Assembly: GCF_000828085.3 (NCBI RefSeq)
Contig: NZ_JXCA02000024.1
Coordinates: 96,790-157,920 of the forward strand
Reading direction: 5' to 3'
Length of the DNA: 61,131 nt
From: Scytonema tolypothrichoides VB-61278
Lineage (GTDB): Bacteria; Cyanobacteriota; Cyanobacteriia; Cyanobacteriales; Nostocaceae
Part shown: positions 1 through 61,131 of the stretch, one piece after another
How the letters are laid out: the number at the start of each line of letters is the position of its first letter
Numbering within the stretch: position 1 is the stretch's first letter
The notes under the pieces: generated by a model
Seen by the model: only the letters and a program-made list of their open reading frames with translations
What the model was told of the DNA's origin: nothing
The model's database searches: none
Program-made: the position numbers and the translations under genes

Positions 1-341
1 TGAGTGGGCATACAAACTCGGTTTATGGCGTCAGCTTCAGCACGGATGGCAAAATCCTGGCAACTGCAAGTCGTGACAACACGGTGAAACTGTGGGATAC
101 TGCCACGCTTAAAGAAATTAAAACCCTGAGTGGGCATACAAACTCGGTTAATGGCATCAGCTTTAGCCCGGATGGCAAAATCCTGGCAACTGCTAGTGAT
201 GACAACACGGTGAGACTGTGGAAATGGGATTATGATAATTTACTCAGGGAAGGGTGTGTGTTCATGGATGAGTATTTCAAAACTAATCCCGATGATACTG
301 ATGCTGAAATTAGCAATATGTGCCGCGCAGTCAGTCGTTAG
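1..341 (+). CDS. WD40 repeat protein, 3' end (partial)
   Basis: The reading frame is already open at base 3 and continues to a TAG at 339-341, so this is the C-terminal part of a gene beginning outside the window. It encodes at least two WD40 blades of the form SGHTNSVNGISFSPDG...LATASDDNTVRLWK, which are nearly identical at the DNA level (bases 1-80 and 125-210), followed by a non-repeat tail of about 35 residues. WD40 repeats form beta-propellers for protein-protein contact. In cyanobacteria such tails often belong to kinase or STAND-NTPase fusions, but the N-terminal domain is not visible here. Confidence 0.85.
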   Translation, partial: SGHTNSVYGVSFSTDGKILATASRDNTVKLWDTATLKEIKTLSGHTNSVNGISFSPDGKILATASDDNTVRLWKWDYDNLLREGCVFMDEYFKTNPDDTDAEISNMCRAVSR

Positions 342-1016
342 TTGCCATTTTCTCCACACTGCTGGATTAATTTACTCAGATCTTGCATCTGCTTTTTCGT
401 CCGCCAAGAAATAAATTCTGGGGCTAAGAACCAAAGTCCGTTAAAACTCAGATCTTGCAGCATTCTCAATAATCCGGAGGCTGAGCCTCCCAACCCTCGT
501 TCCCAGGCTGCAGCCTGGGAACCAGATATCGAGGCTCTGCCTCATTGTTGATACTGGTGCAAGATATCAGTTTTAACGGACTTGATCTATTAGCCTTGTA
601 GACGCCGGAGGCGGTGATATCATGTCCGGATAAAGACTTATCATTAAGGCAGCAGGGGAGCAGGGGAGCAGGGGGGCAGGGGAGCGGGTTTTCCGGTTTT
701 TGCACAGATCGTTTAATAATAACTAATTAACCGGACTTGATATGAGACAGCGCGAATGACGGCTTTCCCGACCTAGGCGACTGCGTTCGCGTAGCGTCTC
801 CGTTCGGCCTCAAGCCGTGCCCGAAGGGCATAGGAGATACCCGGAGGGCTTCCCGCAGGGTACTTGAGTTCAAGGCGTACTCACTGCTGAAGCGGAAGAT
901 TTGAGTTTAGCAATTAAACCTGTCCAAATATTACTGATAGTTGAAAGTCATCTTGTCAATGGACAGCCGCTGAAACGGTGTCAGAATTGAAATACATTAT
1001 AGGCAGGGCTATCTTA
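342..1016. other. Intergenic region with stacked repeats
   Basis: No convincing gene. It holds the MITE-like element at 434-583, a G-rich tandem run of GGGGAGCA-like units at about 655-690, and a GC-rich palindromic repeat block at about 757-885 made of short dyads typical of cyanobacterial dispersed repeats. Short ORFs here translate the repeats and show no protein-like composition. Confidence 0.6.
434..583. repeat. 150-bp MITE-like element with 26-bp terminal inverted repeats
   Basis: The ends are inverted copies: the left arm starts AAGTCCGTTAAAACT at 434 and the right arm ends AGTTTTAACGGACTT at 583; over 26 bases only a few positions differ. Inside are nested dyads: GGAGGCTGAGCCTCC (476-490), a perfect 24-base palindrome at 499-522 centred on CTGCAG, and GAGGCTCTGCCTC (531-543). 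No ORF is carried, which fits a non-autonomous element. A related half-site (TTAACCGGACTTGATATGA) lies near 727-745. Confidence 0.65.
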
Positions 1017-1484
1017 ATGGAAATACGGTTGTTTCGTACACAAGACACCGATCAAATAGCACAGTTATTCCACGAAACAGTGCGTGAAGTCAACATCCAC
1101 GATTACTCAAACAATCAAGTCAAAGCGTGGGCACCAGATGATATTTACTTTAGAAACTGGTCAGAAGTTTGTTTAAAAATATTTACCTACGTTGCAGATG
1201 AAGAGGGAATAATCGTCGGTTTTGGGGAGTTAGAACCCAATGGTCATATTAATTGCTTTTACTGCCATAAGAACTATCAGCGTCGCGGAGTAGGCAGTCA
1301 AATTTATCAGGCGATTGAGGCAAAAGCATTTGAATTAGGATTGGATCGCCTGTTTACTGAAGCGAGTATTACTGCAAAGCCATTTTTCCAGCATATGGGA
1401 TTCTCGGTTGTCAAAGAACAACAAGTGACTCGTCGGGGAGAAACTTTTACTAATTATGTCATGGAGAAGTTTTTAAGTTGCTAA
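1017..1484 (+). CDS. GNAT family N-acetyltransferase
   Basis: A 155-aa protein of the Gcn5-related acetyltransferase fold, which moves an acetyl group from acetyl-CoA to an amine; the substrate cannot be read from sequence. The N-terminus IRLFRTQDTDQIAQLFHE is a typical beta1-alpha1 of the family, and YQRRGVGSQIYQAIE at about residues 95-110 is the acetyl-CoA pyrophosphate-binding motif A. The length matches single-domain GNATs. A GTG at 978 would add 13 residues, but the ATG at 1017 puts the start right at the conserved fold and is preferred. It stands alone between repeat regions. Confidence 0.85.
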   Translation: MEIRLFRTQDTDQIAQLFHETVREVNIHDYSNNQVKAWAPDDIYFRNWSEVCLKIFTYVADEEGIIVGFGELEPNGHINCFYCHKNYQRRGVGSQIYQAIEAKAFELGLDRLFTEASITAKPFFQHMGFSVVKEQQVTRRGETFTNYVMEKFLSC

Positions 1485-1543
1485 GGCAAATCAAAATCTT
1501 GCAGAAGCAGGACTCTCAAAATTCGTCGAGATTCGTGCTTATA

Positions 1544-2225
1544 TCAGCTTTCAGGAAAATGGCGAGAGAGAAAATCTTGAGGTGTCAAAATGGGAATTTG
1601 ATTAAATTCAGTCAAGACTAGTAAATCTAAATCACCAGTAATAATGACCTTTTTTGAATTCAAAGTTCAAAGTCACCGAAGATTTGAATCTCCTTCGGAG
1701 ACGCTTCGCGAACGGAGGGAACCTCCGCTCAAACTTCTCTCAAAGTTCAAACAGGTTGAATCTTTTTTTGAATTGATTAATCCTTCGTGTCAAAGCCCCC
1801 ACCTTATCTATTGATTTGGTGGTTCTAACTGCTGGCGAGTTCAAGCTCCCACTAATTAAATTTTGAATTTTGAATTTTGAATTTTGAATTTGAGCGAAGC
1901 GAGTGACTTCCGCATTCGCTGCAACAGCTGCTGCTAAAATTTTATTATCTTTTGAATCACGTAGTTGAGGCGCATCAACAGAAATATCTGGACACATCTG
2001 TATGACATCTTTTGTCGCATTAATGACATCATCTACATTCAAATCTAAAGATAGGATTTTGGACTGAAATTTTCTACGGCGTAAAGTTGTTTCTAATTCT
2101 AGAAATAAAGCTTCCGAAGCAAAAATAGTAATTTTCTTGTCTTCTGCAAGTATTAAAACTTTATCTGGTACACCTCCCCACAACAAAGCTGATATCCAAA
2201 CGTTAACATCAACGACAACTTTCAT
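1544..2225 (-). pseudogene. PIN-domain toxin (VapC-like), split by a 257-bp insertion
   Basis: The frame starting at 2225 encodes a PIN ribonuclease N-terminus (VVVDVNVWISALLWGG, with the conserved first Asp) up to DNKILAAAVAANAEV at about 1906. It then runs into repeat DNA and would end artificially at 1740. The missing C-terminus is found at 1648 down to 1544: VIITGDLDLLVLTEF... then a TGA stop, including the conserved TGDxDLL motif. Removing about 1649-1905 restores a protein of about 141 aa, the normal size for the PIN_3 (COG1569) group. The start overlaps the upstream antitoxin gene by 4 bp, as in many type II toxin-antitoxin operons. As it stands the product lacks the last acidic residues and has a foreign 54-residue tail, so it is probably inactive. 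Confidence 0.85.
1649..1905. mobile_element. Insertion interrupting the PIN toxin; possible tnpB-type IS end remnant
   Basis: The limits come from rejoining the PIN frame; TGAC is found at both junctions (1645-1648 and 1904-1907) and may be a target duplication or shared bases. The insert carries ATTTTGA/ATTCAAA heptamer repeats (about 1857-1891), a palindromic CTCCTTCGGAGACGCTTCGCG-like block (about 1691-1725), and a stretch at about 1783-1855 that, from memory only, resembles the right end of IS200/IS605/IS607-type elements of cyanobacteria. It carries no transposase. Confidence 0.55.
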
Positions 2226-2476
2226 TTTTCAGTCCAAAGTTCTTGTCGTACTTCCTTGACTATCTGACTGATTTCTTTCAGTGTCGGTTGATTGGGGTCT
2301 AAACCTGCTTTTTGTACTCGTTTTCTTAATTCTTTTAATGTTAGTGGTTGACAGATTTTTTTGAACACAATTTCATCTTCTGTGACTGAAACTTCATACT
2401 CAGTCAATGGCTTTAGTTTTTCTAACAACTCTGATGGTATTTCTAGTTTTCCATCATCTGTCACTTTGACAATCAT
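2222..2476 (-). CDS. AbrB/MazE-like antitoxin
   Basis: An 84-aa protein. The N-terminal half, IVKVTDDGKLEIPSELLEKL, has the pattern of swapped-hairpin AbrB/MazE DNA-binding domains, and the charged C-terminal half (about residues 45-84) would wrap the toxin. It lies directly upstream of, and overlaps by 4 bp, the PIN-domain gene, the usual antitoxin-first order of a VapBC-type operon. Such antitoxins neutralise the RNase and repress their own promoter. The partner toxin is disrupted here, so this may be an orphan antitoxin. Confidence 0.75.
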   Translation of the reverse strand: MIVKVTDDGKLEIPSELLEKLKPLTEYEVSVTEDEIVFKKICQPLTLKELRKRVQKAGLDPNQPTLKEISQIVKEVRQELWTEK

Positions 2477-2664
2477 CTTTATATCGGGGGGTGTTTATTT
2501 TCTAATTTCTATTTTACTATGTACGTCCGTGAATAATTTTCATGAGTCCACGCTTTTGGTTAGTCTAGAATTTCTAGAGGGTCTAGATTACTTTACCAAA
2601 AGTAGGTATGGAGTATTACAGAATTATGCAAAAAATTCAGATTCTGTTTGCAAAGCCGCTATAG

Positions 2665-2817
2665 CTACACATCACGAGCTTTTAAAAAATTATAGATCGC
2701 AAGAGTAATGGCTAAAACTAATGCGATATGAATCAGATTCCCTGCAATCTGAAGTACTAGACCCAATACCCAAAAAGCAAACAGTAGAACGACAAGACCC
2801 CAAAGTATGCTTAACAT
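2665..2817 (-). CDS. Small membrane protein, lmo0937 family-like
   Basis: A 50-aa ORF starting at the ATG at 2815-2817 and ending at a TAG at 2665-2667. The translation is almost entirely hydrophobic: MLSILWGLVVLLFAFWVLGL, a short polar turn (QIAGNLIHI), a second hydrophobic stretch, and a basic end (NFLKARDV). This two-helix hairpin with GxxIH between helices matches the small lmo0937-type membrane proteins found in many bacteria. Their function is unknown. It lies between the antitoxin gene and ynfA on the same strand. Confidence 0.65.
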   Translation of the reverse strand: MLSILWGLVVLLFAFWVLGLVLQIAGNLIHIALVLAITLAIYNFLKARDV

Positions 2818-2936
2818 AATTTTTGATTTAGGTTTCTAGTAGAGCATTTCTATCAGAGTAATTCCTAGAAACTACAAAAAAATAATTTAGATACAAATTT
2901 TTAATGAATTTTTATTTAAACACACTCATTTTTTTT

Positions 2937-3269
2937 CTATCCTCTGGGTGCATACATGATAATCAATACACTCAATAACGCTAAACAGCCTCCCAGTATA
3001 TCGTAGCGGTCTGGAGCCACTCCATCAACTTTCCAACCCCAAAGCATTGCCATTGCAATAAACACGCCCCCGTAGGCAGCATAAACTCTACCAAAGTTCG
3101 CAGGCACCAGAGTCGCGACCATACCGTATAAACCTAACCCAATACCTCCTGCAATTCCCCACCAGACAGGTTTTCCTTCCCTTAACCATTGCCATACAAG
3201 ATAACCACCACCAATCTCAAAGAAGCCAGCCCAGATAAAGCAAAGTAAGGATTTGAGTATTTCTTTCAA
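2937..3269 (-). CDS. YnfA family (UPF0060) membrane protein
   Basis: A 110-aa, four-helix membrane protein. The pattern [20 protein letters not shown] near the N-terminus, then [20 protein letters not shown] and a final helix ending IIMYAPRG, is characteristic of YnfA/UPF0060. The family has the small-multidrug-resistance fold and has been linked to drug or cation efflux, but the physiological substrate in cyanobacteria is not established. The length is full for the family. Confidence 0.92.
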
Positions 3270-3902
3270 TTGAGAATATCCTCAGCGAACCAGTGAAGAT
3301 TGTTTACAAATTAATGCTGCAATTCAGTTATTTAGCTGCGACTGTCCCTTTTGTATAAATTCTTTACGTCAGCTGCGCGGTGCTGGAAACTTGGTGTATT
3401 AGAGTGTTTGTTGCTATTAGCTTAAACCGCGAAAAGCCTACACTTTATCCACAGGGTGATTAATGAGATCAATTGGGGCTGACTGCTGCTCGATAAATTT
3501 TGTGCATATCTAGGCAAATGTCGGAATTCTTGCCTAGATTTTTGCGTCTGCTGTTGTAGAATCAAATAACGTTTGATTAGTACGGGATGCAAAAGCTTGA
3601 CAGGTGTGAAAACCTTGAAACACTTGGCACGAACTAATTATTAAAAAATTGAATACATTTTTAAGTCTCGTACTGAAATCCATTTCGGTATCTCTAACTG
3701 GGCATTAGTGGTCAAGGAACCAAAGCTTAGGAGCGAAGGAACCAAGCCTTTTGGCACTTCTAGTTGAGCGAACTTACACCGTGGAGTTGGACTTGCTCAT
3801 ATTTACGGATTTCTGCCCAGATATGCGTAGGTTTTTAGAAGCGGTTTAAGCTAAATGGTATTGGGGAGATAACTTCCTCATCTCCCTCATTTTCTTCTAC
3901 TT
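3270..3902. other. Intergenic region containing an inverted-repeat element
   Basis: No protein gene recognised over 630 bp. Most of it is taken up by the element bounded by 14-bp inverted repeats at 3417-3854. Internal dyads include TCTAGGCAA...TTGCCTAGA near 3510-3540 and TACTGAAAT/ATTTCGGTA near 3671-3691. Confidence 0.55.
3417..3854. repeat. 438-bp non-autonomous element with 14-bp terminal inverted repeats
   Basis: TTAGCTTAAACCGC (3417-3430) and GCGGTTTAAGCTAA (3841-3854) are perfect inverted copies. The similarity continues inward with a small gap (AAAAGCCTAC at about 3432-3442 against GTAGGTTTTT at about 3828-3837). The interior has dyads but no ORF. This fits a decayed or non-autonomous insertion; no known family was recognised. 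Confidence 0.5.
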
Positions 3903-4289
3903 TTACTTTCCTGTTGCTTTCTCAACCAGTTTTTCAGCTTTTTCAATCAAATTCGGCTGCGGATTTTCCTGCTTGTAAGCCTTCACATTCCTTTCGTAAG
4001 TTTTCTCAACAGTTTGTAGGTTTTCAGAGTCTTTTACTGCTTGTTCATAAGCCTGTTGTCTATCTTCTTCCCGAACACCAACACCAGGGTCATATTCGTA
4101 AGCACGGTTAATCTTTTCTTCGGGTGTGAGTTCCTGTGCTGGAAATGCTGGTTTTTCTGATGTAAATCCTATTGCATAGCTAGGCTCAACAAAAAAAAAT
4201 ACACTTGATAAGCTGATTAAAAACATCAACCCCACAACTACAATACTCTGGCGCAAAGCTTTATTAAAAATAGCTAAAATGAATTGCAT
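3903..4289 (-). CDS. Exported small helical protein, unknown function
   Basis: The chosen start is the ATG at 4289, preceded by a clear ribosome binding site AAGGAGAG eight bases upstream. A longer frame to 4400 exists but reads into heptamer repeats. The 128-aa product has a signal-peptide-like N-terminus (ALRQSIVVVGLMFLISLSS, then EPSYA) and a mature part rich in Glu, Lys and Gln predicted to be helical, ending LVEKATGK. It resembles in style the LEA-like protein at 13994. Function cannot be assigned. Confidence 0.7.
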   Translation of the reverse strand: MQFILAIFNKALRQSIVVVGLMFLISLSSVFFFVEPSYAIGFTSEKPAFPAQELTPEEKINRAYEYDPGVGVREEDRQQAYEQAVKDSENLQTVEKTYERNVKAYKQENPQPNLIEKAEKLVEKATGK

Positions 4290-4394
4290 GGCAATACTCT
4301 CCTTGTGCTGTTTTATCAGTTTAAGTTTGGTAGCAATAGACATCAGACGAATATTACGTGTTCTGGTATAACTTTGCCTTCTGCCAGAGGGTAC

Positions 4395-4429
4395 ATTCAA
4401 AATTCAAAATTCAAAATTCAAAATTCAAA
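4395..4429. repeat. ATTCAAA heptamer tandem repeat
   Basis: Five head-to-tail copies of ATTCAAA, directly upstream of the exported-protein gene. The same heptamer, or its complement TTTGAAT, occurs in clusters at about 1857-1891, 12670-12695 and 19164-19215. Short heptamer tandem repeats of this kind are a known feature of heterocystous cyanobacterial genomes. Confidence 0.8.
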
Positions 4430-4519
4430 AAAATCAAAGTTGAGACATATTACATTGGAGCCACGTAATCCTACGTAAATACAGATTTCTTATTATTCTC
4501 GTGTCAAACTTTTTCAATT

Positions 4520-5611
4520 TTACAACCATTCGTGACTAATCTTAATACCCCGACTTTGCATTGTTTGCTCAAATAAATCTGTTGGCAGTGCTTCTTCAAC
4601 AGGTGAAACACCGGGTTTTTTCAAGTTGCCATTTAGTAACAATTGAGCAATGCTACCGGTGCCGTAACCAGAAGCAACTGCCGTATTTTCATGTACTAAA
4701 GTTGAGCAAAAAGTACCTATCTTGTCGTCTTTCTGACCTGTAATTTCTGAACGAACAGTGACTCCAATACCACTGAAAGAATTGGTAACATCGGTCATAA
4801 AATGACTAACATGAGCCAAAAATTCAATCGCGCCTTTCTGCTGCATGAGTTGCTTAGGAAAAATGTGAGCAGCTATCCAAGTGAGGTGATTATAAAAATC
4901 GGGAACTGAACCAAATTTTGTAATGACAGTTTTGACTGAGGGAAAAGCATGAGGAAGTGTGAAGGTTTCTGGCATATCAAACCAGTAAACTCCGCTACGA
5001 CCGTATGGAGGTGGAAAATCAAGATTTTCACGCTGGCTGTAAGGTTTGACTGTCTGCCATTGACCATCTATCCAAGCTTCAAAAGGCTGTTGCAAGCCTA
5101 AAAAAGTTGTTCGCATGACGGTGACACCAGCGCCGCCAGAACCAGATACTAAATAACTCAAATGAATTTTTTCTGGTGTATCGAATTGCTCAACACCCTG
5201 ACGTACCATGCTGTTGGAAATGCCGGGGAAGATGCCTGTGTTAACTACCGCTGTGACACCCGCAGCTACAGCGGCATCGTTGTACTTGAGAGCCTTACTA
5301 GTATAAGAACGGTGGTCACTCACATCTACGTAGTTGACACCATGTTCAATACAGATTTTGAGAACATTGGCGTCTCGGTAGTGAAAAGGACCAGCACAGT
5401 GGACTACTAAGTCACAAGAGGCGATCGCCTTCCTCAATTTCTCCACATCCGCCAAGTCCAACACCAAAAATTGCACTCGTGGATCAGCCGTTCTACCAAC
5501 TGGTGTGCGTCCCGTGATTGTCACTTCTGCTTGTGTATGGGTGAGAAGATCTTGAGCAACACTACTACCGATCCGCCCACGCCCTCCAAGAATTAAAACT
5601 CGCTCAGTCAT
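4520..5611 (-). CDS. Saccharopine dehydrogenase-like NAD(P)-binding oxidoreductase
   Basis: A 363-aa protein whose N-terminus VLILGGRGRIGSSVAQDLL is a Rossmann dinucleotide-binding motif, followed by the family pattern LVVHCAGPFHYRD at about residues 66-80 and GVNYVDVSDHR at about 90-100. The C-terminal domain, rich in Gly and aromatic residues, fits the catalytic half of the saccharopine dehydrogenase superfamily. Many bacterial members do not make saccharopine, so the substrate is unknown. It lies just downstream of the crtO-like pseudogene on the same strand, but no functional link can be shown. Confidence 0.85.
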   Translation of the reverse strand: MTERVLILGGRGRIGSSVAQDLLTHTQAEVTITGRTPVGRTADPRVQFLVLDLADVEKLRKAIASCDLVVHCAGPFHYRDANVLKICIEHGVNYVDVSDHRSYTSKALKYNDAAVAAGVTAVVNTGIFPGISNSMVRQGVEQFDTPEKIHLSYLVSGSGGAGVTVMRTTFLGLQQPFEAWIDGQWQTVKPYSQRENLDFPPPYGRSGVYWFDMPETFTLPHAFPSVKTVITKFGSVPDFYNHLTWIAAHIFPKQLMQQKGAIEFLAHVSHFMTDVTNSFSGIGVTVRSEITGQKDDKIGTFCSTLVHENTAVASGYGTGSIAQLLLNGNLKKPGVSPVEEALPTDLFEQTMQSRGIKISHEWL

Positions 5612-5762
5612 CGCTCCGGCATTGACAACAGCAGTCTTATTACATCAGTTTTTAGTTGTACTTGTCATCGGTAACGAGTATGACGTTTGCTTGTTTACAT
5701 AGGAAGATGTCTTATGAAAATTAAACTTGTAATAAGCCCTCTTTGCGCCTATTACTAAGTGA

Positions 5763-6180
5763 TTACTCGCGACCGAGAACCGTTGCAACGGTAGATTTTA
5801 TCGAATCTCCTGCATCTTTGAACGTTTGTGTCAATGGTTCTTGAGTATGCAAAAACATTTTCGCACAATTGCGTCCCGGTAACCCAGAGATAGAACCACC
5901 TGGATGAGTTCCTGCACCGGTGAGATATAAATTCTCAATCGGAGTTTTATAATTAGCCAACTCTGGTAGAGGACGAAAGCACAACATTTGTTCTAATGTC
6001 ATATCAATTTGGTAGTAGTTACCTTTGTAAGTCCCCAAGCGTTCGGACAACTCAGCAGGACTTTCCACATGACGGGCTATTATGGAGTGTTTGAGATAGT
6101 AGGACGCTGTACCCAGCTTTGACAGCACAAACAAGGGCATTGTGACCAGCACCAATAATCACAACATCATACGCTTCCAT
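5763..6180 (-). pseudogene. crtO-like FAD carotenoid oxidoreductase, large internal deletion
   Basis: From the ATG at 6180 one frame reads EAYDVVIIGAGHNALVCA, the FAD-binding N-terminus of CrtO/phytoene-dehydrogenase-like enzymes, followed by KAGYSVLL. Within about 35 codons the reading changes frame and goes straight into the C-terminus: IARHVESPAELSERLG, then FRPLPELANYKTP and NLYLTGAGTHPGGSISGLPG, ending at 5763. The C-terminal GAGTHPGG...PGRNCA is the second FAD-contacting motif of beta-carotene ketolase CrtO and relatives. Full-length family members have roughly 500-560 residues; here only about 35 plus 120 remain, with a frameshift at the junction. Confidence 0.85.
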
Positions 6181-6528
6181 AACAGCAACTTGGGGAGTAA
6201 GGGTTTCTTCCCAGATGTTAGAAAGTGCTATGTAAGTGTAAATCTTGCGTGGGTTATAATCACATACTGGGCAATTATGTGATTTAGTTTTGGAATGCCA
6301 TAAGTCCGCAGGAGGATCCTAAATGCAGATGACTTGGTATCTCAAGCAACAATAATAACTGGTTATTCTATTCGTAACAGTACTTTTGCAAGCTATCTCT
6401 TATGGTTGAAACAGATGTGAACAAGGTAACCAGTCTCCAGTCCCCAGTACGCAGCACCCTTCAATAAATAATGAATAAAATTGATCTCGCTTTTACTCCA
6501 GCACTAGAACAAACCTGGTAGAAAATAT
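6181..6528. other. Intergenic region upstream of the crtO-like pseudogene
   Basis: No gene. It contains a dyad AATCACATA-N9-TATGTGATT at 6258-6284, possibly an operator of the lost gene's promoter, and the duplicated amidase 5' fragment at 6471-6513. Confidence 0.5.
6471..6519 (+). pseudogene. Duplicated 5' fragment of the amidase gene
   Basis: Bases 6471-6511 repeat the first 41 bases of the amidase gene at 8112 with one mismatch; the translation is MNKIDLAFTPALEQ, then TW and a TAG stop. The sequence upstream of the two copies differs. The DNA between the copies contains the MpaB-like gene and a repeat-rich stretch, so this is probably a scar of an insertion or recombination event. Confidence 0.8.
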
Positions 6529-7386
6529 TTAATTTCTACCTTTTTCCACTGGTCCCAAATTTGCTATCTCATATCCATTCGGATAACTACGGATTGGAGA
6601 GTCGATAAAGAAGTTAGACGAATTGCGAGGTGGTAATAAACGCAATACTCTACCGCGAATTTTCAAGCTGGTTTCAACACCCATTCGCAGCAACTGGGAA
6701 GGATGTTCAAAACCAAACGCATTGAGCATTGTGTCATCAAATAAAGTATAAGTTACAGGTTTGAGAGACGATTCCATCCACTTGGGAAACCAACTCAAAA
6801 ATAAATCACGGGTTGCTTCACCTACTCGACGATTCGTGTCTGAATAACAAAACTGGGTGCGTTCGTAGTCGAGGTTATACTGTTCCAATTCCTCGTAGGT
6901 TTCTGGAATATTTTCAATATGCATCCGCTTACCGACTTCCCGCCAAAAGTAAAATGAGGCTAATCTTTCTTGTTCGCACATCGGCCGCCAGCCAAAACGG
7001 GCATTCCAACGGACGGGTTCATAAATAAACGTCGAAAGTACGTAGAGGAAATCTGCATTGTCAATCTTGAAGCGGGAGTGGATAGCATTCATGTGTTGAA
7101 TGGCTTGACGACCTCGCTCGCTGTCGTAACCCCACTTGCAAAACTCTACAATAATTATTGCTGTATCGTCGTAACGTTTTTGCGGACGCTTGTGAAACTC
7201 CCCGGTTTTATCCAGTAATTTAGAGATACTGGCAACACAGTAAGTTTTCATCAGGGCAATTTCGTGCGATTTCTGCACGTCCCAAGGAAACTCGTAGCCC
7301 AACATAAGATGATAAATCTCACAGTGGTCTTGTATGGGGTCGAGTTGCTGAATGCGATGAAGATTGTCGTACCGATGGAAATACAT
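6529..7386 (-). CDS. MpaB/latex-clearing-type oxygenase (DUF2236)
   Basis: A 285-aa protein with the features of the DUF2236 / MpaB-like family: an N-terminal YHLMLGYEFPWDVQKSHEI region, FLYVLSTFIYEPVRWNARFG in the middle (about residues 115-135), and the charged REVGKRMHIENIPETYEE segment (about 165-182) that is conserved in this group. Members include rubber oxygenase Lcp and the fungal MpaB oxygenase; some bind haem. The substrate here is unknown. It is flanked by amidase-derived duplicates (6471 and 8112). Confidence 0.8.
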   Translation of the reverse strand: MYFHRYDNLHRIQQLDPIQDHCEIYHLMLGYEFPWDVQKSHEIALMKTYCVASISKLLDKTGEFHKRPQKRYDDTAIIIVEFCKWGYDSERGRQAIQHMNAIHSRFKIDNADFLYVLSTFIYEPVRWNARFGWRPMCEQERLASFYFWREVGKRMHIENIPETYEELEQYNLDYERTQFCYSDTNRRVGEATRDLFLSWFPKWMESSLKPVTYTLFDDTMLNAFGFEHPSQLLRMGVETSLKIRGRVLRLLPPRNSSNFFIDSPIRSYPNGYEIANLGPVEKGRN

Positions 7387-8111
7387 CTCAATTTTATCCT
7401 GAACTTAGGAAAATATGTAAATGATTGTATATGCTGGCAAGTAAGTATTTCAGCGCTTGCCCTTGTTTAGCTTCCATCAAATTCTCAAATTTTACAAGCA
7501 AAGATGACCTTTTTGACAGCAACATAAATATTGATGCGAGGAAATGCAGGATTTGAGAAACCCAGTGTTTGTAAACAGTGAACAGTGAACAGTGACCAGT
7601 GACAAGTTTTTCCCCATCAATAAATTTCGGGGCTTTGTATAAAGACGCCTCAACTTCAGTACTACACAACTGAGAATACATTTTTTGTACTTCCATGTTT
7701 AAAAACAGGAGCCAGTGCCAGGGTGAGGCAGCGCGGTCTTGGGGAGCCACTGCGTTGGGCGGGGATGCCGACAGTCCCGCATGTGGCGTGGTTCCCCCCA
7801 TGAGCGACTGCCGTTCGTCGTAGACGTGCCGCAGGCATAAGGGTCTCCCGACTTGGGGCATCTGGCGTGGGCTTGTACCAAGATTTTTGTTTATTGACTG
7901 GTACTGCGCTTCCTTGGTAACTGGTAACTGATTCGGTGAAAAATCGCGTTTCCAACGAAAACGTAAATACAATAGAACTAGTGTAATATAACCCTGGATA
8001 TACAAAATTCTCTTTTGGTTATAAAACGTAAAAATTGTAACCTTTTTAAGAGTGTAAAACAAAATCCAATCCCCAAAAACAGGGGATTTTTGTTTAAGAG
8101 GTCTTGTTTAA
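7387..8111. other. Repeat-rich intergenic region
   Basis: No real gene is seen. It contains a tandem AACAGTG/ACCAGTG run near 7575-7605 and a GC-rich palindromic block at about 7715-7870 that also appears, rearranged, near 13390-13860 and 16100-16240. The ORFs crossing it translate repeats. It ends with the hairpin at 8068-8096. Confidence 0.55.
8068..8096 (+). terminator. Intrinsic terminator-like hairpin upstream of the amidase
   Basis: AATCCCC (8068-8074) pairs with GGGGATT (8082-8088) across a 7-base loop and is followed by TTTTGTTT. It lies only about 15 bases before the amidase ATG, so it either insulates the gene from upstream transcription or sits in the leader. Confidence 0.5.
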
Positions 8112-9506
8112 ATGAATAAAATTGATCTCGCTTTTACCCCAGCACTAGAACAAGCACAGTTAATCCGACGCAAAGAGGTATCGCCGTTGGAGTTGGTGGA
8201 AGTTTATTTAGAACGCATTTCTAGATTGAATCCTCAACTGGGAAGTTATTTTACGGTGATGGCAGAACAAGCGATCGCAGACGCCAAAGCCAAAACCCAA
8301 ATCCTTTCCAATACCTCAGAACTACCACCGTTTTTTGGAGTACCGATTTCTATTAAAGACCTCAACCCTGTTGCAGGTGTCCCTTGTACTTACGGAAATC
8401 CCGCATTACTAAATAATATTGCTGACTATGATGATGGAGTCGTAGTCAAGATTAAACAAGCTGGGTTTATTCTTCTAGGTAAAACAGCAACTCCAGAACT
8501 GGGTTCATTTCCTTACACAGAGCCTACGGGATTTCCCTCAGCCAGAAATCCGTGGAATTTGGACTACACCCCAGGCGGTTCTAGTGGTGGTGCAGCCGCA
8601 GCGGTAGCAGCAGGATTGTGCGCGATCGCTCAAGGTTCTGATGGTGGTGGTTCGATTCGTGGGCCTGCAGCTTGTTGTGGTTTAGTGGGAATTAAGCCAT
8701 CAAGAGGACGGGTGACTCATGCACCAGTGGGCGATCGCCTCAGTGGTATTGCAACAAATGGTCCAATAGCACGTACTGTTGCTGATGCGGCTGCTCTTTT
8801 AGATGTCATGTCTGGATACGTCACAGGTGATCCATATTGGTTACCCAATCCAGAACCATCGTTTTTTGCTTATACAAAAGAAAAACCAGGCAGTTTGCGA
8901 ATTGCTTATGCAACAAGTACCCCTCCTATAGGGAAAGCTGACGCAAACTGCGAGCAAGGCGTTCTGCAAACAGTGCAATTATTACAAGAACTTGGTCACA
9001 CAGTTGAACAAACAAGTATAGATCTGAGTGGATTAGTTGAACCATTTCAATTTGTTTGGCAAACAAGCATAGCTGCGTCGGGAATACCTGCTGAGGCTTT
9101 GCAGCCAATGAATCGTTGGTTGTTGGCTAGATGCGGTTCGGCAGGAGAGTACCTGCAAGCAGTTTCCCAAATGCAGGTGGTTGCACGACAAATTGTCGCA
9201 TTATTCGACACAATAGATGTGCTTGTATTGCCAGTTTATCTACATTCACCCATCCGCGTGGGAGAGTGGGCAAACTTGAGTCCAGAAGAGACATTCCAAA
9301 AGATTATTGGTTGGGTTGCACCTTGTCCACCAGCGAATGCAACTGGACAACCGGCGATCGCTCTTCCTGTAGGTTTTGATCAGCTAGGTTTACCAATGAG
9401 TGTTCAGTTGATGGGACGTCCCGCAGCGGAAGCCACCCTGATTCGTTTAGCAGCACAACTCGAAACTGCAAAACCTTGGATTCAGCATCGTCCAGCTTTA
9501 GGATGA
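8112..9506 (+). CDS. Amidase signature family enzyme
   Basis: A 464-aa amidase of the Ser-cisSer-Lys class, hydrolysing carboxamides. Visible landmarks are VPISIKDL with catalytic Lys at about residue 82, the signature PGGSSGGAAAAVA at about 154-166 carrying the bridging serine, and GSDGGGSIRGPA at about 175-186 with the nucleophilic serine at about 181. The length and C-terminal region (PPANATGQPAIALPVG, PMSVQLMG) are typical of the family, close to GatA-like and aryl-amidase members. No GatB/GatC neighbour is present, so a stand-alone amidase is more likely. Substrate unknown. Confidence 0.93.
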   Translation: MNKIDLAFTPALEQAQLIRRKEVSPLELVEVYLERISRLNPQLGSYFTVMAEQAIADAKAKTQILSNTSELPPFFGVPISIKDLNPVAGVPCTYGNPALLNNIADYDDGVVVKIKQAGFILLGKTATPELGSFPYTEPTGFPSARNPWNLDYTPGGSSGGAAAAVAAGLCAIAQGSDGGGSIRGPAACCGLVGIKPSRGRVTHAPVGDRLSGIATNGPIARTVADAAALLDVMSGYVTGDPYWLPNPEPSFFAYTKEKPGSLRIAYATSTPPIGKADANCEQGVLQTVQLLQELGHTVEQTSIDLSGLVEPFQFVWQTSIAASGIPAEALQPMNRWLLARCGSAGEYLQAVSQMQVVARQIVALFDTIDVLVLPVYLHSPIRVGEWANLSPEETFQKIIGWVAPCPPANATGQPAIALPVGFDQLGLPMSVQLMGRPAAEATLIRLAAQLETAKPWIQHRPALG

Positions 9507-9671
9507 GTGAATAAAATTCATCAACACCCTGTTACACCATTGGTTCAGCAAGGTAAATATCGATACGGTAGACCACACAAACTTTACCGTTACGAGAAGC
9601 CGCCTGCTCGTGTAGCTTTTGCAATTGGGCGACAAGCGGTTGTTGTCGTTCCTCTGGTGACTGTAGGGCAA

Positions 9672-10184
9672 TCAAATGGAATTATCTTTCTCCCGCTTCT
9701 GTTGAACTTTCAACATTCGCTCTTTCAACTGAACATTTCTTTGTGCAATGTTTTGTCTGTCCTGATACCATTGATTCACATTTTTGACTGAAGTGTGAGC
9801 TTTCACAGATGCTGATTGCCTCTGTTCAATACGTGTTTTTTCTGCAATGTTGTCTGCTTGGCGACATTGCCGCACTACAGATGATAACTCAAGGAATGCC
9901 CCAGAACGATTGTCATTTCCCATATCTGACAATGCCCGTCCGACACCTTCTAGGCAAATACCCATGACGACAATCTCAGAATTTTTTTTGTTGAGTCTCT
10001 GGCGGAGGCTTTGGAGTTCTTGCTGACTATCATTTAGCTGACTCTGTACTTTTTCAAGATTTTGTTGGGTTTTCTTCAACTCAATTTTGGCATTATCTAA
10101 ATTTTGCTGTAACGTGCATCCGTGTACTATCAAGAAGCTCACGATACCAATCGTACAAAAATTTAGCCGAAAAGAGTTATGCAT
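9672..10184 (-). CDS. Predicted lipoprotein with coiled coil
   Basis: Starting at the ATG at 10184 the N-terminus is a lipoprotein signal (LNFCTIGIVSFLIVHGC, lipobox VHGC), followed by a long Gln/Glu/Leu-rich helical segment at about residues 30-75 predicted as coiled coil. An in-frame ATG at 10235 would add 17 residues before the signal. The frame ends at 9672, but a different frame (9683 to 9532) continues with protein-like sequence (LQSPEERQQPLVAQLQ, then KVCVVYRIDIYLAEP), suggesting the gene has lost about 50 C-terminal residues through a one-base frameshift. No known function. Confidence 0.65.
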   Translation of the reverse strand: MHNSFRLNFCTIGIVSFLIVHGCTLQQNLDNAKIELKKTQQNLEKVQSQLNDSQQELQSLRQRLNKKNSEIVVMGICLEGVGRALSDMGNDNRSGAFLELSSVVRQCRQADNIAEKTRIEQRQSASVKAHTSVKNVNQWYQDRQNIAQRNVQLKERMLKVQQKREKDNSI

Positions 10185-10922
10185 AATAAAAAGACTTCCG
10201 TTCAGACAGAAATTATTGTCTGACTCATTTTGCATATATTACAAGCTATTTTCCTACAAATTTCAAAAAAAATATCGCGTCTATATAAATTTAGTAAAGT
10301 CAATTAGTTATTATCCGCATATTTTCTAGTTTTTCTTAGCTTTTTTTTTAAAAGGATACTACCGATCACTACTTAAGTGTTGAGGTTTTTACTTGTGATT
10401 TCATGAATATTTTTTAGGCAAACTAAGCATGACTTACGTCTTTACTTAAAAATGCTATAAAATCGACTATATAAGTCAGTTCTTAAACTTACAATCAATT
10501 AATGAACTTTTGTGAAGTATGCCAAACTGGCAACATTAGTCTATTGGATTTGTTATTCATTGATGTACCAGGCTCATCTTATTTATCTCTACCTAATGAA
10601 CATCACAAAGCTTTTCATTCAAGTTACTGTGAGAAAGAGAATAGGATTAACCACCCATGACATACCTCGTTTTAACAAAAATTGTTAGGAAAAGCAGGAA
10701 CTCTGAAAAGTTTGAGAAAGTGTTTTGATGCCCTTTATTCAACTTTTATGTTGCCACAAACGTTACAAAATGGGTAAAAGAGTATGAAGTCTGAACGAGA
10801 ACTAAAAGAGAGAAGATAGAATTAAAAAATATATTTTATTTTATATTTGTTTGACTTTATCTTTTCTTTGAGTCTCTCAATGTAGAAGTGTTACAGTTAT
10901 TTTTTAAAATCACCGTTACAAC
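10185..10922. other. Intergenic region before the FHA/SH3 kinase
   Basis: An AT-rich stretch of about 740 bp with no convincing gene. A 52-codon ORF at 10502-10660 (starting MNFCEVCQTGNISL) is open but has no recognisable family or ribosome binding site, so it is not called. Any promoter of the kinase gene should lie in the last 100-200 bp. Confidence 0.5.
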
Positions 10923-12641
10923 ATGATTGGTCAGTTACTAGCAGGACGTTACAAAGTCCTTGAAGTATTGGGCGAGGGGGGGTTTGGGCAAACTTATATT
11001 GCTGAGGACGTTCACCTCCCTGGGAACCCTAAATGCGTCCTCAAACATCTCAAAACTTCTAGTACCGACCCTGATATTTTAGAAACTGTCAGAAGGCTTT
11101 TTCAAAAAGAAGCTGAAACTTTGCAACAATTGGGCAATCACGACCAAATACCCAGACTTTTAGCTTATTTTGAAGAGAACCAAGAATTTTACTTGGTACA
11201 AGAATTTATCAGTGGACATCCTGTGAGTATGGAATTTCTTCCAGGAAAAATATGGACAGAACCCCATATTCTTGAAATGCTAATTTCGGTACTGGGTATT
11301 TTAGAATTTGTTCATACCCACGGGGTCATTCATCGTGATATCAAACCAGATAATATTATTAGACGTGCTTCAGACAACAAATTAGTCCTGATAGACTTTG
11401 GGGCTATTAAACAACTGCAAAGTCAAACAGCGGTTGGGACAAAACAAAACCACATCACTCTGATCACCGGAACTCGGGGATATATGCCGTCTGAACAAAT
11501 CAGACGTTTACCACGTCCTAGTAGTGATATTTATGCACTGGGGATGATGGGTATTCAGGGATTGACAGGGGTGCATCCGCACGAACTTCAAGATGATCCC
11601 AATACAGGAGAAACACTGTGGCAACATCTGGCAACTGTCAGTCCGGGGTTAGCTGCTATTCTTACTAAGATGACGCGCTATCACTTTAAAGACCGTTACC
11701 AGACTGCGACTGAGGTGCTGCTAGCGCTACGGGAATTAGCGACAAACCCTGACAAATCGCTGACAGAGGAAGCTTGTTTTACCACAAATATCCTTCACGA
11801 ACTCTCTTTAGAGTGGGAGGAAAACGGACAGGTCAAAAATCGCAAAATTCTTGAAAAGCAACAAAGTAAAAACCCCAGTCGAGGAGTCCGTATCGGTCGT
11901 GATCCCCAATTATGCGACATTGTCATATCAGATCCAACAGTCTCTGCTTTACATATTGAAATCTTCTTTCATCAGCAAAAGCAGAAATTTTACTTGCGGA
12001 ATCTGCGCCAGATGAATCCTCCTATTGTTGATGGACAGTTACTTTTAGCAGGCGAAATGCCTCTTTGTGTTGGTAGTAATATACGCTTGGGGCAACAAAA
12101 TTTTCAGGTGAGTGCCATTGTTTGCAACGAGTATCCTGGTGGATACGTACCTATAGAATACTCGATTGTTCCGATCGCACTGCAACAACCTGTTAACCAG
12201 ACGATACGAATACCAAAAGTCAAGAAAACTGAGGAAAATTCACCAGAAGTTTTGTTGACCCCAGAGTCAGTATCATCACCTTCAGCGATTAAAGTACCAA
12301 AATTACTTGGGATGAGTGTAGCGGCTTGTATCAGTGCTGTAGGAGGCTTTAGCTTTTTGAATCCTAACAATATGATTGGAAGTCATACACAACAGAATTT
12401 CATCTCACAGCAACCACAACTGTGTCGTGTTGTTTCTCCCCCTGGTGGCAGATTTGTGGCTAAATTACGCCCGGCACCTCAAACAGAGGTTGGCGCTGTC
12501 AAACAACTGAATTTAGGCGTAATGGTCTTATTTGTTCAGGTGCGCGGTGATTTTGTAGAAGTTAAACTGTCTGATGGAACTCAAGGCTGGCTTTTTAGGG
12601 ATGAAGTACAGCCTTGTACTGCATCACAAATAACTCATTAA
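10923..12641 (+). CDS. Ser/Thr protein kinase with FHA and SH3-like domains
   Basis: A 572-aa Hanks-type kinase. The N-terminal kinase domain has the glycine loop GEGGFGQTY (17-25), catalytic Lys in CVLKHLK (about 41), HRDIKPDN (137-144), DFG (158-160) and GTRGYMPSEQ (183-192), so it is expected to be active. A forkhead-associated domain, which binds phosphothreonine, follows at about 300-395 (RIGRDPQLCDIVISDPTVS). A single transmembrane segment is likely at about 458-478 (MSVAACISAVGGFSFL), placing the C-terminal SH3-like domain (about 500-563, LRPAPQTEVGAVKQL and GTQGWLF) outside the cytoplasm. The architecture suggests a membrane sensor kinase that reads the cell envelope or periplasm. No partner gene is adjacent. 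Confidence 0.92.
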   Translation: MIGQLLAGRYKVLEVLGEGGFGQTYIAEDVHLPGNPKCVLKHLKTSSTDPDILETVRRLFQKEAETLQQLGNHDQIPRLLAYFEENQEFYLVQEFISGHPVSMEFLPGKIWTEPHILEMLISVLGILEFVHTHGVIHRDIKPDNIIRRASDNKLVLIDFGAIKQLQSQTAVGTKQNHITLITGTRGYMPSEQIRRLPRPSSDIYALGMMGIQGLTGVHPHELQDDPNTGETLWQHLATVSPGLAAILTKMTRYHFKDRYQTATEVLLALRELATNPDKSLTEEACFTTNILHELSLEWEENGQVKNRKILEKQQSKNPSRGVRIGRDPQLCDIVISDPTVSALHIEIFFHQQKQKFYLRNLRQMNPPIVDGQLLLAGEMPLCVGSNIRLGQQNFQVSAIVCNEYPGGYVPIEYSIVPIALQQPVNQTIRIPKVKKTEENSPEVLLTPESVSSPSAIKVPKLLGMSVAACISAVGGFSFLNPNNMIGSHTQQNFISQQPQLCRVVSPPGGRFVAKLRPAPQTEVGAVKQLNLGVMVLFVQVRGDFVEVKLSDGTQGWLFRDEVQPCTASQITH

Positions 12642-12975
12642 GAATGAAACATGAAGGATAGGACACTTAACAATTCAAAATTCAAAATTCAAAATGAAAG
12701 ACAGTTTCCGCCCTTGGATTTAAACCCCAACGAAAACTAAGGTCTAAAAAAATGATAAATTTTATACTGAATTTTACGATTTTTACCTTCGGTTTATACT
12801 TGAAATAACCATTTGCCATTTGATAGATGTCAGTAGTAGTATGTGAAGAAACAATAGATTGTCATCAACGTCTTCAAAATTCGTCCGTATGACCACTAAC
12901 AACTGTTGAAAAGATTATTGAAACTGGAATTGTTTTGTTAATTAATGTAACTTTTATTACTGGAAAGGGAAATCT
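12642..12975. other. Intergenic region with heptamer repeats
   Basis: An AT-rich 334-bp stretch with AATTCAAA repeats at about 12670-12695 and no gene. The bases just before the Nif11-like ATG (GGAAAGGG) provide its ribosome binding site. Confidence 0.5.
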
Positions 12976-13269
12976 ATGTCGTTGGATCAGGTAAATGCTT
13001 TTTACGAGGTCTTGATGTCGGATCAAGTTATTTATCAGCAGTATTATGAGAAGTGCTGCGTTAAAGGCTTATTTGGTGTTTGGGATTGGGATAAAACCAA
13101 GATTGTTAATTTTGCTGCTACTCTTGGCTACACATTTACTGAACACGACTTAGATGAAGCATGGTTTGGTGGCGAGCCTGGTGTTTCTGAGAATTCCTTA
13201 AATGTATCAGAATACCAGAGTTTTTCTGGCATGAATTATGAACTACCAAATTCAAAATATGTAGTTTGA
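12976..13269 (+). CDS. Nif11-like small protein
   Basis: A 97-aa protein starting MSLDQVNAFYEVLMSD, the typical opening of Nif11 domains, followed by GLFGVWDWDKTKIVNFAATL and LGYTFTEHDLDEAWF. Nif11 domains occur in small proteins of nitrogen-fixing cyanobacteria and also as leaders of peptide natural-product precursors. There is no Gly-Gly cleavage site with a Cys-rich core at the C-terminus and no modification enzyme nearby, so a stand-alone Nif11-type protein is more likely than a RiPP precursor. A purine-rich GGAAAGGG precedes the ATG. Confidence 0.85.
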   Translation: MSLDQVNAFYEVLMSDQVIYQQYYEKCCVKGLFGVWDWDKTKIVNFAATLGYTFTEHDLDEAWFGGEPGVSENSLNVSEYQSFSGMNYELPNSKYVV

Positions 13270-13993
13270 TATGGTTTGATTAAAATACTGTCGCGATTTT
13301 ACTAGTACACATTGGCGGAAATAAAGCTACGATTCGGAATAACCCAAAAGCTTGTGGTGTAAGCTTTTTGAATTTTGCGGAAAGTTGAGCCAGTCGCGTG
13401 GTGAGGCAGTCCGATCTTGGGGGTTTCCACGCCAGGTGCACCGTCCTTGGGAACCCCCCTTCGGGTTCACCAGTCGCCTCTGTCGGGAAAGCCGTCATTC
13501 GCGCCCTTATTCACCGCAACGCACTGGCTCCCCATGAGGAACTGCCGAAAGGGTTTCCCGACTTGAGCAAACTGGCGTGCCAGGAGGAGCGAATACTGGA
13601 TGAGGGTCTCCCTCAGTTGGTATCTGGCGTTGGTTTCCCGACAGAGCAAACTTTCCAAGACGAATTTCTCCTGTATGCGAATTCCGCGCAGCGGTACTAG
13701 CTTCGCGATCGTGGCGCTTATTTGTCAATAACTGCCACAAGCGTGGCAACAAGGAAGTCCCGCACTTTGTCATGGTTTGCCCTAACCCCAACGGTGAGTA
13801 AGCGCGCGAGTGACGGGTTTCCCGACGAGGGAAGACCCGCGTTCCCGGAGGGTTGGACATATTAGGGTAATCGTACAGGACAATGGCTCAATTCACAACT
13901 TATGGCGGGAGAACCTCTGTCTGGGGAACGATTTGGCTTGAGAGTCAGATAAAGTAAAAATAGGATGCTAAATACAAATGAAGATTGTATCCT
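13270..13993. repeat. Palindromic repeat cluster, noncoding
   Basis: About 720 bp without a supported gene. From about 13390 to 13860 it consists of GC-rich short dyads (CTTGGGGGTTTCC, GGGAACCCCCCTTCGGG, CCGAAAGGGTTTCCCGAC and similar), the same kind seen at 757-885, 7715-7870 and 16100-16240. ORFs on both strands translate the repeats only. Confidence 0.65.
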
Positions 13994-14437
13994 ATGAAAT
14001 TGAATTCTTTGACGAAACGGCTTTCGACTGTAGGACGTTTTCTGGCTACAACTGTGTTTTGTGTGTCGGCGATCGCCTTCGTTTGGCAGGGTGCGTTTTT
14101 CTCGAACACCGCAGCAATGGCTAATCCCGCTACAAACTTAATCGCAACGGCAGACTTGGGTAATCAGGTGAAAGGGAAAGTCAGTGAAGATACTGGACGA
14201 GCCAAAGGTTTCATTGAAGATACGAAAGATAAGGTTAAGGAAACTGCAAACAAAAATGCTGCTCGAGTTGACCAAGCAACCGATAATGGTAGTTTTGTTG
14301 AGCGCAAAGCAAAGACAGATGCGAAGACAATTGAGAAAAGAGCAGATGAAGATGCAGCTCGGACTAAAGAAGCTGTAGACAACACAAAGAATGTTGTTGA
14401 AAGCGCTGTTGATAAAATCAAGGATGCTTTTAGGTAG
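13994..14437 (+). CDS. Exported LEA-like helical protein
   Basis: The ATG at 13994 is chosen over a TTG three codons upstream. The 147-aa product has a signal peptide (RFLATTVFCVSAIAFVWQ, cleavage likely after the NTAAMA region) and a mature part of charged, Cys-free repeats such as KVSEDTGRAKGFIEDTKDKV and ADEDAARTKEAVDNTKN, predicted to be amphipathic helix. This composition is typical of group 3 LEA-like and low-temperature-induced proteins, which are linked to desiccation and cold stress; that role is inferred from composition only. Confidence 0.75.
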   Translation: MKLNSLTKRLSTVGRFLATTVFCVSAIAFVWQGAFFSNTAAMANPATNLIATADLGNQVKGKVSEDTGRAKGFIEDTKDKVKETANKNAARVDQATDNGSFVERKAKTDAKTIEKRADEDAARTKEAVDNTKNVVESAVDKIKDAFR

Positions 14438-14502
14438 AGAATAGATAGCCGTCCTCGATAGTACGCAGACATAAAACAACGCACCTAGCTATAAAATAGG
14501 TT

Positions 14503-14534
14503 ATACGTTCAGATTTGGGCAAAACTGAACGTAT
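14503..14534. terminator. Hairpin downstream of the LEA-like gene
   Basis: ATACGTTCAG (14503-14512) pairs perfectly with CTGAACGTAT (14525-14534) around a 12-base loop. The sequence after it is not a clean T-run, so this may be a factor-assisted terminator or a 3' stabilising hairpin. Confidence 0.4.
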
Positions 14535-14630
14535 TAACCTTGAAAAAGCTGGGATTCTCGCTCAAAAAACGGGCGTGTATAACCAAAAATCATCTTGACG
14601 AGAGAACTTAAAACCTGACTCAGTTATGCT

Positions 14631-15932
14631 TCATTCAAACTCATCAATAGTAGCTGGAGAAGAAGAGTTTTGGTGATGGGAAAGATTACGCTCATACCAA
14701 TTCATTAATGGAGTTGAACTGATTCCGTGTACAATCACGGAAACAACAATAGTGGTGTAAGTTATCCAACTAATTTGTTCACCAGTTTCACCTTTCAAAC
14801 CTTTCCCAAAGGCATAAGCAAGATAATATAAAGATCCAACACCACGAATACCAAACCAACCGAATAACAAACGAGTTCCTGAATACCAAGTTCGACGGCG
14901 GTACGGTTTTTGTGAATGTCCACCAATTGTGCTAATCCAGGCTCCTACGGGTCTGATGACTAGGAATAACAAGACTATCACCAATAAAGATTGGGTAGCA
15001 TAATTTAGCATTGGCTTGACTAATAAAATTGTCCCCAATATTAATATTGTCCCAACCTCTAAAAGTTTTTCCAATCTCTCTAGAAATTCTAACTGTGCTA
15101 GTGGTTTTTCTGAATTTCTATAACTCCGCTGGACAACGAGCCCTGCAATAAATACAGCAAGAAATCCATACCCGTTAACAATTTCTGTGAGAGAGTAAGT
15201 TAGTAAAATTGTACCCAGGGCTATAAAATCTTCCATAATTTCATCAACACGACGCTTTTTTTGGATTTTTTTATCAATCCAAACAACGGCTTTGGCAACG
15301 ATAAAGCCCATGACAATACCAGCAGCAATAGCCCAAATGATATCAACTGCAACCCACTGTTTCAGCCAGTTGTTCCAGTTGTTATCTTTTAAGGCATAAA
15401 TACCAAAATAAACAAAAGGAAAAGCTAAGGCATCATTTAAACCACCTTCGGACGTTAAACCAAAGCGTAATTCATCTTTGTCATTTGTATCACTCAGTTG
15501 AACTTCTGAAGCTAACACTGGATCAGTTGGTGCAAGAATGGCTCCCAATAAAATAGCCTCTCCCCAATCCATCCCTAAAAAGATTTTACCCACAACTGCC
15601 AACCCAAAAATTGAAATTGGCATCAAAAAACCGATAAGTCGCGTCGTAATATTCCAAGCTTTAAATTGTAGGGGACGTACAATTTTTAAACCACAGCTAA
15701 AAACAGATATAATCACCACAAATTCTGCGATCCGTTCTAACACTTCGGCGTTGAATACTTCATCGCGGCGTAATTGAATCAGTCCAAAGCCATAGGGACC
15801 TAATAAAATACCTACTATTAGGTAGATGATGGCAAAGGAAAGAGGTAAACGCGAAATCCATCCGGATAATAAGGTGACAAATAATAGCAATGAACCGATG
15901 ACAAGTAGGTCAATAATATAGGTATCAACCAT
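14631..15932 (-). CDS. CPA1-type cation:proton antiporter
   Basis: A polytopic membrane protein of about 433 aa with 12 or so hydrophobic segments, belonging to the monovalent cation:proton antiporter-1 (NhaP/KefB-like) superfamily. The conserved core is LLGAILAPTDPVLASEVQ at about residues 135-155, containing the TDP motif of CPA1 antiporters, followed by LTSEGGLNDALAFPFV, whose acidic residue takes part in ion exchange. It should exchange Na+ or K+ for H+ across the membrane. ATG at 15932 is preferred to an upstream TTG at 15965, because the hydrophobic N-terminus follows it directly. Confidence 0.9.
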   Translation of the reverse strand: MVDTYIIDLLVIGSLLLFVTLLSGWISRLPLSFAIIYLIVGILLGPYGFGLIQLRRDEVFNAEVLERIAEFVVIISVFSCGLKIVRPLQFKAWNITTRLIGFLMPISIFGLAVVGKIFLGMDWGEAILLGAILAPTDPVLASEVQLSDTNDKDELRFGLTSEGGLNDALAFPFVYFGIYALKDNNWNNWLKQWVAVDIIWAIAAGIVMGFIVAKAVVWIDKKIQKKRRVDEIMEDFIALGTILLTYSLTEIVNGYGFLAVFIAGLVVQRSYRNSEKPLAQLEFLERLEKLLEVGTILILGTILLVKPMLNYATQSLLVIVLLFLVIRPVGAWISTIGGHSQKPYRRRTWYSGTRLLFGWFGIRGVGSLYYLAYAFGKGLKGETGEQISWITYTTIVVSVIVHGISSTPLMNWYERNLSHHQNSSSPATIDEFE

Positions 15933-16274
15933 AAAAAATACTTTTTTAATCAAAGGGTGCACCAAGAGTTTACTTGGGATTTCTTTTGGGTCTACATCAC
16001 CATTAGATAGATTTATTTAAGACACATCAGATGACTTTTAACTGATGATTTGCGTAGTTGCCTACACGGATTCTGCTGGTATAGAGGCACGGCAATGCCT
16101 ACCCCTCACGCCAGGTGCACCCTCAGGGGAAACCCAACGCCAGATGCCTGGCTGTCGGGAAACCCTCCTGCAGCACTGGCGCAGCAACGCACTGGCTCTC
16201 CTTGATAAGGAGAGGGGTGGCGCAGGCGGGGTGAGGTATCAATGTGTAATACTAAGTTGCATTCATACAGAACG
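15933..16274. other. Intergenic region with palindromic repeats
   Basis: Between the antiporter and the PEP-CTERM-like gene. At about 16100-16240 it holds GC-rich dyads (CCAGGTGCACC, CTCTCCTTGATAAGGAGAGG) of the same family as the 13.4-13.9 kb cluster. A short plus-strand ORF here translates repeat DNA and is not called. Confidence 0.55.
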
Positions 16275-17537
16275 TCAAAAAATCATTCTCTGGCTACGCC
16301 GGTGTCCATAACCAAGCAACAACAATATAACTATCAGTGACACAAGGGGTGTTATTGTTGTTGGTTCGGATACCTTCTTCAGTTCCTGTCCCGGCGGAAA
16401 ATTCACAGGAGGAGTCGGCGGTACTTCAATGATTTGGTTGTTACCACCAGAACCACCGCCTGAAGGAGGAACAGTTCCACCACCAGAGGAAGGCGGAGTG
16501 CTGAGTGAGGGTGTACCTGATCCCCGACCGGAAGAACTACCTCCACCGCCAAAAGCCAGAAGAAGTAAGAGCAAAGCAAGACCACCTAGCGGCCAAGTGG
16601 GAAAAGAGTTTCCGGGCGAGCCTTTTTGCAACACGATATCTTCTGCAAGGTTAGAGGGAACATCAATCCCCATTGCTTCTGGCTCCAATGATACTGGAGT
16701 TGTCCCAACAAAGATATCTCCAGGGAGAGTTTCCGCAGTCAGCGAATCAGCTGAAGGAATGCCAAGATTTGGACGTCCGAACTCTGCAGTTTCTGGTGAA
16801 TATGGCATCGAAAGGTCTTTGAGAATCGTCTCTTTGAGAGACTGCTGATTCCCAGAGTTCAAAGATCGCATCGAATTGGAAAGTTTCTGGGAGTAAAACT
16901 TGGTCAGTTCTGGTCCTAAACCCAAAGATTGAATCTGCTGCTGTGCATTAGGAATTTTTGCCACTTCCTCAAGCAACAGACGCCCATAAGAGTATTTCAA
17001 ATCCAGTAAGCCATTACGTGGATCGAGTGAGTTCCCACTTCCTTGAGGTGCCCAGTAAAAGTTCTTAGTAACCTGTCCCAAACCTTCTTGGGGAGTCTGA
17101 TTGACTGTTTGCCCAAGAAGATAGCGATACCCGTCCACGATATTGGGGTTGTCGTTCTCCCAGAATGAGGCGTACGGTATCTGAGAAATATTCGGATCGT
17201 TTCCGTAAAGGGAAACAAAATTCTGGTAATTTTGTTCCCCGCCAGCAGCTTGCATCAGCAACTGCTGATAGCTTGGTCCACCATTTGATTCAACTAATTT
17301 CTGAAAGACTGCTCCTGCTTTGTTACAAGCGGCACCAAATCCCACACTACATCCAGCAATACCTCGCATTTGAGTCAAATTTCTGCCCGATAGCTGGTAC
17401 TGAAGGTAGTTTTGCTCCAGCCCTGGTTGAATACCATAGCGCCCAAGCATGAGCTGGGCTGAAGCAGATTGACATGCAGTAAGTACTGCTGTTACAGATG
17501 ATACTGCAATTGTAATTCTTTTAGCTGTTGACTTCAA
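16275..17537 (-). CDS. Exported protein with PEP-CTERM-like sorting tail
   Basis: The start is placed at a TTG (17535-17537) because a strong ribosome binding site, AGGAGGT in gene orientation (bases 17545-17550), lies 7 bases upstream; the ATG at 17573 would put residues before a classical signal peptide (KSTAKRITIAVSSVTAV, then ACQSASAQ). The 420-aa product has a globular region (about 30-260), a hydrophobic Leu-rich segment near 320-340, a Gly/Ser/Pro-rich linker, and a tail made of SEPTTI, a hydrophobic helix and RRSQR. That tail fits the exosortase-processed PEP-CTERM signal. No exosortase is in the window. Cargo function unknown. Confidence 0.75.
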   Translation of the reverse strand: MKSTAKRITIAVSSVTAVLTACQSASAQLMLGRYGIQPGLEQNYLQYQLSGRNLTQMRGIAGCSVGFGAACNKAGAVFQKLVESNGGPSYQQLLMQAAGGEQNYQNFVSLYGNDPNISQIPYASFWENDNPNIVDGYRYLLGQTVNQTPQEGLGQVTKNFYWAPQGSGNSLDPRNGLLDLKYSYGRLLLEEVAKIPNAQQQIQSLGLGPELTKFYSQKLSNSMRSLNSGNQQSLKETILKDLSMPYSPETAEFGRPNLGIPSADSLTAETLPGDIFVGTTPVSLEPEAMGIDVPSNLAEDIVLQKGSPGNSFPTWPLGGLALLLLLLAFGGGGSSSGRGSGTPSLSTPPSSGGGTVPPSGGGSGGNNQIIEVPPTPPVNFPPGQELKKVSEPTTITPLVSLIVILLLLGYGHRRSQRMIF

Positions 17538-17685
17538 GGGATTTACCTCCAGTAAAAAAAAGTGTGAGGTCATGGGAGTATAAGCTGTAAAACACAGTTC
17601 AATTCAAAAATTTTTTATTTTTTTCTTTTTTCTTTTTTGATTTTGAATTTTTCTACACTCCCAGCCTGCCTGTAAAAAATGTCAC

Positions 17686-18609
17686 TTAAGAGGCTGGGGA
17701 GGAACCTAAATTCTCAGGCGAGTTGATGTTAATCGTGATTGCTGTACCTTTAAGTTCTCCTGCTGTGACGGTGTTGTATATGATGAACCCTCGATTTGGT
17801 TGGTTAAAAAGATACGCACGCTGAGAGGGTGGAATTTTCCCTTGCTTAACTAAAGAAATGAAAGATTCAAAATATCTCTGTATACTCTGACGGTTCCCCT
17901 GATTTGCCTTTGTATGATTATCAACCAGGAGCAAAAACAAGTCCACGGTGCGAGTGTCTTGCCCCTCAATGAGGTTGCTGTTATTCAAGAAAGAACTGGC
18001 TATCAGCTTTCCATTAACTTCTTGAACTTTAAAAAGGGTGTAATAAAAATCCTGTTTCTGGTTATCTCTGACGTAGCATACCCAAGAACCATCTAACTTC
18101 TGTGTAAAACCTTGCTGTGCCAGGTAAGAAAGCGGAGAACGATTTTGCTCACCTGTTGGTGGAGGTAGCAAATTATCTACTGCATCAAAAGAGCAAATCT
18201 TTTGGGCTGTTCCCGCCTGAGGAGCAGTAGGAGTTTTCTGGATTGTTCCCGGCTGGAGAGGAGTTGGAGTTTTCTGGATTGTTCCCGGCTGGAGAGGAGT
18301 CGGAGTTTTTTGGATTGTTCCCGGCTGGAGAGGAGTCGGAGTTTTCTGGATTGTTCCCGGCTGGAGAGGAGTCGGAGTTTTCTGGATTGTTCCCGGCTGG
18401 GGAGAAGTTGGAGTTTTCTGGATTATTCCCGGCTGGGGAGAAGTGGGAGTTTTCTGAGTTGTTCCCGGCTGGGGAGAAGTTGGAGCTTTTTGCATTGTTC
18501 CCGGTTGGAGAATAGTAGGACTCTCCTGCGCTACTGCAAAGCAAGATACAGCAGCATATGTAGGGATCAAAACAGCGAATGCGCCAAGCAAACGAACAAT
18601 GATATTCAT
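17686..18609 (-). CDS. Exported protein with 12-residue Pro-rich tandem repeats
   Basis: From the ATG at 18609 the product has 307 aa: signal peptide (MNIIVRLLGAFAVLIPTYAA, then FAVAQ), about eight tandem copies of PGTIQKTPTPLQ and variants (about residues 33-130), then a globular domain of about 175 aa (starting CSFDAVDNLLPPP; containing GSWVCYVRDNQ and LFKVQEVNGKLIASSF). The C-terminal domain is not recognised. The repeat region looks like an extended cell-wall or periplasm-spanning linker. It lies downstream of an AT-rich promoter region and in the same orientation as the PEP-CTERM-like gene. Confidence 0.7.
   Translation of the reverse strand: MNIIVRLLGAFAVLIPTYAAVSCFAVAQESPTILQPGTMQKAPTSPQPGTTQKTPTSPQPGIIQKTPTSPQPGTIQKTPTPLQPGTIQKTPTPLQPGTIQKTPTPLQPGTIQKTPTPLQPGTIQKTPTAPQAGTAQKICSFDAVDNLLPPPTGEQNRSPLSYLAQQGFTQKLDGSWVCYVRDNQKQDFYYTLFKVQEVNGKLIASSFLNNSNLIEGQDTRTVDLFLLLVDNHTKANQGNRQSIQRYFESFISLVKQGKIPPSQRAYLFNQPNRGFIIYNTVTAGELKGTAITININSPENLGSSPAS
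18222..18509. repeat. 36-bp in-gene tandem repeat, about 8 copies
   Basis: Units of 36 bases built on GTTCCCGGCTGGAGAGGAGT plus TTTTCTGGATT repeat head to tail within the exported-protein gene. The copies near 18235-18395 are almost identical and the outer copies differ more, which suggests recent expansion from the middle. Each unit encodes 12 residues, so copy number can change without loss of frame. Confidence 0.85.
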
Positions 18610-20079
18610 AAAGTGTTGGCGAGTGATTAGCAATGGATACCGTTAGCTAAGTTAATAAATACCCATACTCAATGGGTCAGCAACGAAGGTGCTTCAATGG
18701 TGGAACATTAATGTACGTTCAACTCAAAACTTTGATCAAGAGGGTGTTTTAGCAACTAACAATGTCTGCCAAATATTCAGCTAAGTGTAAGCAAAATTAC
18801 ACTACTTGAATCAAAGTTCTAGCCTATTAGAAAGGTAATCAGTTAGTTTTGTTTCAGGAAAAGTACGTACTAGACAAACTTTTGTCTAGTACATACTTTC
18901 TTCTTGTGTAGCTAGTTAAATCTCGAATAGACATAGTAATATATACTACTGGAGCCATAAAGATACTATCCTTCATGAAGATATATGGAAGGTACTGCCT
19001 TGGGTAAAGTCATACCTCTAGCTAAGTAATTTCAGCCCCCAATGTTGTTAAATGTTGATTAGTTAACTGTTGGACACGAATGTTGGCTATTGAAGGCTTA
19101 CACGACTAGCGTCGGGGAGCCATATCCCCTTGTGGTATTGGGGAAAGTCGGCCCGCCACTAGAATTCAAAATTCAAATTTCAAAATTGATTTTGGAATTG
19201 TGAATGATGAATTTTGAATTGAAGCCCCATTCCCTTGTAGGTGCGGCGCTTCACCCCCCAATTTCCTGTGATGTCATTAACTAGGAACACAAACAAAATA
19301 ATTTATACCAACAATGATGCACCGTTGATTTTTATTTTAAAAAAGCCAGAATTGTTATATTGTGCGATCGCTAGTTAGAAAAGTCAATCATCAGAGTAGT
19401 GTTGTTTGTTTATTGTTGTAAGAGTTTTCTGTAGCTATACAAATTTAAAATCAGACAACATAAGTTGAGTAAGTTTTATGATATTATTATCCGATCATAT
19501 AATTAACAAATTATGATCAATAGCTAAATTATGAGGCGAAAATTAAGTATTCAAAGGCACAACATGACATGACGTTATGGAGTCGCACTAAAGCATCCTA
19601 AAAATTTAAACTTTCTTTACAAACAGCTTATAGAATTCATGAAAGCTTGATGAAACTAAAACTCATCTGGATGGCTCTACTTCTTTGTTCTATCGTTTCA
19701 AATGTCAGGATTCCTGGTCTTTTTTATACGCTTGTTCTTCCAAATCAAACAATTATTTAGCTAGTTGCTGACGTTTTGCCTGATCATATTCAGCCTGCAG
19801 CATAATTTTTTACTCAAAAATGACATTTTTCTCTGTATTCATAGTGGTGTTTTGACGACTAGTGGTCTGTCTGATTAATTTTAATGGTTTGTCTTGACGT
19901 TGCATGCAAAATCTCTACAAGATTTCTAGAATTTCAAAACCCCTCACAATTAATGACATAAACCACTATAAATCTATTTACTCAGCAACTAACTGCATAT
20001 GTTTGCTGACCTGCAACCTATAACTATATTACAGGGTGCCATTCACGGCTTTAGCCCTGCAGGTATAGCTCTTTGCATA
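18610..20079. other. 1.5-kb intergenic region
   Basis: No gene that can be supported. Contents: a strong hairpin at 18861-18898, a palindromic plus heptamer-repeat block at about 19095-19230, and a possible decayed minus-strand frame near 19690-19825 (MLQAEYDQAKRQQLAK, an in-frame stop, then LFDLEEQAYKKDQES). A 36-codon ORF at 19649 begins like a signal peptide (MKLKLIWMALLLCSIVSN) but ends at once. A noncoding RNA ending at the terminator at 20080 is possible but unproven. Confidence 0.45.
18861..18898. other. Long hairpin in the intergenic region
   Basis: GTACTAGACAA (18867-18877) pairs with TTGTCTAGTAC (18882-18892) across a 4-base loop, and the stem extends outward with AAGTA/TACTT after one mismatch. 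It lies upstream of the repeat-protein gene. It could be a terminator or an operator; the trailing T-rich stretch is interrupted. Confidence 0.5.
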
Positions 20080-20112
20080 AAGCTACAGGCTTGTAACCTG
20101 TAGCTTTTTTTT
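20080..20112 (+). terminator. Intrinsic terminator, plus strand
   Basis: AAGCTACAGG (20080-20089) pairs with CCTGTAGCTT (20097-20106) around a 7-base loop, followed directly by a run of T. Its T-run touches the stop codon of the convergent glcF gene, so it ends plus-strand transcription before glcF. There is no clear plus-strand gene upstream. Confidence 0.75.
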
Positions 20113-21466
20113 AAACTTCCAACTTCACACCCCTGATTGAATAATCCAACAACTCCATCGGGTGCATGATAGAAATCTGTTTACCCTGCAACTGCAAATG
20201 CTTGCGAATTTGCAAACTACAACCCGGATTAGCAGAAGTGATTAAATCAGCACCAGTATTCAGCAAATTCTGAACTTTTTGTCTACCCAACTCCTCAGCC
20301 ACCTCTGGTTGCAGTAGATTGTATATCCCCGCACTACCACAACATATAGCCGCATCAACTGGTTCGCGCAACTTCACGCCTGGAATTTCCCGCAATAACT
20401 GACGTGGTTGCAAGCTAATCTTTTGTCCGTGCAACAAATGACATGCATCTTGATAAACCAAACTCAAGGGTTGATTTGCAAGCGGTGATAATTTTGCTGT
20501 TAAACCAACACTAACCAAAAACTCTTGGGCATCTCTAACCTTCGCTGCGAATTCCTTGGCTCTTTCGCGATATTCTGGATCATCTTCTAAAATATGACCG
20601 TATTCTTTTAACGTATGACCGCAACCAGCAGCATTGATAATCACAAAATCTACACCAGTATTTGCAAAACTATCAATCATCTGCCTTGCTAAAGCTTTGG
20701 CTTGTTCTGTTTGTCCTTGATGTTCAGGAAGCGCTGCACAACATCCTTGAGTTTTAGGAATCACAACTTCACAGCCATTCGCCGTTAAAACCCGCACAGT
20801 CGCTTCATTGACTGGCGAGAAAAATAATCTTTGCACACATCCCAAAATCACCCCAACTCGATAACGTTTCTTACCCTGTGCTGGAATAATATCTGGCAAA
20901 TTATCTTGAAAAGATTTCAAAGTAACTTCTGGCAGAATTGATTCCATCGCTGCTAAGCGAGGAGACAAAATCTTCAACAACTGAGTTCCACGCACCAATT
21001 TCTGCAAACCCAACTTTTGATAAAAAAACAATGGAACCAGCAGAACCCTTAAAACATCAGGATTAGGAAACAAAGAAAATATCAGTTGACGAAACAACTT
21101 ATCTGGCAAACTACGCGGATAATTCCGTTCAACTTGGTGACGAGTTGCAGAAATCAACTTGTCATATTGCACACCAGAAGGACAAGTCGTCACACAAGCA
21201 AGACACCCCAAACAACTATCAAAATGTTCTACTGTTGCTTTATTGAGCGGAATCTCACCCTCATTAATCCCATCCATAAGATAGATGCGTCCTCGTGGAG
21301 AATCCATCTCCTTACCAAGCACCCGATAGCTAGGACAAGTCGAGAGACAAAACCCACAATGAACACAACTATCAATCAACTTTGGATTTGGCGGATGATT
21401 TCCATCAAAACCAGTCAAATTCTCCAAACTAGCCTTCTTACTCTCAGAACCTTCAAAAACTTGCAT
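20111..21466 (-). CDS. glcF: Glycolate oxidase iron-sulfur subunit
   Basis: A 451-aa protein with two N-terminal 4Fe-4S motifs, CVHCGFCLSTCPSY (about residues 34-47) and CLGCLACVTTCPSG (about 84-97), followed by two Cys-rich CCG-type domains (GCCAALPEHQGQ near 240; CCGSAGIYN near 375), the layout of GlcF. GlcF passes electrons from glycolate oxidation in the photorespiratory pathway to the membrane. It lies about 100 bp downstream of the glcE-like gene in the same orientation. The catalytic subunit GlcD is not in the window. Confidence 0.93.
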   Translation of the reverse strand: MQVFEGSESKKASLENLTGFDGNHPPNPKLIDSCVHCGFCLSTCPSYRVLGKEMDSPRGRIYLMDGINEGEIPLNKATVEHFDSCLGCLACVTTCPSGVQYDKLISATRHQVERNYPRSLPDKLFRQLIFSLFPNPDVLRVLLVPLFFYQKLGLQKLVRGTQLLKILSPRLAAMESILPEVTLKSFQDNLPDIIPAQGKKRYRVGVILGCVQRLFFSPVNEATVRVLTANGCEVVIPKTQGCCAALPEHQGQTEQAKALARQMIDSFANTGVDFVIINAAGCGHTLKEYGHILEDDPEYRERAKEFAAKVRDAQEFLVSVGLTAKLSPLANQPLSLVYQDACHLLHGQKISLQPRQLLREIPGVKLREPVDAAICCGSAGIYNLLQPEVAEELGRQKVQNLLNTGADLITSANPGCSLQIRKHLQLQGKQISIMHPMELLDYSIRGVKLEV

Positions 21467-21570
21467 ATTATCTCTTCCTCTCCCCTCTCTTCCTCTGCGT
21501 TCTTGGCACGGCAGGTGCTACAACGGGGGGAACCCCCGCAACGCACTGCCTCGCCTTGGCGGTTCGTTTC

Positions 21571-22890
21571 TTAAATCCCACCCACAAAACGACCCGGACT
21601 TAAAATATTTTCCTTATCAAACTGCTCTTTTATCAGACGCATTAACTGCACAGCATTACCAGTGTAGCCCCACACATCCAACTGTTGCTTAACCTTCACC
21701 GGTGCTGACAAAATCGTAAGAAAACCGCCATTGGTTTGACAAAGATTTCGTATCCCCAACACCTGATCAATCTTGTTGTCACCCTCAAACCGCAACACCC
21801 CCAAACCGCTAGCGATGTGAATCCAACCCATATCTACTTGAGTCAAAACATTAACAGCAGACGTAGGCAACACTCCCATTTTGCAACTTATTACCGACTC
21901 ACTGGCAGAAGAATGCATTTGTTCTCGCAATATGCGCCATAAATCAGCTTCATCCGCCCCTGAATATATCGTTCCTTTTAACCCAAGTTGTTCCCCGACT
22001 TCCAAAAGTCGGTTTGACTGTTCCTTCACACTCTCAGCTATACTTTGGAAGCGCGCGATTAATCCCAATCCTTGTCCTAACTCCAAGCTAGACACCAGTT
22101 GTGTTGATAGCAAATCAGCTTGAGTTGGTGTCAACGCAGAACCTCTGAGTACATTCGCAGCACCAGAGATAGCCTTTGCATCACCAGTCAGCACCACCGT
22201 TCCCGATATCTCCTGCATAGGATAAACGCGAAACGTGACTTGACTAATAAGCCCTAATGTGCCATACGACCCAGTAAACAACTTCATCAAGTCGTATCCA
22301 GCAACATTTTTTACCACTCTCCCGCCAGCTTTGGCTATTTGTCCATCAGCACGTACAAAGGTGATTCCCAAGAGTTGATCCCTGACACTACCATAGCGTT
22401 GCCGTAGGGAACCTGTATCAGCAGTTGCAACAATACCGCCAATGGTTGCTGTATCTTGTGTTATGGGGTCAAGAGCGAGAAATTGCCCACATTTTGCCAA
22501 TATTTCTTGGAGATGAGAAAATTTCATTCCCGCTTCGACTGTCACCGTTAAATCACCAACGGCGTGTTCAATGAGTTGGTTGAGGCGTTCTGTGCTGACT
22601 ACGACGTCAACATTTTTGACTAATCCGCCCCAGTTCAGTTTACTACCACTACCGCATGGCAAAACGCGCCACTTGTTGCGATGTGCTTCTGCGATGACTT
22701 GCGCTAGCTGTTCTGTGGTGTGAGGATAGACGATACAACCGGGAGGAGTTGGGGAAGCGTTGACGCGAAGCGGCTTCTCGTCAGAGATCGCCTGTAATAT
22801 CGATTTTTGCTGACTGACTGGTACATCTTCCCAACAGACAGTATTTTCTGTGCCGACAATAGATGCAAAACAAGAGGCTAGCGCTTTCAT
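21571..22890 (-). CDS. glcE: Glycolate oxidase FAD-binding subunit
   Basis: A 439-aa FAD-binding (PCMH/VAO-type) protein: QLAQVIAEAHRNKWRVLPCG with GSGSKLNWGG (about residues 75-92) and ATIGGIVATADTGSLRQRYG (about 150-170) form the FAD site, and GRVVKNVAGYDLMKLFTGS (about 190-208) is typical of the GlcD/GlcE family. The shorter length and linkage to glcF point to GlcE rather than GlcD. It is first in a two-gene unit glcE-glcF; the gap of about 100 bp contains a GC-rich repeat. Confidence 0.9.
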   Translation of the reverse strand: MKALASCFASIVGTENTVCWEDVPVSQQKSILQAISDEKPLRVNASPTPPGCIVYPHTTEQLAQVIAEAHRNKWRVLPCGSGSKLNWGGLVKNVDVVVSTERLNQLIEHAVGDLTVTVEAGMKFSHLQEILAKCGQFLALDPITQDTATIGGIVATADTGSLRQRYGSVRDQLLGITFVRADGQIAKAGGRVVKNVAGYDLMKLFTGSYGTLGLISQVTFRVYPMQEISGTVVLTGDAKAISGAANVLRGSALTPTQADLLSTQLVSSLELGQGLGLIARFQSIAESVKEQSNRLLEVGEQLGLKGTIYSGADEADLWRILREQMHSSASESVISCKMGVLPTSAVNVLTQVDMGWIHIASGLGVLRFEGDNKIDQVLGIRNLCQTNGGFLTILSAPVKVKQQLDVWGYTGNAVQLMRLIKEQFDKENILSPGRFVGGI

Positions 22891-23089
22891 TTGTTTGTTT
22901 TAGACTCTCTATATATCAATACGGTTCATGAAAGAATCACATTTTTATTAGCTTTGGTGAAAGCCTTGCTGCATAACGCATTGGTGATTTAATTGAGTCA
23001 GTGCTACTTATTAAGATTGTTCTCGCTATTAGAGCAATATTGCGCTACAGTCGGTAAACAACCATAACTTCTCAGTCTACAGTTTAACG

Positions 23090-23215
23090 ATGTCTCAAGA
23101 CAACTCTTGTTAAAATCTCAGAGGTCGTTCTTTTAAAAGTCAAAACCTTGTATGGACAAACTTTAGCTATGTAGATATTCGAGGGACGGATTTTAGGGGT
23201 GCGAATCTGAACTAA
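23090..23215 (+). pseudogene. Pentapeptide-repeat protein remnant
   Basis: One frame from the ATG at 23090 reads MSQDNSC, a TAA stop at 23111-23113, then without change of frame NLRGRSFKSQNL, VWTNFSYVDIRGTDFRGANL and a stop at 23213. The A(D/N)LxxxxF spacing is that of pentapeptide repeats. It has an in-frame stop and only a few repeats, so it is read as a decayed gene start. It sits immediately before the FAD monooxygenase. Confidence 0.7.
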
Positions 23216-23230
23216 GACTAGGAGGTAAAA

Positions 23231-24565
23231 ATGGTCAAACGAGTTGTAATAGTGGGTGCAGGTCCGAGTGGAGTTCTTCTAGCTCACTATTTGCTACGAC
23301 GCGATGAGCGCTATGACGTTGAAATCTATGAGCGTCGCAGTGACCCACAAACAGTTCCATTTTCCTCCGCTAGAACCTTTCCTCTTGTCCTCAATCAACG
23401 GGGAATGACGGCACTGAGCAAAGTTGAAGGAATTCTCGCAGCCGTTAAGGCAGTAAGCTTAGAAAGCACTGGCTCACTCAATCACCAAAAAAAAGGCAAA
23501 ACGCAGTTTCTTCCAAAGCAAAAACCTATTCTGATTCTGGATCGTAGGCGATTGGTGGTCACACTGTTAAAAATGTTGACTCGACAGTATAGTAGCGATC
23601 GCGCCTTGCGCGGCTCCCCTTGGGAGCATCGCCTCAAAATTCATTTTAACCATCAATGTAAGCACATTGATTTTGAAGCAAAAACAGTCACCTTTGAAAA
23701 TGCAGCAGTCAATTCTCCAGGAGAAGTTACTGTTAATTATGACTTATTAATTGGTGCAGATGGAGCGCGATCGCGAGTTAGAGAGCAATTTCTCTCAACC
23801 AACCAATTTGAGTTAGAAACAAAATACGTTCCCTCTGCTTACAAACCCATTTTTCTGCCTGCTGAGAATGTAACATCCTTGAAAGCAGGTTATATCCATA
23901 CTTGGAGAGGAAGCGATGGGATTTCAGCAATCTTGGTGCATGATGTAGATGGCTTGATGAGTGGGACTGTTAACTTTCCTCGCGAGAACAACCCCATCGT
24001 CAATTTTTCTACAAAAGAACAAGTATGGCAATTCTTTCGCGAGCACTTTCCAGAAATTGCTGAGCTTTTACCAGAATCGGAAGTCGAAGCATTTCTCAAT
24101 CGTCCCATCTCAACAATTTTGACGATTCGTTGTAATCGCTACCATCATGGTGATAGCGTTTTACTGATTGGCGATGCGGCTCATGCTACCTCTCCTTCTT
24201 TAGGTCAAGGCTGTAATGCTGCCTTTGAAGATGTTGCTTTCTTTGATAAGTTATTAGATGAATATTCTAATAATATTGCAGAGGCACTCAAGCAATTTAC
24301 CCTACGTCGAAAGCCAGATGCTCATGCACTAGTCGAGCTAAGCGACTATGCCTTTCCGTTATCAGGTAAATTGCTGTTTTTAGAGTTCTTTATCAGACTG
24401 CGAACTGCTCAATTTATGCATCAACTCTTTCCCAGATACTTTTCCCCCTCATTGTTCCAACTTCTCTCTGAAACAACCGTTCCCTATTCAGAAATTTTGA
24501 ATTCACACAAAGGTTGGATTTCTAGAGTCAAACAGGCAAATGAAAAGTTATTGGAAAGACAATAA
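23231..24565 (+). CDS. FAD-dependent monooxygenase (kynurenine 3-monooxygenase-like)
   Basis: A 444-aa class A flavoprotein monooxygenase. The N-terminal VVIVGAGPSGVLLAHYLLRR is the GxGxxG FAD-binding motif, YDLLIGADGARSRVR (about residues 170-185) is the DG motif, and SVLLIGDAAHATSPSLGQGCN (about 310-330, second FAD motif GDAAH) is fully conserved. Such enzymes hydroxylate aromatic or related substrates using NAD(P)H and O2; overall pattern is closest to kynurenine monooxygenase-type proteins, but the substrate is not established. AGGAGGT six bases before the ATG is a strong ribosome binding site. A 38-bp dispersed repeat is inserted in frame near residues 122-134. Confidence 0.9.
   Translation: MVKRVVIVGAGPSGVLLAHYLLRRDERYDVEIYERRSDPQTVPFSSARTFPLVLNQRGMTALSKVEGILAAVKAVSLESTGSLNHQKKGKTQFLPKQKPILILDRRRLVVTLLKMLTRQYSSDRALRGSPWEHRLKIHFNHQCKHIDFEAKTVTFENAAVNSPGEVTVNYDLLIGADGARSRVREQFLSTNQFELETKYVPSAYKPIFLPAENVTSLKAGYIHTWRGSDGISAILVHDVDGLMSGTVNFPRENNPIVNFSTKEQVWQFFREHFPEIAELLPESEVEAFLNRPISTILTIRCNRYHHGDSVLLIGDAAHATSPSLGQGCNAAFEDVAFFDKLLDEYSNNIAEALKQFTLRRKPDAHALVELSDYAFPLSGKLLFLEFFIRLRTAQFMHQLFPRYFSPSLFQLLSETTVPYSEILNSHKGWISRVKQANEKLLERQ
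23595..23632. repeat. 38-bp HIP1-bearing element inside a gene
   Basis: Starts with GCGATCGC and ends GGGAGCATCGC, with an internal dyad GGCTCCCC...TGGGAGC. It is in frame in the FAD monooxygenase, adding SDRALRGSPWEHRL-type residues. A 38-bp relative lies at 42634-42671 inside the LysR gene. Confidence 0.7.
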
Positions 24566-25304
24566 TGACCGCTTAATCTTAGCCTGATCGCACCCTTAAT
24601 GTTCATACTCTTGTAAAAGCGATGTCTGGCGACAAGAAGCAGAGTTTCTACGCATTCTGAGCAACTGTCTCAAATCAGCGTAAGCCTCTGGCTTAACGCT
24701 ACGCGTATCGCATCCTAAGTCTAACTATAATTAACAGTACAAAGAATCTGGAGGTAAGAACGATGCAATATCAGGTATTTGTTATTTCCCGATACTCCAG
24801 TAATTTTTGATGTATGGGAAAATTTGGTAACTAAGTATCAAGTTATGGGTAAACAGGCACACGATACGCGGTTAGTTGCTGCCATGATTGCTCACCAAAT
24901 GACACATCTGTTGACGTTTAATACGGCTGACTTTAAGCGGTTTTCCGAAATCACTGCTGTAGATCCAAGAACAATCGTAGCACCACTATCATTAGTGATC
25001 ATTATCGCTTCATGCGATCGCCTCTGGCGGGCACTCTGTGCCAATGCCCGAAGGGCACGCTACGCGAACGCACTCTCAGCAACTGTGTCCAATCAGCAAT
25101 GTCTGGAGACAAGAAGCAGAGCTTCTACGCACTGGGGTGAATTTAGGCGATAAGCCGGAAGCTTGACGCTACGCGTATCGCTTTTGGATATTTTAATGCA
25201 ATCTACAGTTTCAGCGTTGCGGACATTTGTATTTTGTGGGTCGGTAACAACTACCAACAGACTTAGCATAGAATAGCCTTAAAACTAAAAGTCAATTAAT
25301 TTCA
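24566..25304. other. Intergenic region with duplicated repeats and gene remnants
   Basis: Besides the PIN remnant, it carries two copies of a repeat unit beginning near ATGTCTGG(C/A)GACAAGAAGC and ending ACGCTACGCGTATCGC (about 24620-24715 and 25090-25184). No intact gene. Confidence 0.55.
24763..24985 (+). pseudogene. PIN-domain toxin, truncated and frameshifted
   Basis: A ribosome binding site GGAGG precedes ATG CAA TAT CAG at 24763, but that frame stops after about 15 codons. A shifted frame reads LFPDTPVIFDVWENLV, then AHDTRLVAAMIAHQMTHLLT and FNTADFKRF, which is the C-terminal half of a PIN ribonuclease with HD(T)RLVAAM and LTFNxADF motifs. The N-terminal half with the first catalytic Asp is missing. 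The open frame runs on to 25153 through repeat DNA. Confidence 0.75.
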
Positions 25305-25600
25305 ATGGCTAAGGCAATTCCGGCAATTTACGAAAATGGAGTGTTGCGTCCCTTGGCTCCAGTAAATTTTTCTGAGCGCCAAACTGTTTGGCTATAAGTG
25401 TTACCCGAACAAACCACGACTGAACTTCTGCCTTTGCTTGAACCTCTGTATGAGTCTGGTTTACTTACGCCTCCAACTTCCTCTGATGCTCCCCCGATTT
25501 CTGACGCTGATTTGGTAGCAATAGTACAGTTCTCACCGCTGACGAACGCTTGCTAGCAGTTGCTCAAACCGAAAAACTTATCACGGCGATGTCTACAACG
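25305..25600 (+). pseudogene. DUF104-type antitoxin with a nonsense mutation
   Basis: The ATG at 25305 begins MAKAIPAIYENGVLRPLAPV, the characteristic start of AF2212/DUF104 antitoxins. After 30 codons a TAA (25395-25397) interrupts, but the same frame continues VLPEQTTTELLPLLEPLYES and GLLTPPTSSDAPPIS. Family members commonly have a Gln at this position, so CAA to TAA is likely. A further frame change follows near 25530 (ADERLLAVAQTEKLI-like sequence in another frame). The gene is dead or encodes only a 30-residue peptide. Confidence 0.75.
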
Positions 25601-25624
25601 GGCTACGCCTACGCCAGTCCAATA

Positions 25625-25930
25625 TCAATCGAACTGAGAAATCACAACCTCTTGATCAGGAAAACGCGCTATGATTGTCAGACTTCCGCCAAGAGATTTA
25701 ATGTATCGAGAGAGCGTGGATATTTGAATATCATCCTGATGCTCAATTTTTGAAAGTGCCGATTGTACCACTCCCATATTCTTTGCTACATTGCTTTGTG
25801 TATGTCCAAGAGACTCTCGAAGCTCAGAAAGTGTCAATTTGAGCAATGCAAGGTTTGCTTGCATCTCACTTTCTGCTTGTTGTTCAGGAGTCATTTTTTT
25901 GCGAAGTTCATCAAATGGCTTCGTCTTCAT
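25625..25930 (-). CDS. XRE-family antitoxin (HigA-like)
   Basis: A 101-aa protein with a helix-turn-helix of the Cro/CI type at about residues 35-75 (LSELRESLGHTQSNVAKNMG, then VVQSALSKIEHQDD). The start overlaps the end of the upstream toxin gene by 4 bp, so the order is toxin first, antitoxin second, typical of HigBA modules. It would bind and block the RelE-like toxin and repress the operon. Confidence 0.88.
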   Translation of the reverse strand: MKTKPFDELRKKMTPEQQAESEMQANLALLKLTLSELRESLGHTQSNVAKNMGVVQSALSKIEHQDDIQISTLSRYIKSLGGSLTIIARFPDQEVVISQFD

Positions 25931-26286
25931 AGGAATCCTTCTGTTTTTAAGTCTTCTAAATGTTCGTCATACAACGTATCTGATGAAGGCACATTCTCCT
26001 CGTACCAGCGATCATCTCCTCCTTTATTTCCTCCAAGAAGAAGAATGGCGACTCTCCTGGGATCAAATGCATAGAGTATTCGGTAAGGTTCTCCTCTGTG
26101 CTGTACCCTCAACTCTCTCATGTGGGAATGACGCGAACCGTTTATTTTTGAACTGTAGGGAAAAGGAAGTTCCGGTCTCCGCGCCTCAAGTAGTCGCACT
26201 ACTGTATCGATCGCAACTTGGGTACTTTCGTCTAACTCAACCCACCACATTTCAAACTCGTTTGTAAATTCTACCTCCCAGGTCAT
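25927..26286 (-). CDS. RelE/HigB-like toxin (phage Gp49-like family)
   Basis: A 119-aa protein with the RelE-fold pattern of Gp49/HigB-type toxins: WEVEFTNEFEMWWVEL at the N-terminus, RPELPFPYSSKINGSRHSHM (about residues 37-56), MRELRVQHRGEPYRILYAFD (about 56-75) and AILLLGGNKGGDDRWYEENV (about 80-100). Such toxins cleave mRNA on the ribosome. It is translationally coupled to the XRE antitoxin. Both genes look intact, the only complete pair in this cluster of decayed toxin-antitoxin genes. Confidence 0.88.
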   Translation of the reverse strand: MTWEVEFTNEFEMWWVELDESTQVAIDTVVRLLEARRPELPFPYSSKINGSRHSHMRELRVQHRGEPYRILYAFDPRRVAILLLGGNKGGDDRWYEENVPSSDTLYDEHLEDLKTEGFL

Positions 26287-26691
26287 TGTTACTTACACAT
26301 AATTTTAATGAAAATATCACCTTTAACTCATATTATGACCGTATCTGTGCAGAGGCAAGTAAAGAAAGAATATTCTTAAACTTGGCGATGTCTACGACGG
26401 GCTACGCCTACGCACTTTTGATGATGGGGTTATGTGGGCGATTGTTCTCGTTTATTTACGAAAGCCTTAAGTTGAAATTAACTTGCTAAAGTTGCCTGGT
26501 GTAAATAAGAGAAAGCACGCAAACTATAAATACCTAACCGGGGTAAAAGTAGCGAATATCTTCATAACACACACAATCTGAATATTTGTGGTTTGGGAGA
26601 AAACAAGTTTAACATCAACAAAGACATCGTATATATTGTTTTTTCTGCCCCAACTTTAAATGATAAACCTGATTGATAAAACGAATAATTT
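26287..26691. other. Intergenic region with direct repeat A
   Basis: Holds the first copy (26385-26525) of a direct repeat whose second copy is at 28847-28988, and then an AT-rich promoter-like stretch before the gene at 26692. No gene is supported. Confidence 0.5.
26385..26525 (+). repeat. Direct repeat, copy A
   Basis: Roughly 140 bp, about nine-tenths identical by eye to 28847-28988. Shared landmarks are GCGATGTCTACGA, TTTATTTACGAAAGCC, AGTTGAAATTAACTTGC and GTTGCCTGGTGTAA. The pair brackets the genes at 26692-28654. Confidence 0.8.
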
Positions 26692-27627
26692 ATGACTGTT
26701 AAAATCTATATTTGGAAAGGTACAAATCCCGAACTCTCGGTGTATAACGTTCGAGGTAATGTAGGTCACGTATCAATGCAAATCTGCGATTCAACTAAAT
26801 CAAACGATACTGTCTATATAAGTCATAGACCAGGTGGTTCAAATCCAGATCCAGAAAGTACAGATTCAGCAAGTACAAGTCCTAATCCACCTAGAAGAAA
26901 TAGTAAAGACTTATTGAATTATGCTATGAAGGCACCCGCTGAAAGAGAGAAAGACATTACATTTGAGTATGAGTGCAATAAAATTAGGAAGCGTGAACCT
27001 GATGTGACAATTGAAATCAAAGGCTTGGATGAAACTCGAATGAGAGAACTGTGGCGGGAGTATGATTCTAATAAGTTATAAATTTCAAAGTATCATATTA
27101 AAACGTCTAATTGTTCTAAGGCGGTTGTTACTTTTCTACAAGCAGGTTTAAAATGTCCTAGAGATAAGATTTGTCCTTTCTGCGCTCCAACTCATAATGT
27201 AGGCAAGCGCAGACCAGGAAGACTTTGGAAACTAGCAGGTACAGTAAGTCTTATAGTTTTTGTAGGTAGGTCTTGGATTTCGTCAGGACGTTATGAATAT
27301 GAGCAACAGCGTAAACAAGATTATTACAACAAGATTAAAGAACAGTTTCAGCAACCTGTAGACCCAAATACTGGTTATCGTAGAATAGAACTACCGCCTT
27401 CCAATCAATTTGATGGGTTTAGCCTATTTCTTGGACTTGCAGCTTTAATAGTAGGTTACTTATGGTTAACTGGGGGTCTTTTTGATATAGAACTATTTTT
27501 TAACCCTTGGACTAAACTAAAGTTGTGGTCGCCTCAGACAGTTGAAATTTTTGCCAATAAAGTACGTGAACACGCTTCTCAACAGCCCAAACAATTATGT
27601 AAAAGAAAAAGATTTTTTTTAAATTGA
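26692..27627 (+). pseudogene. Membrane protein with permuted papain-like motifs, split by in-frame TAA
   Basis: A 129-codon ORF (26692-27081) ends at TAA, but the same frame stays open for 181 further codons to the TGA at 27625-27627, with no good start codon of its own, so the two parts were one protein of about 311 aa. Part one has KIYIWKG and NVGHVSMQI at about residues 23-31; part two has TSNCSKAVVTFLQAG soon after the stop, two transmembrane stretches (WKLAGTVSLIVFVG; FSLFLGLAALIVGYLWL) and LWSPQTVEIFANKV near the end. A GHVS histidine followed by an NCS cysteine and a W(S/T)P motif is the order seen in circularly permuted NlpC/P60-like (papain-fold) amidases and acyltransferases. The family call is inference. 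The stop separates the putative His and Cys, so without readthrough the enzyme is dead. Confidence 0.6.
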
Positions 27628-27637
27628 ATCACCAAAA

Positions 27638-28108
27638 ATGCAACTACAACCAAGTGATATTATCGCCTCTTTAGCTCTCATTACTTCTCTTTTTAGCATC
27701 TGGATACAAGATAGAGGTGTTCGCAAACAATTACTCGTAACAAACATAGGCGAGTACACAAGGCGATATCAGGAAATTATTTTAAATTTACCGAAAAGTG
27801 TAATATTTGATGATTTCAATCTGGCTTCTTTAGAAGTAGAAGAACAGGACAGGATTTTGCGTTATATGTGGATATACTTTGATTTATGCTATGAAGAATA
27901 TTCTATATACACAGATTTGAGGCTGATTAATAAAAAATTATGGAAAAGATGGAAATCAGGTATAATATCAAGTTTTAGTAGACCTGCTTTTCAGCAGTCT
28001 TGGTATTTAATTTCTCAAAATACGACTTACCCTGAACATTTTGTTGATTTTATACATTCCATCATAGAAAATCAAACGTTAAAAAATAAAAAATTTCTTT
28101 CAGCTTAA
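27638..28108 (+). CDS. Small membrane-anchored protein, unknown function
   Basis: A 156-aa protein starting 10 bases after the stop of the split gene, so probably in the same transcript. The N-terminus has one transmembrane helix (DIIASLALITSLFSIWI) followed by a cytoplasmic helical domain with many aromatic residues (YMWIYFDLCYEEYSIY). The pattern resembles small DUF4760-like membrane proteins, but I cannot assign a family with confidence. Its AT-rich composition matches the split upstream gene and differs from the permease fragment that follows. Confidence 0.65.
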   Translation: MQLQPSDIIASLALITSLFSIWIQDRGVRKQLLVTNIGEYTRRYQEIILNLPKSVIFDDFNLASLEVEEQDRILRYMWIYFDLCYEEYSIYTDLRLINKKLWKRWKSGIISSFSRPAFQQSWYLISQNTTYPEHFVDFIHSIIENQTLKNKKFLSA

Positions 28109-28111
28109 GCC

Positions 28112-28654
28112 TTGAGTTTTCTTACAATAGCCCCCAAAGCCAAGAGTGCAGATGGATCTGCTCGAATTGTGTATGCAATGAGCCGGGAGGCGCTGTTTCC
28201 CGCTTGGTTCGCTCGGATTCATCCCACATACCGCACACCTGCGAATGCAATTTGGGGATTAAGCGGTATGTCGTTAGTCGTAGGGCTGGGTCTGGGAATG
28301 CTGTGGACACCGATCGCGACATATGGGTTTCTTGGAACCCTGTTGACGCTGGCTGTCCTGATCATTTACGGATTAGTCAGTCTTGCGTGTTGGCGATATT
28401 TTTCCATCCAACGCCGCACACGCCACTCCTTGCATCATCATGTGCTACCTTGGCTCTCGATAATCGTTATTCTCAGTATTTTAGTTGGCACAGTTTATCC
28501 CTCTCCACCAGCACCGCTTAACTTAGCGCCTTACATCATCCTCGTTTGGCTGTTGCTTGGAATGATCGTGTTTTGGTTTCTCCTCTTTCGGAAACCCGAA
28601 GCCCTGCGTCAAGCAGGCAAAGTCTTTCTGGCTCCTGAAACCGAAGTCAATTAG
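28112..28654 (+). pseudogene. APC-type amino acid permease, C-terminal fragment
   Basis: From about 28148 the frame reads ADGSARIVYAMSREALFP, then AWFARIHPTYRTPANAIW, and four hydrophobic segments to a stop at 28654. This is the C-terminal third of an amino acid-polyamine-organocation permease (full length usually above 450 aa). The first 12 codons of the open frame derive from other DNA: bases 28130-28149 match the tail of the NB-ARC/WD40 gene at about 33136. It has no ribosome binding site of its own and is probably not functional. Confidence 0.8.
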
Positions 28655-28727
28655 TTACTTCAACTTTCTTCAGTCTGTAAAGTTGAAATTTTTTCATTTT
28701 AATATCAACAAGCGATCGCCTACAAAC

Positions 28728-28820
28728 CTACCCAATACCTTCCACAGCCCCCAAAGCTAATAGAGCCGATCACTGTGCTGGAGTTACCCCTGTGATGTTC
28801 ATCCCTTCGTAAAGGCGATC
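28728..28820 (-). pseudogene. Duplicated C-terminal tail of the NB-ARC/WD40 protein
   Basis: The minus strand reads [16 protein letters not shown], a TGA, then [13 protein letters not shown] and a stop, matching the last 30 residues of the protein ending at 33118 ([15 protein letters not shown]). The TGA replaces an Arg codon (CGA). It is a leftover of a second gene copy or of a recombination. Confidence 0.85.
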
Positions 28821-28846
28821 GCACTGCTGGTGATGGATTGATGTGG

Positions 28847-28988
28847 GCGATGTCTACGAAAAGCTACGCCTACGCATTTGTAATGATGGGGATGATGTGG
28901 GCGATCGCTCCTGTTTATTTACGAAAGCCTTAAGTTGAAATTAACTTGCTAAAGTTGCCTGGTGTAAGTAAGAGAAAGTCTGCAAACT
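28847..28988 (+). repeat. Direct repeat, copy B
   Basis: Second copy of the repeat at 26385-26525, same orientation. It ends about 35 bp before the ribosome binding site of the acyl-AMP ligase gene, so it may carry part of that operon's promoter. Confidence 0.8.
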
Positions 28989-29034
28989 GGAATCATGTAA
29001 CTAAGTAGAAATTACATAATCAAAGGAGAAATTT

Positions 29035-30765
29035 ATTAAACCTGACTTTTTAACTTTAGTTGACATATTACGCTACAGGGCAATCCACCAGCCTGATCAA
29101 ACAGCATACATTTTCCTTCAAGACGGAGAAAAAAATTTAGTCAGCACAACTTATCAAAAATTGAATAAACGCACACAAGCGATCGCACAAAATTTGCAAT
29201 CAATATGCCCTGCTGGTTCAAATGCCTTACTGCTCTATCCGCCAGGATTAGATTTTATAGAAGCATTTTTTGCTTGTTTATATGCTGGAGTCGTTGCTAT
29301 TCCTGCTTATCCGCCTCGTCTTAATCAATCTCTATCCAGACTGCAAGCAATTATTGCAGATGCACAGCCGACTCTAGTGCTTACCACCCAACTTTTAATG
29401 TCTAAACTACAACAAAATTTTAAGGAGTTTGAACATTTGCAAACTCTAGACTTGTTGGCAACTAATAACATTAACAATGACTCAGTACAAGAATGGCAAC
29501 AACCAGTGATAAATAATGACACCCTAAGTTTTCTCCAATATACTTCGGGTTCCACAGGTAAACCAAAAGGAGTGATGGTAAGTCATGGCAATTTGTTGCA
29601 CAATTTGGAGTGCATTAAGCAAGCTTTTGAACTCACTTCAGAAAGTGTATCTGTGACTTGGCTACCAAGTTTCCATGATATGGGTTTAATTGACGGTATT
29701 CTTGAACCTTTGTATACAGGGTATATTGGGATATTGATGTCACCTACATCTTTTCTTCAACAACCAATACGATGGCTACAAGCAATTTCAAACTACAAAG
29801 CAACTCATAGTGGAAGCCCTAACTTTGGATATGATCTTTGTGTTCGTAAAATTACTCTAGAACAGCAAAGAACTCTTGATTTAAGTACATGGTATAGTGC
29901 TTATAACGGTTCTGAACCGATTAAACAAGAAACTCTAGAGAATTTTACAGCTAAATTTCAATCAAATGGTTTTTGTGCGAAATACTTTTATCCTTGCTAT
30001 GGTCTGGCTGAATCCACTTTAATAGTTTCTGGTGGACTGATTAACAATGAGCCAATTTATTGCCAAATAAACGCAGATTATTTGAAAAATAATCAAGCTG
30101 TAGTTACATCTAAAGAAGTAGAAAAAACTCGGTCATTAGTTGGATGTGGAAGAGTATGGTTAGATACAAAAATTCTTATTGTTGATCCAGTCTCACTAAA
30201 AAATTGCGCTCCAGATCAAGTAGGCGAAATTTTAGTATCAGGTTCTAGTGTTGCTCAAGGTTACTGGAACCGTCCGCAGGAAACTAAAGAAATCTTTCAA
30301 GCTTATTTGGTAGATACAGGAGAAGGACCGTTTTTACGAACAGGAGACTTGGGATTTATTAAAGACGGGGAGTTGTATATTACAGGTCGTTTGAAGGATG
30401 TGATTATTATTCGAGGTCGTAATTATTATCCCCAAGATATAGAATTTACCGCAGAGCAAACCCATCCTGCACTAAGTTTTGGTTGTGGTGCAGCATTTGT
30501 AGCAGATTTTAAGGGTCAAGAGCGCTTGATTATAGCGAATGAAGTAAAACGCAGTTATCTCAAGAAGCTCAACATAACTGAAATTGAGGGTAATATCCGG
30601 GAAGCAGTAGCACGTGAACATGAACTACAAGTTTATGCTGTTCTGTTACTAAAACCTGCAAGTATTCCAAAAACTTCTAGTGGAAAGATACAGCGTCATG
30701 CTTGTCGGAATAAATTTTTAAATGGAACTTTAAATTTGGTGAATACTCAATGTCAAAACAATTAA
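29035..30765 (+). CDS. Fatty acyl-AMP ligase (FAAL), apparent AUU start
   Basis: A 577-aa adenylate-forming enzyme that activates a fatty acid as acyl-AMP and loads it onto an acyl carrier protein. Motifs: LQYTSGSTGKPKGVMVSHGN (ATP binding), WLPSFHDMGLIDGILEPLY, YGLAESTLIVSGG and FLRTGDLGFIKDGELYITGR; the FHDMGL and PCYGLAE patterns are of the FAAL group. A TTG at 29161 would cut off the conserved N-terminus; the frame is open upstream, reading PDFLTLVDILRYRAIHQPDQ. With stop TAA at 29017, the only fitting start is ATT at 29035, six bases after AAAGGAG. First gene of the cassette; it overlaps the desaturase by 16 bp. Confidence 0.9.
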   Translation: MKPDFLTLVDILRYRAIHQPDQTAYIFLQDGEKNLVSTTYQKLNKRTQAIAQNLQSICPAGSNALLLYPPGLDFIEAFFACLYAGVVAIPAYPPRLNQSLSRLQAIIADAQPTLVLTTQLLMSKLQQNFKEFEHLQTLDLLATNNINNDSVQEWQQPVINNDTLSFLQYTSGSTGKPKGVMVSHGNLLHNLECIKQAFELTSESVSVTWLPSFHDMGLIDGILEPLYTGYIGILMSPTSFLQQPIRWLQAISNYKATHSGSPNFGYDLCVRKITLEQQRTLDLSTWYSAYNGSEPIKQETLENFTAKFQSNGFCAKYFYPCYGLAESTLIVSGGLINNEPIYCQINADYLKNNQAVVTSKEVEKTRSLVGCGRVWLDTKILIVDPVSLKNCAPDQVGEILVSGSSVAQGYWNRPQETKEIFQAYLVDTGEGPFLRTGDLGFIKDGELYITGRLKDVIIIRGRNYYPQDIEFTAEQTHPALSFGCGAAFVADFKGQERLIIANEVKRSYLKKLNITEIEGNIREAVAREHELQVYAVLLLKPASIPKTSSGKIQRHACRNKFLNGTLNLVNTQCQNN

Positions 30766-31739
30766 ATTGTGAACAACAATTTGAAAATGTTCAAATTTCA
30801 GACACCTTGCTCAATAATAAATTTCAACCCATTGTATCTAATGATCGCATTAAAGCTGCTAAACGGCGTTTTACTTTGACTATCAGCCTAACATCCTTGA
30901 CAGGGTGCCTAATTGCCATCTACCAGTTATTTACTTCAAGTGTTGGTTTATTAGAAATAAGTTTGTTATTATTCATGTACGTTGTATGTGTACTAGGAAT
31001 TACAGTAGGTTTTCATAGGCATTTTACGCACCAATCCTTCAAAACTCGAACTCCAATTAGGATTATACTTGCTATACTTGGTTCTATGGCTGGTCAAGGA
31101 TCTGTTATTGCTTGGGTATCAATTCACAGATGTCATCATCAATATAGTGATAAACAAGGAGATCCCCATTCGCCTAACATTCATGGTAAGGGTATTTTAG
31201 AAAAGCTTAATGGACTGTGGCATTCTCATCTTGGCTGGTTATTTAACAGTGAATTACCAAATTCCTTAGTATTCGCCAAAGATTTATTGAAAGATCCTGT
31301 TATTTGTCAGATCAATAGGCTGTATGTTGCTTGGATACTACTTGGTCTTCTTATTCCATCAATTGTTGGTGGAATTTTAACTTGGAATTGGCTAGGGATA
31401 TTCCAAGGGTTTGTTTGGGGTGGACTAGCAAGGCTTTTCTTAACATTCAATAGTGGTTATATTATTAATTCAATTGCTCATACTTATGGCAAACGGCTTT
31501 TTAACACCTCTGAACAAAGTCAAAATAATATTTGGCTAGCTATTCCTACATTAGGAGAAGGATGGCACAATAACCACCACGCTTTTCCCATGAGCGCGAA
31601 TTTTGGTTTGAAAATCTGGCAAATTGACTTGGGTTACTGGGTTATTAGAGTACTTCAATTAGTGGGTTTAGCGACAGACATTAAACTTCCTCAGCCAGAA
31701 ATGATTGAATCCAAAAAAATTGTTTCGCATCCAGGGTAA
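30750..31739 (+). CDS. Membrane fatty acid desaturase
   Basis: A 329-aa di-iron desaturase of the DesC/acyl-CoA desaturase superfamily. The three histidine boxes are complete: HRHFTH (about residues 89-94), HRCHHQYSD (126-134) and GEGWHNNHH near 270; several transmembrane segments surround them. The ATG lies inside the end of the acyl-AMP ligase gene (16-bp overlap). Between a ligase and an ACP gene, the likely substrate is an acyl chain on that ACP, as in JamB of the jamaicamide pathway; whether it makes an alkene or an alkyne cannot be told from the motifs. Confidence 0.92.
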   Translation: MSKQLNCEQQFENVQISDTLLNNKFQPIVSNDRIKAAKRRFTLTISLTSLTGCLIAIYQLFTSSVGLLEISLLLFMYVVCVLGITVGFHRHFTHQSFKTRTPIRIILAILGSMAGQGSVIAWVSIHRCHHQYSDKQGDPHSPNIHGKGILEKLNGLWHSHLGWLFNSELPNSLVFAKDLLKDPVICQINRLYVAWILLGLLIPSIVGGILTWNWLGIFQGFVWGGLARLFLTFNSGYIINSIAHTYGKRLFNTSEQSQNNIWLAIPTLGEGWHNNHHAFPMSANFGLKIWQIDLGYWVIRVLQLVGLATDIKLPQPEMIESKKIVSHPG

Positions 31740-31830
31740 TTATAATATATGAAGAAGCTTGCTTGGAAATAATTACATTTGTTGAACTATTGAGTGTTAG
31801 AAATTTAGAACTATCAGAGAAGCAAAAAAA

Positions 31831-32187
31831 ATGGAACTACAAAAAAAATATCAATTTAGCTCTACAGATTCGATGATTGACGATACCAAAAATCAAGTAA
31901 ATACAGGATTAATTAAGCTAACAGAAGCTGATATAAAAGCCTGGTTAGTCTCTTACCTAGCAGAAATTTTAGAAATTAGTCAGGAAGAAATTGATACTAA
32001 AATTCCATTTAATCGCTACGGTCTGGATTCTTCAGCAACAGTAGGCTTGGCTGGAGACCTAGAAAATTGGCTAGAACAAGAACTTGATCCTGCTTTAGTA
32101 TACAATTACCCAACTATTGAAGCTTTAACTCAGCATTTAGCTTCTTTAAGTAAAAGTTATGCCAAAAATTTACGTCAACGGGATTGA
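31831..32187 (+). CDS. Acyl carrier protein
   Basis: A 118-aa protein with a single phosphopantetheine-binding domain at about residues 28-108. FNRYGLDSSATVGLAGDLE holds the serine that carries the cofactor (GLDS), and LDPALVYNYPTIEALTQHLA is the usual last part of PKS-type carrier domains. The 27-residue N-terminal extension is unusual for a free ACP. It should accept the acyl group from the upstream ligase and present it to the desaturase. The last 29 bases overlap the hydrolase start. Confidence 0.92.
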   Translation: MELQKKYQFSSTDSMIDDTKNQVNTGLIKLTEADIKAWLVSYLAEILEISQEEIDTKIPFNRYGLDSSATVGLAGDLENWLEQELDPALVYNYPTIEALTQHLASLSKSYAKNLRQRD

Positions 32188-32956
32188 TTTGTTCTACAAA
32201 ATCCAAGGAACGGGTACACCTTTAATATTAATCGCTGGGTTTGATTGTGATAACTCTTACTGGTCAGCAATTTTACCAGCACTGGTAAATAATTATCAAG
32301 TGATTCGCTTAGATAACCGAGGGGTAGGAAGAAGTTCGGTGCCCGATAGTCCATATAGTATTAAACAGATGGCTGATGATACTGCTACACTATTAAATTA
32401 TTTGGGAATTACTAAAGTACATGTAGTAGGTCATTCAATGGGTGGACAAATTGCTCAAGAATTAACTTTAGTACACCCTGAAAAAGTCAAAAGTTTAATA
32501 CTACTTTCATCTTGGGCAAAAGCGAATGCTAAGTTTAATTCAATAATTGAAATTTTTGGTAACTTATCTATTCATTTAGAAGCAAAAATTTATCAAAAAA
32601 CATTACTGCCTTGGATATATACTGAAAATTTTTACTCAAATGGAAGCATTGAAGATATTATTAATATCATTGAATATTCTTCATTACCAACACCCCACGG
32701 AATTTATCATCAAAGCAGAGCAATTCTTTATAGTGATACGAGTAACAGTCTCAGCAATATTCTTTGTCCAACATTAGTTGTTGTCGGGAAAGAAGACATT
32801 CTTACTCCCGTTACATTCTCTAAGCAACTTGTTAATGGTATTCCTAATGCCGAACTTGTCGTTATTGAATCCTCTGGTCATGGTTTGTTGATTGAGTCAG
32901 CAGATGCGGTGGTAAAAGTAATGCTTCAATTTTTAGCAAAACAAGCTTGTTTTTGA
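32159..32956 (+). CDS. Alpha/beta hydrolase, possible thioesterase
   Basis: A 265-aa alpha/beta-hydrolase. GHSMGGQIAQEL (about residues 93-104) is the nucleophile elbow with catalytic Ser; LIAGFDCDNSYWS near residue 25 is the oxyanion-hole region; EDILTPVTFS (about 217) and SSGHGLLIESADAV (about 241) supply the Asp and His. It starts inside the ACP gene, so the two are translationally coupled. As last gene of a ligase/desaturase/ACP operon it may release the modified chain from the ACP, but the family is broad and this role is inferred. Confidence 0.9.
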   Translation: MPKIYVNGIDLFYKIQGTGTPLILIAGFDCDNSYWSAILPALVNNYQVIRLDNRGVGRSSVPDSPYSIKQMADDTATLLNYLGITKVHVVGHSMGGQIAQELTLVHPEKVKSLILLSSWAKANAKFNSIIEIFGNLSIHLEAKIYQKTLLPWIYTENFYSNGSIEDIINIIEYSSLPTPHGIYHQSRAILYSDTSNSLSNILCPTLVVVGKEDILTPVTFSKQLVNGIPNAELVVIESSGHGLLIESADAVVKVMLQFLAKQACF

Positions 32957-33117
32957 GCATTTTAAAAATCGGCAGAGATGGGCTAAATTATCCCCACAGT
33001 GATGTTTATTTTAGACTGTGCTCTTACGACTCGTATAAATAAATTTATGTTTTACCTATTAATAAAAGTAGGTAAAATTTAGCTTGTAGTTATAAAATCA
33101 GGAGAAAACAATAAAAC

Positions 33118-36100
33118 CTACCCAATACCTTCCACCGCCCCCAAAGCCAAAAGTGCCGATCGCTGCGCTGCTGTTAACCCCGTCACCCCCCTGATGTTCA
33201 TCCCTTCATAAAGGCGATCAATTTTCAGGGTTTTTATGCACTCAAAAGTTTTCATATCCCAAAGCTTAATTCCCTTATCTTGACTGGTATGAGCCAAGAT
33301 ATTACCAGTAGAATTAAAGCAAACAGAACATACTCCACTACTTTGAGTATGCAGGACTCTGACAGAATTAAGGTTATTAATATCCCATAAGCGAATTGTT
33401 TGGTCAGAACTAGCGGATGCCAAGGTGCAACTATCAGGGCTAAAACTGACTGACCATACAGTAGAAGTATGTCCTTCTAATACTTTTACACAAGTAAAGT
33501 TGCTGGTATCCCACAATCGAATTAAGCCGTCAATACTAGCACTAGCAAGCATTTTACCATCAGGACTAAAACTCAACGACCAGACTCCATCAGTGTGACG
33601 TGGCAAAGCTTTTATACATTTACCTTCACCCACATCCCATAACTTAACAAAACCATCCTGACTACCTGTAGCTAAAGTATTGCCATCAGGACTAAAGTTA
33701 ACTGACCAGACTTGATCTGTGTGACCTGCTAATGTTTTTAAACATTTATGCTCGTGAATATCCCACAACTTTACACTCGCGTCTCTACTAGCACTAGCCA
33801 AGGTTTGACCATCTGGACTAAAGGTAACTGATGTTACTTCACCGCTATGACCGTTAATGGTTGTAATACAATCACCAGAAATAACATCCCACAACTTAAT
33901 GTTTTTGTCGTCACTGCAACTCGCTAATCTAGAACCATCGGGACTAAAGTTAACTGACCATACCCAATCTGTGTGACTTTGTAAAATTCTAGTACAGTAC
34001 CCAGAAACACCATCCCATAGCCTAACCAAACCATCTACACTACCTGTCGCCAAAATACAATCATCAGGGTTAAAACTGACCGAAAGCGCTCCACTGGAAT
34101 GACCTTGTAAAGTTCTTACGCACATACCTTTACTTACATCCCACATACGCAGGCTGGAATCTTGAGCAGCACTAACTAAGATTCGATCATCTAAACTAAA
34201 AATGACTGAGTACACTTCACTCGTATGTCCGTGGAAAATTTTAACGCACGTACCTTGCTGCACATTCCACAACCTCAAACTGGAGTCATAACTACCCGTG
34301 GCTATAGTTTGACCATCTGAACTAAAGCCAACTGACCATACTTCATTTTTATGGCCTTGAAATGTTTTGATACAAATACCTTTACGCACATCCCATAATC
34401 GAGCAGAGCAGTCACCACTTCCACTGGCAAGAGTTTTACCATCTGGGCTGAAGCGAACCGACCATACCCTGCTCTCATGAGAGAGTAATTTTTTATACAG
34501 ATACCTTCATTGATATCCCACAAGCAAATGTCGCAATCATTACTACCACTGGCTAGGATAGAACCATCTGGATTAAACCTGACTGAACATACCCAACTAT
34601 TATGACCATGCAATACTTTGAGACACGTACCTAAACAAACATCCCACAAACAAATTAAAGTGTCTTGACTACCGCTTGCGAGAGTTTGACCATCCGGACT
34701 AAAGCTGACAGACCAAACAATACCTGTGTGTTTATCTAAAGTTTTTAGACAATCTCCTGTTTGTGTATCCCACAATTTGATTAATCCATCATGACCACCA
34801 CTTGCCAGGGTTTGCCCATCTGGACTAAAGGCGACCGTCCAAACCACACCTTCATGTCCTTTAAATGTCAACAAGTTTTTTCCATCTGCCATTTGCCACA
34901 AGTGAATTTGCCCATCAATATCACCCGTAGCTAACAGTTTTCCATCTGGACTCAAGGCAAGTGAAAAAATATTTTTAAAGCTTTTAGCAAATACAGACTT
35001 ATCAAAAGCAGTATTTTGGAAATTAACTCCAGCTAAGTTTACACGTTGTAAGTCCGCTTGCCTAATGCTCAAATTTGAGAAATCGTACCCCTGTAAATTT
35101 ATTTGCAAATGCGCTAACAAATTGACGATATTGCCCCCCGCATACCCTACTAGTATTGCAGCTTGATGTCTTTGCTGCTCCAATACATCCTGCAACAAAA
35201 TTACCAGCTTTTGTTGACTGCCCATCTCTAGTAACAATTGCTCAAGTAAGGGTTGCACAATTAATTGCTTTTGTGTCTCCCTGATATAGTCTTTACTTGT
35301 TGTTTTGATTAAAGCATGAGTTTGAAGAACCCCTCCCCTACCCCTCCTCGCGTGCGGGGAGGGGTCGCGAAGCGGGGGTGGGGTTCCTACTAATTCTTGA
35401 CAAAGTTGTTTAACCAATCGCTGCGTCGTATATTCCATCACGACTGGTTGTAGAAAGAAATGCTCGCTGTTTTTTTCAATTAATGAGCGTTGCAATAGAG
35501 ATTTAATTACTCGCGGTAATTGACGCTGGGAAGCAGATGTCACTATATCACCAGCTAACTCGGCAAGGGTTACTGGCTCTCGATTAATTGCCAGCCAATA
35601 CATTACTTCCTCTTCTACTGCTGACAAACGCTGGGACTGGCGTTCTAACAAGTCGCGGATGTCCTCAAAAATTAGTGCGCCTTGTTCTGCATACTCTAAA
35701 ACAAAGGCAATCCTACCATTGAAAAGCTCTTGGGTTCCTGCTGCCACCATCTTGAGTGCCAGAGGATTACCTCCATAATGCTCGATGAGTACTTGCCATT
35801 CTTGTTCTGTACCCGTGAATTGTCCTTTTTGCTGGAATAACTGTTGTCCCTCGGTAGGATTTAATCCCTTTAATGGGAGCGATCGCACTCCTGTTCTTTC
35901 TCCTTCTAACGGGATCATTTCTCTGGGTTTTTCTCTGGAAGTGAACAGAACGCAACTCTTATGGGGTACTTCCCCAACGCGCTTCAGTAATTGACCATAT
36001 CCCTCGTAACCAGGACGACATTGCCCTACTTGACCACCAGAGAGAATTGTCTCAACATTGTCTAAAATCAGCAGACATCGGTTTGTTTGCAAACATTCCA

Positions 36101-36728
36101 TCAACTTTGCTAGTTTGCCATCAAAGCTTTCGGGTATTACCATCTCCTTTCGCAACGCCCATAGCAAAAATTGCAGGATGTTTGTTATTTGCTCCTCTAC
36201 TGGTGGTGCATTTTGCAGGCTGCGCCACACCACTACCTCAAATTCGCTTTGAATTTGCAGCCCCAACTTCACCGCTAAAGTGCTTTTGCCAATACCACCA
36301 ATTCCCAGCAGTCCAACTAAACGACACCGTTCCTCTAATATCCACTGTCGTAGCTGCAATAATTCTTCACTGCGACCAAAAAACACAGATACATCCGGTG
36401 CTTCTTGCCAATCATACTGTGGGTTTTGTTGTCGAGTTTCTAGTTCCTCTAAAGTCGAGGTAGGCCGGGTATAATCGCTTTGAGATAACTCCAGCCCAAA
36501 GGCAGCAAAGGCAAACTGCAAGGAACTTTTATCTACAGGTTCCAAGCGTGCCAAAATTCTAGATATAGTGTGTAGAGCTAAACGGGTGCGTTCGCTCAGT
36601 TCTTCTAAAGAAAAACTATCTCCACCATTTTCATCAAACTCGGCTTGAGTTTTGCCAGCTTGAAATTTATCCCAACCTTTGAGGGTGAGGATGACACCCC
36701 GCCTGCGTCTGCTTGATTGCTGTTTCAT
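33118..36728 (-). CDS. NB-ARC (STAND) NTPase with WD40 repeats, -1 frame change
   Basis: Read from the ATG at 36728 (AGGTGA seven bases before; a GTG at 36737 is less likely). Layout: N-terminal helical region (about 1-115), NB-ARC with P-loop GIGGIGKST (about 143-151), LLILDNVE as Walker B and GGNPLALKM (about 320), a winged-helix region, a short pentapeptide-like piece ([20 protein letters not shown]), then about 14 WD40 blades. At 34488-34494 the frame changes by -1: frame one ends at 34302 with nonsense after EGICIKN, while the -1 frame reads [17 protein letters not shown] without loss and goes to 33118. Total about 1200 aa. STAND proteins are signal-triggered switches in regulation or defence. 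The palindromic repeat at 35327-35386 lies in frame in the middle. Confidence 0.85.
34488..34494 (-). other. Slippery heptamer A AAA AAT at the frame change
   Basis: In gene orientation the zero-frame codons are ATA AAA AAT TAC. A -1 slip on A AAA AAT makes the next codon TTA, which is exactly the frame of the downstream WD40 repeats. A 12-base palindrome CTCTCATGAGAG follows 4 bases later. One lost A from a run of seven would give the same picture. Confidence 0.6.
35327..35386. repeat. Palindromic element inserted in frame in the NB-ARC gene
   Basis: The block ACCCCTCCCCTACCCCTCC... to ...GGGGTGGGGTT contains long C-rich/G-rich dyads and resembles intergenic elements at 37845-37884 and 59418-59445. 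In the protein it adds about 20 residues ([20 protein letters not shown]) between the winged-helix part and the WD40 repeats without breaking the frame. Confidence 0.75.
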
Positions 36729-36981
36729 CAACGTCACCTAAAACGGAGTAGATGCATCTCAACAGAGGATATTCTCAAAGGAAAATAGAAGGATATGGTT
36801 ATGAAACAAAAATTTAAGTTTGACAAATTCAATAAAATGTGCAGTACATATTTTATTCGAGCTAACTCTTCTATGTAACTTCATAGCTTAAGTTAAAGTG
36901 TACTTATGCACAATTCACTATTAGACATTTCCGAAATTAAAAAAAATAAGAATGTACTGGCTTAAGTGTTTCATGCCACAA

Positions 36982-37019
36982 TGAAAAATCGCTCTCTGTA
37001 TGAATCTCAAGAGAGCGAT
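36982..37019 (-). terminator. Intrinsic terminator of the DUF4386 gene
   Basis: ATCGCTCTC (36988-36996) and GAGAGCGAT (37011-37019) form a 9-bp stem; read on the minus strand it is followed by TTTTTCATT. It lies just past the stop codon at 37033 and separates this gene from the NB-ARC gene. The rest of 36738-36981 is AT-rich and holds no gene. Confidence 0.7.
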
Positions 37020-37032
37020 GATCGCATAACAC

Positions 37033-37767
37033 TTAACTCAATTTTGCTTTCGATACAACTCGTTGACGAGGTACTCGCAGCAAAGAAATACCAATCACGA
37101 ACAACCAGACTTCCCACAAAATAAATCCCACAGGGGTAGCTTCTAAAACGGGCATAGGGGAAATCACTGTTGCCAAAAGCTCACTTTGACCCAAAATTAA
37201 CAGTGGTACTGTCATCAATCCCAACAAAGCAACCCAGGATTTGAACAGGGGCGATCGCCTGATTGCGATTCCGACTCCTAGTGTCCAGAAAACTAGCAAC
37301 GTTTGCCCCAAATACTCACCAATCACAACTCCACCATATTGATGAACTGCTTGATAAACAACACTAACTGCTTCACGAGTTGCTGTACCACTTGTTGGAT
37401 TGGTATATTGGTTTGCCAGAATGGGAACAACAAATACCCAACGCATGAGTCCAATAGATTGTAGAATTCCAGAAAGAGCACCCATTGCTGTAGTAGCTGT
37501 GAGATAAGGTGTATCTTCAGAGTTAATAATTTTGTGCAAAAATGTGCTTGCTGGAATAAACAATAAAGCTGCAAGTCCAAAGACAAACCAAGTCAGAATC
37601 AGCCCAACTCCACCTGCATGGAATTTTGTGAGGACAGAATCAACAGGCTGTCGTAGAATATCATCATACTCAAAGTTTTGAATCAGCAGTGTATAGGGTA
37701 CATTCAGCAGCACGACCAAAATAATTAATAAAATTCCTGTTGTTCTGACTAGTTGCAAACGGTTCAT
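37033..37767 (-). CDS. DUF4386-like membrane protein
   Basis: A 244-aa protein with six hydrophobic segments: LQLVRTTGILLIILVVLLNV at the start, VGLILTWFVFGLAALLFIP, SGILQSIGLMRWVFVVPIL near the middle, and a final ILWEVWLFVIGISLLRV. RWVFVVP after the third helix is typical of DUF4386 proteins, whose function is unknown. A GAGGAGGAAAA ribosome binding site lies before the ATG. It follows the cupin gene on the same strand after a gap of about 150 bp that contains a perfect hairpin (37857-37881). Confidence 0.75.
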   Translation of the reverse strand: MNRLQLVRTTGILLIILVVLLNVPYTLLIQNFEYDDILRQPVDSVLTKFHAGGVGLILTWFVFGLAALLFIPASTFLHKIINSEDTPYLTATTAMGALSGILQSIGLMRWVFVVPILANQYTNPTSGTATREAVSVVYQAVHQYGGVVIGEYLGQTLLVFWTLGVGIAIRRSPLFKSWVALLGLMTVPLLILGQSELLATVISPMPVLEATPVGFILWEVWLFVIGISLLRVPRQRVVSKAKLS

Positions 37768-37856
37768 CGAATTTTCCTCCTCATAATATCAGTTTAATTA
37801 CTGAGATTTTTTTGTTTTTTTAATACTAAATAGCAGTGAATTACCTCACCCCCTGC

Positions 37857-37881
37857 CCCTCTCCTTATTAAGGAGAGGGGT
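37857..37881. repeat. Perfect hairpin CCCCTCTCCTT / AAGGAGAGGGG
   Basis: An 11-bp perfect stem with a tiny loop, flanked by CTCACC and GGTGAG that lengthen the dyad. It belongs to the family of CCTCACCC...CTCTCC elements that also appear at 45995-46085 and 59480-59525. It may act as a bidirectional terminator between cupin and DUF4386 genes. Confidence 0.6.
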
Positions 37882-37920
37882 GAGTCATGAATGCAACGCG
37901 CGTATTTAGATGCAGGCGAT

Positions 37921-38544
37921 TCATTGAGCACTTCGCTTATCTTGGCTGTGCCAGTACTTGACAAGCGATCGCTCCACACCCAGCCAATTACCAATTTCTA
38001 CTAGCGTTCCAATCAACAGCTTTTGCACAACCACCGGCGGACCAACTAGAATTGTGTCTGCCTTCTTCAATAACAACGCTAGGTGCAGTAAATTTGTTGG
38101 CATTCCCTCACGGTCAACTTTGCCATCAATCGCCAGACCAAACATTCCCCTAATAAATTGCTCAAACTGTTCAGCAGGACGGTTTTCACTCGTAAACGTC
38201 ACCCACTCGTCAGAAGTATTGCGAAAACTGTGATGCATACCAGCAGGAACATGCAAACGCTCTCCCGCTTGCAGAATACGGCGCTTACCTTTACGTCCGA
38301 CTTCCATCTCAAGTCTGCCCTGCAACACGGTAAAGGTTTCACTCATCTTGGTATGATAATGTAACGGGCTACCTTTGGCTCCAGGAGGTAAATCAAAGCG
38401 AATCTTTGCATAGGTTCCATCGCTTCTGATGCTGGAGTGAAGAATGGTCATACGATCGCCCCTCACAGGATTAACGATCACCTCTGGTTGTTCAGTTGTC
38501 TGTGCAATAGATTTGTTGTAAGTTTCAATATTCGCTGATTTCAT
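37921..38544 (-). CDS. Cupin-domain protein
   Basis: A 207-aa protein with a central cupin barrel: SPLHYHTKMSETFTVLQGRLE (about residues 58-78) is cupin motif 1 with metal-binding His-x-His and Glu, and GERLHVPAGMHHSFRNTSDE (about 93-112) is motif 2 with its His. The C-terminal 85 residues are helical and may form a membrane-associated or dimer region. Substrate unknown. It is divergent from the AraC-type regulator at 38715, with 170 bp between; that regulator may control it. Confidence 0.88.
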   Translation of the reverse strand: MKSANIETYNKSIAQTTEQPEVIVNPVRGDRMTILHSSIRSDGTYAKIRFDLPPGAKGSPLHYHTKMSETFTVLQGRLEMEVGRKGKRRILQAGERLHVPAGMHHSFRNTSDEWVTFTSENRPAEQFEQFIRGMFGLAIDGKVDREGMPTNLLHLALLLKKADTILVGPPVVVQKLLIGTLVEIGNWLGVERSLVKYWHSQDKRSAQ

Positions 38545-38714
38545 TGTAAAAGCTTCCGTTTGGTGACAATGCAGCGCCCTGAAGTTGTTGTCTTCTTGCT
38601 TTGGGATGCACTGTTTGAGTACACTTCAACAGTAAGCTTTCTGCACAATCGCAAATTGACACCTCCTGCCAGGAAGTTGACTGATTGCGCCGTTTTTAAA
38701 AAATAGCCTGATGT
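38545..38714. promoter_or_regulatory. Divergent promoter region, cupin / AraC regulator
   Basis: A 170-bp space between two divergent genes; it must hold both promoters. No exact operator dyad was recognised. AraC-type regulators often control the divergent neighbour, which is the reason to note it. Confidence 0.5.
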
Positions 38715-39737
38715 ATGAAAGAAGCAACGTTCTCCGTTTACATCACACGAGGTATCATTCAGTATGCAGGGGCAAGATATGGAGTCAATACAGATGATCT
38801 GTGTGCAGCAGTTGGGATCGATCCTGCCTTATTGCAGATGCCCGATCAACGAATTCCTGGAACGCTACACAGTGCTGTATGGAAAGAAACCGTCAAGCAC
38901 ACAGGTGATGAAAACCTCGGCTTACATTTAGGTGAGGCGTTTAATCTGGCAACATTTGGCATTGTTGGTTACGTGCTAGTCAACTGCCAAACCTTCAGAG
39001 AAGTGTTAGAAAAACTCTCGCGATATACCCGTCTGTTTAGCCAAGGTGCTCATATTCACTTTTCTGTATCTGAGGGAATGGTGTTGTGTGACTGCGATGT
39101 TGTGGATGATTTAAGAAATTACCTAGTAGAAGAACCTCGTCAGGCGATTGAAAGCACTTTCGCATCTTTACTGACAGCAACACAAACACTTACAGGAAAG
39201 CCACTGCGTCCTCATGCGATCTGGTTTCAGTACCCGCGCCCTGATGATATTTCTCAACATGAGCGCATCTTTCAAACCGGGTTACATTTCTTGATGCCCA
39301 CCAATCGTATTATCTTCGATGCAAATTGTCTCAATTGGTTAGTCTTGTCAGCCAATTCAAATCTACTCTCAGTGTTTGAGCAACATGCTGAAGCAATGCT
39401 TGATGCGATGAATCGAAAAGATGATTATACTCGACAGGTAGTGAGCGCGATCGCCCAACAATTAAAAGGAGAACTGCCTTCAATCGAGGCGATCGCTCGT
39501 AGTTTAACAATCAGCGTCCGTCAGTTGCAGCGAGAATTACAAGCTGAAGGCACATCTTTTCAGCAATTGCTTGACGAAACTCGTAAAGAACTGTCACTGC
39601 GGCATTTGAAAAATCCCAATACACCAATTCACGATGTTGCATTTTTACTAGGCTTTTCTGAACCCAGTGCCTTTCACCGTGCTTTCAAGCGATGGACAGG
39701 GCAAACCCCACGAAATTACCGATTGTCAAATGTTTGA
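38715..39737 (+). CDS. AraC-family transcriptional regulator
   Basis: A 340-aa regulator. The N-terminal 190 residues fit the arabinose-binding-like domain of the OruR/ArgR type (GENLGLHLGEAFNLATFGIV, then GYVLVNCQTFREVLEKL). The C-terminal 100 residues have two helix-turn-helix motifs: IEAIARSLTISVRQLQREL (about 258-276) and HDVAFLLGFSEPSAFHRAFK (about 304-323), the latter being the AraC signature. Divergent from the cupin gene. The inducer is unknown. Confidence 0.92.
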   Translation: MKEATFSVYITRGIIQYAGARYGVNTDDLCAAVGIDPALLQMPDQRIPGTLHSAVWKETVKHTGDENLGLHLGEAFNLATFGIVGYVLVNCQTFREVLEKLSRYTRLFSQGAHIHFSVSEGMVLCDCDVVDDLRNYLVEEPRQAIESTFASLLTATQTLTGKPLRPHAIWFQYPRPDDISQHERIFQTGLHFLMPTNRIIFDANCLNWLVLSANSNLLSVFEQHAEAMLDAMNRKDDYTRQVVSAIAQQLKGELPSIEAIARSLTISVRQLQRELQAEGTSFQQLLDETRKELSLRHLKNPNTPIHDVAFLLGFSEPSAFHRAFKRWTGQTPRNYRLSNV

Positions 39738-39813
39738 GCCAAAATAAACGAGTCAAATTTGGATCAGAATCCAAATACCGTGGCACTCGATAATGAGTGT
39801 ATTATGCTGCTTC

Positions 39814-40338
39814 TTACTGATTTGCTGCCTCTACTTTTATTACCATTCGTTTACGCATCCTACGCATGACATACAAAATCACCGCGTCACACACTGACAA
39901 ACCCAAGACAGCAGGGGCTAAGTGTGCCAATGCACCAGCTTCAGTACTGAATACGAAAGTCCAGACAATTTTCGTCAATACCATTGCGTTGATAACGACC
40001 AGCCCCCAAACAAACGATTGCTTCCAGAAAGCTAATCCTAGCCCTGTAAAGCTTATCGGCACAAGCAATGCAAGCAAAATTTTCCAAATTGTCCATTCGC
40101 CCAAAAGGTATTCCTTCTCCGCCTCCAGCATCTCGACCACGGCTGGAGACGAAGTATCGGGTGCAGGAAACCAAAACATACTGGTCGCCAACGCCAGGAG
40201 AGTCAGCGCAATCCCGTAAATGCTTCGTTTATAAGCAAAATAACAGAATGGCAAAAGAAAAACAGGCCTGATATACCAGCTTAGAACGTTGTGGTGACGC
40301 GCCCATGCCCACTTGATGAATTCGTCGAACAACTCCAT
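39814..40338 (-). CDS. Hypothetical membrane protein
   Basis: A 174-aa protein with about five transmembrane segments (FLLPFCYFAYKRSIYGIALT; IWKILLALLVPISFTGLGLA; WGLVVINAMVLTKIVWTFV; LGLSVCDAVILYVM) and a basic C-terminus. The opening MELFDEFIKWAWARHHNVLS is hydrophilic and aromatic. No family is recognised. It lies upstream of the stop of NDH-2 on the same strand, and downstream of a converging AraC gene. Confidence 0.7.
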   Translation of the reverse strand: MELFDEFIKWAWARHHNVLSWYIRPVFLLPFCYFAYKRSIYGIALTLLALATSMFWFPAPDTSSPAVVEMLEAEKEYLLGEWTIWKILLALLVPISFTGLGLAFWKQSFVWGLVVINAMVLTKIVWTFVFSTEAGALAHLAPAVLGLSVCDAVILYVMRRMRKRMVIKVEAANQ

Positions 40339-40402
40339 ATTTTTCCATCCTGATCAAGGAAGAGGAATTAGGGTAAAACGAGCTCAAAACTATAATAAAC
40401 CC

Positions 40403-41764
40403 TCATACATTAACCGTCTGTCCATTTTTTCCTGACGTGTAATAACCGTTGCTACCTCCAGCTTTCGCGTTTTCCAAAACTTCCTTACCTGTAATCAATC
40501 TTGCGCCACGTTTGCGGGTGAAATAGTTCCAGCCCCACTGAATCATGACTACCAGCTTGTTGTCAAACTCAATCAAGAAGTAGATGTGAACAAACAGCCA
40601 AAATAGCCACGCCAAGAAGCCTGTAAATTTGAAAAACCCTAAGTCTACAACAGCAGAGTTTTGTCCAATAACCGCTAAACTACCCCAATCAAAATAACGA
40701 AATTGTGGTAGTGTCTTACCTTTAAGTCGTTGTTTGATCAGTGAGGCGACGTATTGTCCTTCTTGCATCGCGACAGGTGCAACACCAGGTAGGGGTTTGC
40801 CGTTTTGATGAGCAAAATGTGCTAAGTCTCCAATGACAAATATATTGGAGTGTTCTTTAAGACTCAAATCAGGTTCAACAATAACTCGTCCAGCGCGATC
40901 GCACTCAGCACCTGTACTTTCTGCGAGCATTTTTCCCAGAGGTGAAGCTTTCACACCTGCTGCCCATAATACTGTCTTGGCATGAATCTGTGTCACCTCA
41001 TCACCTTGTTTGAGGCTGACAACATCACCTTCTATGTTCGTAACGAGTGTTTTTGGCTGTACGGTAACACCCAACCGCGTTAGTGATGCTTCTGCTTCTT
41101 TTGATAACTCTGGTGCAAACGGTGGGAGAACTCGATCTAAACCTTCCAGGAGTAAAACTTGCGCTTCACAAGTGTCGATATTGCGGAAATCTTCTTTCAT
41201 GGTGTGGTATGCAAGTTCTGCGATCGCACCTGCCAATTCCACACCAGTAGGACCACCACCAACAATCACAAAAGTTAACCAAGCACGACGTTTTTCCGGA
41301 TCACTTTCCTTTTCTGCGGCTTCAAACGCCATGAAGATGCGGTGACGCATTTCTATTGCATCTTCCACAGTTTTTAAACCGGGAGCAAATTCTTCCCACT
41401 GATCCTTGCCAAAATAGGAATGTTTTGCACCCGTCGCCAGGATGAGAGAATCATAATGTATTGCTTCCCCACCCATGAAGACTTTTTGTGCTTGGGGGTC
41501 GATATTATTAACTTCTCCCAGTAATACTTTCGTATTCTTGCTCTTACTTAGTACGGAACGCAGTGGAGAGGAAATATCCGCCGGAGATATCGCACCAGTA
41601 GCAACTTGGTATAAAAGCGGTTGAAATAAGTGAAAATTACGTTTATCAATAAGAGTAACACGGACATCAGCGGACGAGAGTGCTTTTGCTGCGTATAATC
41701 CTCCGAATCCACCACCGACAATCACCACGTGATGGGGTGGCTGATTTTCAACTGCGTTCACCAT
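40403..41764 (-). CDS. ndh: Type II NADH dehydrogenase (NDH-2)
   Basis: A 453-aa flavoprotein. HHVVIVGGGFGGLYAAKAL at the N-terminus is the FAD-binding GxGxxG; TFVIVGGGPTGVELAGAIAE (about residues 163-182) is the NADH-binding motif; HSNIFVIGDLAHFA (about 305-318) is the second FAD motif. The C-terminal FTGFLAWLFWLFVHIYFLIE segment anchors the protein to the membrane. It oxidises NADH and reduces quinone without pumping protons. In cyanobacteria NDH-2 proteins are thought to sense the redox state of the quinone pool. Confidence 0.93.
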   Translation of the reverse strand: MVNAVENQPPHHVVIVGGGFGGLYAAKALSSADVRVTLIDKRNFHLFQPLLYQVATGAISPADISSPLRSVLSKSKNTKVLLGEVNNIDPQAQKVFMGGEAIHYDSLILATGAKHSYFGKDQWEEFAPGLKTVEDAIEMRHRIFMAFEAAEKESDPEKRRAWLTFVIVGGGPTGVELAGAIAELAYHTMKEDFRNIDTCEAQVLLLEGLDRVLPPFAPELSKEAEASLTRLGVTVQPKTLVTNIEGDVVSLKQGDEVTQIHAKTVLWAAGVKASPLGKMLAESTGAECDRAGRVIVEPDLSLKEHSNIFVIGDLAHFAHQNGKPLPGVAPVAMQEGQYVASLIKQRLKGKTLPQFRYFDWGSLAVIGQNSAVVDLGFFKFTGFLAWLFWLFVHIYFLIEFDNKLVVMIQWGWNYFTRKRGARLITGKEVLENAKAGGSNGYYTSGKNGQTVNV

Positions 41765-42159
41765 AAGATTTGTTTCCTTTTATTGACCGCTTGTCATCCT
41801 TATTAACAAATTTTAATCATTTTTGTGAGAGTAGTTCTGCTCATTTTTTACATCTTTAAGAAAGATAAATAATATTTGATTAATCTCTAAAAAATGTAGT
41901 ACAAATGACACTCTCTAGTTTCAGGGTTGCGATTGATGCAGACCCTACCTATATAAGCTTCAGTGAAGACTACATATTCTTGTTTGGCGTTTCCAGATTC
42001 GCAGGACTAATACCAAGACGATGCTCAGTAATTGTGCGGTTGTTTACAGTCAAGAGGCAGATAGTAAGGGCACACGATGCTGTGTTCCTATCTAGGGTGG
42101 GGTGCTGCTGAAAACCGCTATATTTACCATTGCTTATCACTGTGGCGTAGCTGACAGCA
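41765..42159. other. Intergenic region between NDH-2 and the LysR gene
   Basis: About 395 bp with no supported gene; a 68-codon plus-strand ORF (41905) has no protein-like features. It includes the NDH-2 promoter region and the end of the converging transcript of the LysR gene. Confidence 0.45.
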
Positions 42160-43083
42160 TCAAGGGAGAAGGCTATCTTTTGTTACTTCAAGAAATTTTT
42201 GCAAGATGACAGATTCATTATCACGTCGCCACACCACAGCCACTTGTCGAGTTAGGTTCTGTCCCTGTATGGTTCTGTAGACAACTCCAGTGCGCTGCAA
42301 ATTTTGGGCATTGGCGGGAAGCAAAGCCACACCGACTCCGCCTGCAACCAAGCCGAGTAAAGTCACCATCCAAGTTGCTTCCTGTACCACTTTTGGAGAA
42401 AAACCTACTTGTTCACAAAGGCTAATAATCTGAGCATATGAGGGTACTAAGTCTGGTGGGGCTAAAACAAAAGGTTCGTCTGCTAATGCTGCAAGCGGAA
42501 TTTGGGGTAGGGCTGCTAGAGGGTGTGTTTCTGGTAAAGCAATGATGAGCGACTCTTGGAAAATCGGCATGAAATTTAAATCTGGGTCATTATCATTAAG
42601 ATTAGGTAAACAGTCAAAACCCATATCAATTTGGCGATCGCCCTTTGGGCGGCTCCCTGCTGGAGCATCGCGCAGCTCTTGTGCTTGTTGGGAGGATGTT
42701 ACCTCACGTAACACCAGTCTCACCTGTGGAAAGCGCGAACGAAAAGCTTGCAGAATATTTGGTAGAACGCTGTTGGCGATGGAACTATTAACTCCCACTA
42801 CCAAGCGTCCAATCTCACCCCGGCTAGCCTTTTGTGCAGAGTCAATTGCTCGTTGCAACTGACTCTGCACTAAACGCGCTTCTTCCAAGAAAACTTGTCC
42901 AGCAGCAGTTAATTGCAGTGGGCGCTTTTTGCGTTCAAACAGTTGCAGTCCTAGTTTCTCTTCCAGTGCTCGTATTTGTTGGCTAAGAGGAGGCTGTTCG
43001 ATATGTAAGCGTCTAGCAGCACGGCTAAAGTTCAATTCTTCAGCAACGGCGATAAAGTACCGTAGATGTCGGAATTCTATCAT
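42160..43083 (-). CDS. LysR-family transcriptional regulator
   Basis: A 307-aa protein with a classic N-terminal LysR helix-turn-helix: FRHLRYFIAVAEELNFSRAA, then RRLHIEQPPLSQQIRALEEK (residues 3-45). The rest is a periplasmic-binding-like effector domain (GRLVVGVNSSIANSVLPNIL at about 92-112). It resembles BenM/CatM-type regulators in the opening MIEFRHLRYFIAVAEELNFS. A 38-bp repeat is inserted in frame near residue 140, adding APAGSRPKGD in a loop. Two candidate operators lie just upstream of its start (43094-43147). Confidence 0.92.
   Translation of the reverse strand: MIEFRHLRYFIAVAEELNFSRAARRLHIEQPPLSQQIRALEEKLGLQLFERKKRPLQLTAAGQVFLEEARLVQSQLQRAIDSAQKASRGEIGRLVVGVNSSIANSVLPNILQAFRSRFPQVRLVLREVTSSQQAQELRDAPAGSRPKGDRQIDMGFDCLPNLNDNDPDLNFMPIFQESLIIALPETHPLAALPQIPLAALADEPFVLAPPDLVPSYAQIISLCEQVGFSPKVVQEATWMVTLLGLVAGGVGVALLPANAQNLQRTGVVYRTIQGQNLTRQVAVVWRRDNESVILQKFLEVTKDSLLP
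42634..42671. repeat. 38-bp HIP1-bearing element inside the LysR gene
   Basis: Begins GCGATCGCC and ends TGGAGCATCGC; same length, same ends and same internal dyad (GGCTCCC...GGAGC) as the element at 23595-23632. It sits in the open reading frame without breaking it. Confidence 0.7.
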
Positions 43084-43093
43084 AACTGAAACT

Positions 43094-43147
43094 ACTATAT
43101 CTTTGACATATAGTTTAATCTTAAAAAAGATATCTTTGATATAGTAT
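43094..43147. promoter_or_regulatory. Candidate LysR operator: dyad plus direct repeat
   Basis: ACTATAT-N7-ATATAGT (43094-43114) is a perfect dyad of the LysR T-N11-A class, ten bases upstream of the regulator's ATG. A second, similar site TATCTTTGATATAGTAT lies at 43131-43147; both contain TATCTTTGA. This is the expected place for autoregulation. Confidence 0.55.
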
Positions 43148-43216
43148 TTTCATGCTAATTGTATTAGAAACAGGAATTCAAATAGTTATCAGTCATCAGC
43201 TCATCTTGGCTTGATA

Positions 43217-43283
43217 ACTGTTCACTGTTCACTGTTTACTGTTCACTGTTCACTGTTCACTGTTTACTGTTCACTGTTCACTG
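43217..43283. repeat. ACTGTTC heptamer tandem repeat
   Basis: Nine or so copies of ACTGTTC/ACTGTTT head to tail, then ACTGGTAACTGG. A similar run in the other orientation is at about 7575-7605. It is a short tandem repeat of the kind spread through heterocystous cyanobacterial genomes. Confidence 0.85.
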
Positions 43284-43374
43284 GTAACTGGTTGAAATCA
43301 GCTATAACCAATAGGCAAGTTTAACGTATTCATGACCCGTTGCGGACTTCCTATTGTCTAAAAGGAGCACTATT

Positions 43375-44250
43375 ATGAATCAAATAAATAGAGTGGCGCT
43401 GGTTGGTGCTACCCACGGCAATGAATTCACAGGGGCATACCTAATCAAAAAGTATGAACAGTATCCCCACCTCATTGGGCGAGACAGCTTTGAAACTTTA
43501 ACATTATTCGCCAATCCTAAAGCTTTTGAAGTCGGAAGACGTTACATTGATAAAGACTTGAATCGTTGTTTCAAAATTCAATATCTGGAAAATCCGACGC
43601 TGTCTAGTTATGAAGATATCCGAGCAAAAGACATCAATCAAATACTCGGTCCCAAAGGCAAATCCCAGGTAGATGTCATTTTGGATTTGCATTCCACAAC
43701 TGCAAATATGGGACTCACCATCTTGCTAGGGAACCAGCATCCCTTCAGTTTGCAATTAGCTGCCTATCTCACCTCAACTGATCCAGAAGTCAAGGTTTGT
43801 TGGGCACCACCTGTTCAAAATAGCTTGCTCAAATCAATCTGCGAATTCGGTTTTGTCATTGAAGTTGGTCCTGTAGCTCAGGGAGTCCTGGATGCAGACT
43901 TATTTCAGAAAACAGAAAAACTTATTTATACAATTTTGGACTATTTAGAAGCATATAATCAAGGCTCTATTTCACAGACAAATAGGACGCTTACACTTTA
44001 TGAATATGTGAAGGATATCGACTATCCCAGAAATGATTTGGGAGAGATTCAAGCAATGATTCACCCACAGCTTCAGTTTGGCGACTATGAGCCTCTTAAT
44101 GCTGGCGATCCGATGTTTATAACTTTTGATGGTAAAGAGATTGCTTATCAGGGAGAATCAACTGTTTATCCAATATTCATCAATGAAGCTGCTTACTACG
44201 AGAAAGGAATTGCCATGTGTTTAACCGAAAAGCGACAGGTTACTGTTTAA
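43375..44250 (+). CDS. Aspartoacylase
   Basis: A 291-aa zinc carboxypeptidase-like protein of the AspA/AstE family; it hydrolyses N-acyl-aspartate to aspartate and a carboxylate. [18 protein letters not shown] holds the zinc-binding His and Glu (HGNE), [20 protein letters not shown] the arginine/asparagine substrate-binding motif, and [13 protein letters not shown] (about residue 100) the second zinc His (DLHST). [12 protein letters not shown] has the catalytic Glu. ATG at 43375 is chosen because AAAGGAG lies seven bases before it; a TTG at 43354 is less likely. The last 65 codons occur again at 49498-49698. Confidence 0.93.
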
Positions 44251-44566
44251 GGGTATGGCATAGAGTTAAGGCTGAAATTTTTTTTGACTTTTCTTGGTTT
44301 ACTTTTCTTTGGCGCAGCGGATATTTCAGTACGACTTGGAAATATATTCTTTGGTTTTGGTATGGAAGGACAGCAACAAAATCAAAATGCTGTTAATAAT
44401 GTAAGTTGCTAGTTAGTGCCCCTAAATGGTATTTTTTTGATACAAAAATCCTGTTTAAAGTATTGCAAATTACTATAATTTGAGACTTTGTACTTAAAGT
44501 CAGGCGCTTTTTGATAACTAGCAACTTGGGTTATTACTTCTTCAAAGAATGAAATGCCCTAATTTT
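44251..44566. other. Intergenic region with a small membrane-protein-like remnant
   Basis: At about 44259-44412 one frame without a normal start codon reads KFFLTFLGLLFFGAADISVR, then LGNIFFGFGMEGQQQNQN and a TAG. It looks like the end of a small membrane protein, but with no start or ribosome binding site it is not called as a gene. Confidence 0.4.
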
Positions 44567-44938
44567 TTACCTTAATCCAGTCTGTTTCTTACTCTCAAGC
44601 TTGCCGATGTTGAAAACGGTGGTGATTTTGTAGCCATTCGGATTCTCCCAAATAAAGGTTGCGGTTGTAGCGGTTCTATCAACCTCAGTACCACCGCTAC
44701 CTAAAATTGCTTGTACATCTGTCAATGACATTCCCACTTGTAGGCGTTCATACTGTATGCGACTGACATAACAGAGTTCAGTCTGGGCGGGTAATTTTTG
44801 CTGTTGCTGTTTGGTATTGGAAATCGCATGGCTGAAGCCATACCCCAAACCTGCGCCAAGTGTTACTCCTAGGGAAAAAATTATTCCCAATAGGCGGACG
44901 TAAGGATTGTAAGGGTTGGAATTGAGTAAACTAGACAT
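44567..44938 (-). CDS. Membrane-anchored protein with SmpA/BLIP-like domain
   Basis: The ATG at 44938 is chosen (GGAAAG about nine bases upstream); the frame is open to 45007. The 123-aa product has one N-terminal membrane segment (VRLLGIIFSLGVTLGAGLGY), a Gln-rich linker and a C-terminal domain: YERLQVGMSLTDVQAILGSG, then TATFIWENPNGYKITTVFN. VGMSxxDVxxxLG is the typical start of SmpA/OmlA and DUF3862-like beta-lactamase-inhibitor folds. Role unknown, probably periplasmic. Confidence 0.75.
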   Translation of the reverse strand: MSSLLNSNPYNPYVRLLGIIFSLGVTLGAGLGYGFSHAISNTKQQQQKLPAQTELCYVSRIQYERLQVGMSLTDVQAILGSGGTEVDRTATTATFIWENPNGYKITTVFNIGKLESKKQTGLR

Positions 44939-45209
44939 AGTGTGTACTTTCCCTGCTGTAACAGCAGATAGTGAGTCTTTAGTTAAGAAGCGTTGATGTT
45001 GCCGCATCAGCGCTTCTACATTTGTTTAGTAGTTACGAACCCTGTATTTAAAAACTGCCGCATATGCAAATTCCCAATAATTGAGAGCATGAAATCCTGC
45101 TCTGCGTGATTTTGAAGTATTTGCGCCGAGTATTCGTTCTTTTTTGAGGAGCATCGTCTTGTTTTGATAGCCTTTGATTGAATGCCAATCAGTCAAAGGC
45201 TATTGACTT

Positions 45210-45340
45210 ATACCAAGTTGCCAAAAAGAGTATTGTTACATTCCTTTACATTCAATGGAGTCAATGAAATTTTTGACAACCATTGAGTTATGCAGAGTTT
45301 TTGATTGACTCAAAGAATAATATCTCTGGCAACTTGGTAT
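45210..45340. repeat. 131-bp MITE-like element with 14-bp TIRs
   Basis: ATACCAAGTTGCCA (45210-45223) and TGGCAACTTGGTAT (45327-45340) are perfect inverted copies; TTA flanks both ends, which fits a TA-type target duplication as used by IS630/Tc1-like elements. No ORF inside. Confidence 0.65.
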
Positions 45341-45994
45341 TATCTAAACTTCCTACACTGTTAGCGGTATTTATTTATGACGTAACGGCATTTTTCGGTA
45401 TCAAACGGCATTAATAGGTATTTTTAATTTATCAAGCTTTCTTTCTTGAGGTCTCTATCTTAAGGGTTAAAAGTAGCAAATTTACAATCAGACACCATGC
45501 GGAGGCTGTAAACGTTATTGTCATTGGAAAGATAATATTGCTGTTTTTGCAGGCTGATGCTCCCAATGCCTCTAATCCTTGTAAACTCAGTATTTGGGCG
45601 TAGTTGTAGAATGCATGCCTTCGTTTAAGCCACTGCGTTTCGGCAAAGTTATCCTTTTAATTACTTAAAAAAGAATGTTTTCAATACTCATAAATTTATA
45701 GGTGCTTGAGTATATTTTGTTTTTCATCTCCTGAACCTTGCTTTCCTCAAACTGGAGCTTTTAGAATGTTGATGAGTAAAACTTAGTTTCCTGAGGTACT
45801 TATGAATAAAGTTTAAAAGTAAGGCTTTAGGTGAGAGTTAGCTAGTAGTATGAGTATTTATACGTTAAAATGTATCTACTCATGACCCTAAAAGTCTACG
45901 AAATTGACCGCATTCAACTGAAGTGGCCATTTATCAATCCTCTGATTTCCATAGCTAAATTCAGCAGACGCTTCACATGGTAAGTAAGTGGGTC

Positions 45995-46085
45995 AAATTA
46001 AATATAAAACCTCACCCTGCCGACCGCTTCCCTCTCCGTGGCTTCGGAGAAGGATTGAGGGTGAGGTTTTATCTTATATTTAATT
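45995..46085. repeat. 91-bp inverted-repeat element
   Basis: The left arm AAATTAAATATAAAACCTC... (from 45995) matches the right arm ...GAGGTTTTATCTTATATTT (to 46085) over about 24 bases with a few extra bases. The centre (CTCTCCGTGGCTTCGGAGAAG) forms another hairpin. Related to the CCTCACCC elements at 37.8 and 59.5 kb. Confidence 0.65.
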
Positions 46086-46300
46086 ACGCCTACCGACTGA
46101 AATCTCCGAGAGTTATTAAACATCATCAGATTATACGTTTCAGTCAAATATTATAAGCAGCTTTTACAGATGACAAAGCTATAGTTTATGCAAAAATTCT
46201 TTATCTAATTTTGCAGTTCTTGTTCGCATAAAATTGAGTATAAAAATATACTTAGACTTTGAAATTACTCAAATATTGAAAGTAACTTAAGAGGACAGAA

Positions 46301-48856
46301 ATGGTAGCAATCACAGTCAATCAAAAGGTGTTTGAAAGATTAAAACAAGCTTATGCCGAAAAGTTTGGTGGGTCGCCAAAGCTTTTAATTGACACTCTCA
46401 ATCATGTTTATCATGATACAACAAACAATTCTAAAGATGTCATTTCCGATAAAACTATTCGCAACTTCTTCAAGAACACTGAACCGATGAAGATGCAAGA
46501 GAAAAACCTAAACTTCTTATGCGGAGTGTTGCTGGAATGTGAAAGTTATCAAGAAGCTTTGAGACAACAAGCAGCTTTAGAACAAGTAGAGCAAACAAAT
46601 CCTCGTCTAAATGAAGAGTGGCTTGACTGTTACCAGGAACATATAAGAAAAAAATGGAGCACAATGAAAGTGCTCACCATGACTCAACCTGTGCAGTTAG
46701 ATAGTATTTATGCCAAGGTAAATGTTTTAGAAGTTGTTAAAGCAAAAAAGCACAAAACAATAGATAAACTTTTGGATAATCACAAAACCATAGATGAACT
46801 GTGGGCTAATATCTTTAGCGAAAGTATAAGCTTGAGTCCTCTTAACTATGTGGTGAGTCAAAAAAATGTTGCTGCTTTAGATGCAGTAAAACGTTATAAA
46901 AAGCTTCTTATATGGGGTAGACCAGGTGCAGGTAAAACTACATTTTTAAAGCACCTAGCTCTGCATTATGTTAAAGAATTGGGAGAGCAAATGATCCCGG
47001 TTTTTATTGACTTGAAAGTATTTGCAGAGGAAGAAGAGAAACCGAACCTCATTGATGTAATCGAACGAGAATTTCTTATATGCGTTCCGGAACCAGCCCA
47101 ACTTGTTCAGGAATTACTACAGCAAGGTCATTGCTTAATTTTGTTAGATGGATTTGATGAGATTGTAGAGACAGAAAGAAATCGAGTGTATCGAAATATT
47201 AATGATTTTGTCGAACAATTTTCCAAAAATCACTTTGTGCTCACTTGTCGTTTCGGAGCTTCAGAATCTACATTTGAACACTTTACAGAAGTGGAGATGG
47301 CAGATTTCAATGAAGAACAAGTTTATCTGTTTGTTAGAAAATGGTTTGCGTCTTGTTCAGAACAAAAATTAGGAGATAAATTTTTAGAAGAACTAAAAAT
47401 CAATAGATCTATCAAAGATTTATCAAAAAATCCGTTGCTATTGACTATGCTGTGTTTGGTTTTTGAGGATAACTATGATTTTCCTAAAAATCGAGATTTG
47501 CTGATTGATGAAGCTGTAAATATACTTATACGGAAATGGGATGCTAGTAGACGAGTAGACCATAGTTCAATTAACAAATTTAATTTGCCATATCGCCGAA
47601 AAATAAATTTGCTTGGAAAGATAGCTTATGAAGCTTTCAACCAAGAATCACCGAAGTTTTTTTGGCAGCAAAGGGAACTAGAAGAGTTAATCAGGAACTA
47701 TATTGAAAACATTCCTGAAATTCCTACTGAGACTCTCGCTCTTGATAGCCTAGCTGTGTTGAAAACAATTGAAACTAATCATGGATTACTTCTTAAGCAA
47801 TCGAATGACTTTTATTCATTCTCACATCTAAGTTTTCAAGAATATTTTGTTGCTAGTTACATAGTGGAGAACCAAAATCCGGAAATTTTAGAAGAAGTTA
47901 TCAAGCGATACCTAACAAACCGTCAGTGGCGAGAAGTGTTTCTAATAATTGCAGGACGACTTTTAAATGCTGATGATTTTTTCAAACTCATATTTACCCA
48001 AATCAACAAGCTAGTAGACAGTAAACCCTTACAAGAACTGTTGGTTTGGTTATATAACGTAACTGCTTTACATAAAGTAGAATCTAGTTCTTGGAGAGCA
48101 TTTTATCTATTAGTAGATCAGTGGTTTGAATTATATACCAATTGTCAAACAAAAATTGATTATAACTTAGCTCAACAACTTGCCATAATGTTGAAAGATT
48201 TAAATTTGGAACGGGATGACATTCTTAAACCCTCACCATTGAACAGGTTAGCATTTGATTTAGTTAAGACTCATGCTCAAGTTTCTGCTAAATTTTGTGG
48301 AGATGAATTTAAGCCTCAGAAAATAACCCCTTTGCTAAAAAAAGCACTTTCGATGAGTGATAATATGCTTATCGCTCCTCAACTACGAGATAGAGTAGAG
48401 ACTCTTGATAAAGAAAAGGGTATATTAACCATTAATAAACAAGTCACTCAAGAACTTGACAAAAAAATTCAAGATATTGCTGGCTTGGATGATAGATTTC
48501 AAGATGTAAAAGCTCATCTTGAAGAACGAAATATCTCTGACAATTTAAAAGAAGAATTAATATTTTTGCTCGAAAGTTTTCCTGGTGAAGATGATCCGAA
48601 AGAAGACTGGAAGCAGTGGACAAATAGTTTAAGAGCCGCGATGATGCTGTATTTAGATATTGGCTTTGCTTGGAAATTTTCCGAAGCGGACATTAAAACT
48701 TTCAAAGATTATTTGTATGCCAATATTCTGCTAATAGAATGTATTCGAGGAGGTAGTTACTGCTCTAAACATTTACGCAACCAAATTGTTGACCACCTAC
48801 TATTGCCAATTAAAAATATTCCCGAAACTCTCGGAGGATGTCTGCAAAGTACATGA
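46301..48856 (+). CDS. NACHT-domain STAND NTPase
   Basis: An 851-aa NTPase. N-terminal about 120 residues form a small helical domain (MVAITVNQKVFERLKQAYAE; SDKTIRNFFKNTEP) of a type often found before NACHT in cyanobacteria. The NACHT core has P-loop LLIWGRPGAGKTTFLKHLAL (about residues 202-221), Walker B HCLILLDGFDEI (about 277-288) and FVLTCRFG sensor (about 308-315). YSFSHLSFQEYFVASYIVE (about 506) is the conserved end of the NACHT winged helix. The C-terminal 300 residues are helical with no recognised repeat. GAGGACAG lies before the ATG. Proteins of this form can act in antiphage defence or regulation; no partner gene is adjacent. Confidence 0.9.
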   Translation: MVAITVNQKVFERLKQAYAEKFGGSPKLLIDTLNHVYHDTTNNSKDVISDKTIRNFFKNTEPMKMQEKNLNFLCGVLLECESYQEALRQQAALEQVEQTNPRLNEEWLDCYQEHIRKKWSTMKVLTMTQPVQLDSIYAKVNVLEVVKAKKHKTIDKLLDNHKTIDELWANIFSESISLSPLNYVVSQKNVAALDAVKRYKKLLIWGRPGAGKTTFLKHLALHYVKELGEQMIPVFIDLKVFAEEEEKPNLIDVIEREFLICVPEPAQLVQELLQQGHCLILLDGFDEIVETERNRVYRNINDFVEQFSKNHFVLTCRFGASESTFEHFTEVEMADFNEEQVYLFVRKWFASCSEQKLGDKFLEELKINRSIKDLSKNPLLLTMLCLVFEDNYDFPKNRDLLIDEAVNILIRKWDASRRVDHSSINKFNLPYRRKINLLGKIAYEAFNQESPKFFWQQRELEELIRNYIENIPEIPTETLALDSLAVLKTIETNHGLLLKQSNDFYSFSHLSFQEYFVASYIVENQNPEILEEVIKRYLTNRQWREVFLIIAGRLLNADDFFKLIFTQINKLVDSKPLQELLVWLYNVTALHKVESSSWRAFYLLVDQWFELYTNCQTKIDYNLAQQLAIMLKDLNLERDDILKPSPLNRLAFDLVKTHAQVSAKFCGDEFKPQKITPLLKKALSMSDNMLIAPQLRDRVETLDKEKGILTINKQVTQELDKKIQDIAGLDDRFQDVKAHLEERNISDNLKEELIFLLESFPGEDDPKEDWKQWTNSLRAAMMLYLDIGFAWKFSEADIKTFKDYLYANILLIECIRGGSYCSKHLRNQIVDHLLLPIKNIPETLGGCLQST

Positions 48857-49049
48857 AAGGCTATTCCTTTCAGTCACATTGCCACGCAACTAGGTTAGAT
48901 TATTTATTATTTGGTTTATTTTTTGGAAATCCCTTAGATTGCTACTCCTGGATAATATTACCTATCTTTACCGTTTATTGCCGGATAATACCTTTTGGTA
49001 CTATGATAGGTAAGTACGCCATAGCATTTAGAAGGAATGGTTATTCTCT

Positions 49050-49316
49050 ATGGGCATCCAGAGTCAGAAAGTATGTAAGCACGAACCCAGCAAAAAGTGG
49101 GAAGACGGGTGTTGTAGCTCAAATCCAGCAAAAGCTTCAACATCTTTGGTTCCCAACAGTTACGAAGCCAAATACGAAGCCAAATTCGCAACGTTGCTAG
49201 ATTGGTGTCATATCGTTCGATCTTGCCTGGATGCTGGGCAGGTTGAGGAAGCAAAATTCTTTTTAGAGCAAGCGATGGTTGAGGCTAAAACTGTATCAAA
49301 AGAGCAATATTCCTAA
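49050..49316 (+). CDS. Small hypothetical protein
   Basis: An 88-aa ORF after the NACHT gene. The second half, KYEAKFATLLDWCHIVRSCL then DAGQVEEAKFFLEQAMVEAK, has the look of a real helical protein; the first half (KKWEDGCCSSNPAKASTS) does not. An AAGGA is rather far (about 14 bases) from the ATG. It overlaps another open frame (48838-49200) that looks like noise. Either a real small gene or the remnant of one. Confidence 0.4.
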   Translation: MGIQSQKVCKHEPSKKWEDGCCSSNPAKASTSLVPNSYEAKYEAKFATLLDWCHIVRSCLDAGQVEEAKFFLEQAMVEAKTVSKEQYS

Positions 49317-49497
49317 ATCTTCGCCTAAATTATGTTAATTGAGGTTAGAACCGCGAGGATAAACGACCATTTCTGGAACATTGTGGTTAGTTCTAAAACT
49401 GACGCTGTAGCTAAGTTTATTTCTCTTGGCTTCTCGGTCTCGCTTGCTACAGCGCGGCTAAAATGACATCGTTAGCTTTATTAATCCGTTGTCGATT

Positions 49498-49698
49498 GAC
49501 GCAATGATTCACCCACAGCTTCAGTTTCGGGACTATGAACCGATTAATCCTGGCGATCCAATATTTCTAACTTTTGATGGTAAAGAGATTGCTTATGAGG
49601 GAAAATCAACTGTTTATCCAATATTCATCAATGAAGCTGCTTACTATGAGAAAGGCATTGCTATGTGTTTAACCGAAAAGCGACAGGTTACTGTTTAA
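49498..49698 (+). pseudogene. Duplicated C-terminal fragment of aspartoacylase
   Basis: The last 65 codons of the gene at 43375 are repeated here, from AMIHPQLQF to [11 protein letters not shown] and the stop, with changes such as [13 protein letters not shown] to [13 protein letters not shown]. The zinc-site part is absent. Drift is moderate, so the duplicate is not very recent; most differences keep the protein sequence similar. Confidence 0.88.
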
Positions 49699-50038
49699 GA
49701 TTTGTTTATTTTTGTTTAGTTGCTGTTATTTTTGTTAAAGAAATTTAGAGGTATAGAAAAAATTTCCTGTTTTTAAACATCATTCCGAAATCACTGATCC
49801 AGCCGTTGTAGACTAAGACAAAAGCTATTGTTATGGTGCGATGCGATCTGCCGAAGCGCGTAGCGTGCGCTTTGCGCTTAAGGCTAGCGTTGCTATCGCA
49901 ATATCTTGAAGGTTTATGATTCTCCAATTCACCTAGAAGAATTGGAGAAAAGCGCATTTAAACTTTGTTGTCAGGTGGCAAGATGCTCACCCCACAACTG
50001 TAAATCCAACACTGACAGCATCAAACAGGGGGAACGGC
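49699..50038. other. Intergenic region before the kinase/TPR/WD40 gene
   Basis: About 340 bp with no gene. It includes a GC-rich repeat near 49845-49895 (GCGATGCGATC..., CGCTTTGCGCTTAAGG) and a hairpin TTCTCCAATTC / GAATTGGAGAA (49920-49949). Confidence 0.5.
49920..49949. terminator. Hairpin upstream of the kinase/TPR/WD40 gene
   Basis: An 11-bp perfect stem, TTCTCCAATTC (49920-49930) with GAATTGGAGAA (49939-49949), loop of 8. No T-run follows on the plus strand; on the minus strand ATCATAAACC follows. It may be an operator or a leader structure rather than a terminator. Confidence 0.35.
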
Positions 50039-52225
50039 GTGTCTCAGAACTTTGCCCAATGGAACGTTGGAGATGTGATTCTGGACTTGTACAAAGTTAC
50101 CAAATTCCTTGGAGAGGGAGGTTTTGGTAAGGTATACAAGGTGCGACACACTGGATGGAACATCGACCTAGCCGTAAAAATTCCTAAACCAGAAGTAGTG
50201 GCAAAGGTGGGGGGTGTAAAGAACTTTGAGCGTGAAGCTGAAACTTGGGTGAACTTGGGGTTACATCCTCACACCGTAAGCTGTTACTATGTGCGACGCA
50301 TCGATAGCACTCCTATGGTATTCGCTGAATATGTGGCGGGCGGAAGTTTGCATGATTGGATTAAGAACCGTAAACTTTATGCTGGGGGAGCGATCGCTTC
50401 TCTACAACGTATTCTTGATATTGCTATTCAGTTTGCTTGGGGACTGCACTACGCCCACGAACAGGAGTTGATTCACCAAGATGTGAAGCCGCACAATGTG
50501 ATGATGACTCTTGAAGGTGTAGTCAAAGTCACAGACTTTGGTCTTGCCAATGCGCAAAAAGTAGTAGTTCTAAATCTTCCAGTCGGTAAAAAAGGTCAGG
50601 ACGGAGTACCTGGCAAACAGAAAACCTTAATAGTGAATGGTGGTGGTGCAATGACACCAGCCTATTGTTCACCAGAACAGGCAAACAGGAAAAGCTTGAC
50701 GCGACGCACTGATTTATGGAGTTGGGCGTTGTCTGTCCTGGAAATATTCCAAGGGGAGCTAACGTGGTCACATGGCACTGTAGCTGCTGAAGCATTGGAG
50801 TATTATCTGGAGACGGGAACAGATGATCCCCAGTTGCCTCATATGCCAGTGCAACTGGTTCACTTACTGCGGCGCTGTTTTCGGGAAAATGCTGATGAGC
50901 GCCCCCACGATATGCTGGAAGTGGCGAATGAATTGCAAGAAATATACCAACAAACAATAGGAGAAGATTACCCACAACAGCAACCCAAAGCTGGCAAAGA
51001 TTATGCTGACAGCCTCAACAATCGAGCAGCTTCATTATTAGATTTAGGCAAAACGTCAGAAGCATTACAATTGTGGGAAAAAGCACTACAAGCACAACCA
51101 CGCCATCCTGAATCAACTTACAATCGGAGTTTGGTTTTGTGGCGTTTAGGAATGATCAATGATGATACCTTAGTTCGAGATATCAAGTCGATAGAGCAAT
51201 ATAATCACGAAGATTGGTATACAAAGTATCTTCTGAGTAGGGTGCATATAGAACGTGGTGACTGCTGTGCAGCAATCGAGATTTTAGAGCGCATTCAGGA
51301 GGAAGAAGCGCAAAACCAAGAAGTGAAAGCGGCACTAGAGAACGCGGAAAAGCATTTACCCCACTCAAGCCGGTTATTATCGACTTTTGAGTTACTTGAG
51401 GTAGATCCAAATGATGCGAATCCTGTTGATATCACCTATACAGATAACCAATATACGCTATTTACTAGCCCTTCTCTAGAGTTGCGAAAAGTAGACACCG
51501 GTCGTTCTCTGGCTACTTTTGGTGGGCACATGGGTAGTGCCAACACGCAATTTGTAAGTAAAGATCAACAATTTGCCCTCACTCTCAGCCATAGCCCTAG
51601 CGCTCTAGAGTTGTGGGACTTAAGTACACGTAGCTGTCTGCGTAGCTTTTGGAGACATTTATCAAGAATTAATTCAATGTACCTCAGCGCAGATAACAAG
51701 TTTGCCCTGTCTGGGAGTAATGACGCAACCGTAAAACTGTGGGATATAGCTACAGGTAGCTGCCTACACACCTTGGAAGGACATAAAAGTCCTGTTGTTG
51801 CAGTATGCTTAAGCGCAGATAATCAATTTGTCCTTTCCGGGAGCGATGACGAGACTTTGAAGCTGTGGAAAGTGCAAACAGGTAGATGTTTACATACTTT
51901 TGAGGGACATACAAGTTGTATTTCTTCAATGTATTTGAGCGAAGATAACCAATTTATTTTATCGGGAAGTTATGACGGAATCATTAAACTGTGGGAAGTA
52001 ACCACAGGTCGCTGTTTGCGTACTTTTGACTGTGGAAAGTGCAAACAGGTCGCTGTCTACGTACTTTTGAGGGACATACACATAGAATAGATTCAGTTTG
52101 CCTGAGTGCAGATAATAGAGTTGCGCTATCCGGAAGCATTGACAAAACACTAAAACTGTGGAAAGTGCAAACAGGTCGCTGTCTCCAAACCTTTGAAGGA
52201 CATACAGATATGGTTACATCAGTGT
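50039..52225 (+). pseudogene. Ser/Thr kinase-TPR-WD40 protein, 5' part, frameshifted
   Basis: From a GTG at 50039 the frame encodes a Hanks-type kinase (GEGGFGKVYKV about residues 24-34; AVKIPKP with catalytic Lys; LIHQDVKPHNVMM with HQD in place of HRD; VTDFGLANA), then a TPR region (about 330-430; DSLNNRAASLLDLGKTSEAL) and several WD40 blades from about 480. At about 52035 the frame changes: the original frame ends at 52090 after DCGKCKQVAVYVLL, while the right WD40 sequence (LWKVQTGRCLRTFEGHTH) continues in another frame to the IS at 52226. It looks like a deletion between WD repeats. Kinase and TPR parts remain intact and may still be made as a 683-aa protein. Confidence 0.85.
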
Positions 52226-53516
52226 CAGGACTTACGCAACTGGCACAACGTAAGCGCTATCTATAGTACAGAAGTATTAATAAGTGGAATGCACCAAGAG
52301 GCTTCTGGAGGAGATTTTATTGCTTTACTGAGCCATGCGATCGCCTAAATACATAACTAGCAACTTGGATTACTAGTGAAGCACTTTTCAAATTTTTATG
52401 AGAAAATTTAGAGACTGTAGCTCAAATAAATACTGTCATTTATGAAATTTACTAAACTTAACTATTGTCAGTATTTGTTAAGTAGTCAAATTAATTATAC
52501 TCTCACAAATTTGGCAGATCATCTAGAACAGATTAGCCATGATAAAATTAACCGCTATCTCAAAAATGAAAAGCGCTCCACCACGTCTACTTTGGGATAA
52601 TGTCAAAAACGTCATCGAAAGAAATGATAACTCGTATATTGTATTTGATGACACAGTACTTAATAAACGACATGCCACAGAAATAGAGACAAGTAAACGG
52701 CAATATAGTGGTAACGAACATGGTGTCATCCAAGGAATTGGGTTAATAAACTGTATATATGTCAATCATGAAATTGGAAAGTTTTGGGTAGTGGACTATC
52801 GTATTTATGACCCAGACACAGATGGGAAAACAAAGATAGACCATGTGACTGAAATGTTACAAAATCTTGTCTACCATAAGGTTTTACCATTTCAAGCCGT
52901 CTTGATGGACACTTGGTATGCAACAAATAAATTGATGTTATATATTGATAGTTTAGGAAAATATTATTATTGTCCTCTGAAACGTAATCGGCTTGTTGAT
53001 GATACGGCAAGTAAAGAAGATTATAAAAGAATCGAATTGTTATCTTGGGATGAGAAAGAGTTAAAATCTGGTAAAATAATTAAAATAAAAAAGTTTCCAG
53101 GCGCTAAAAAAGTGAAACTGTTCCGGGTGACTGTCTCTACCGACAGAACGGATTTTATCGCGACAAACGATTTATCTCAAGATTCTACGAACGTTGTGCA
53201 AGAAGTGTGTAAGGTTCGATGGAAGGTTGAGGAGTTTCATAGAGAATTAAAACAATTGACTGGTATTGAATCTTGTCAATGTCGCAAAGGTCGTATTCAA
53301 AGAAACCATATTGCCTGCGCTATTTTAGTCTGGCTTACACTCAAAAATTTAGCTTATCAAAGTCGCCAAACAATTTATCAAATTAAACATGGATTATTGT
53401 CCAATTATTTAGTTCAGCAACTAAAACGCCCGAATGTTCCTATGTTTATGGTTTAGTTGTTAGCCAGTCGGCGTGACACAGTCACACCTTTGCTTGTGCC
53501 AGTTGCGTAAGTCCTG
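52226..53516 (+). mobile_element. Insertion sequence, 1291 bp, in the WD40 gene
   Basis: The ends are perfect 23-bp inverted repeats: CAGGACTTACGCAACTGGC... at 52226-52248 and ...GCCAGTTGCGTAAGTCCTG at 53494-53516. The target AGTGT is duplicated on both sides (52221-52225 and 53517-53521). Removing the IS plus one AGTGT restores VTSVCLSKDGRF of the WD40 protein. It carries one DDE transposase gene. Confidence 0.93.
52442..53456 (+). CDS. DDE transposase (IS701/IS4-like), frameshifted start
   Basis: The main frame (52539-53456, 305 aa) has SYIVFDDTVLNKRHATEIE with the first Asp pair, FQAVLMDTWYATNKLMLYID with the next Asp, and KVRWKVEEFHRELKQLTGIE with the catalytic Glu (YREK-like). It thus belongs to DDE transposases of the IS701/IS4 group. 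A normal N-terminus lies just upstream in another frame: MKFTKLNYCQYLLSSQINYT, then ADHLEQISHDKINRYLKN from 52442. The two join at about 52565-52575 by a one-base (+1) shift in an A-rich stretch. So it is either a recently broken copy or one that uses frameshifting; a start at 52539 would lack about 40 residues. Confidence 0.85.
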
Positions 53517-54126
53517 AGTGTGTCTGAGTAAAGATGGTCGATTCGCCTTATCTGGGAGCTTTGACAAAACACTAAAACAGTGGAATGTGCAAACAGGTCG
53601 CTGTCTCCAAACCTTTGAAGGACATACAGATGCGGTTAAATCAGTATGTTTAAGTGCAGATAACCAATTTGCGCTATCCGGAAGTCTTGATGGAAGCACA
53701 AAGCTATGGAATGTGCAAACAGGTCGTTGTCTGCATACTTTTGAAGTAGGCACAAATGGTGTAAACTCAGTTGCTTTAAGCGCAGATAGTCGATTCGTTC
53801 TTTCAAGCAGTGGCGATACAAATTTGAAAAGGTGGTTTTTAGACTGGGAATTGGAAGACAAATCCCCTGCTAACTGGGATGAGGGAGCGCGACCCTATCT
53901 AGAAAATTTCCTGACTCTACACACGCTCTACGCTGCTATCCTACCAGAAAAACGCGACCTCTCGGATGAAGAAATTACTTTAGCACTCACCCACCGTGGC
54001 ACCCCCACTTGGACCGAAGAGGACTTCCAAAACCTTCTTTACACTCTTGGCTGCGCTGGTTACGGCTGGCTGCGTCCAGAAGGAGTGCGCCAACAGTTGG
54101 AAGCAATGAGAAATGACAGAAATTAA
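53517..54126 (+). pseudogene. Kinase-TPR-WD40 protein, 3' part after the IS
   Basis: Continues the gene of 50039 past the IS: VCLSKDGRFALSGSFDKTLK, two more WD40 blades, RWFLDWELEDKSPANWDEGA and a conserved-looking C-terminal domain of about 80 aa (LPEKRDLSDEEITLALTHRG, then WTEEDFQNLLYTLGCAGYGW) ending at 54126. The WLDWELE/W-type domain after the propeller is common in cyanobacterial WD40 kinases. Not expressed as one protein with the kinase as long as the IS is present. Confidence 0.85.
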
Positions 54127-54171
54127 TTTTAATTCGTATTTTCAAATTCCTAATTTCTAAATACTAATCAA

Positions 54172-55563
54172 ATGCCAACTAAAGTCACCCTCACGATCAC
54201 CGAAGGCACCCTCAAAGGTCAAGAATTTATCTTCGACTCCCGCACCACCTGCATCATCGGTCGCGCTAAAGACTGCAACCCTCAACTACCCGATGACGAA
54301 ACCCATAAAACTATCTCCCGTTATCACTGCCTTCTAGATATTAACCCTCCTGCCATCCGTATACGCGACTTCGGCAGCAGAAATGGCACCTACGTCAACG
54401 ACGCAAAAATTGGGCAGCGCCAACCAGAGCAAACTCCAGAAGAAGCCGCAAAGTTAACATTTCCAGAGTATGATTTACACACCGGGGATGAAATCAAACT
54501 TGGTAATACTGTCTTTGCAGTTAGTGTTGAAGTTAACCCAGAATCTATAAATATTCCTAACTTTTTCCCCGGTACGGTTGATGTTAAGCAAAACCCAACA
54601 CAGCCCCCAAATCTCTTAGAAATTATTAAACGTTGGCTGGGTTTGGCTGAGAGTGGGAATAGCAACCTGAAAGCAATTAGAGGTTACAGCCTTATTAAAC
54701 TACTGGGGAAAGGTGGTTTCGGAGAAGTTTATTTAGCACAACACAATCACTCCGGTAAGTTCGTAGCATTGAAGCTGATGTTACCCGCAATTGCAGCGAA
54801 TGAAGACGCGATACAGAGATTTCTGCGTGAGATGGACAATACTAAAGCTTTGGGACACCCTAATGTTGTGCAACTTATGGATTATGGCTTTTATGAGGGT
54901 ATTTTCTTTTTTACAATGGACTATTGCTCTGGTGGAAGTGTTTCGGATTTGATGCAGCAGCAGGGCGGACGATTATCTATTGATATTGCTGTGCCAATTA
55001 TTCTGCAAGTTCTCAATGGTTTGGAATACACCCACAACGCGGAAATTCCTTACGTAAAATTCGGTGATGGTAGCTTTGGTAAAGGTAGGGGTTTAGTTCA
55101 CCGTGACCTCAAACCAGGTAATATCTTTCTTAGCTACAGTGACGGAAAACTGACGGCAAAAATAGGAGATTACGGATTAGCCAAAGCATTTGACCAAGCT
55201 GGTTTAAGCGGTCAAACGATGAGCGGTACTAAAGCCGGTACACCAGCTTTTATGCCCAGACAACAGGTGATTAACTTTAAATATGCCAAGCCAGAGGTGG
55301 ATATTTGGGCTACAGCCGCCTCTTTATACTTTATGCTAACTGGTGCTTATCCTCGTAATTTTGTTGGTAGTGACCCATTTTTAGCAGTGTTGCAAACTAA
55401 TGCGGTACCTATTCGCGATCGCCTGCGGCGCGGCGAAGCCGAACGTGATGCCTCTATTCCAGAACAATTAGCCCAATTAATTGACCAAGCTCTAGTTGAC
55501 AAACCAGAAATTCATTTTAAAAGTGCTGCTGGCTTTAAGCAAGCTTTGTTAAGTGTAATGTAA
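54172..55563 (+). CDS. FHA-domain Ser/Thr protein kinase
   Basis: A 463-aa protein with an FHA domain first (about residues 20-115: CIIGRAKDCNPQLPDDETHK, then ISRYHCLLDINPP and IRDFGSRNGTYVND) and a kinase domain at about 168-440 (LLGKGGFGEVYLA; VALKLMLP with the catalytic Lys; LVHRDLKPGNIFLS; then DYG in place of DFG; GTPAFMPRQQ). The FHA part reads phosphothreonine. It lies 45 bp after the kinase/TPR/WD40 gene and may share its transcript. A GCGATCGCCTGCGGCGCGGC repeat near 55416 adds DRLRRGEAERD in frame near residue 420. Confidence 0.92.
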   Translation: MPTKVTLTITEGTLKGQEFIFDSRTTCIIGRAKDCNPQLPDDETHKTISRYHCLLDINPPAIRIRDFGSRNGTYVNDAKIGQRQPEQTPEEAAKLTFPEYDLHTGDEIKLGNTVFAVSVEVNPESINIPNFFPGTVDVKQNPTQPPNLLEIIKRWLGLAESGNSNLKAIRGYSLIKLLGKGGFGEVYLAQHNHSGKFVALKLMLPAIAANEDAIQRFLREMDNTKALGHPNVVQLMDYGFYEGIFFFTMDYCSGGSVSDLMQQQGGRLSIDIAVPIILQVLNGLEYTHNAEIPYVKFGDGSFGKGRGLVHRDLKPGNIFLSYSDGKLTAKIGDYGLAKAFDQAGLSGQTMSGTKAGTPAFMPRQQVINFKYAKPEVDIWATAASLYFMLTGAYPRNFVGSDPFLAVLQTNAVPIRDRLRRGEAERDASIPEQLAQLIDQALVDKPEIHFKSAAGFKQALLSVM

Positions 55564-55723
55564 TGAGCACGCTTTCTATTGCGGTAGGGTGATAGTTTAA
55601 GCGGTGCGGACTAAGGGTAGGGCGATCTGCACTCGTAGCGCAGCAGCGTTTGCGCAGCGCCCCCTTAGGGGCTAGCTATCGCTTACTATAGAACTAAGCT
55701 TATAGCTGTAGCTTGAATGTGCC
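55564..55723. repeat. Intergenic palindromic repeat
   Basis: A GC-rich block (GCGATCTGCACTCGTAGCGC..., GCAGCAGCGTTTGCGCAGCG) at about 55622-55683 with several short dyads; no gene. Confidence 0.5.
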
Positions 55724-55990
55724 ATGCAAATAACAGTTGAAATTCCCGATGAAATTGCTCAGCGACTAAACCAAGCGTGGGGAAGCCTTTCTCGTCACCT
55801 CCTAGAAACGGTTGTCGCTGATGCTTATCGTTGTGGTGAGATTAGTACTGCTGAAGTAGGGCAGATACTTCAATTACCATCACGTCTAGAAACCCATGCT
55901 TTTTTAAAACGGATGGGTGTTTACCTGAATTACGACGAAGCTGAATTAGAACAGGATCTTCAAACCCTTAAGAAGTTCAGAGCACAATGA
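55724..55990 (+). CDS. UPF0175 family antitoxin
   Basis: An 88-aa protein: QITVEIPDEIAQRLNQAW, then LLETVVADAYRCGEISTAEV and LQLPSRLETHAFLKRMGV. The GxIs(x)xevgxlLxl...fL pattern matches UPF0175, the usual partner of DUF3368 PIN-like toxins. It overlaps the toxin gene by 4 bp (ATGA), so the two are translationally coupled. Confidence 0.9.
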   Translation: MQITVEIPDEIAQRLNQAWGSLSRHLLETVVADAYRCGEISTAEVGQILQLPSRLETHAFLKRMGVYLNYDEAELEQDLQTLKKFRAQ

Positions 55991-56457
55991 TTGTTGTATC
56001 TGATACTTCACCAATTTGTTACTTGCTGTTGATCGACCATATCAAAGTATTGCAAGAACTCTACGGCGTAGTGATAATTCCTCAAACTGTGGCTGATGAA
56101 TTAAACGCTCCTGAGTCACCATCTGTCGTCCGAGATTGGATTGCTAAGCCTCCTGACTGGCTGCAAATTCAACCCATTGAAACCCTCCAAAACTTAGAGA
56201 TGGAAAAACTCGATCCTGGTGAACGAGAGGCAATTTTATTAGCAGAGAAACTAAAAGCTGACTTGGTGATCTTGGATGACAAAGCCGCAAGACGCGTAGG
56301 TTTGGAGCGTGGTTTGACGATTATTGGACTCCTGGGTATTCTGAAAGACGCTGCTAAATTTGGTTTGCTGGATTTGAGGACAGTTTTTGACGATTTGCGA
56401 GAAGTTGGCTTTTGGGTTGCACCAAGTTTACTTGAACAGCTTCTCAAAGAGGAGTGA
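55987..56457 (+). CDS. DUF3368 PIN-like toxin
   Basis: A 156-aa protein starting IVVSDTSPICYLLLIDHI, with first catalytic Asp in VSDTSP, then LDPGEREAILLAEKLKADLV (about residues 75-95; catalytic Glu in GERE) and LVILDDKAARRVGLERGL (about 93-110; two Asp). This is the DUF3368 branch of PIN ribonucleases. Length is full and all acidic residues are present, so with the UPF0175 gene it forms the second intact toxin-antitoxin pair of the window. Confidence 0.92.
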   Translation: MIVVSDTSPICYLLLIDHIKVLQELYGVVIIPQTVADELNAPESPSVVRDWIAKPPDWLQIQPIETLQNLEMEKLDPGEREAILLAEKLKADLVILDDKAARRVGLERGLTIIGLLGILKDAAKFGLLDLRTVFDDLREVGFWVAPSLLEQLLKEE

Positions 56458-56604
56458 TTTTCATTGCCTATTGAATATTCTCAATCAATATTTATCTAAA
56501 CGCAAATATTGAAACTATAATCCGGAACAGTGCGACTTTACTTTGTAGCTCCTTGTGTTTTTTTAGATACAACTGAGATGCACCTACGTTCTGGAAGACT
56601 CGCA

Positions 56605-58347
56605 ATGCTGAGATATCTAATAAACCGCAAAATATCAACTGCTTTATTTGTACTAGTTATTTGTATTACTTTAGTATACGGTTGCTTTTATGGGCAAAAA
56701 ACTCTAGCATCTGCACCCCAGTTACTCACAGATCCATTTTTACAACTCCCCACGCAATCTTCAGTGCGAGTTGTATGGTTTACTGAGTTCGCTGGTTCTA
56801 AACACGGTGTTGTATATGGCGACAATCTCCAGCAAACAGTTACAGCGAATACGACCAAACTCAGCCGTACACGAGAAGATCAAGAATCAAGAGTAGGAAA
56901 CCAAAAGGAAAACGGACAAGTTTACAAGCAACCTGTTGTACGCGACATTTGGCGACATGAGGCCCAAGTGGTTGGCTTAACTTCTGGAAAACGAGTTTCT
57001 TATCGTGTCACGAGTGTACGAGAAGATGGTAAGAGTATTAGCAGCAATGTTTTCACGCTTGCACCTACCCCAACTCTCGGAACACCATTGAAAATTCTCT
57101 TAACTTCTGACCATCAGTTGAAACCAATGGTAGCAACAAATCTGCAAAAGGTTGTGGAAACAGTTGGTAAAGTGGATGCAGTTTTGTTAGCAGGAGATAC
57201 AGTGAATATTGCAGACCGCGCCTCTGAATGGTTTGATGATAATGGAGGTGGTGCTTTCTTCCCTTGTTTGCAAGGTCGTGCCAAGTTTGAAAAAGATGTT
57301 AATGGAGTGAAAACATCTTTTATTGGTGGAGAAATTATTCAACACGCCCCCATGTTTACCAGTATTGGTAATCATGAAGTGATGGGACGCTTTGGCAAGG
57401 GTGGGAGTTTAGGTGATGAATTTAATGATGCGTTTCCGCGTGCAGTTGCGATGAAGTTATATGGAGAAAAATCGCTGAAAAATAATTCTTATAATACTGA
57501 TACTTATGAAGAAATTTTCACATTACCTCAAAGTCAAGAAGGTGGAGAAACTTATTATGCAGTCAGTTTTGGTGATGTGCGTCTGGTAGTTCTGTATGCG
57601 ACAAATATATGGCGGACTCCCAATATGGATGCAGAAGCCAGAGGAAAGTATCGGGAAAGAGATAAAGATTTGCAAAATCCTGAAAATTGGGGTTACGGAC
57701 AAGTTATTTTTGAGCCAATTGCTAAAGGAAGTAAGCAGTACAACTGGTTAGAAAAAGAACTCAACAGTCCTGAGTTTAAACAAGCAAAATATAAAGTCGT
57801 GATGTTTCATCATCCGCCTCATTCTTTGGGAGACAATATTGTTCCTGCTTATACTACTCCCGTGCAGATTATTGAACGTGATGCGAATCGCAATGTTAAA
57901 ACGGTACGTTACAAATATCCCAAAAAATCAGATTACCTGATTCGCGATGTGATTCCCTTACTTGAAGCAGCTAAAGTACAGATGGTATTCTATGGGCATT
58001 CCCACGTGTGGAACCGTTTTCTTAGTCAGTCGGGAATACACTTTCTAGAAACATCGAATGTTGGTAACACTTACGGTGCTTTTTTGAGTGGAGATAAGCG
58101 ATCAGTCCCATCAGGTGACAAAAAGGATTATGCTGCACTTGGGGATCCCAATGGGTTAGAACCAGTTTTACCAACGATCGCTCCATTACCCGGTAAAGAT
58201 GGTAAACCCATACCTTATATTGCCAGTAATGATATGACAGCTTTCAGCATTTTTGATACGGGTAACGGTACAGTCAGCAGTTATCGTTTCGATACAAGTC
58301 AGCCAGATTCAAAAGTTGTGAAGTTTGATGAGTTTCAGTTGCAATAG
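56605..58347 (+). CDS. Exported metallophosphoesterase (purple acid phosphatase-like)
   Basis: The ATG at 56605 is chosen: GGAAG lies eight bases upstream and the signal sequence starts there (LRYLINRKISTALFVLVICI; cleavage near LASA). Open frame extends to 56530. About 580 aa: an N-terminal fibronectin-like domain (TDPFLQLPTQSSVRVVWFTE; VVGLTSGKRVSYRVTS) typical of purple acid phosphatases, then a calcineurin-like domain with VLLAGDTVN (GD), TSIGNHEVMGRFG (GNHE), VVMFHHPPHS and MVFYGHSHVWNR (GHxH) for the two metals. It should cleave phosphoesters outside the cytoplasm, perhaps for phosphate acquisition. Confidence 0.9.
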   Translation: MLRYLINRKISTALFVLVICITLVYGCFYGQKTLASAPQLLTDPFLQLPTQSSVRVVWFTEFAGSKHGVVYGDNLQQTVTANTTKLSRTREDQESRVGNQKENGQVYKQPVVRDIWRHEAQVVGLTSGKRVSYRVTSVREDGKSISSNVFTLAPTPTLGTPLKILLTSDHQLKPMVATNLQKVVETVGKVDAVLLAGDTVNIADRASEWFDDNGGGAFFPCLQGRAKFEKDVNGVKTSFIGGEIIQHAPMFTSIGNHEVMGRFGKGGSLGDEFNDAFPRAVAMKLYGEKSLKNNSYNTDTYEEIFTLPQSQEGGETYYAVSFGDVRLVVLYATNIWRTPNMDAEARGKYRERDKDLQNPENWGYGQVIFEPIAKGSKQYNWLEKELNSPEFKQAKYKVVMFHHPPHSLGDNIVPAYTTPVQIIERDANRNVKTVRYKYPKKSDYLIRDVIPLLEAAKVQMVFYGHSHVWNRFLSQSGIHFLETSNVGNTYGAFLSGDKRSVPSGDKKDYAALGDPNGLEPVLPTIAPLPGKDGKPIPYIASNDMTAFSIFDTGNGTVSSYRFDTSQPDSKVVKFDEFQLQ

Positions 58348-58380
58348 GGTTCGTCCGTTGGACTGCGGTGTGAGACTACC

Positions 58381-58503
58381 TCAACGCTTGTAGGGCTGTG
58401 CTGTCACTAGACCAGGCACAATCCTATAATGTTTCAGATTGAAGGTGCAGAGTGTTGCACCTCGTCCAACTGCAAAGGCATTAATATTGGCTGGAAACTT
58501 ATT
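58381..58503 (-). pseudogene. PIN-domain C-terminal remnant
   Basis: The minus frame reads NINAFAVGRGATLCTFNLKH, then YRIVPGLVTAQPYKR and stop. GATLxTxNxKHyxxVPGL is the typical end of VapC-type PIN toxins. The part before it (MNFVIKLILTFGREMPSIAR) does not look like a PIN N-terminus, so only a tail of about 40 residues is left. Confidence 0.65.
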
Positions 58504-58642
58504 TTCAGCGATGACTCTACGGGCAATACTAGGCATCTCTCTACCAAAAGTTAATATCAGTTTGATTACGAAATTCAACTTTTGTTAATTGTATCTATTC
58601 TTATATCTATATAATTTGTTTAAAGCGATTTTTGGTTTACTT

Positions 58643-59182
58643 ATGAAACTGCGGTTATTTGCCTCTGTGTTGACAGGGTTTGCGATCGCCATTGGCACAA
58701 CTATAACCCTCAATCAACCTAGTAATGCGGTTAACGCAACCTTCCGCTGCGGTAAAACCAACGGTGTACCTACAACATTTGTTCGCACCCAAGACGGGAA
58801 GAATCTGCCGATGATTCGCTGGGTTTCCGACATTTTCAGAGGTACAAAGTTGACGCCGCAGCACCGCTGTCAGGAGGTCTCTCGAAGATTTCAGAGCAAC
58901 TATGACAATGGTACGCTCAGATATATTAAGGCAGGTATGCTCAACGGACAAGCCGTCGTGTGCGCCACTACGCAAAAAGACGCTGCTTGTTCGGACAAAA
59001 ATTTGTTATTCACGCTTGGGCGAGGCAGCGATCCCGACGCTACTGTACGCAAGTTATTTGACCGCCGTGCTTTGGCAGCTGGAAAAGCAGTGAATCAAGT
59101 AGGCGGCGGCGACAACAGCAATGAGCCAGTCAATATTGATGTGGAAGCGTACCTATACTTCGCACCATCAACAGCCCAATAG
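58643..59182 (+). CDS. COP23-domain exported protein
   Basis: The ATG at 58643 starts a signal peptide (KLRLFASVLTGFAIAIGTTI, then NAVNA). The 179-aa protein has FRCGKTNGVPTTFVRTQDGK, then RWVSDIFRGTKLTPQHRCQE and LFTLGRGSDPDATVRKLFD, which match the circadian oscillating protein COP23 family of cyanobacteria. Two or more Cys pairs suggest a disulfide-bonded, periplasmic or membrane-peripheral protein. Function is not known. It is near a protease/TPR gene in the same orientation. Confidence 0.88.
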   Translation: MKLRLFASVLTGFAIAIGTTITLNQPSNAVNATFRCGKTNGVPTTFVRTQDGKNLPMIRWVSDIFRGTKLTPQHRCQEVSRRFQSNYDNGTLRYIKAGMLNGQAVVCATTQKDAACSDKNLLFTLGRGSDPDATVRKLFDRRALAAGKAVNQVGGGDNSNEPVNIDVEAYLYFAPSTAQ

Positions 59183-59228
59183 TAAGTCCATCTCTCAACC
59201 AGGTGTAAGTATAAGCAATACTCGTTAA

Positions 59229-59615
59229 ATGAATTGGCGTAATTTGACACTGGTTGTCTATGTTAGCGGTTTATTAATCACACTATCAACATGGGTAGCA
59301 AATGTCAGTATTAGCAAACTTTCTCAACCAAAACAACCATCAACTCAACTATTTGTAAAACAACTGCGCTCCTCTGCGCAAGCCATCACTGTGGCTGTGC
59401 CTATTGAGACAGTACGTCACCCCACCCCTACCCCTCCTAGCTTGCGGGGCTACGGTGTACACACAAGTCTCTCGGAACCTCACCCTGCCCTATCGGGCAT
59501 CCCTCTCCGGAGTTCGGAGAGGGAAACTTTCCCTCGTTCCCAGGTTGTCCCTCGTTCCCGCGCTCTGCGTAGGAATACGTTCCCTCGTTCCCGCGCTCTG
59601 CGTGGGAATGCGTAG
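59229..59615 (+). CDS. Small membrane protein with repeat-derived C-terminus
   Basis: The first 60 residues look real: NLTLVVYVSGLLITLSTWVA is a membrane or signal segment, followed by a polar stretch (KLSQPKQPSTQLFVKQLRSS). From about residue 62 (base 59418) the frame runs into palindromic repeat DNA, giving Arg/Ser/Pro-rich low-complexity sequence to the TAG at 59613. Probably a gene whose 3' end was replaced by repeats. Original function unknown. Confidence 0.5.
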   Translation: MNWRNLTLVVYVSGLLITLSTWVANVSISKLSQPKQPSTQLFVKQLRSSAQAITVAVPIETVRHPTPTPPSLRGYGVHTSLSEPHPALSGIPLRSSERETFPRSQVVPRSRALRRNTFPRSRALRGNA

Positions 59616-59700
59616 TTGGGGGCTGCTGCCTCCCCAAGTTTACCAGAGGCTCTGCCTCTGTGTCTGCATTCCCAGGTTCCACCTGGGAACGAGCAAACGA
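59418..59700. repeat. Palindromic repeat cluster
   Basis: A chain of three repeat types: CCCCTACCCCTCCTAGC-like, CCTCACCCTGCCC...CTCTCCGGAGTTCGGAGAGG (59479-59524) and several CCCTCGTTCCCGCGCTCTGCG units (59530-59612), ending with GAGGCTCTGCCTC and TTCCCAGGTTCCACCTGGGAA near 59645-59693. The last two types are the same as those in the 434-583 element. Confidence 0.75.
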
Positions 59701-59740
59701 GCAACTGAGAACCCCTATAAATCTTATTAGAGATTAAATA

Positions 59741-61131
59741 ATGAACTTTTATTACCGACTTGCACCAGCACTCATTGGAGTAACAATCGCCCTTGTGCAA
59801 CCGCAAGTAGCTGTAGCGCTATCTGCAACCGAGGTATCTAAAATTGCCAAAGAAGTCACAGTGCAGATCCAAAGTCAAAGTCAAAAGCCAAGGTACGGTT
59901 CAGGCGTGATGATCAAGCGAGAAGGCAATACTTACACTGTCCTTACAGCTGCTCATGTAGTAGATACAGCAAATAAATATGAAATTGTCACCTTTGATGG
60001 TCAACGTTATTCGCTCAACTACAGCACAAAGAAACAACTGCCAGGAGTAGACTTAGCCGTAGTGCAGTTTACCAGCAGTCGAAATTACACCGTTGCGAAG
60101 ATGGGTGACTCTGACACCAGCACAGAAGGCACAGCAGCTTATGTCGCTGGGTATCCTGAACCGACTTTGGCGATTAATCAGTCGATTTACACTTTCACCA
60201 CTGGGGACATTACTGCTAATGCCGCGAAAGCGCTGCGAGATGGCTATGCCTTAGTCTACAGCAATGACACCAAAAAAGGTATGAGTGGTGGTGCTGTGAT
60301 GAATGACAAAGGTGAAGTGGTAGGAATTCACGGCAGAACAGACTTAGATACCAAAGAAACCAAAACAGGCTCTAACTTAGGCATTCCCATCAACACCTTT
60401 TTGAGACAGTCAGCAACAGCTAGGGTAGATGTAGGAGTTTCTGCTCCCAATACTCAAGTACCTACAAAACCCGTAGCTTCCGACTTTTATATTCAGGGTT
60501 TAGATAAGTATAAGAAAGGAGACTACAAGGGGTCTATTGCTGATTATACAGAAGCGATTCGCCTAAATCCCAACTATTTCTATGCCTACATCAATCGGGG
60601 TGTTGCCCGCTCCAACTTGCGAGACTTCCAGGCGGAAATTGCCGATTACAACCAAGCCATAAAGATTAATCCTAACTATGCCAATGCCTACGTCAGTCGG
60701 GGTGCTGCCCGCTACGACTTGGGAGACTTCCAGGGGGCAATTGCCGATTGCAACCAAGCCATAAAGATTAATCCCAACGATGACAAAGCTTACTACAACC
60801 GGGGTCTTGCCCGCGACAAGTTAGGAGACTTCCAGGAGGCAATTGCCGATTACAACCAAGCCATAAAGATTAATCCCAACTATGCCAATGCTTACATCGG
60901 TCGGGGTGCTGCCCGCTACGACTTGGGAGACTTGCAGGCGGCAATTGCCGATTACAACCAAGCCATAAAAATTAATCCCAACTATGACAAAGTTTACAAC
61001 AACCGGGGTCTTGCCCGCTACAAGTTAGGAGATTTGCAGGCAGCAATTGCCGATTACAATCAAGCCATAAAGATTGATCCCAACGCTGCCGATGCCTACT
61101 ACAACCGGGGTCTTGCCCGCTACAAGTTAGG
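59741..61131 (+). CDS. Trypsin-like serine protease with TPR repeats (partial, 3' end missing)
   Basis: From the ATG at 59741 the frame stays open to the window end, 463 codons. Signal peptide LAPALIGVTIALVQPQVAVA; then a trypsin-fold domain with LTAAHVVDTA (catalytic His), GVDLAVVQF (Asp) and DTKKGMSGGAVMN (Ser in GMSGG), about residues 40-225. After a linker (SAPNTQVPTKPVASD) come at least six TPR units of 34 residues, each near GDFQGAIADCNQAIKINPN. The TPR units are almost identical at the DNA level, a 102-bp tandem array. It should be a secreted or periplasmic protease with a peptide-binding TPR arm. Confidence 0.9.
   Translation, partial: MNFYYRLAPALIGVTIALVQPQVAVALSATEVSKIAKEVTVQIQSQSQKPRYGSGVMIKREGNTYTVLTAAHVVDTANKYEIVTFDGQRYSLNYSTKKQLPGVDLAVVQFTSSRNYTVAKMGDSDTSTEGTAAYVAGYPEPTLAINQSIYTFTTGDITANAAKALRDGYALVYSNDTKKGMSGGAVMNDKGEVVGIHGRTDLDTKETKTGSNLGIPINTFLRQSATARVDVGVSAPNTQVPTKPVASDFYIQGLDKYKKGDYKGSIADYTEAIRLNPNYFYAYINRGVARSNLRDFQAEIADYNQAIKINPNYANAYVSRGAARYDLGDFQGAIADCNQAIKINPNDDKAYYNRGLARDKLGDFQEAIADYNQAIKINPNYANAYIGRGAARYDLGDLQAAIADYNQAIKINPNYDKVYNNRGLARYKLGDLQAAIADYNQAIKIDPNAADAYYNRGLARYKL

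What the first reader, a model, noticed from the sequence alone, without database searches (positions are those of the whole stretch)
26692..27627. Membrane protein with putative papain-like His and Cys motifs on opposite sides of an in-frame stop
Seen: a 129-codon ORF ends in TAA, but the same frame stays open for 181 more codons with no usable start. Known: permuted NlpC/P60-like enzymes have a GH(V/A)S-type histidine before an NC(S/A) cysteine. Here GHVS is before the stop and NCS after it, and a WSPQTV motif is near the end, with two membrane helices in between. Inference: one gene, either freshly inactivated or expressed by readthrough. The 2-TM insertion between Cys and the WSP motif, and the linked small membrane gene at 27638, look like an undescribed membrane effector or amidase module.
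Basis: partly seen in the sequence, partly recalled or inferred. Interest (0 to 1): 0.7.

Follow-up and report, generated by a model that had tools for sequence, protein, structure and literature searches.

The report
Broken membrane acyl-enzyme gene with partner
A cyanobacterial gene is cut in two by a stop codon; intact copies in three related cyanobacteria look like a membrane-anchored relative of a fatty-acid-attaching toxin domain and sit beside the same small membrane-protein gene, a two-gene module for which no description was found.

The parts
26692..27081 (+). First half of the broken enzyme gene (129 codons + TAA); candidate catalytic His in GHVS, codon 26767-26769
   Evidence: homologous to the first part of intact orthologues
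27079..27081 (+). In-frame TAA; the three intact orthologues have no stop here
27082..27627 (+). Second half of the broken enzyme gene, open to TGA; candidate catalytic Cys in NCS (codon 27112-27114), juxtamembrane Cys cluster, membrane helices, WSPQTV
27154..27183 (+). Three Cys (C-x5-C-x2-C) just before the first membrane helix; three Cys at the same place in the four intact membrane-type enzymes (x5 in three, x3 in Dolichospermum)
27223..27279 (+). First membrane helix (weak in this copy, 1.28)
27424..27480 (+). Second membrane helix
27526..27534 (+). W-S-P motif; W-x-P is invariant in 9 of 9 rows of A10, soluble relatives included
27638..28108 (+). Partner gene, 156 aa: one N-terminal membrane helix (residues 5-23) plus helical domain
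33118..36737 (-). WD40-repeat gene with a P-loop segment (STAND-type by my reading), split by a frameshift near 34488-34491; one unbroken frame convergent to the module in Trichormus (L013) and Cyanocohniella (L012)

Best explanation
One gene, recently broken by a nonsense codon (or misread there), that in relatives encodes a membrane-embedded RID-like permuted NlpC/P60 thiol enzyme. Shown: both halves match single uninterrupted proteins; His-before-Cys order; predicted membrane helices inserted after the Cys helix; an operon-like partner with one predicted membrane helix. Inferred: the Cys forms an acyl-thioester with a membrane fatty-acyl chain, which is passed to a lysine, a lipid or water at the cytoplasmic face of the inner membrane; the partner tethers, loads or restrains the enzyme. 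Patchy occurrence, and a WD40/STAND-type gene found with it in three genomes, suggest a conflict or cell-suicide role. In this strain the enzyme is probably dead while the partner is intact.
Confidence: 0.55

Rival explanations
1. The TAA is a sequencing or assembly error and the gene in this strain is intact.
For: The second half shows about the same dN/dS to relatives (0.65-0.73) as two intact genes show to each other (0.68), with no second lesion.
Against: A second gene at the same locus, the WD40 gene, is also broken, which looks like locus decay, though both could be errors. The assembly is rated 99.97% complete in 31 contigs, which says little on single bases. No reads were available.
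Confidence: 0.25
2. Programmed stop-codon readthrough makes a short and a long product.
For: Both halves are intact apart from the stop.
Against: None of the three intact orthologues has a stop there; TAA is usually the least leaky stop (recalled).
Confidence: 0.03
3. Secreted or contact-delivered antibacterial toxin plus membrane immunity protein, like Tox-Act1/Imm-Act1 of Salmonella.
For: Same superfamily and a two-helix membrane immunity protein there (PMC12994826, passages); here patchy distribution and an intact partner beside a broken enzyme.
Against: The enzyme carries its own membrane helices, and reading the intact frames shows no room for an export or delivery domain; the partner is better conserved than the enzyme (dN/dS 0.14-0.20 against 0.27-0.73 for pairs with the window) and sits with two enzyme classes, unlike a specific immunity protein. 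Secretion-system genes were not searched for.
Confidence: 0.15
4. Housekeeping two-part acyltransferase for lipids or lipoproteins, like LnsA/LnsB of staphylococci.
For: Precedent of a permuted NlpC/P60 enzyme that needs a membrane partner (PMC7387801, passages).
Against: Rare: partner in 9 of 217 family genomes; enzyme halves in 3 of 99 relatives, own genome included; neither in 6 of 6 congeners.
Confidence: 0.22

Closest known systems
RID (Rho-inactivation domain) of Vibrio MARTX toxins, PDB 5xn7
   Different: Free-standing cyanobacterial protein with membrane helices in the fold and a partner gene; the third catalytic residue was not identified; substrate unknown.
Lfat1 of Legionella (lysine fatty-acyltransferase)
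   Different: There a coiled coil lies between His and Cys; here membrane helices lie after the Cys.
LRAT / PLAAT family, Pfam PF04970
   Same: Same permuted superfamily by the literature (PMC3142127, passages); two LRAT-domain proteins occupy the enzyme slot beside the same partner in Nostoc carneum and Tolypothrix brevis.
   Different: No sequence match between the window-type enzyme and LRAT.
Tox-Act1/Imm-Act1, TseH (DUF6695), DUF4105
   Same: Permuted NlpC/P60; Tox-Act1 is a phospholipase with a two-helix immunity protein (PMC12994826, passages).
   Different: None of these families was among the Pfam matches.
LnsA/LnsB of Staphylococcus
   Same: Permuted NlpC/P60 enzyme working with a membrane partner (PMC7387801, passages).
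   Different: LnsB is remotely CAAX-protease-like; the partner here has one predicted membrane helix and a helical domain without a convincing PDB match.

Membership tests
Permuted NlpC/P60 (papain-like) enzymes | Catalytic His N-terminal to catalytic Cys | tested here: met
   H26 and C132 invariant in 4 of 4 intact membrane-type enzymes; the same His and Cys columns invariant in 9 of 9 rows of A10. That they are catalytic is inferred.
Permuted NlpC/P60 (papain-like) enzymes | His at a core strand, Cys at the start of a helix, packed together | tested here: inconclusive
   Strand 26-32 and helix 132-143 in the model; mean pLDDT 58.5; the His-Cys distance was not available
RID-like domain | Significant sequence match to RID | tested here: met
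   A10 to 5xn7 E 8.8e-9, A11 E 8.6e-7; membrane type alone no hit at E 10, so the link of the window's gene runs through its soluble relatives
RID-like domain | Same fold | tested here: inconclusive
[quoted passage not shown]
   needs biochemistry
LRAT (PF04970) | Pfam match above the gathering score | tested here: not met
   window halves, orthologues, Dolichospermum enzyme and paralogue: no LRAT match listed at E 10; the partner's neighbours in L014 and L016 do match
Canonical NlpC/P60 peptidoglycan amidase | Cys before His; Pfam NLPC_P60 | tested here: not met
   order reversed; no such Pfam match listed
Programmed readthrough gene | Stop conserved in orthologues | tested here: not met
   0 of 3 intact orthologues has it
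Toxin-immunity pair | Enzyme toxic, partner neutralises | not testable with these tools
   only linkage shown

The most novel reading that the evidence does not exclude
A family of endogenous, membrane-embedded RID-like fatty-acyltransferases in filamentous cyanobacteria, with membrane helices built into the catalytic fold, that acylate bacterial proteins or lipids at the cell's own membrane under control of a dedicated membrane partner; the same partner also serves LRAT-type enzymes, so it defines a modular two-gene system with interchangeable permuted-papain enzymes, possibly a STAND-linked cell-suicide defence.
Probability: 0.3. Interest if true: 0.72.

Novelty: new variant of a known kind. 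Interest (0 to 1): 0.5.

Why it matters
In the papers seen here, RID-like lysine fatty-acyltransferases are domains of pathogen toxins and effectors that act on host GTPases. Membrane-bound relatives in free-living cyanobacteria, with a partner gene shared with LRAT-type enzymes, would give a natural bacterial role for this chemistry and a testable two-gene module. The stop codon itself is ordinary.

Tried and rejected
Readthrough and alternative decoding: rejected, no stop at this place in three of three intact orthologues. Two unrelated genes: rejected, both halves match single proteins. Phage or plasmid origin: no match to the Iningainema enzyme in the plasmid or phage collections, none confirmed in viral contigs for partner, enzyme or soluble family. 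Family libraries: in Pfam and NCBIfam nothing reached a curated cut-off for window halves, orthologues or partners (the weak ones include DUF2921 at E 0.0052 for the Dolichospermum enzyme, MCM_WH_arc at 0.0033 for the G490 partner, DUF6082 at 0.12 for the Trichormus partner); PHROGs, scanned with seven relatives but not with the window's own proteins, gave nothing below E 0.012; PADLOC gave only Csm3 at E 0.033 for the window's partner, and for the Trichormus WD40 protein HEAT-ARM_XIII at 9.9e-42, which I did not pursue. Partner fold: no convincing PDB match. LRAT structures were not among the matches. dN/dS could not date the stop: 0.65-0.73 with the window against 0.68 between two intact genes. 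The soluble RID-like family sits beside a histone-deacetylase-like gene, not the partner, in five of six loci read. The H..NC regular expression flagged genes unrelated by eye, so two profiles (A10, A14) were used instead; they would miss other permuted families. Literature: no description of this pair seen in the listings of searches; most subscription papers are not held.

Full report
What is in the window. The window lies in a 7.9 Mb genome of 31 contigs, rated 99.97% complete, in the same family as Iningainema and Trichormus by the search tool's kinship table and matching contigs. ORF 26692-27081 ends in TAA; the same frame is open for 181 more codons to a TGA and has no start leaving more than 34 aa. 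None of 2000 dinucleotide shuffles of that stretch was open. GHVS is in the first half; NCS and WSPQTV are in the second.

One gene. Searched apart, each half hit 3 of 99 relatives, the window's own genome included; the other two, G049 (Iningainema tapete) and G030 (Cyanocohniella), have both halves in one open frame. A class sample of 388 genomes added G199 (Trichormus sp. M33_DOE_039, 299 aa) and a weak hit in G032. None of the three orthologues has a stop at the window's TAA. The six other genomes of the genus lack the gene. Identity of the window to Trichormus and Iningainema is 57-58% in the first half and 60-64% in the second; dN/dS of the second half (0.65-0.73) is about that between those two intact genes (0.68), so it gives no sign of relaxed selection but cannot date the stop. 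A simulation that counts stops only gives P(no new stop) of 0.20 at 0.05 and 0.04 at 0.10 substitutions per site. The stop is therefore young, or an error.

The insertion. In the three orthologues two hydrophobic helices lie between the Cys helix and W-S-P (Trichormus 169-187 and 234-252), preceded by three conserved Cys; the Dolichospermum relative has four helices. The soluble relatives tested have none. If N- and C-terminal parts form one fold around a helix hairpin, both lie on one side of the membrane; charges weakly favour the cytoplasm. Lfat1 of Legionella is a precedent for a hairpin inserted in a RID-like domain (PMC12851578, passages), though at another site.

The partner. The gene at 27638 encodes 156 aa with one N-terminal membrane helix and a helical domain (model pLDDT 81.8; no convincing PDB match). 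It is 74-79% identical to its three orthologues, better conserved than the enzyme. Of 217 genomes of the family 9 have it at E 0.001. Eight are close (48-79% identical to the window's): the window and three orthologous loci (partner just downstream of the enzyme), Dolichospermum (partner upstream, overlapping; L015), G490 (partner upstream with a 113-aa gene between; L024 and L027), and Nostoc carneum and Tolypothrix brevis, where the upstream neighbour is a Pfam LRAT protein (3e-14 and 4.8e-14). So 8 of 8 sit on the same strand with a permuted papain-like gene. The ninth (L025, 21% identity) does not, nor do nine distant relatives from a class sample of 388 genomes (12 matches at E 1e-5, three of them already counted), judged with two profiles on stretches of 2-12 kb, some cut by contig ends. 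Other permuted families beside those ten would have been missed. The link is shown for the close clade only.

Neighbourhood. In Trichormus and Cyanocohniella a WD40-repeat gene lies convergent, 23 and 90 bp from the partner. I call it STAND-type from a P-loop (GIGGIGKSTLA) read in its N-terminal part; the Pfam table (best 25 of 66-76 rows) shows WD40-type models only. The window has the same gene, 81% and 79% identical to the Trichormus protein in two frames, but about 5 kb away and broken by a frameshift near 34490. Its first 479 residues match congeners at best-scoring 58% (60% in one partial match). In Iningainema no such gene is seen in the 12 kb read. So enzyme, partner and WD40 gene look like one patchily inherited block, in three of four loci, that is decaying here.

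How it probably works. Shown: gene structure, linkage, fold-level similarity. Inferred: a thiol enzyme at the cytoplasmic face of the membrane takes a fatty-acyl chain and passes it to a lysine, a lipid or water; the partner tethers or restrains it (three of the eight enzymes, L014, L016 and L024, have no predicted helix of their own). A conflict role is suggested by patchiness and the STAND-type neighbour. A delivered toxin with immunity protein (Tox-Act1-like, PMC12994826) and a Lns-like housekeeping acyltransferase (PMC7387801) remain open.

Verdict. The stop is ordinary; the module is a new variant of a known kind.

Noticed in passing
L030, L031, L033, L034, L035 (unnamed cyanobacterial genomes): A soluble RID-like gene overlaps the start of a histone-deacetylase-like gene in five of six loci read (L036, a weak hit, does not; L032 was not read); Pfam Hist_deacetyl was run on L030 only (E 6.9e-55). 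An acyl-transfer-type enzyme beside a deacylase-type enzyme suggests a write/erase pair.
   Followed up: partly
window 33118-36737 (-): WD40/STAND-type gene split by a frameshift near 34488-34491; one unbroken frame in Trichormus and Cyanocohniella.
   Followed up: partly
window 28112-33113: About 5 kb separates partner and WD40 gene here but not in Trichormus or Cyanocohniella: by reading, a permease 3' fragment, then 28724-28820 (81% copy of the WD40 gene's 3' end) and 28846-28988 (89% copy of the enzyme's upstream region), then AMP-ligase-, desaturase- and acyl-carrier-like genes.
   Followed up: partly
window 27154-27183 and orthologues: Conserved three-Cys cluster just before the first membrane helix, seen only in the membrane-type enzymes; possible metal or acylation site.
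   Followed up: no
L024 1968-2309: 113-aa protein of unknown function between partner and RID-like enzyme in G490.
   Followed up: no
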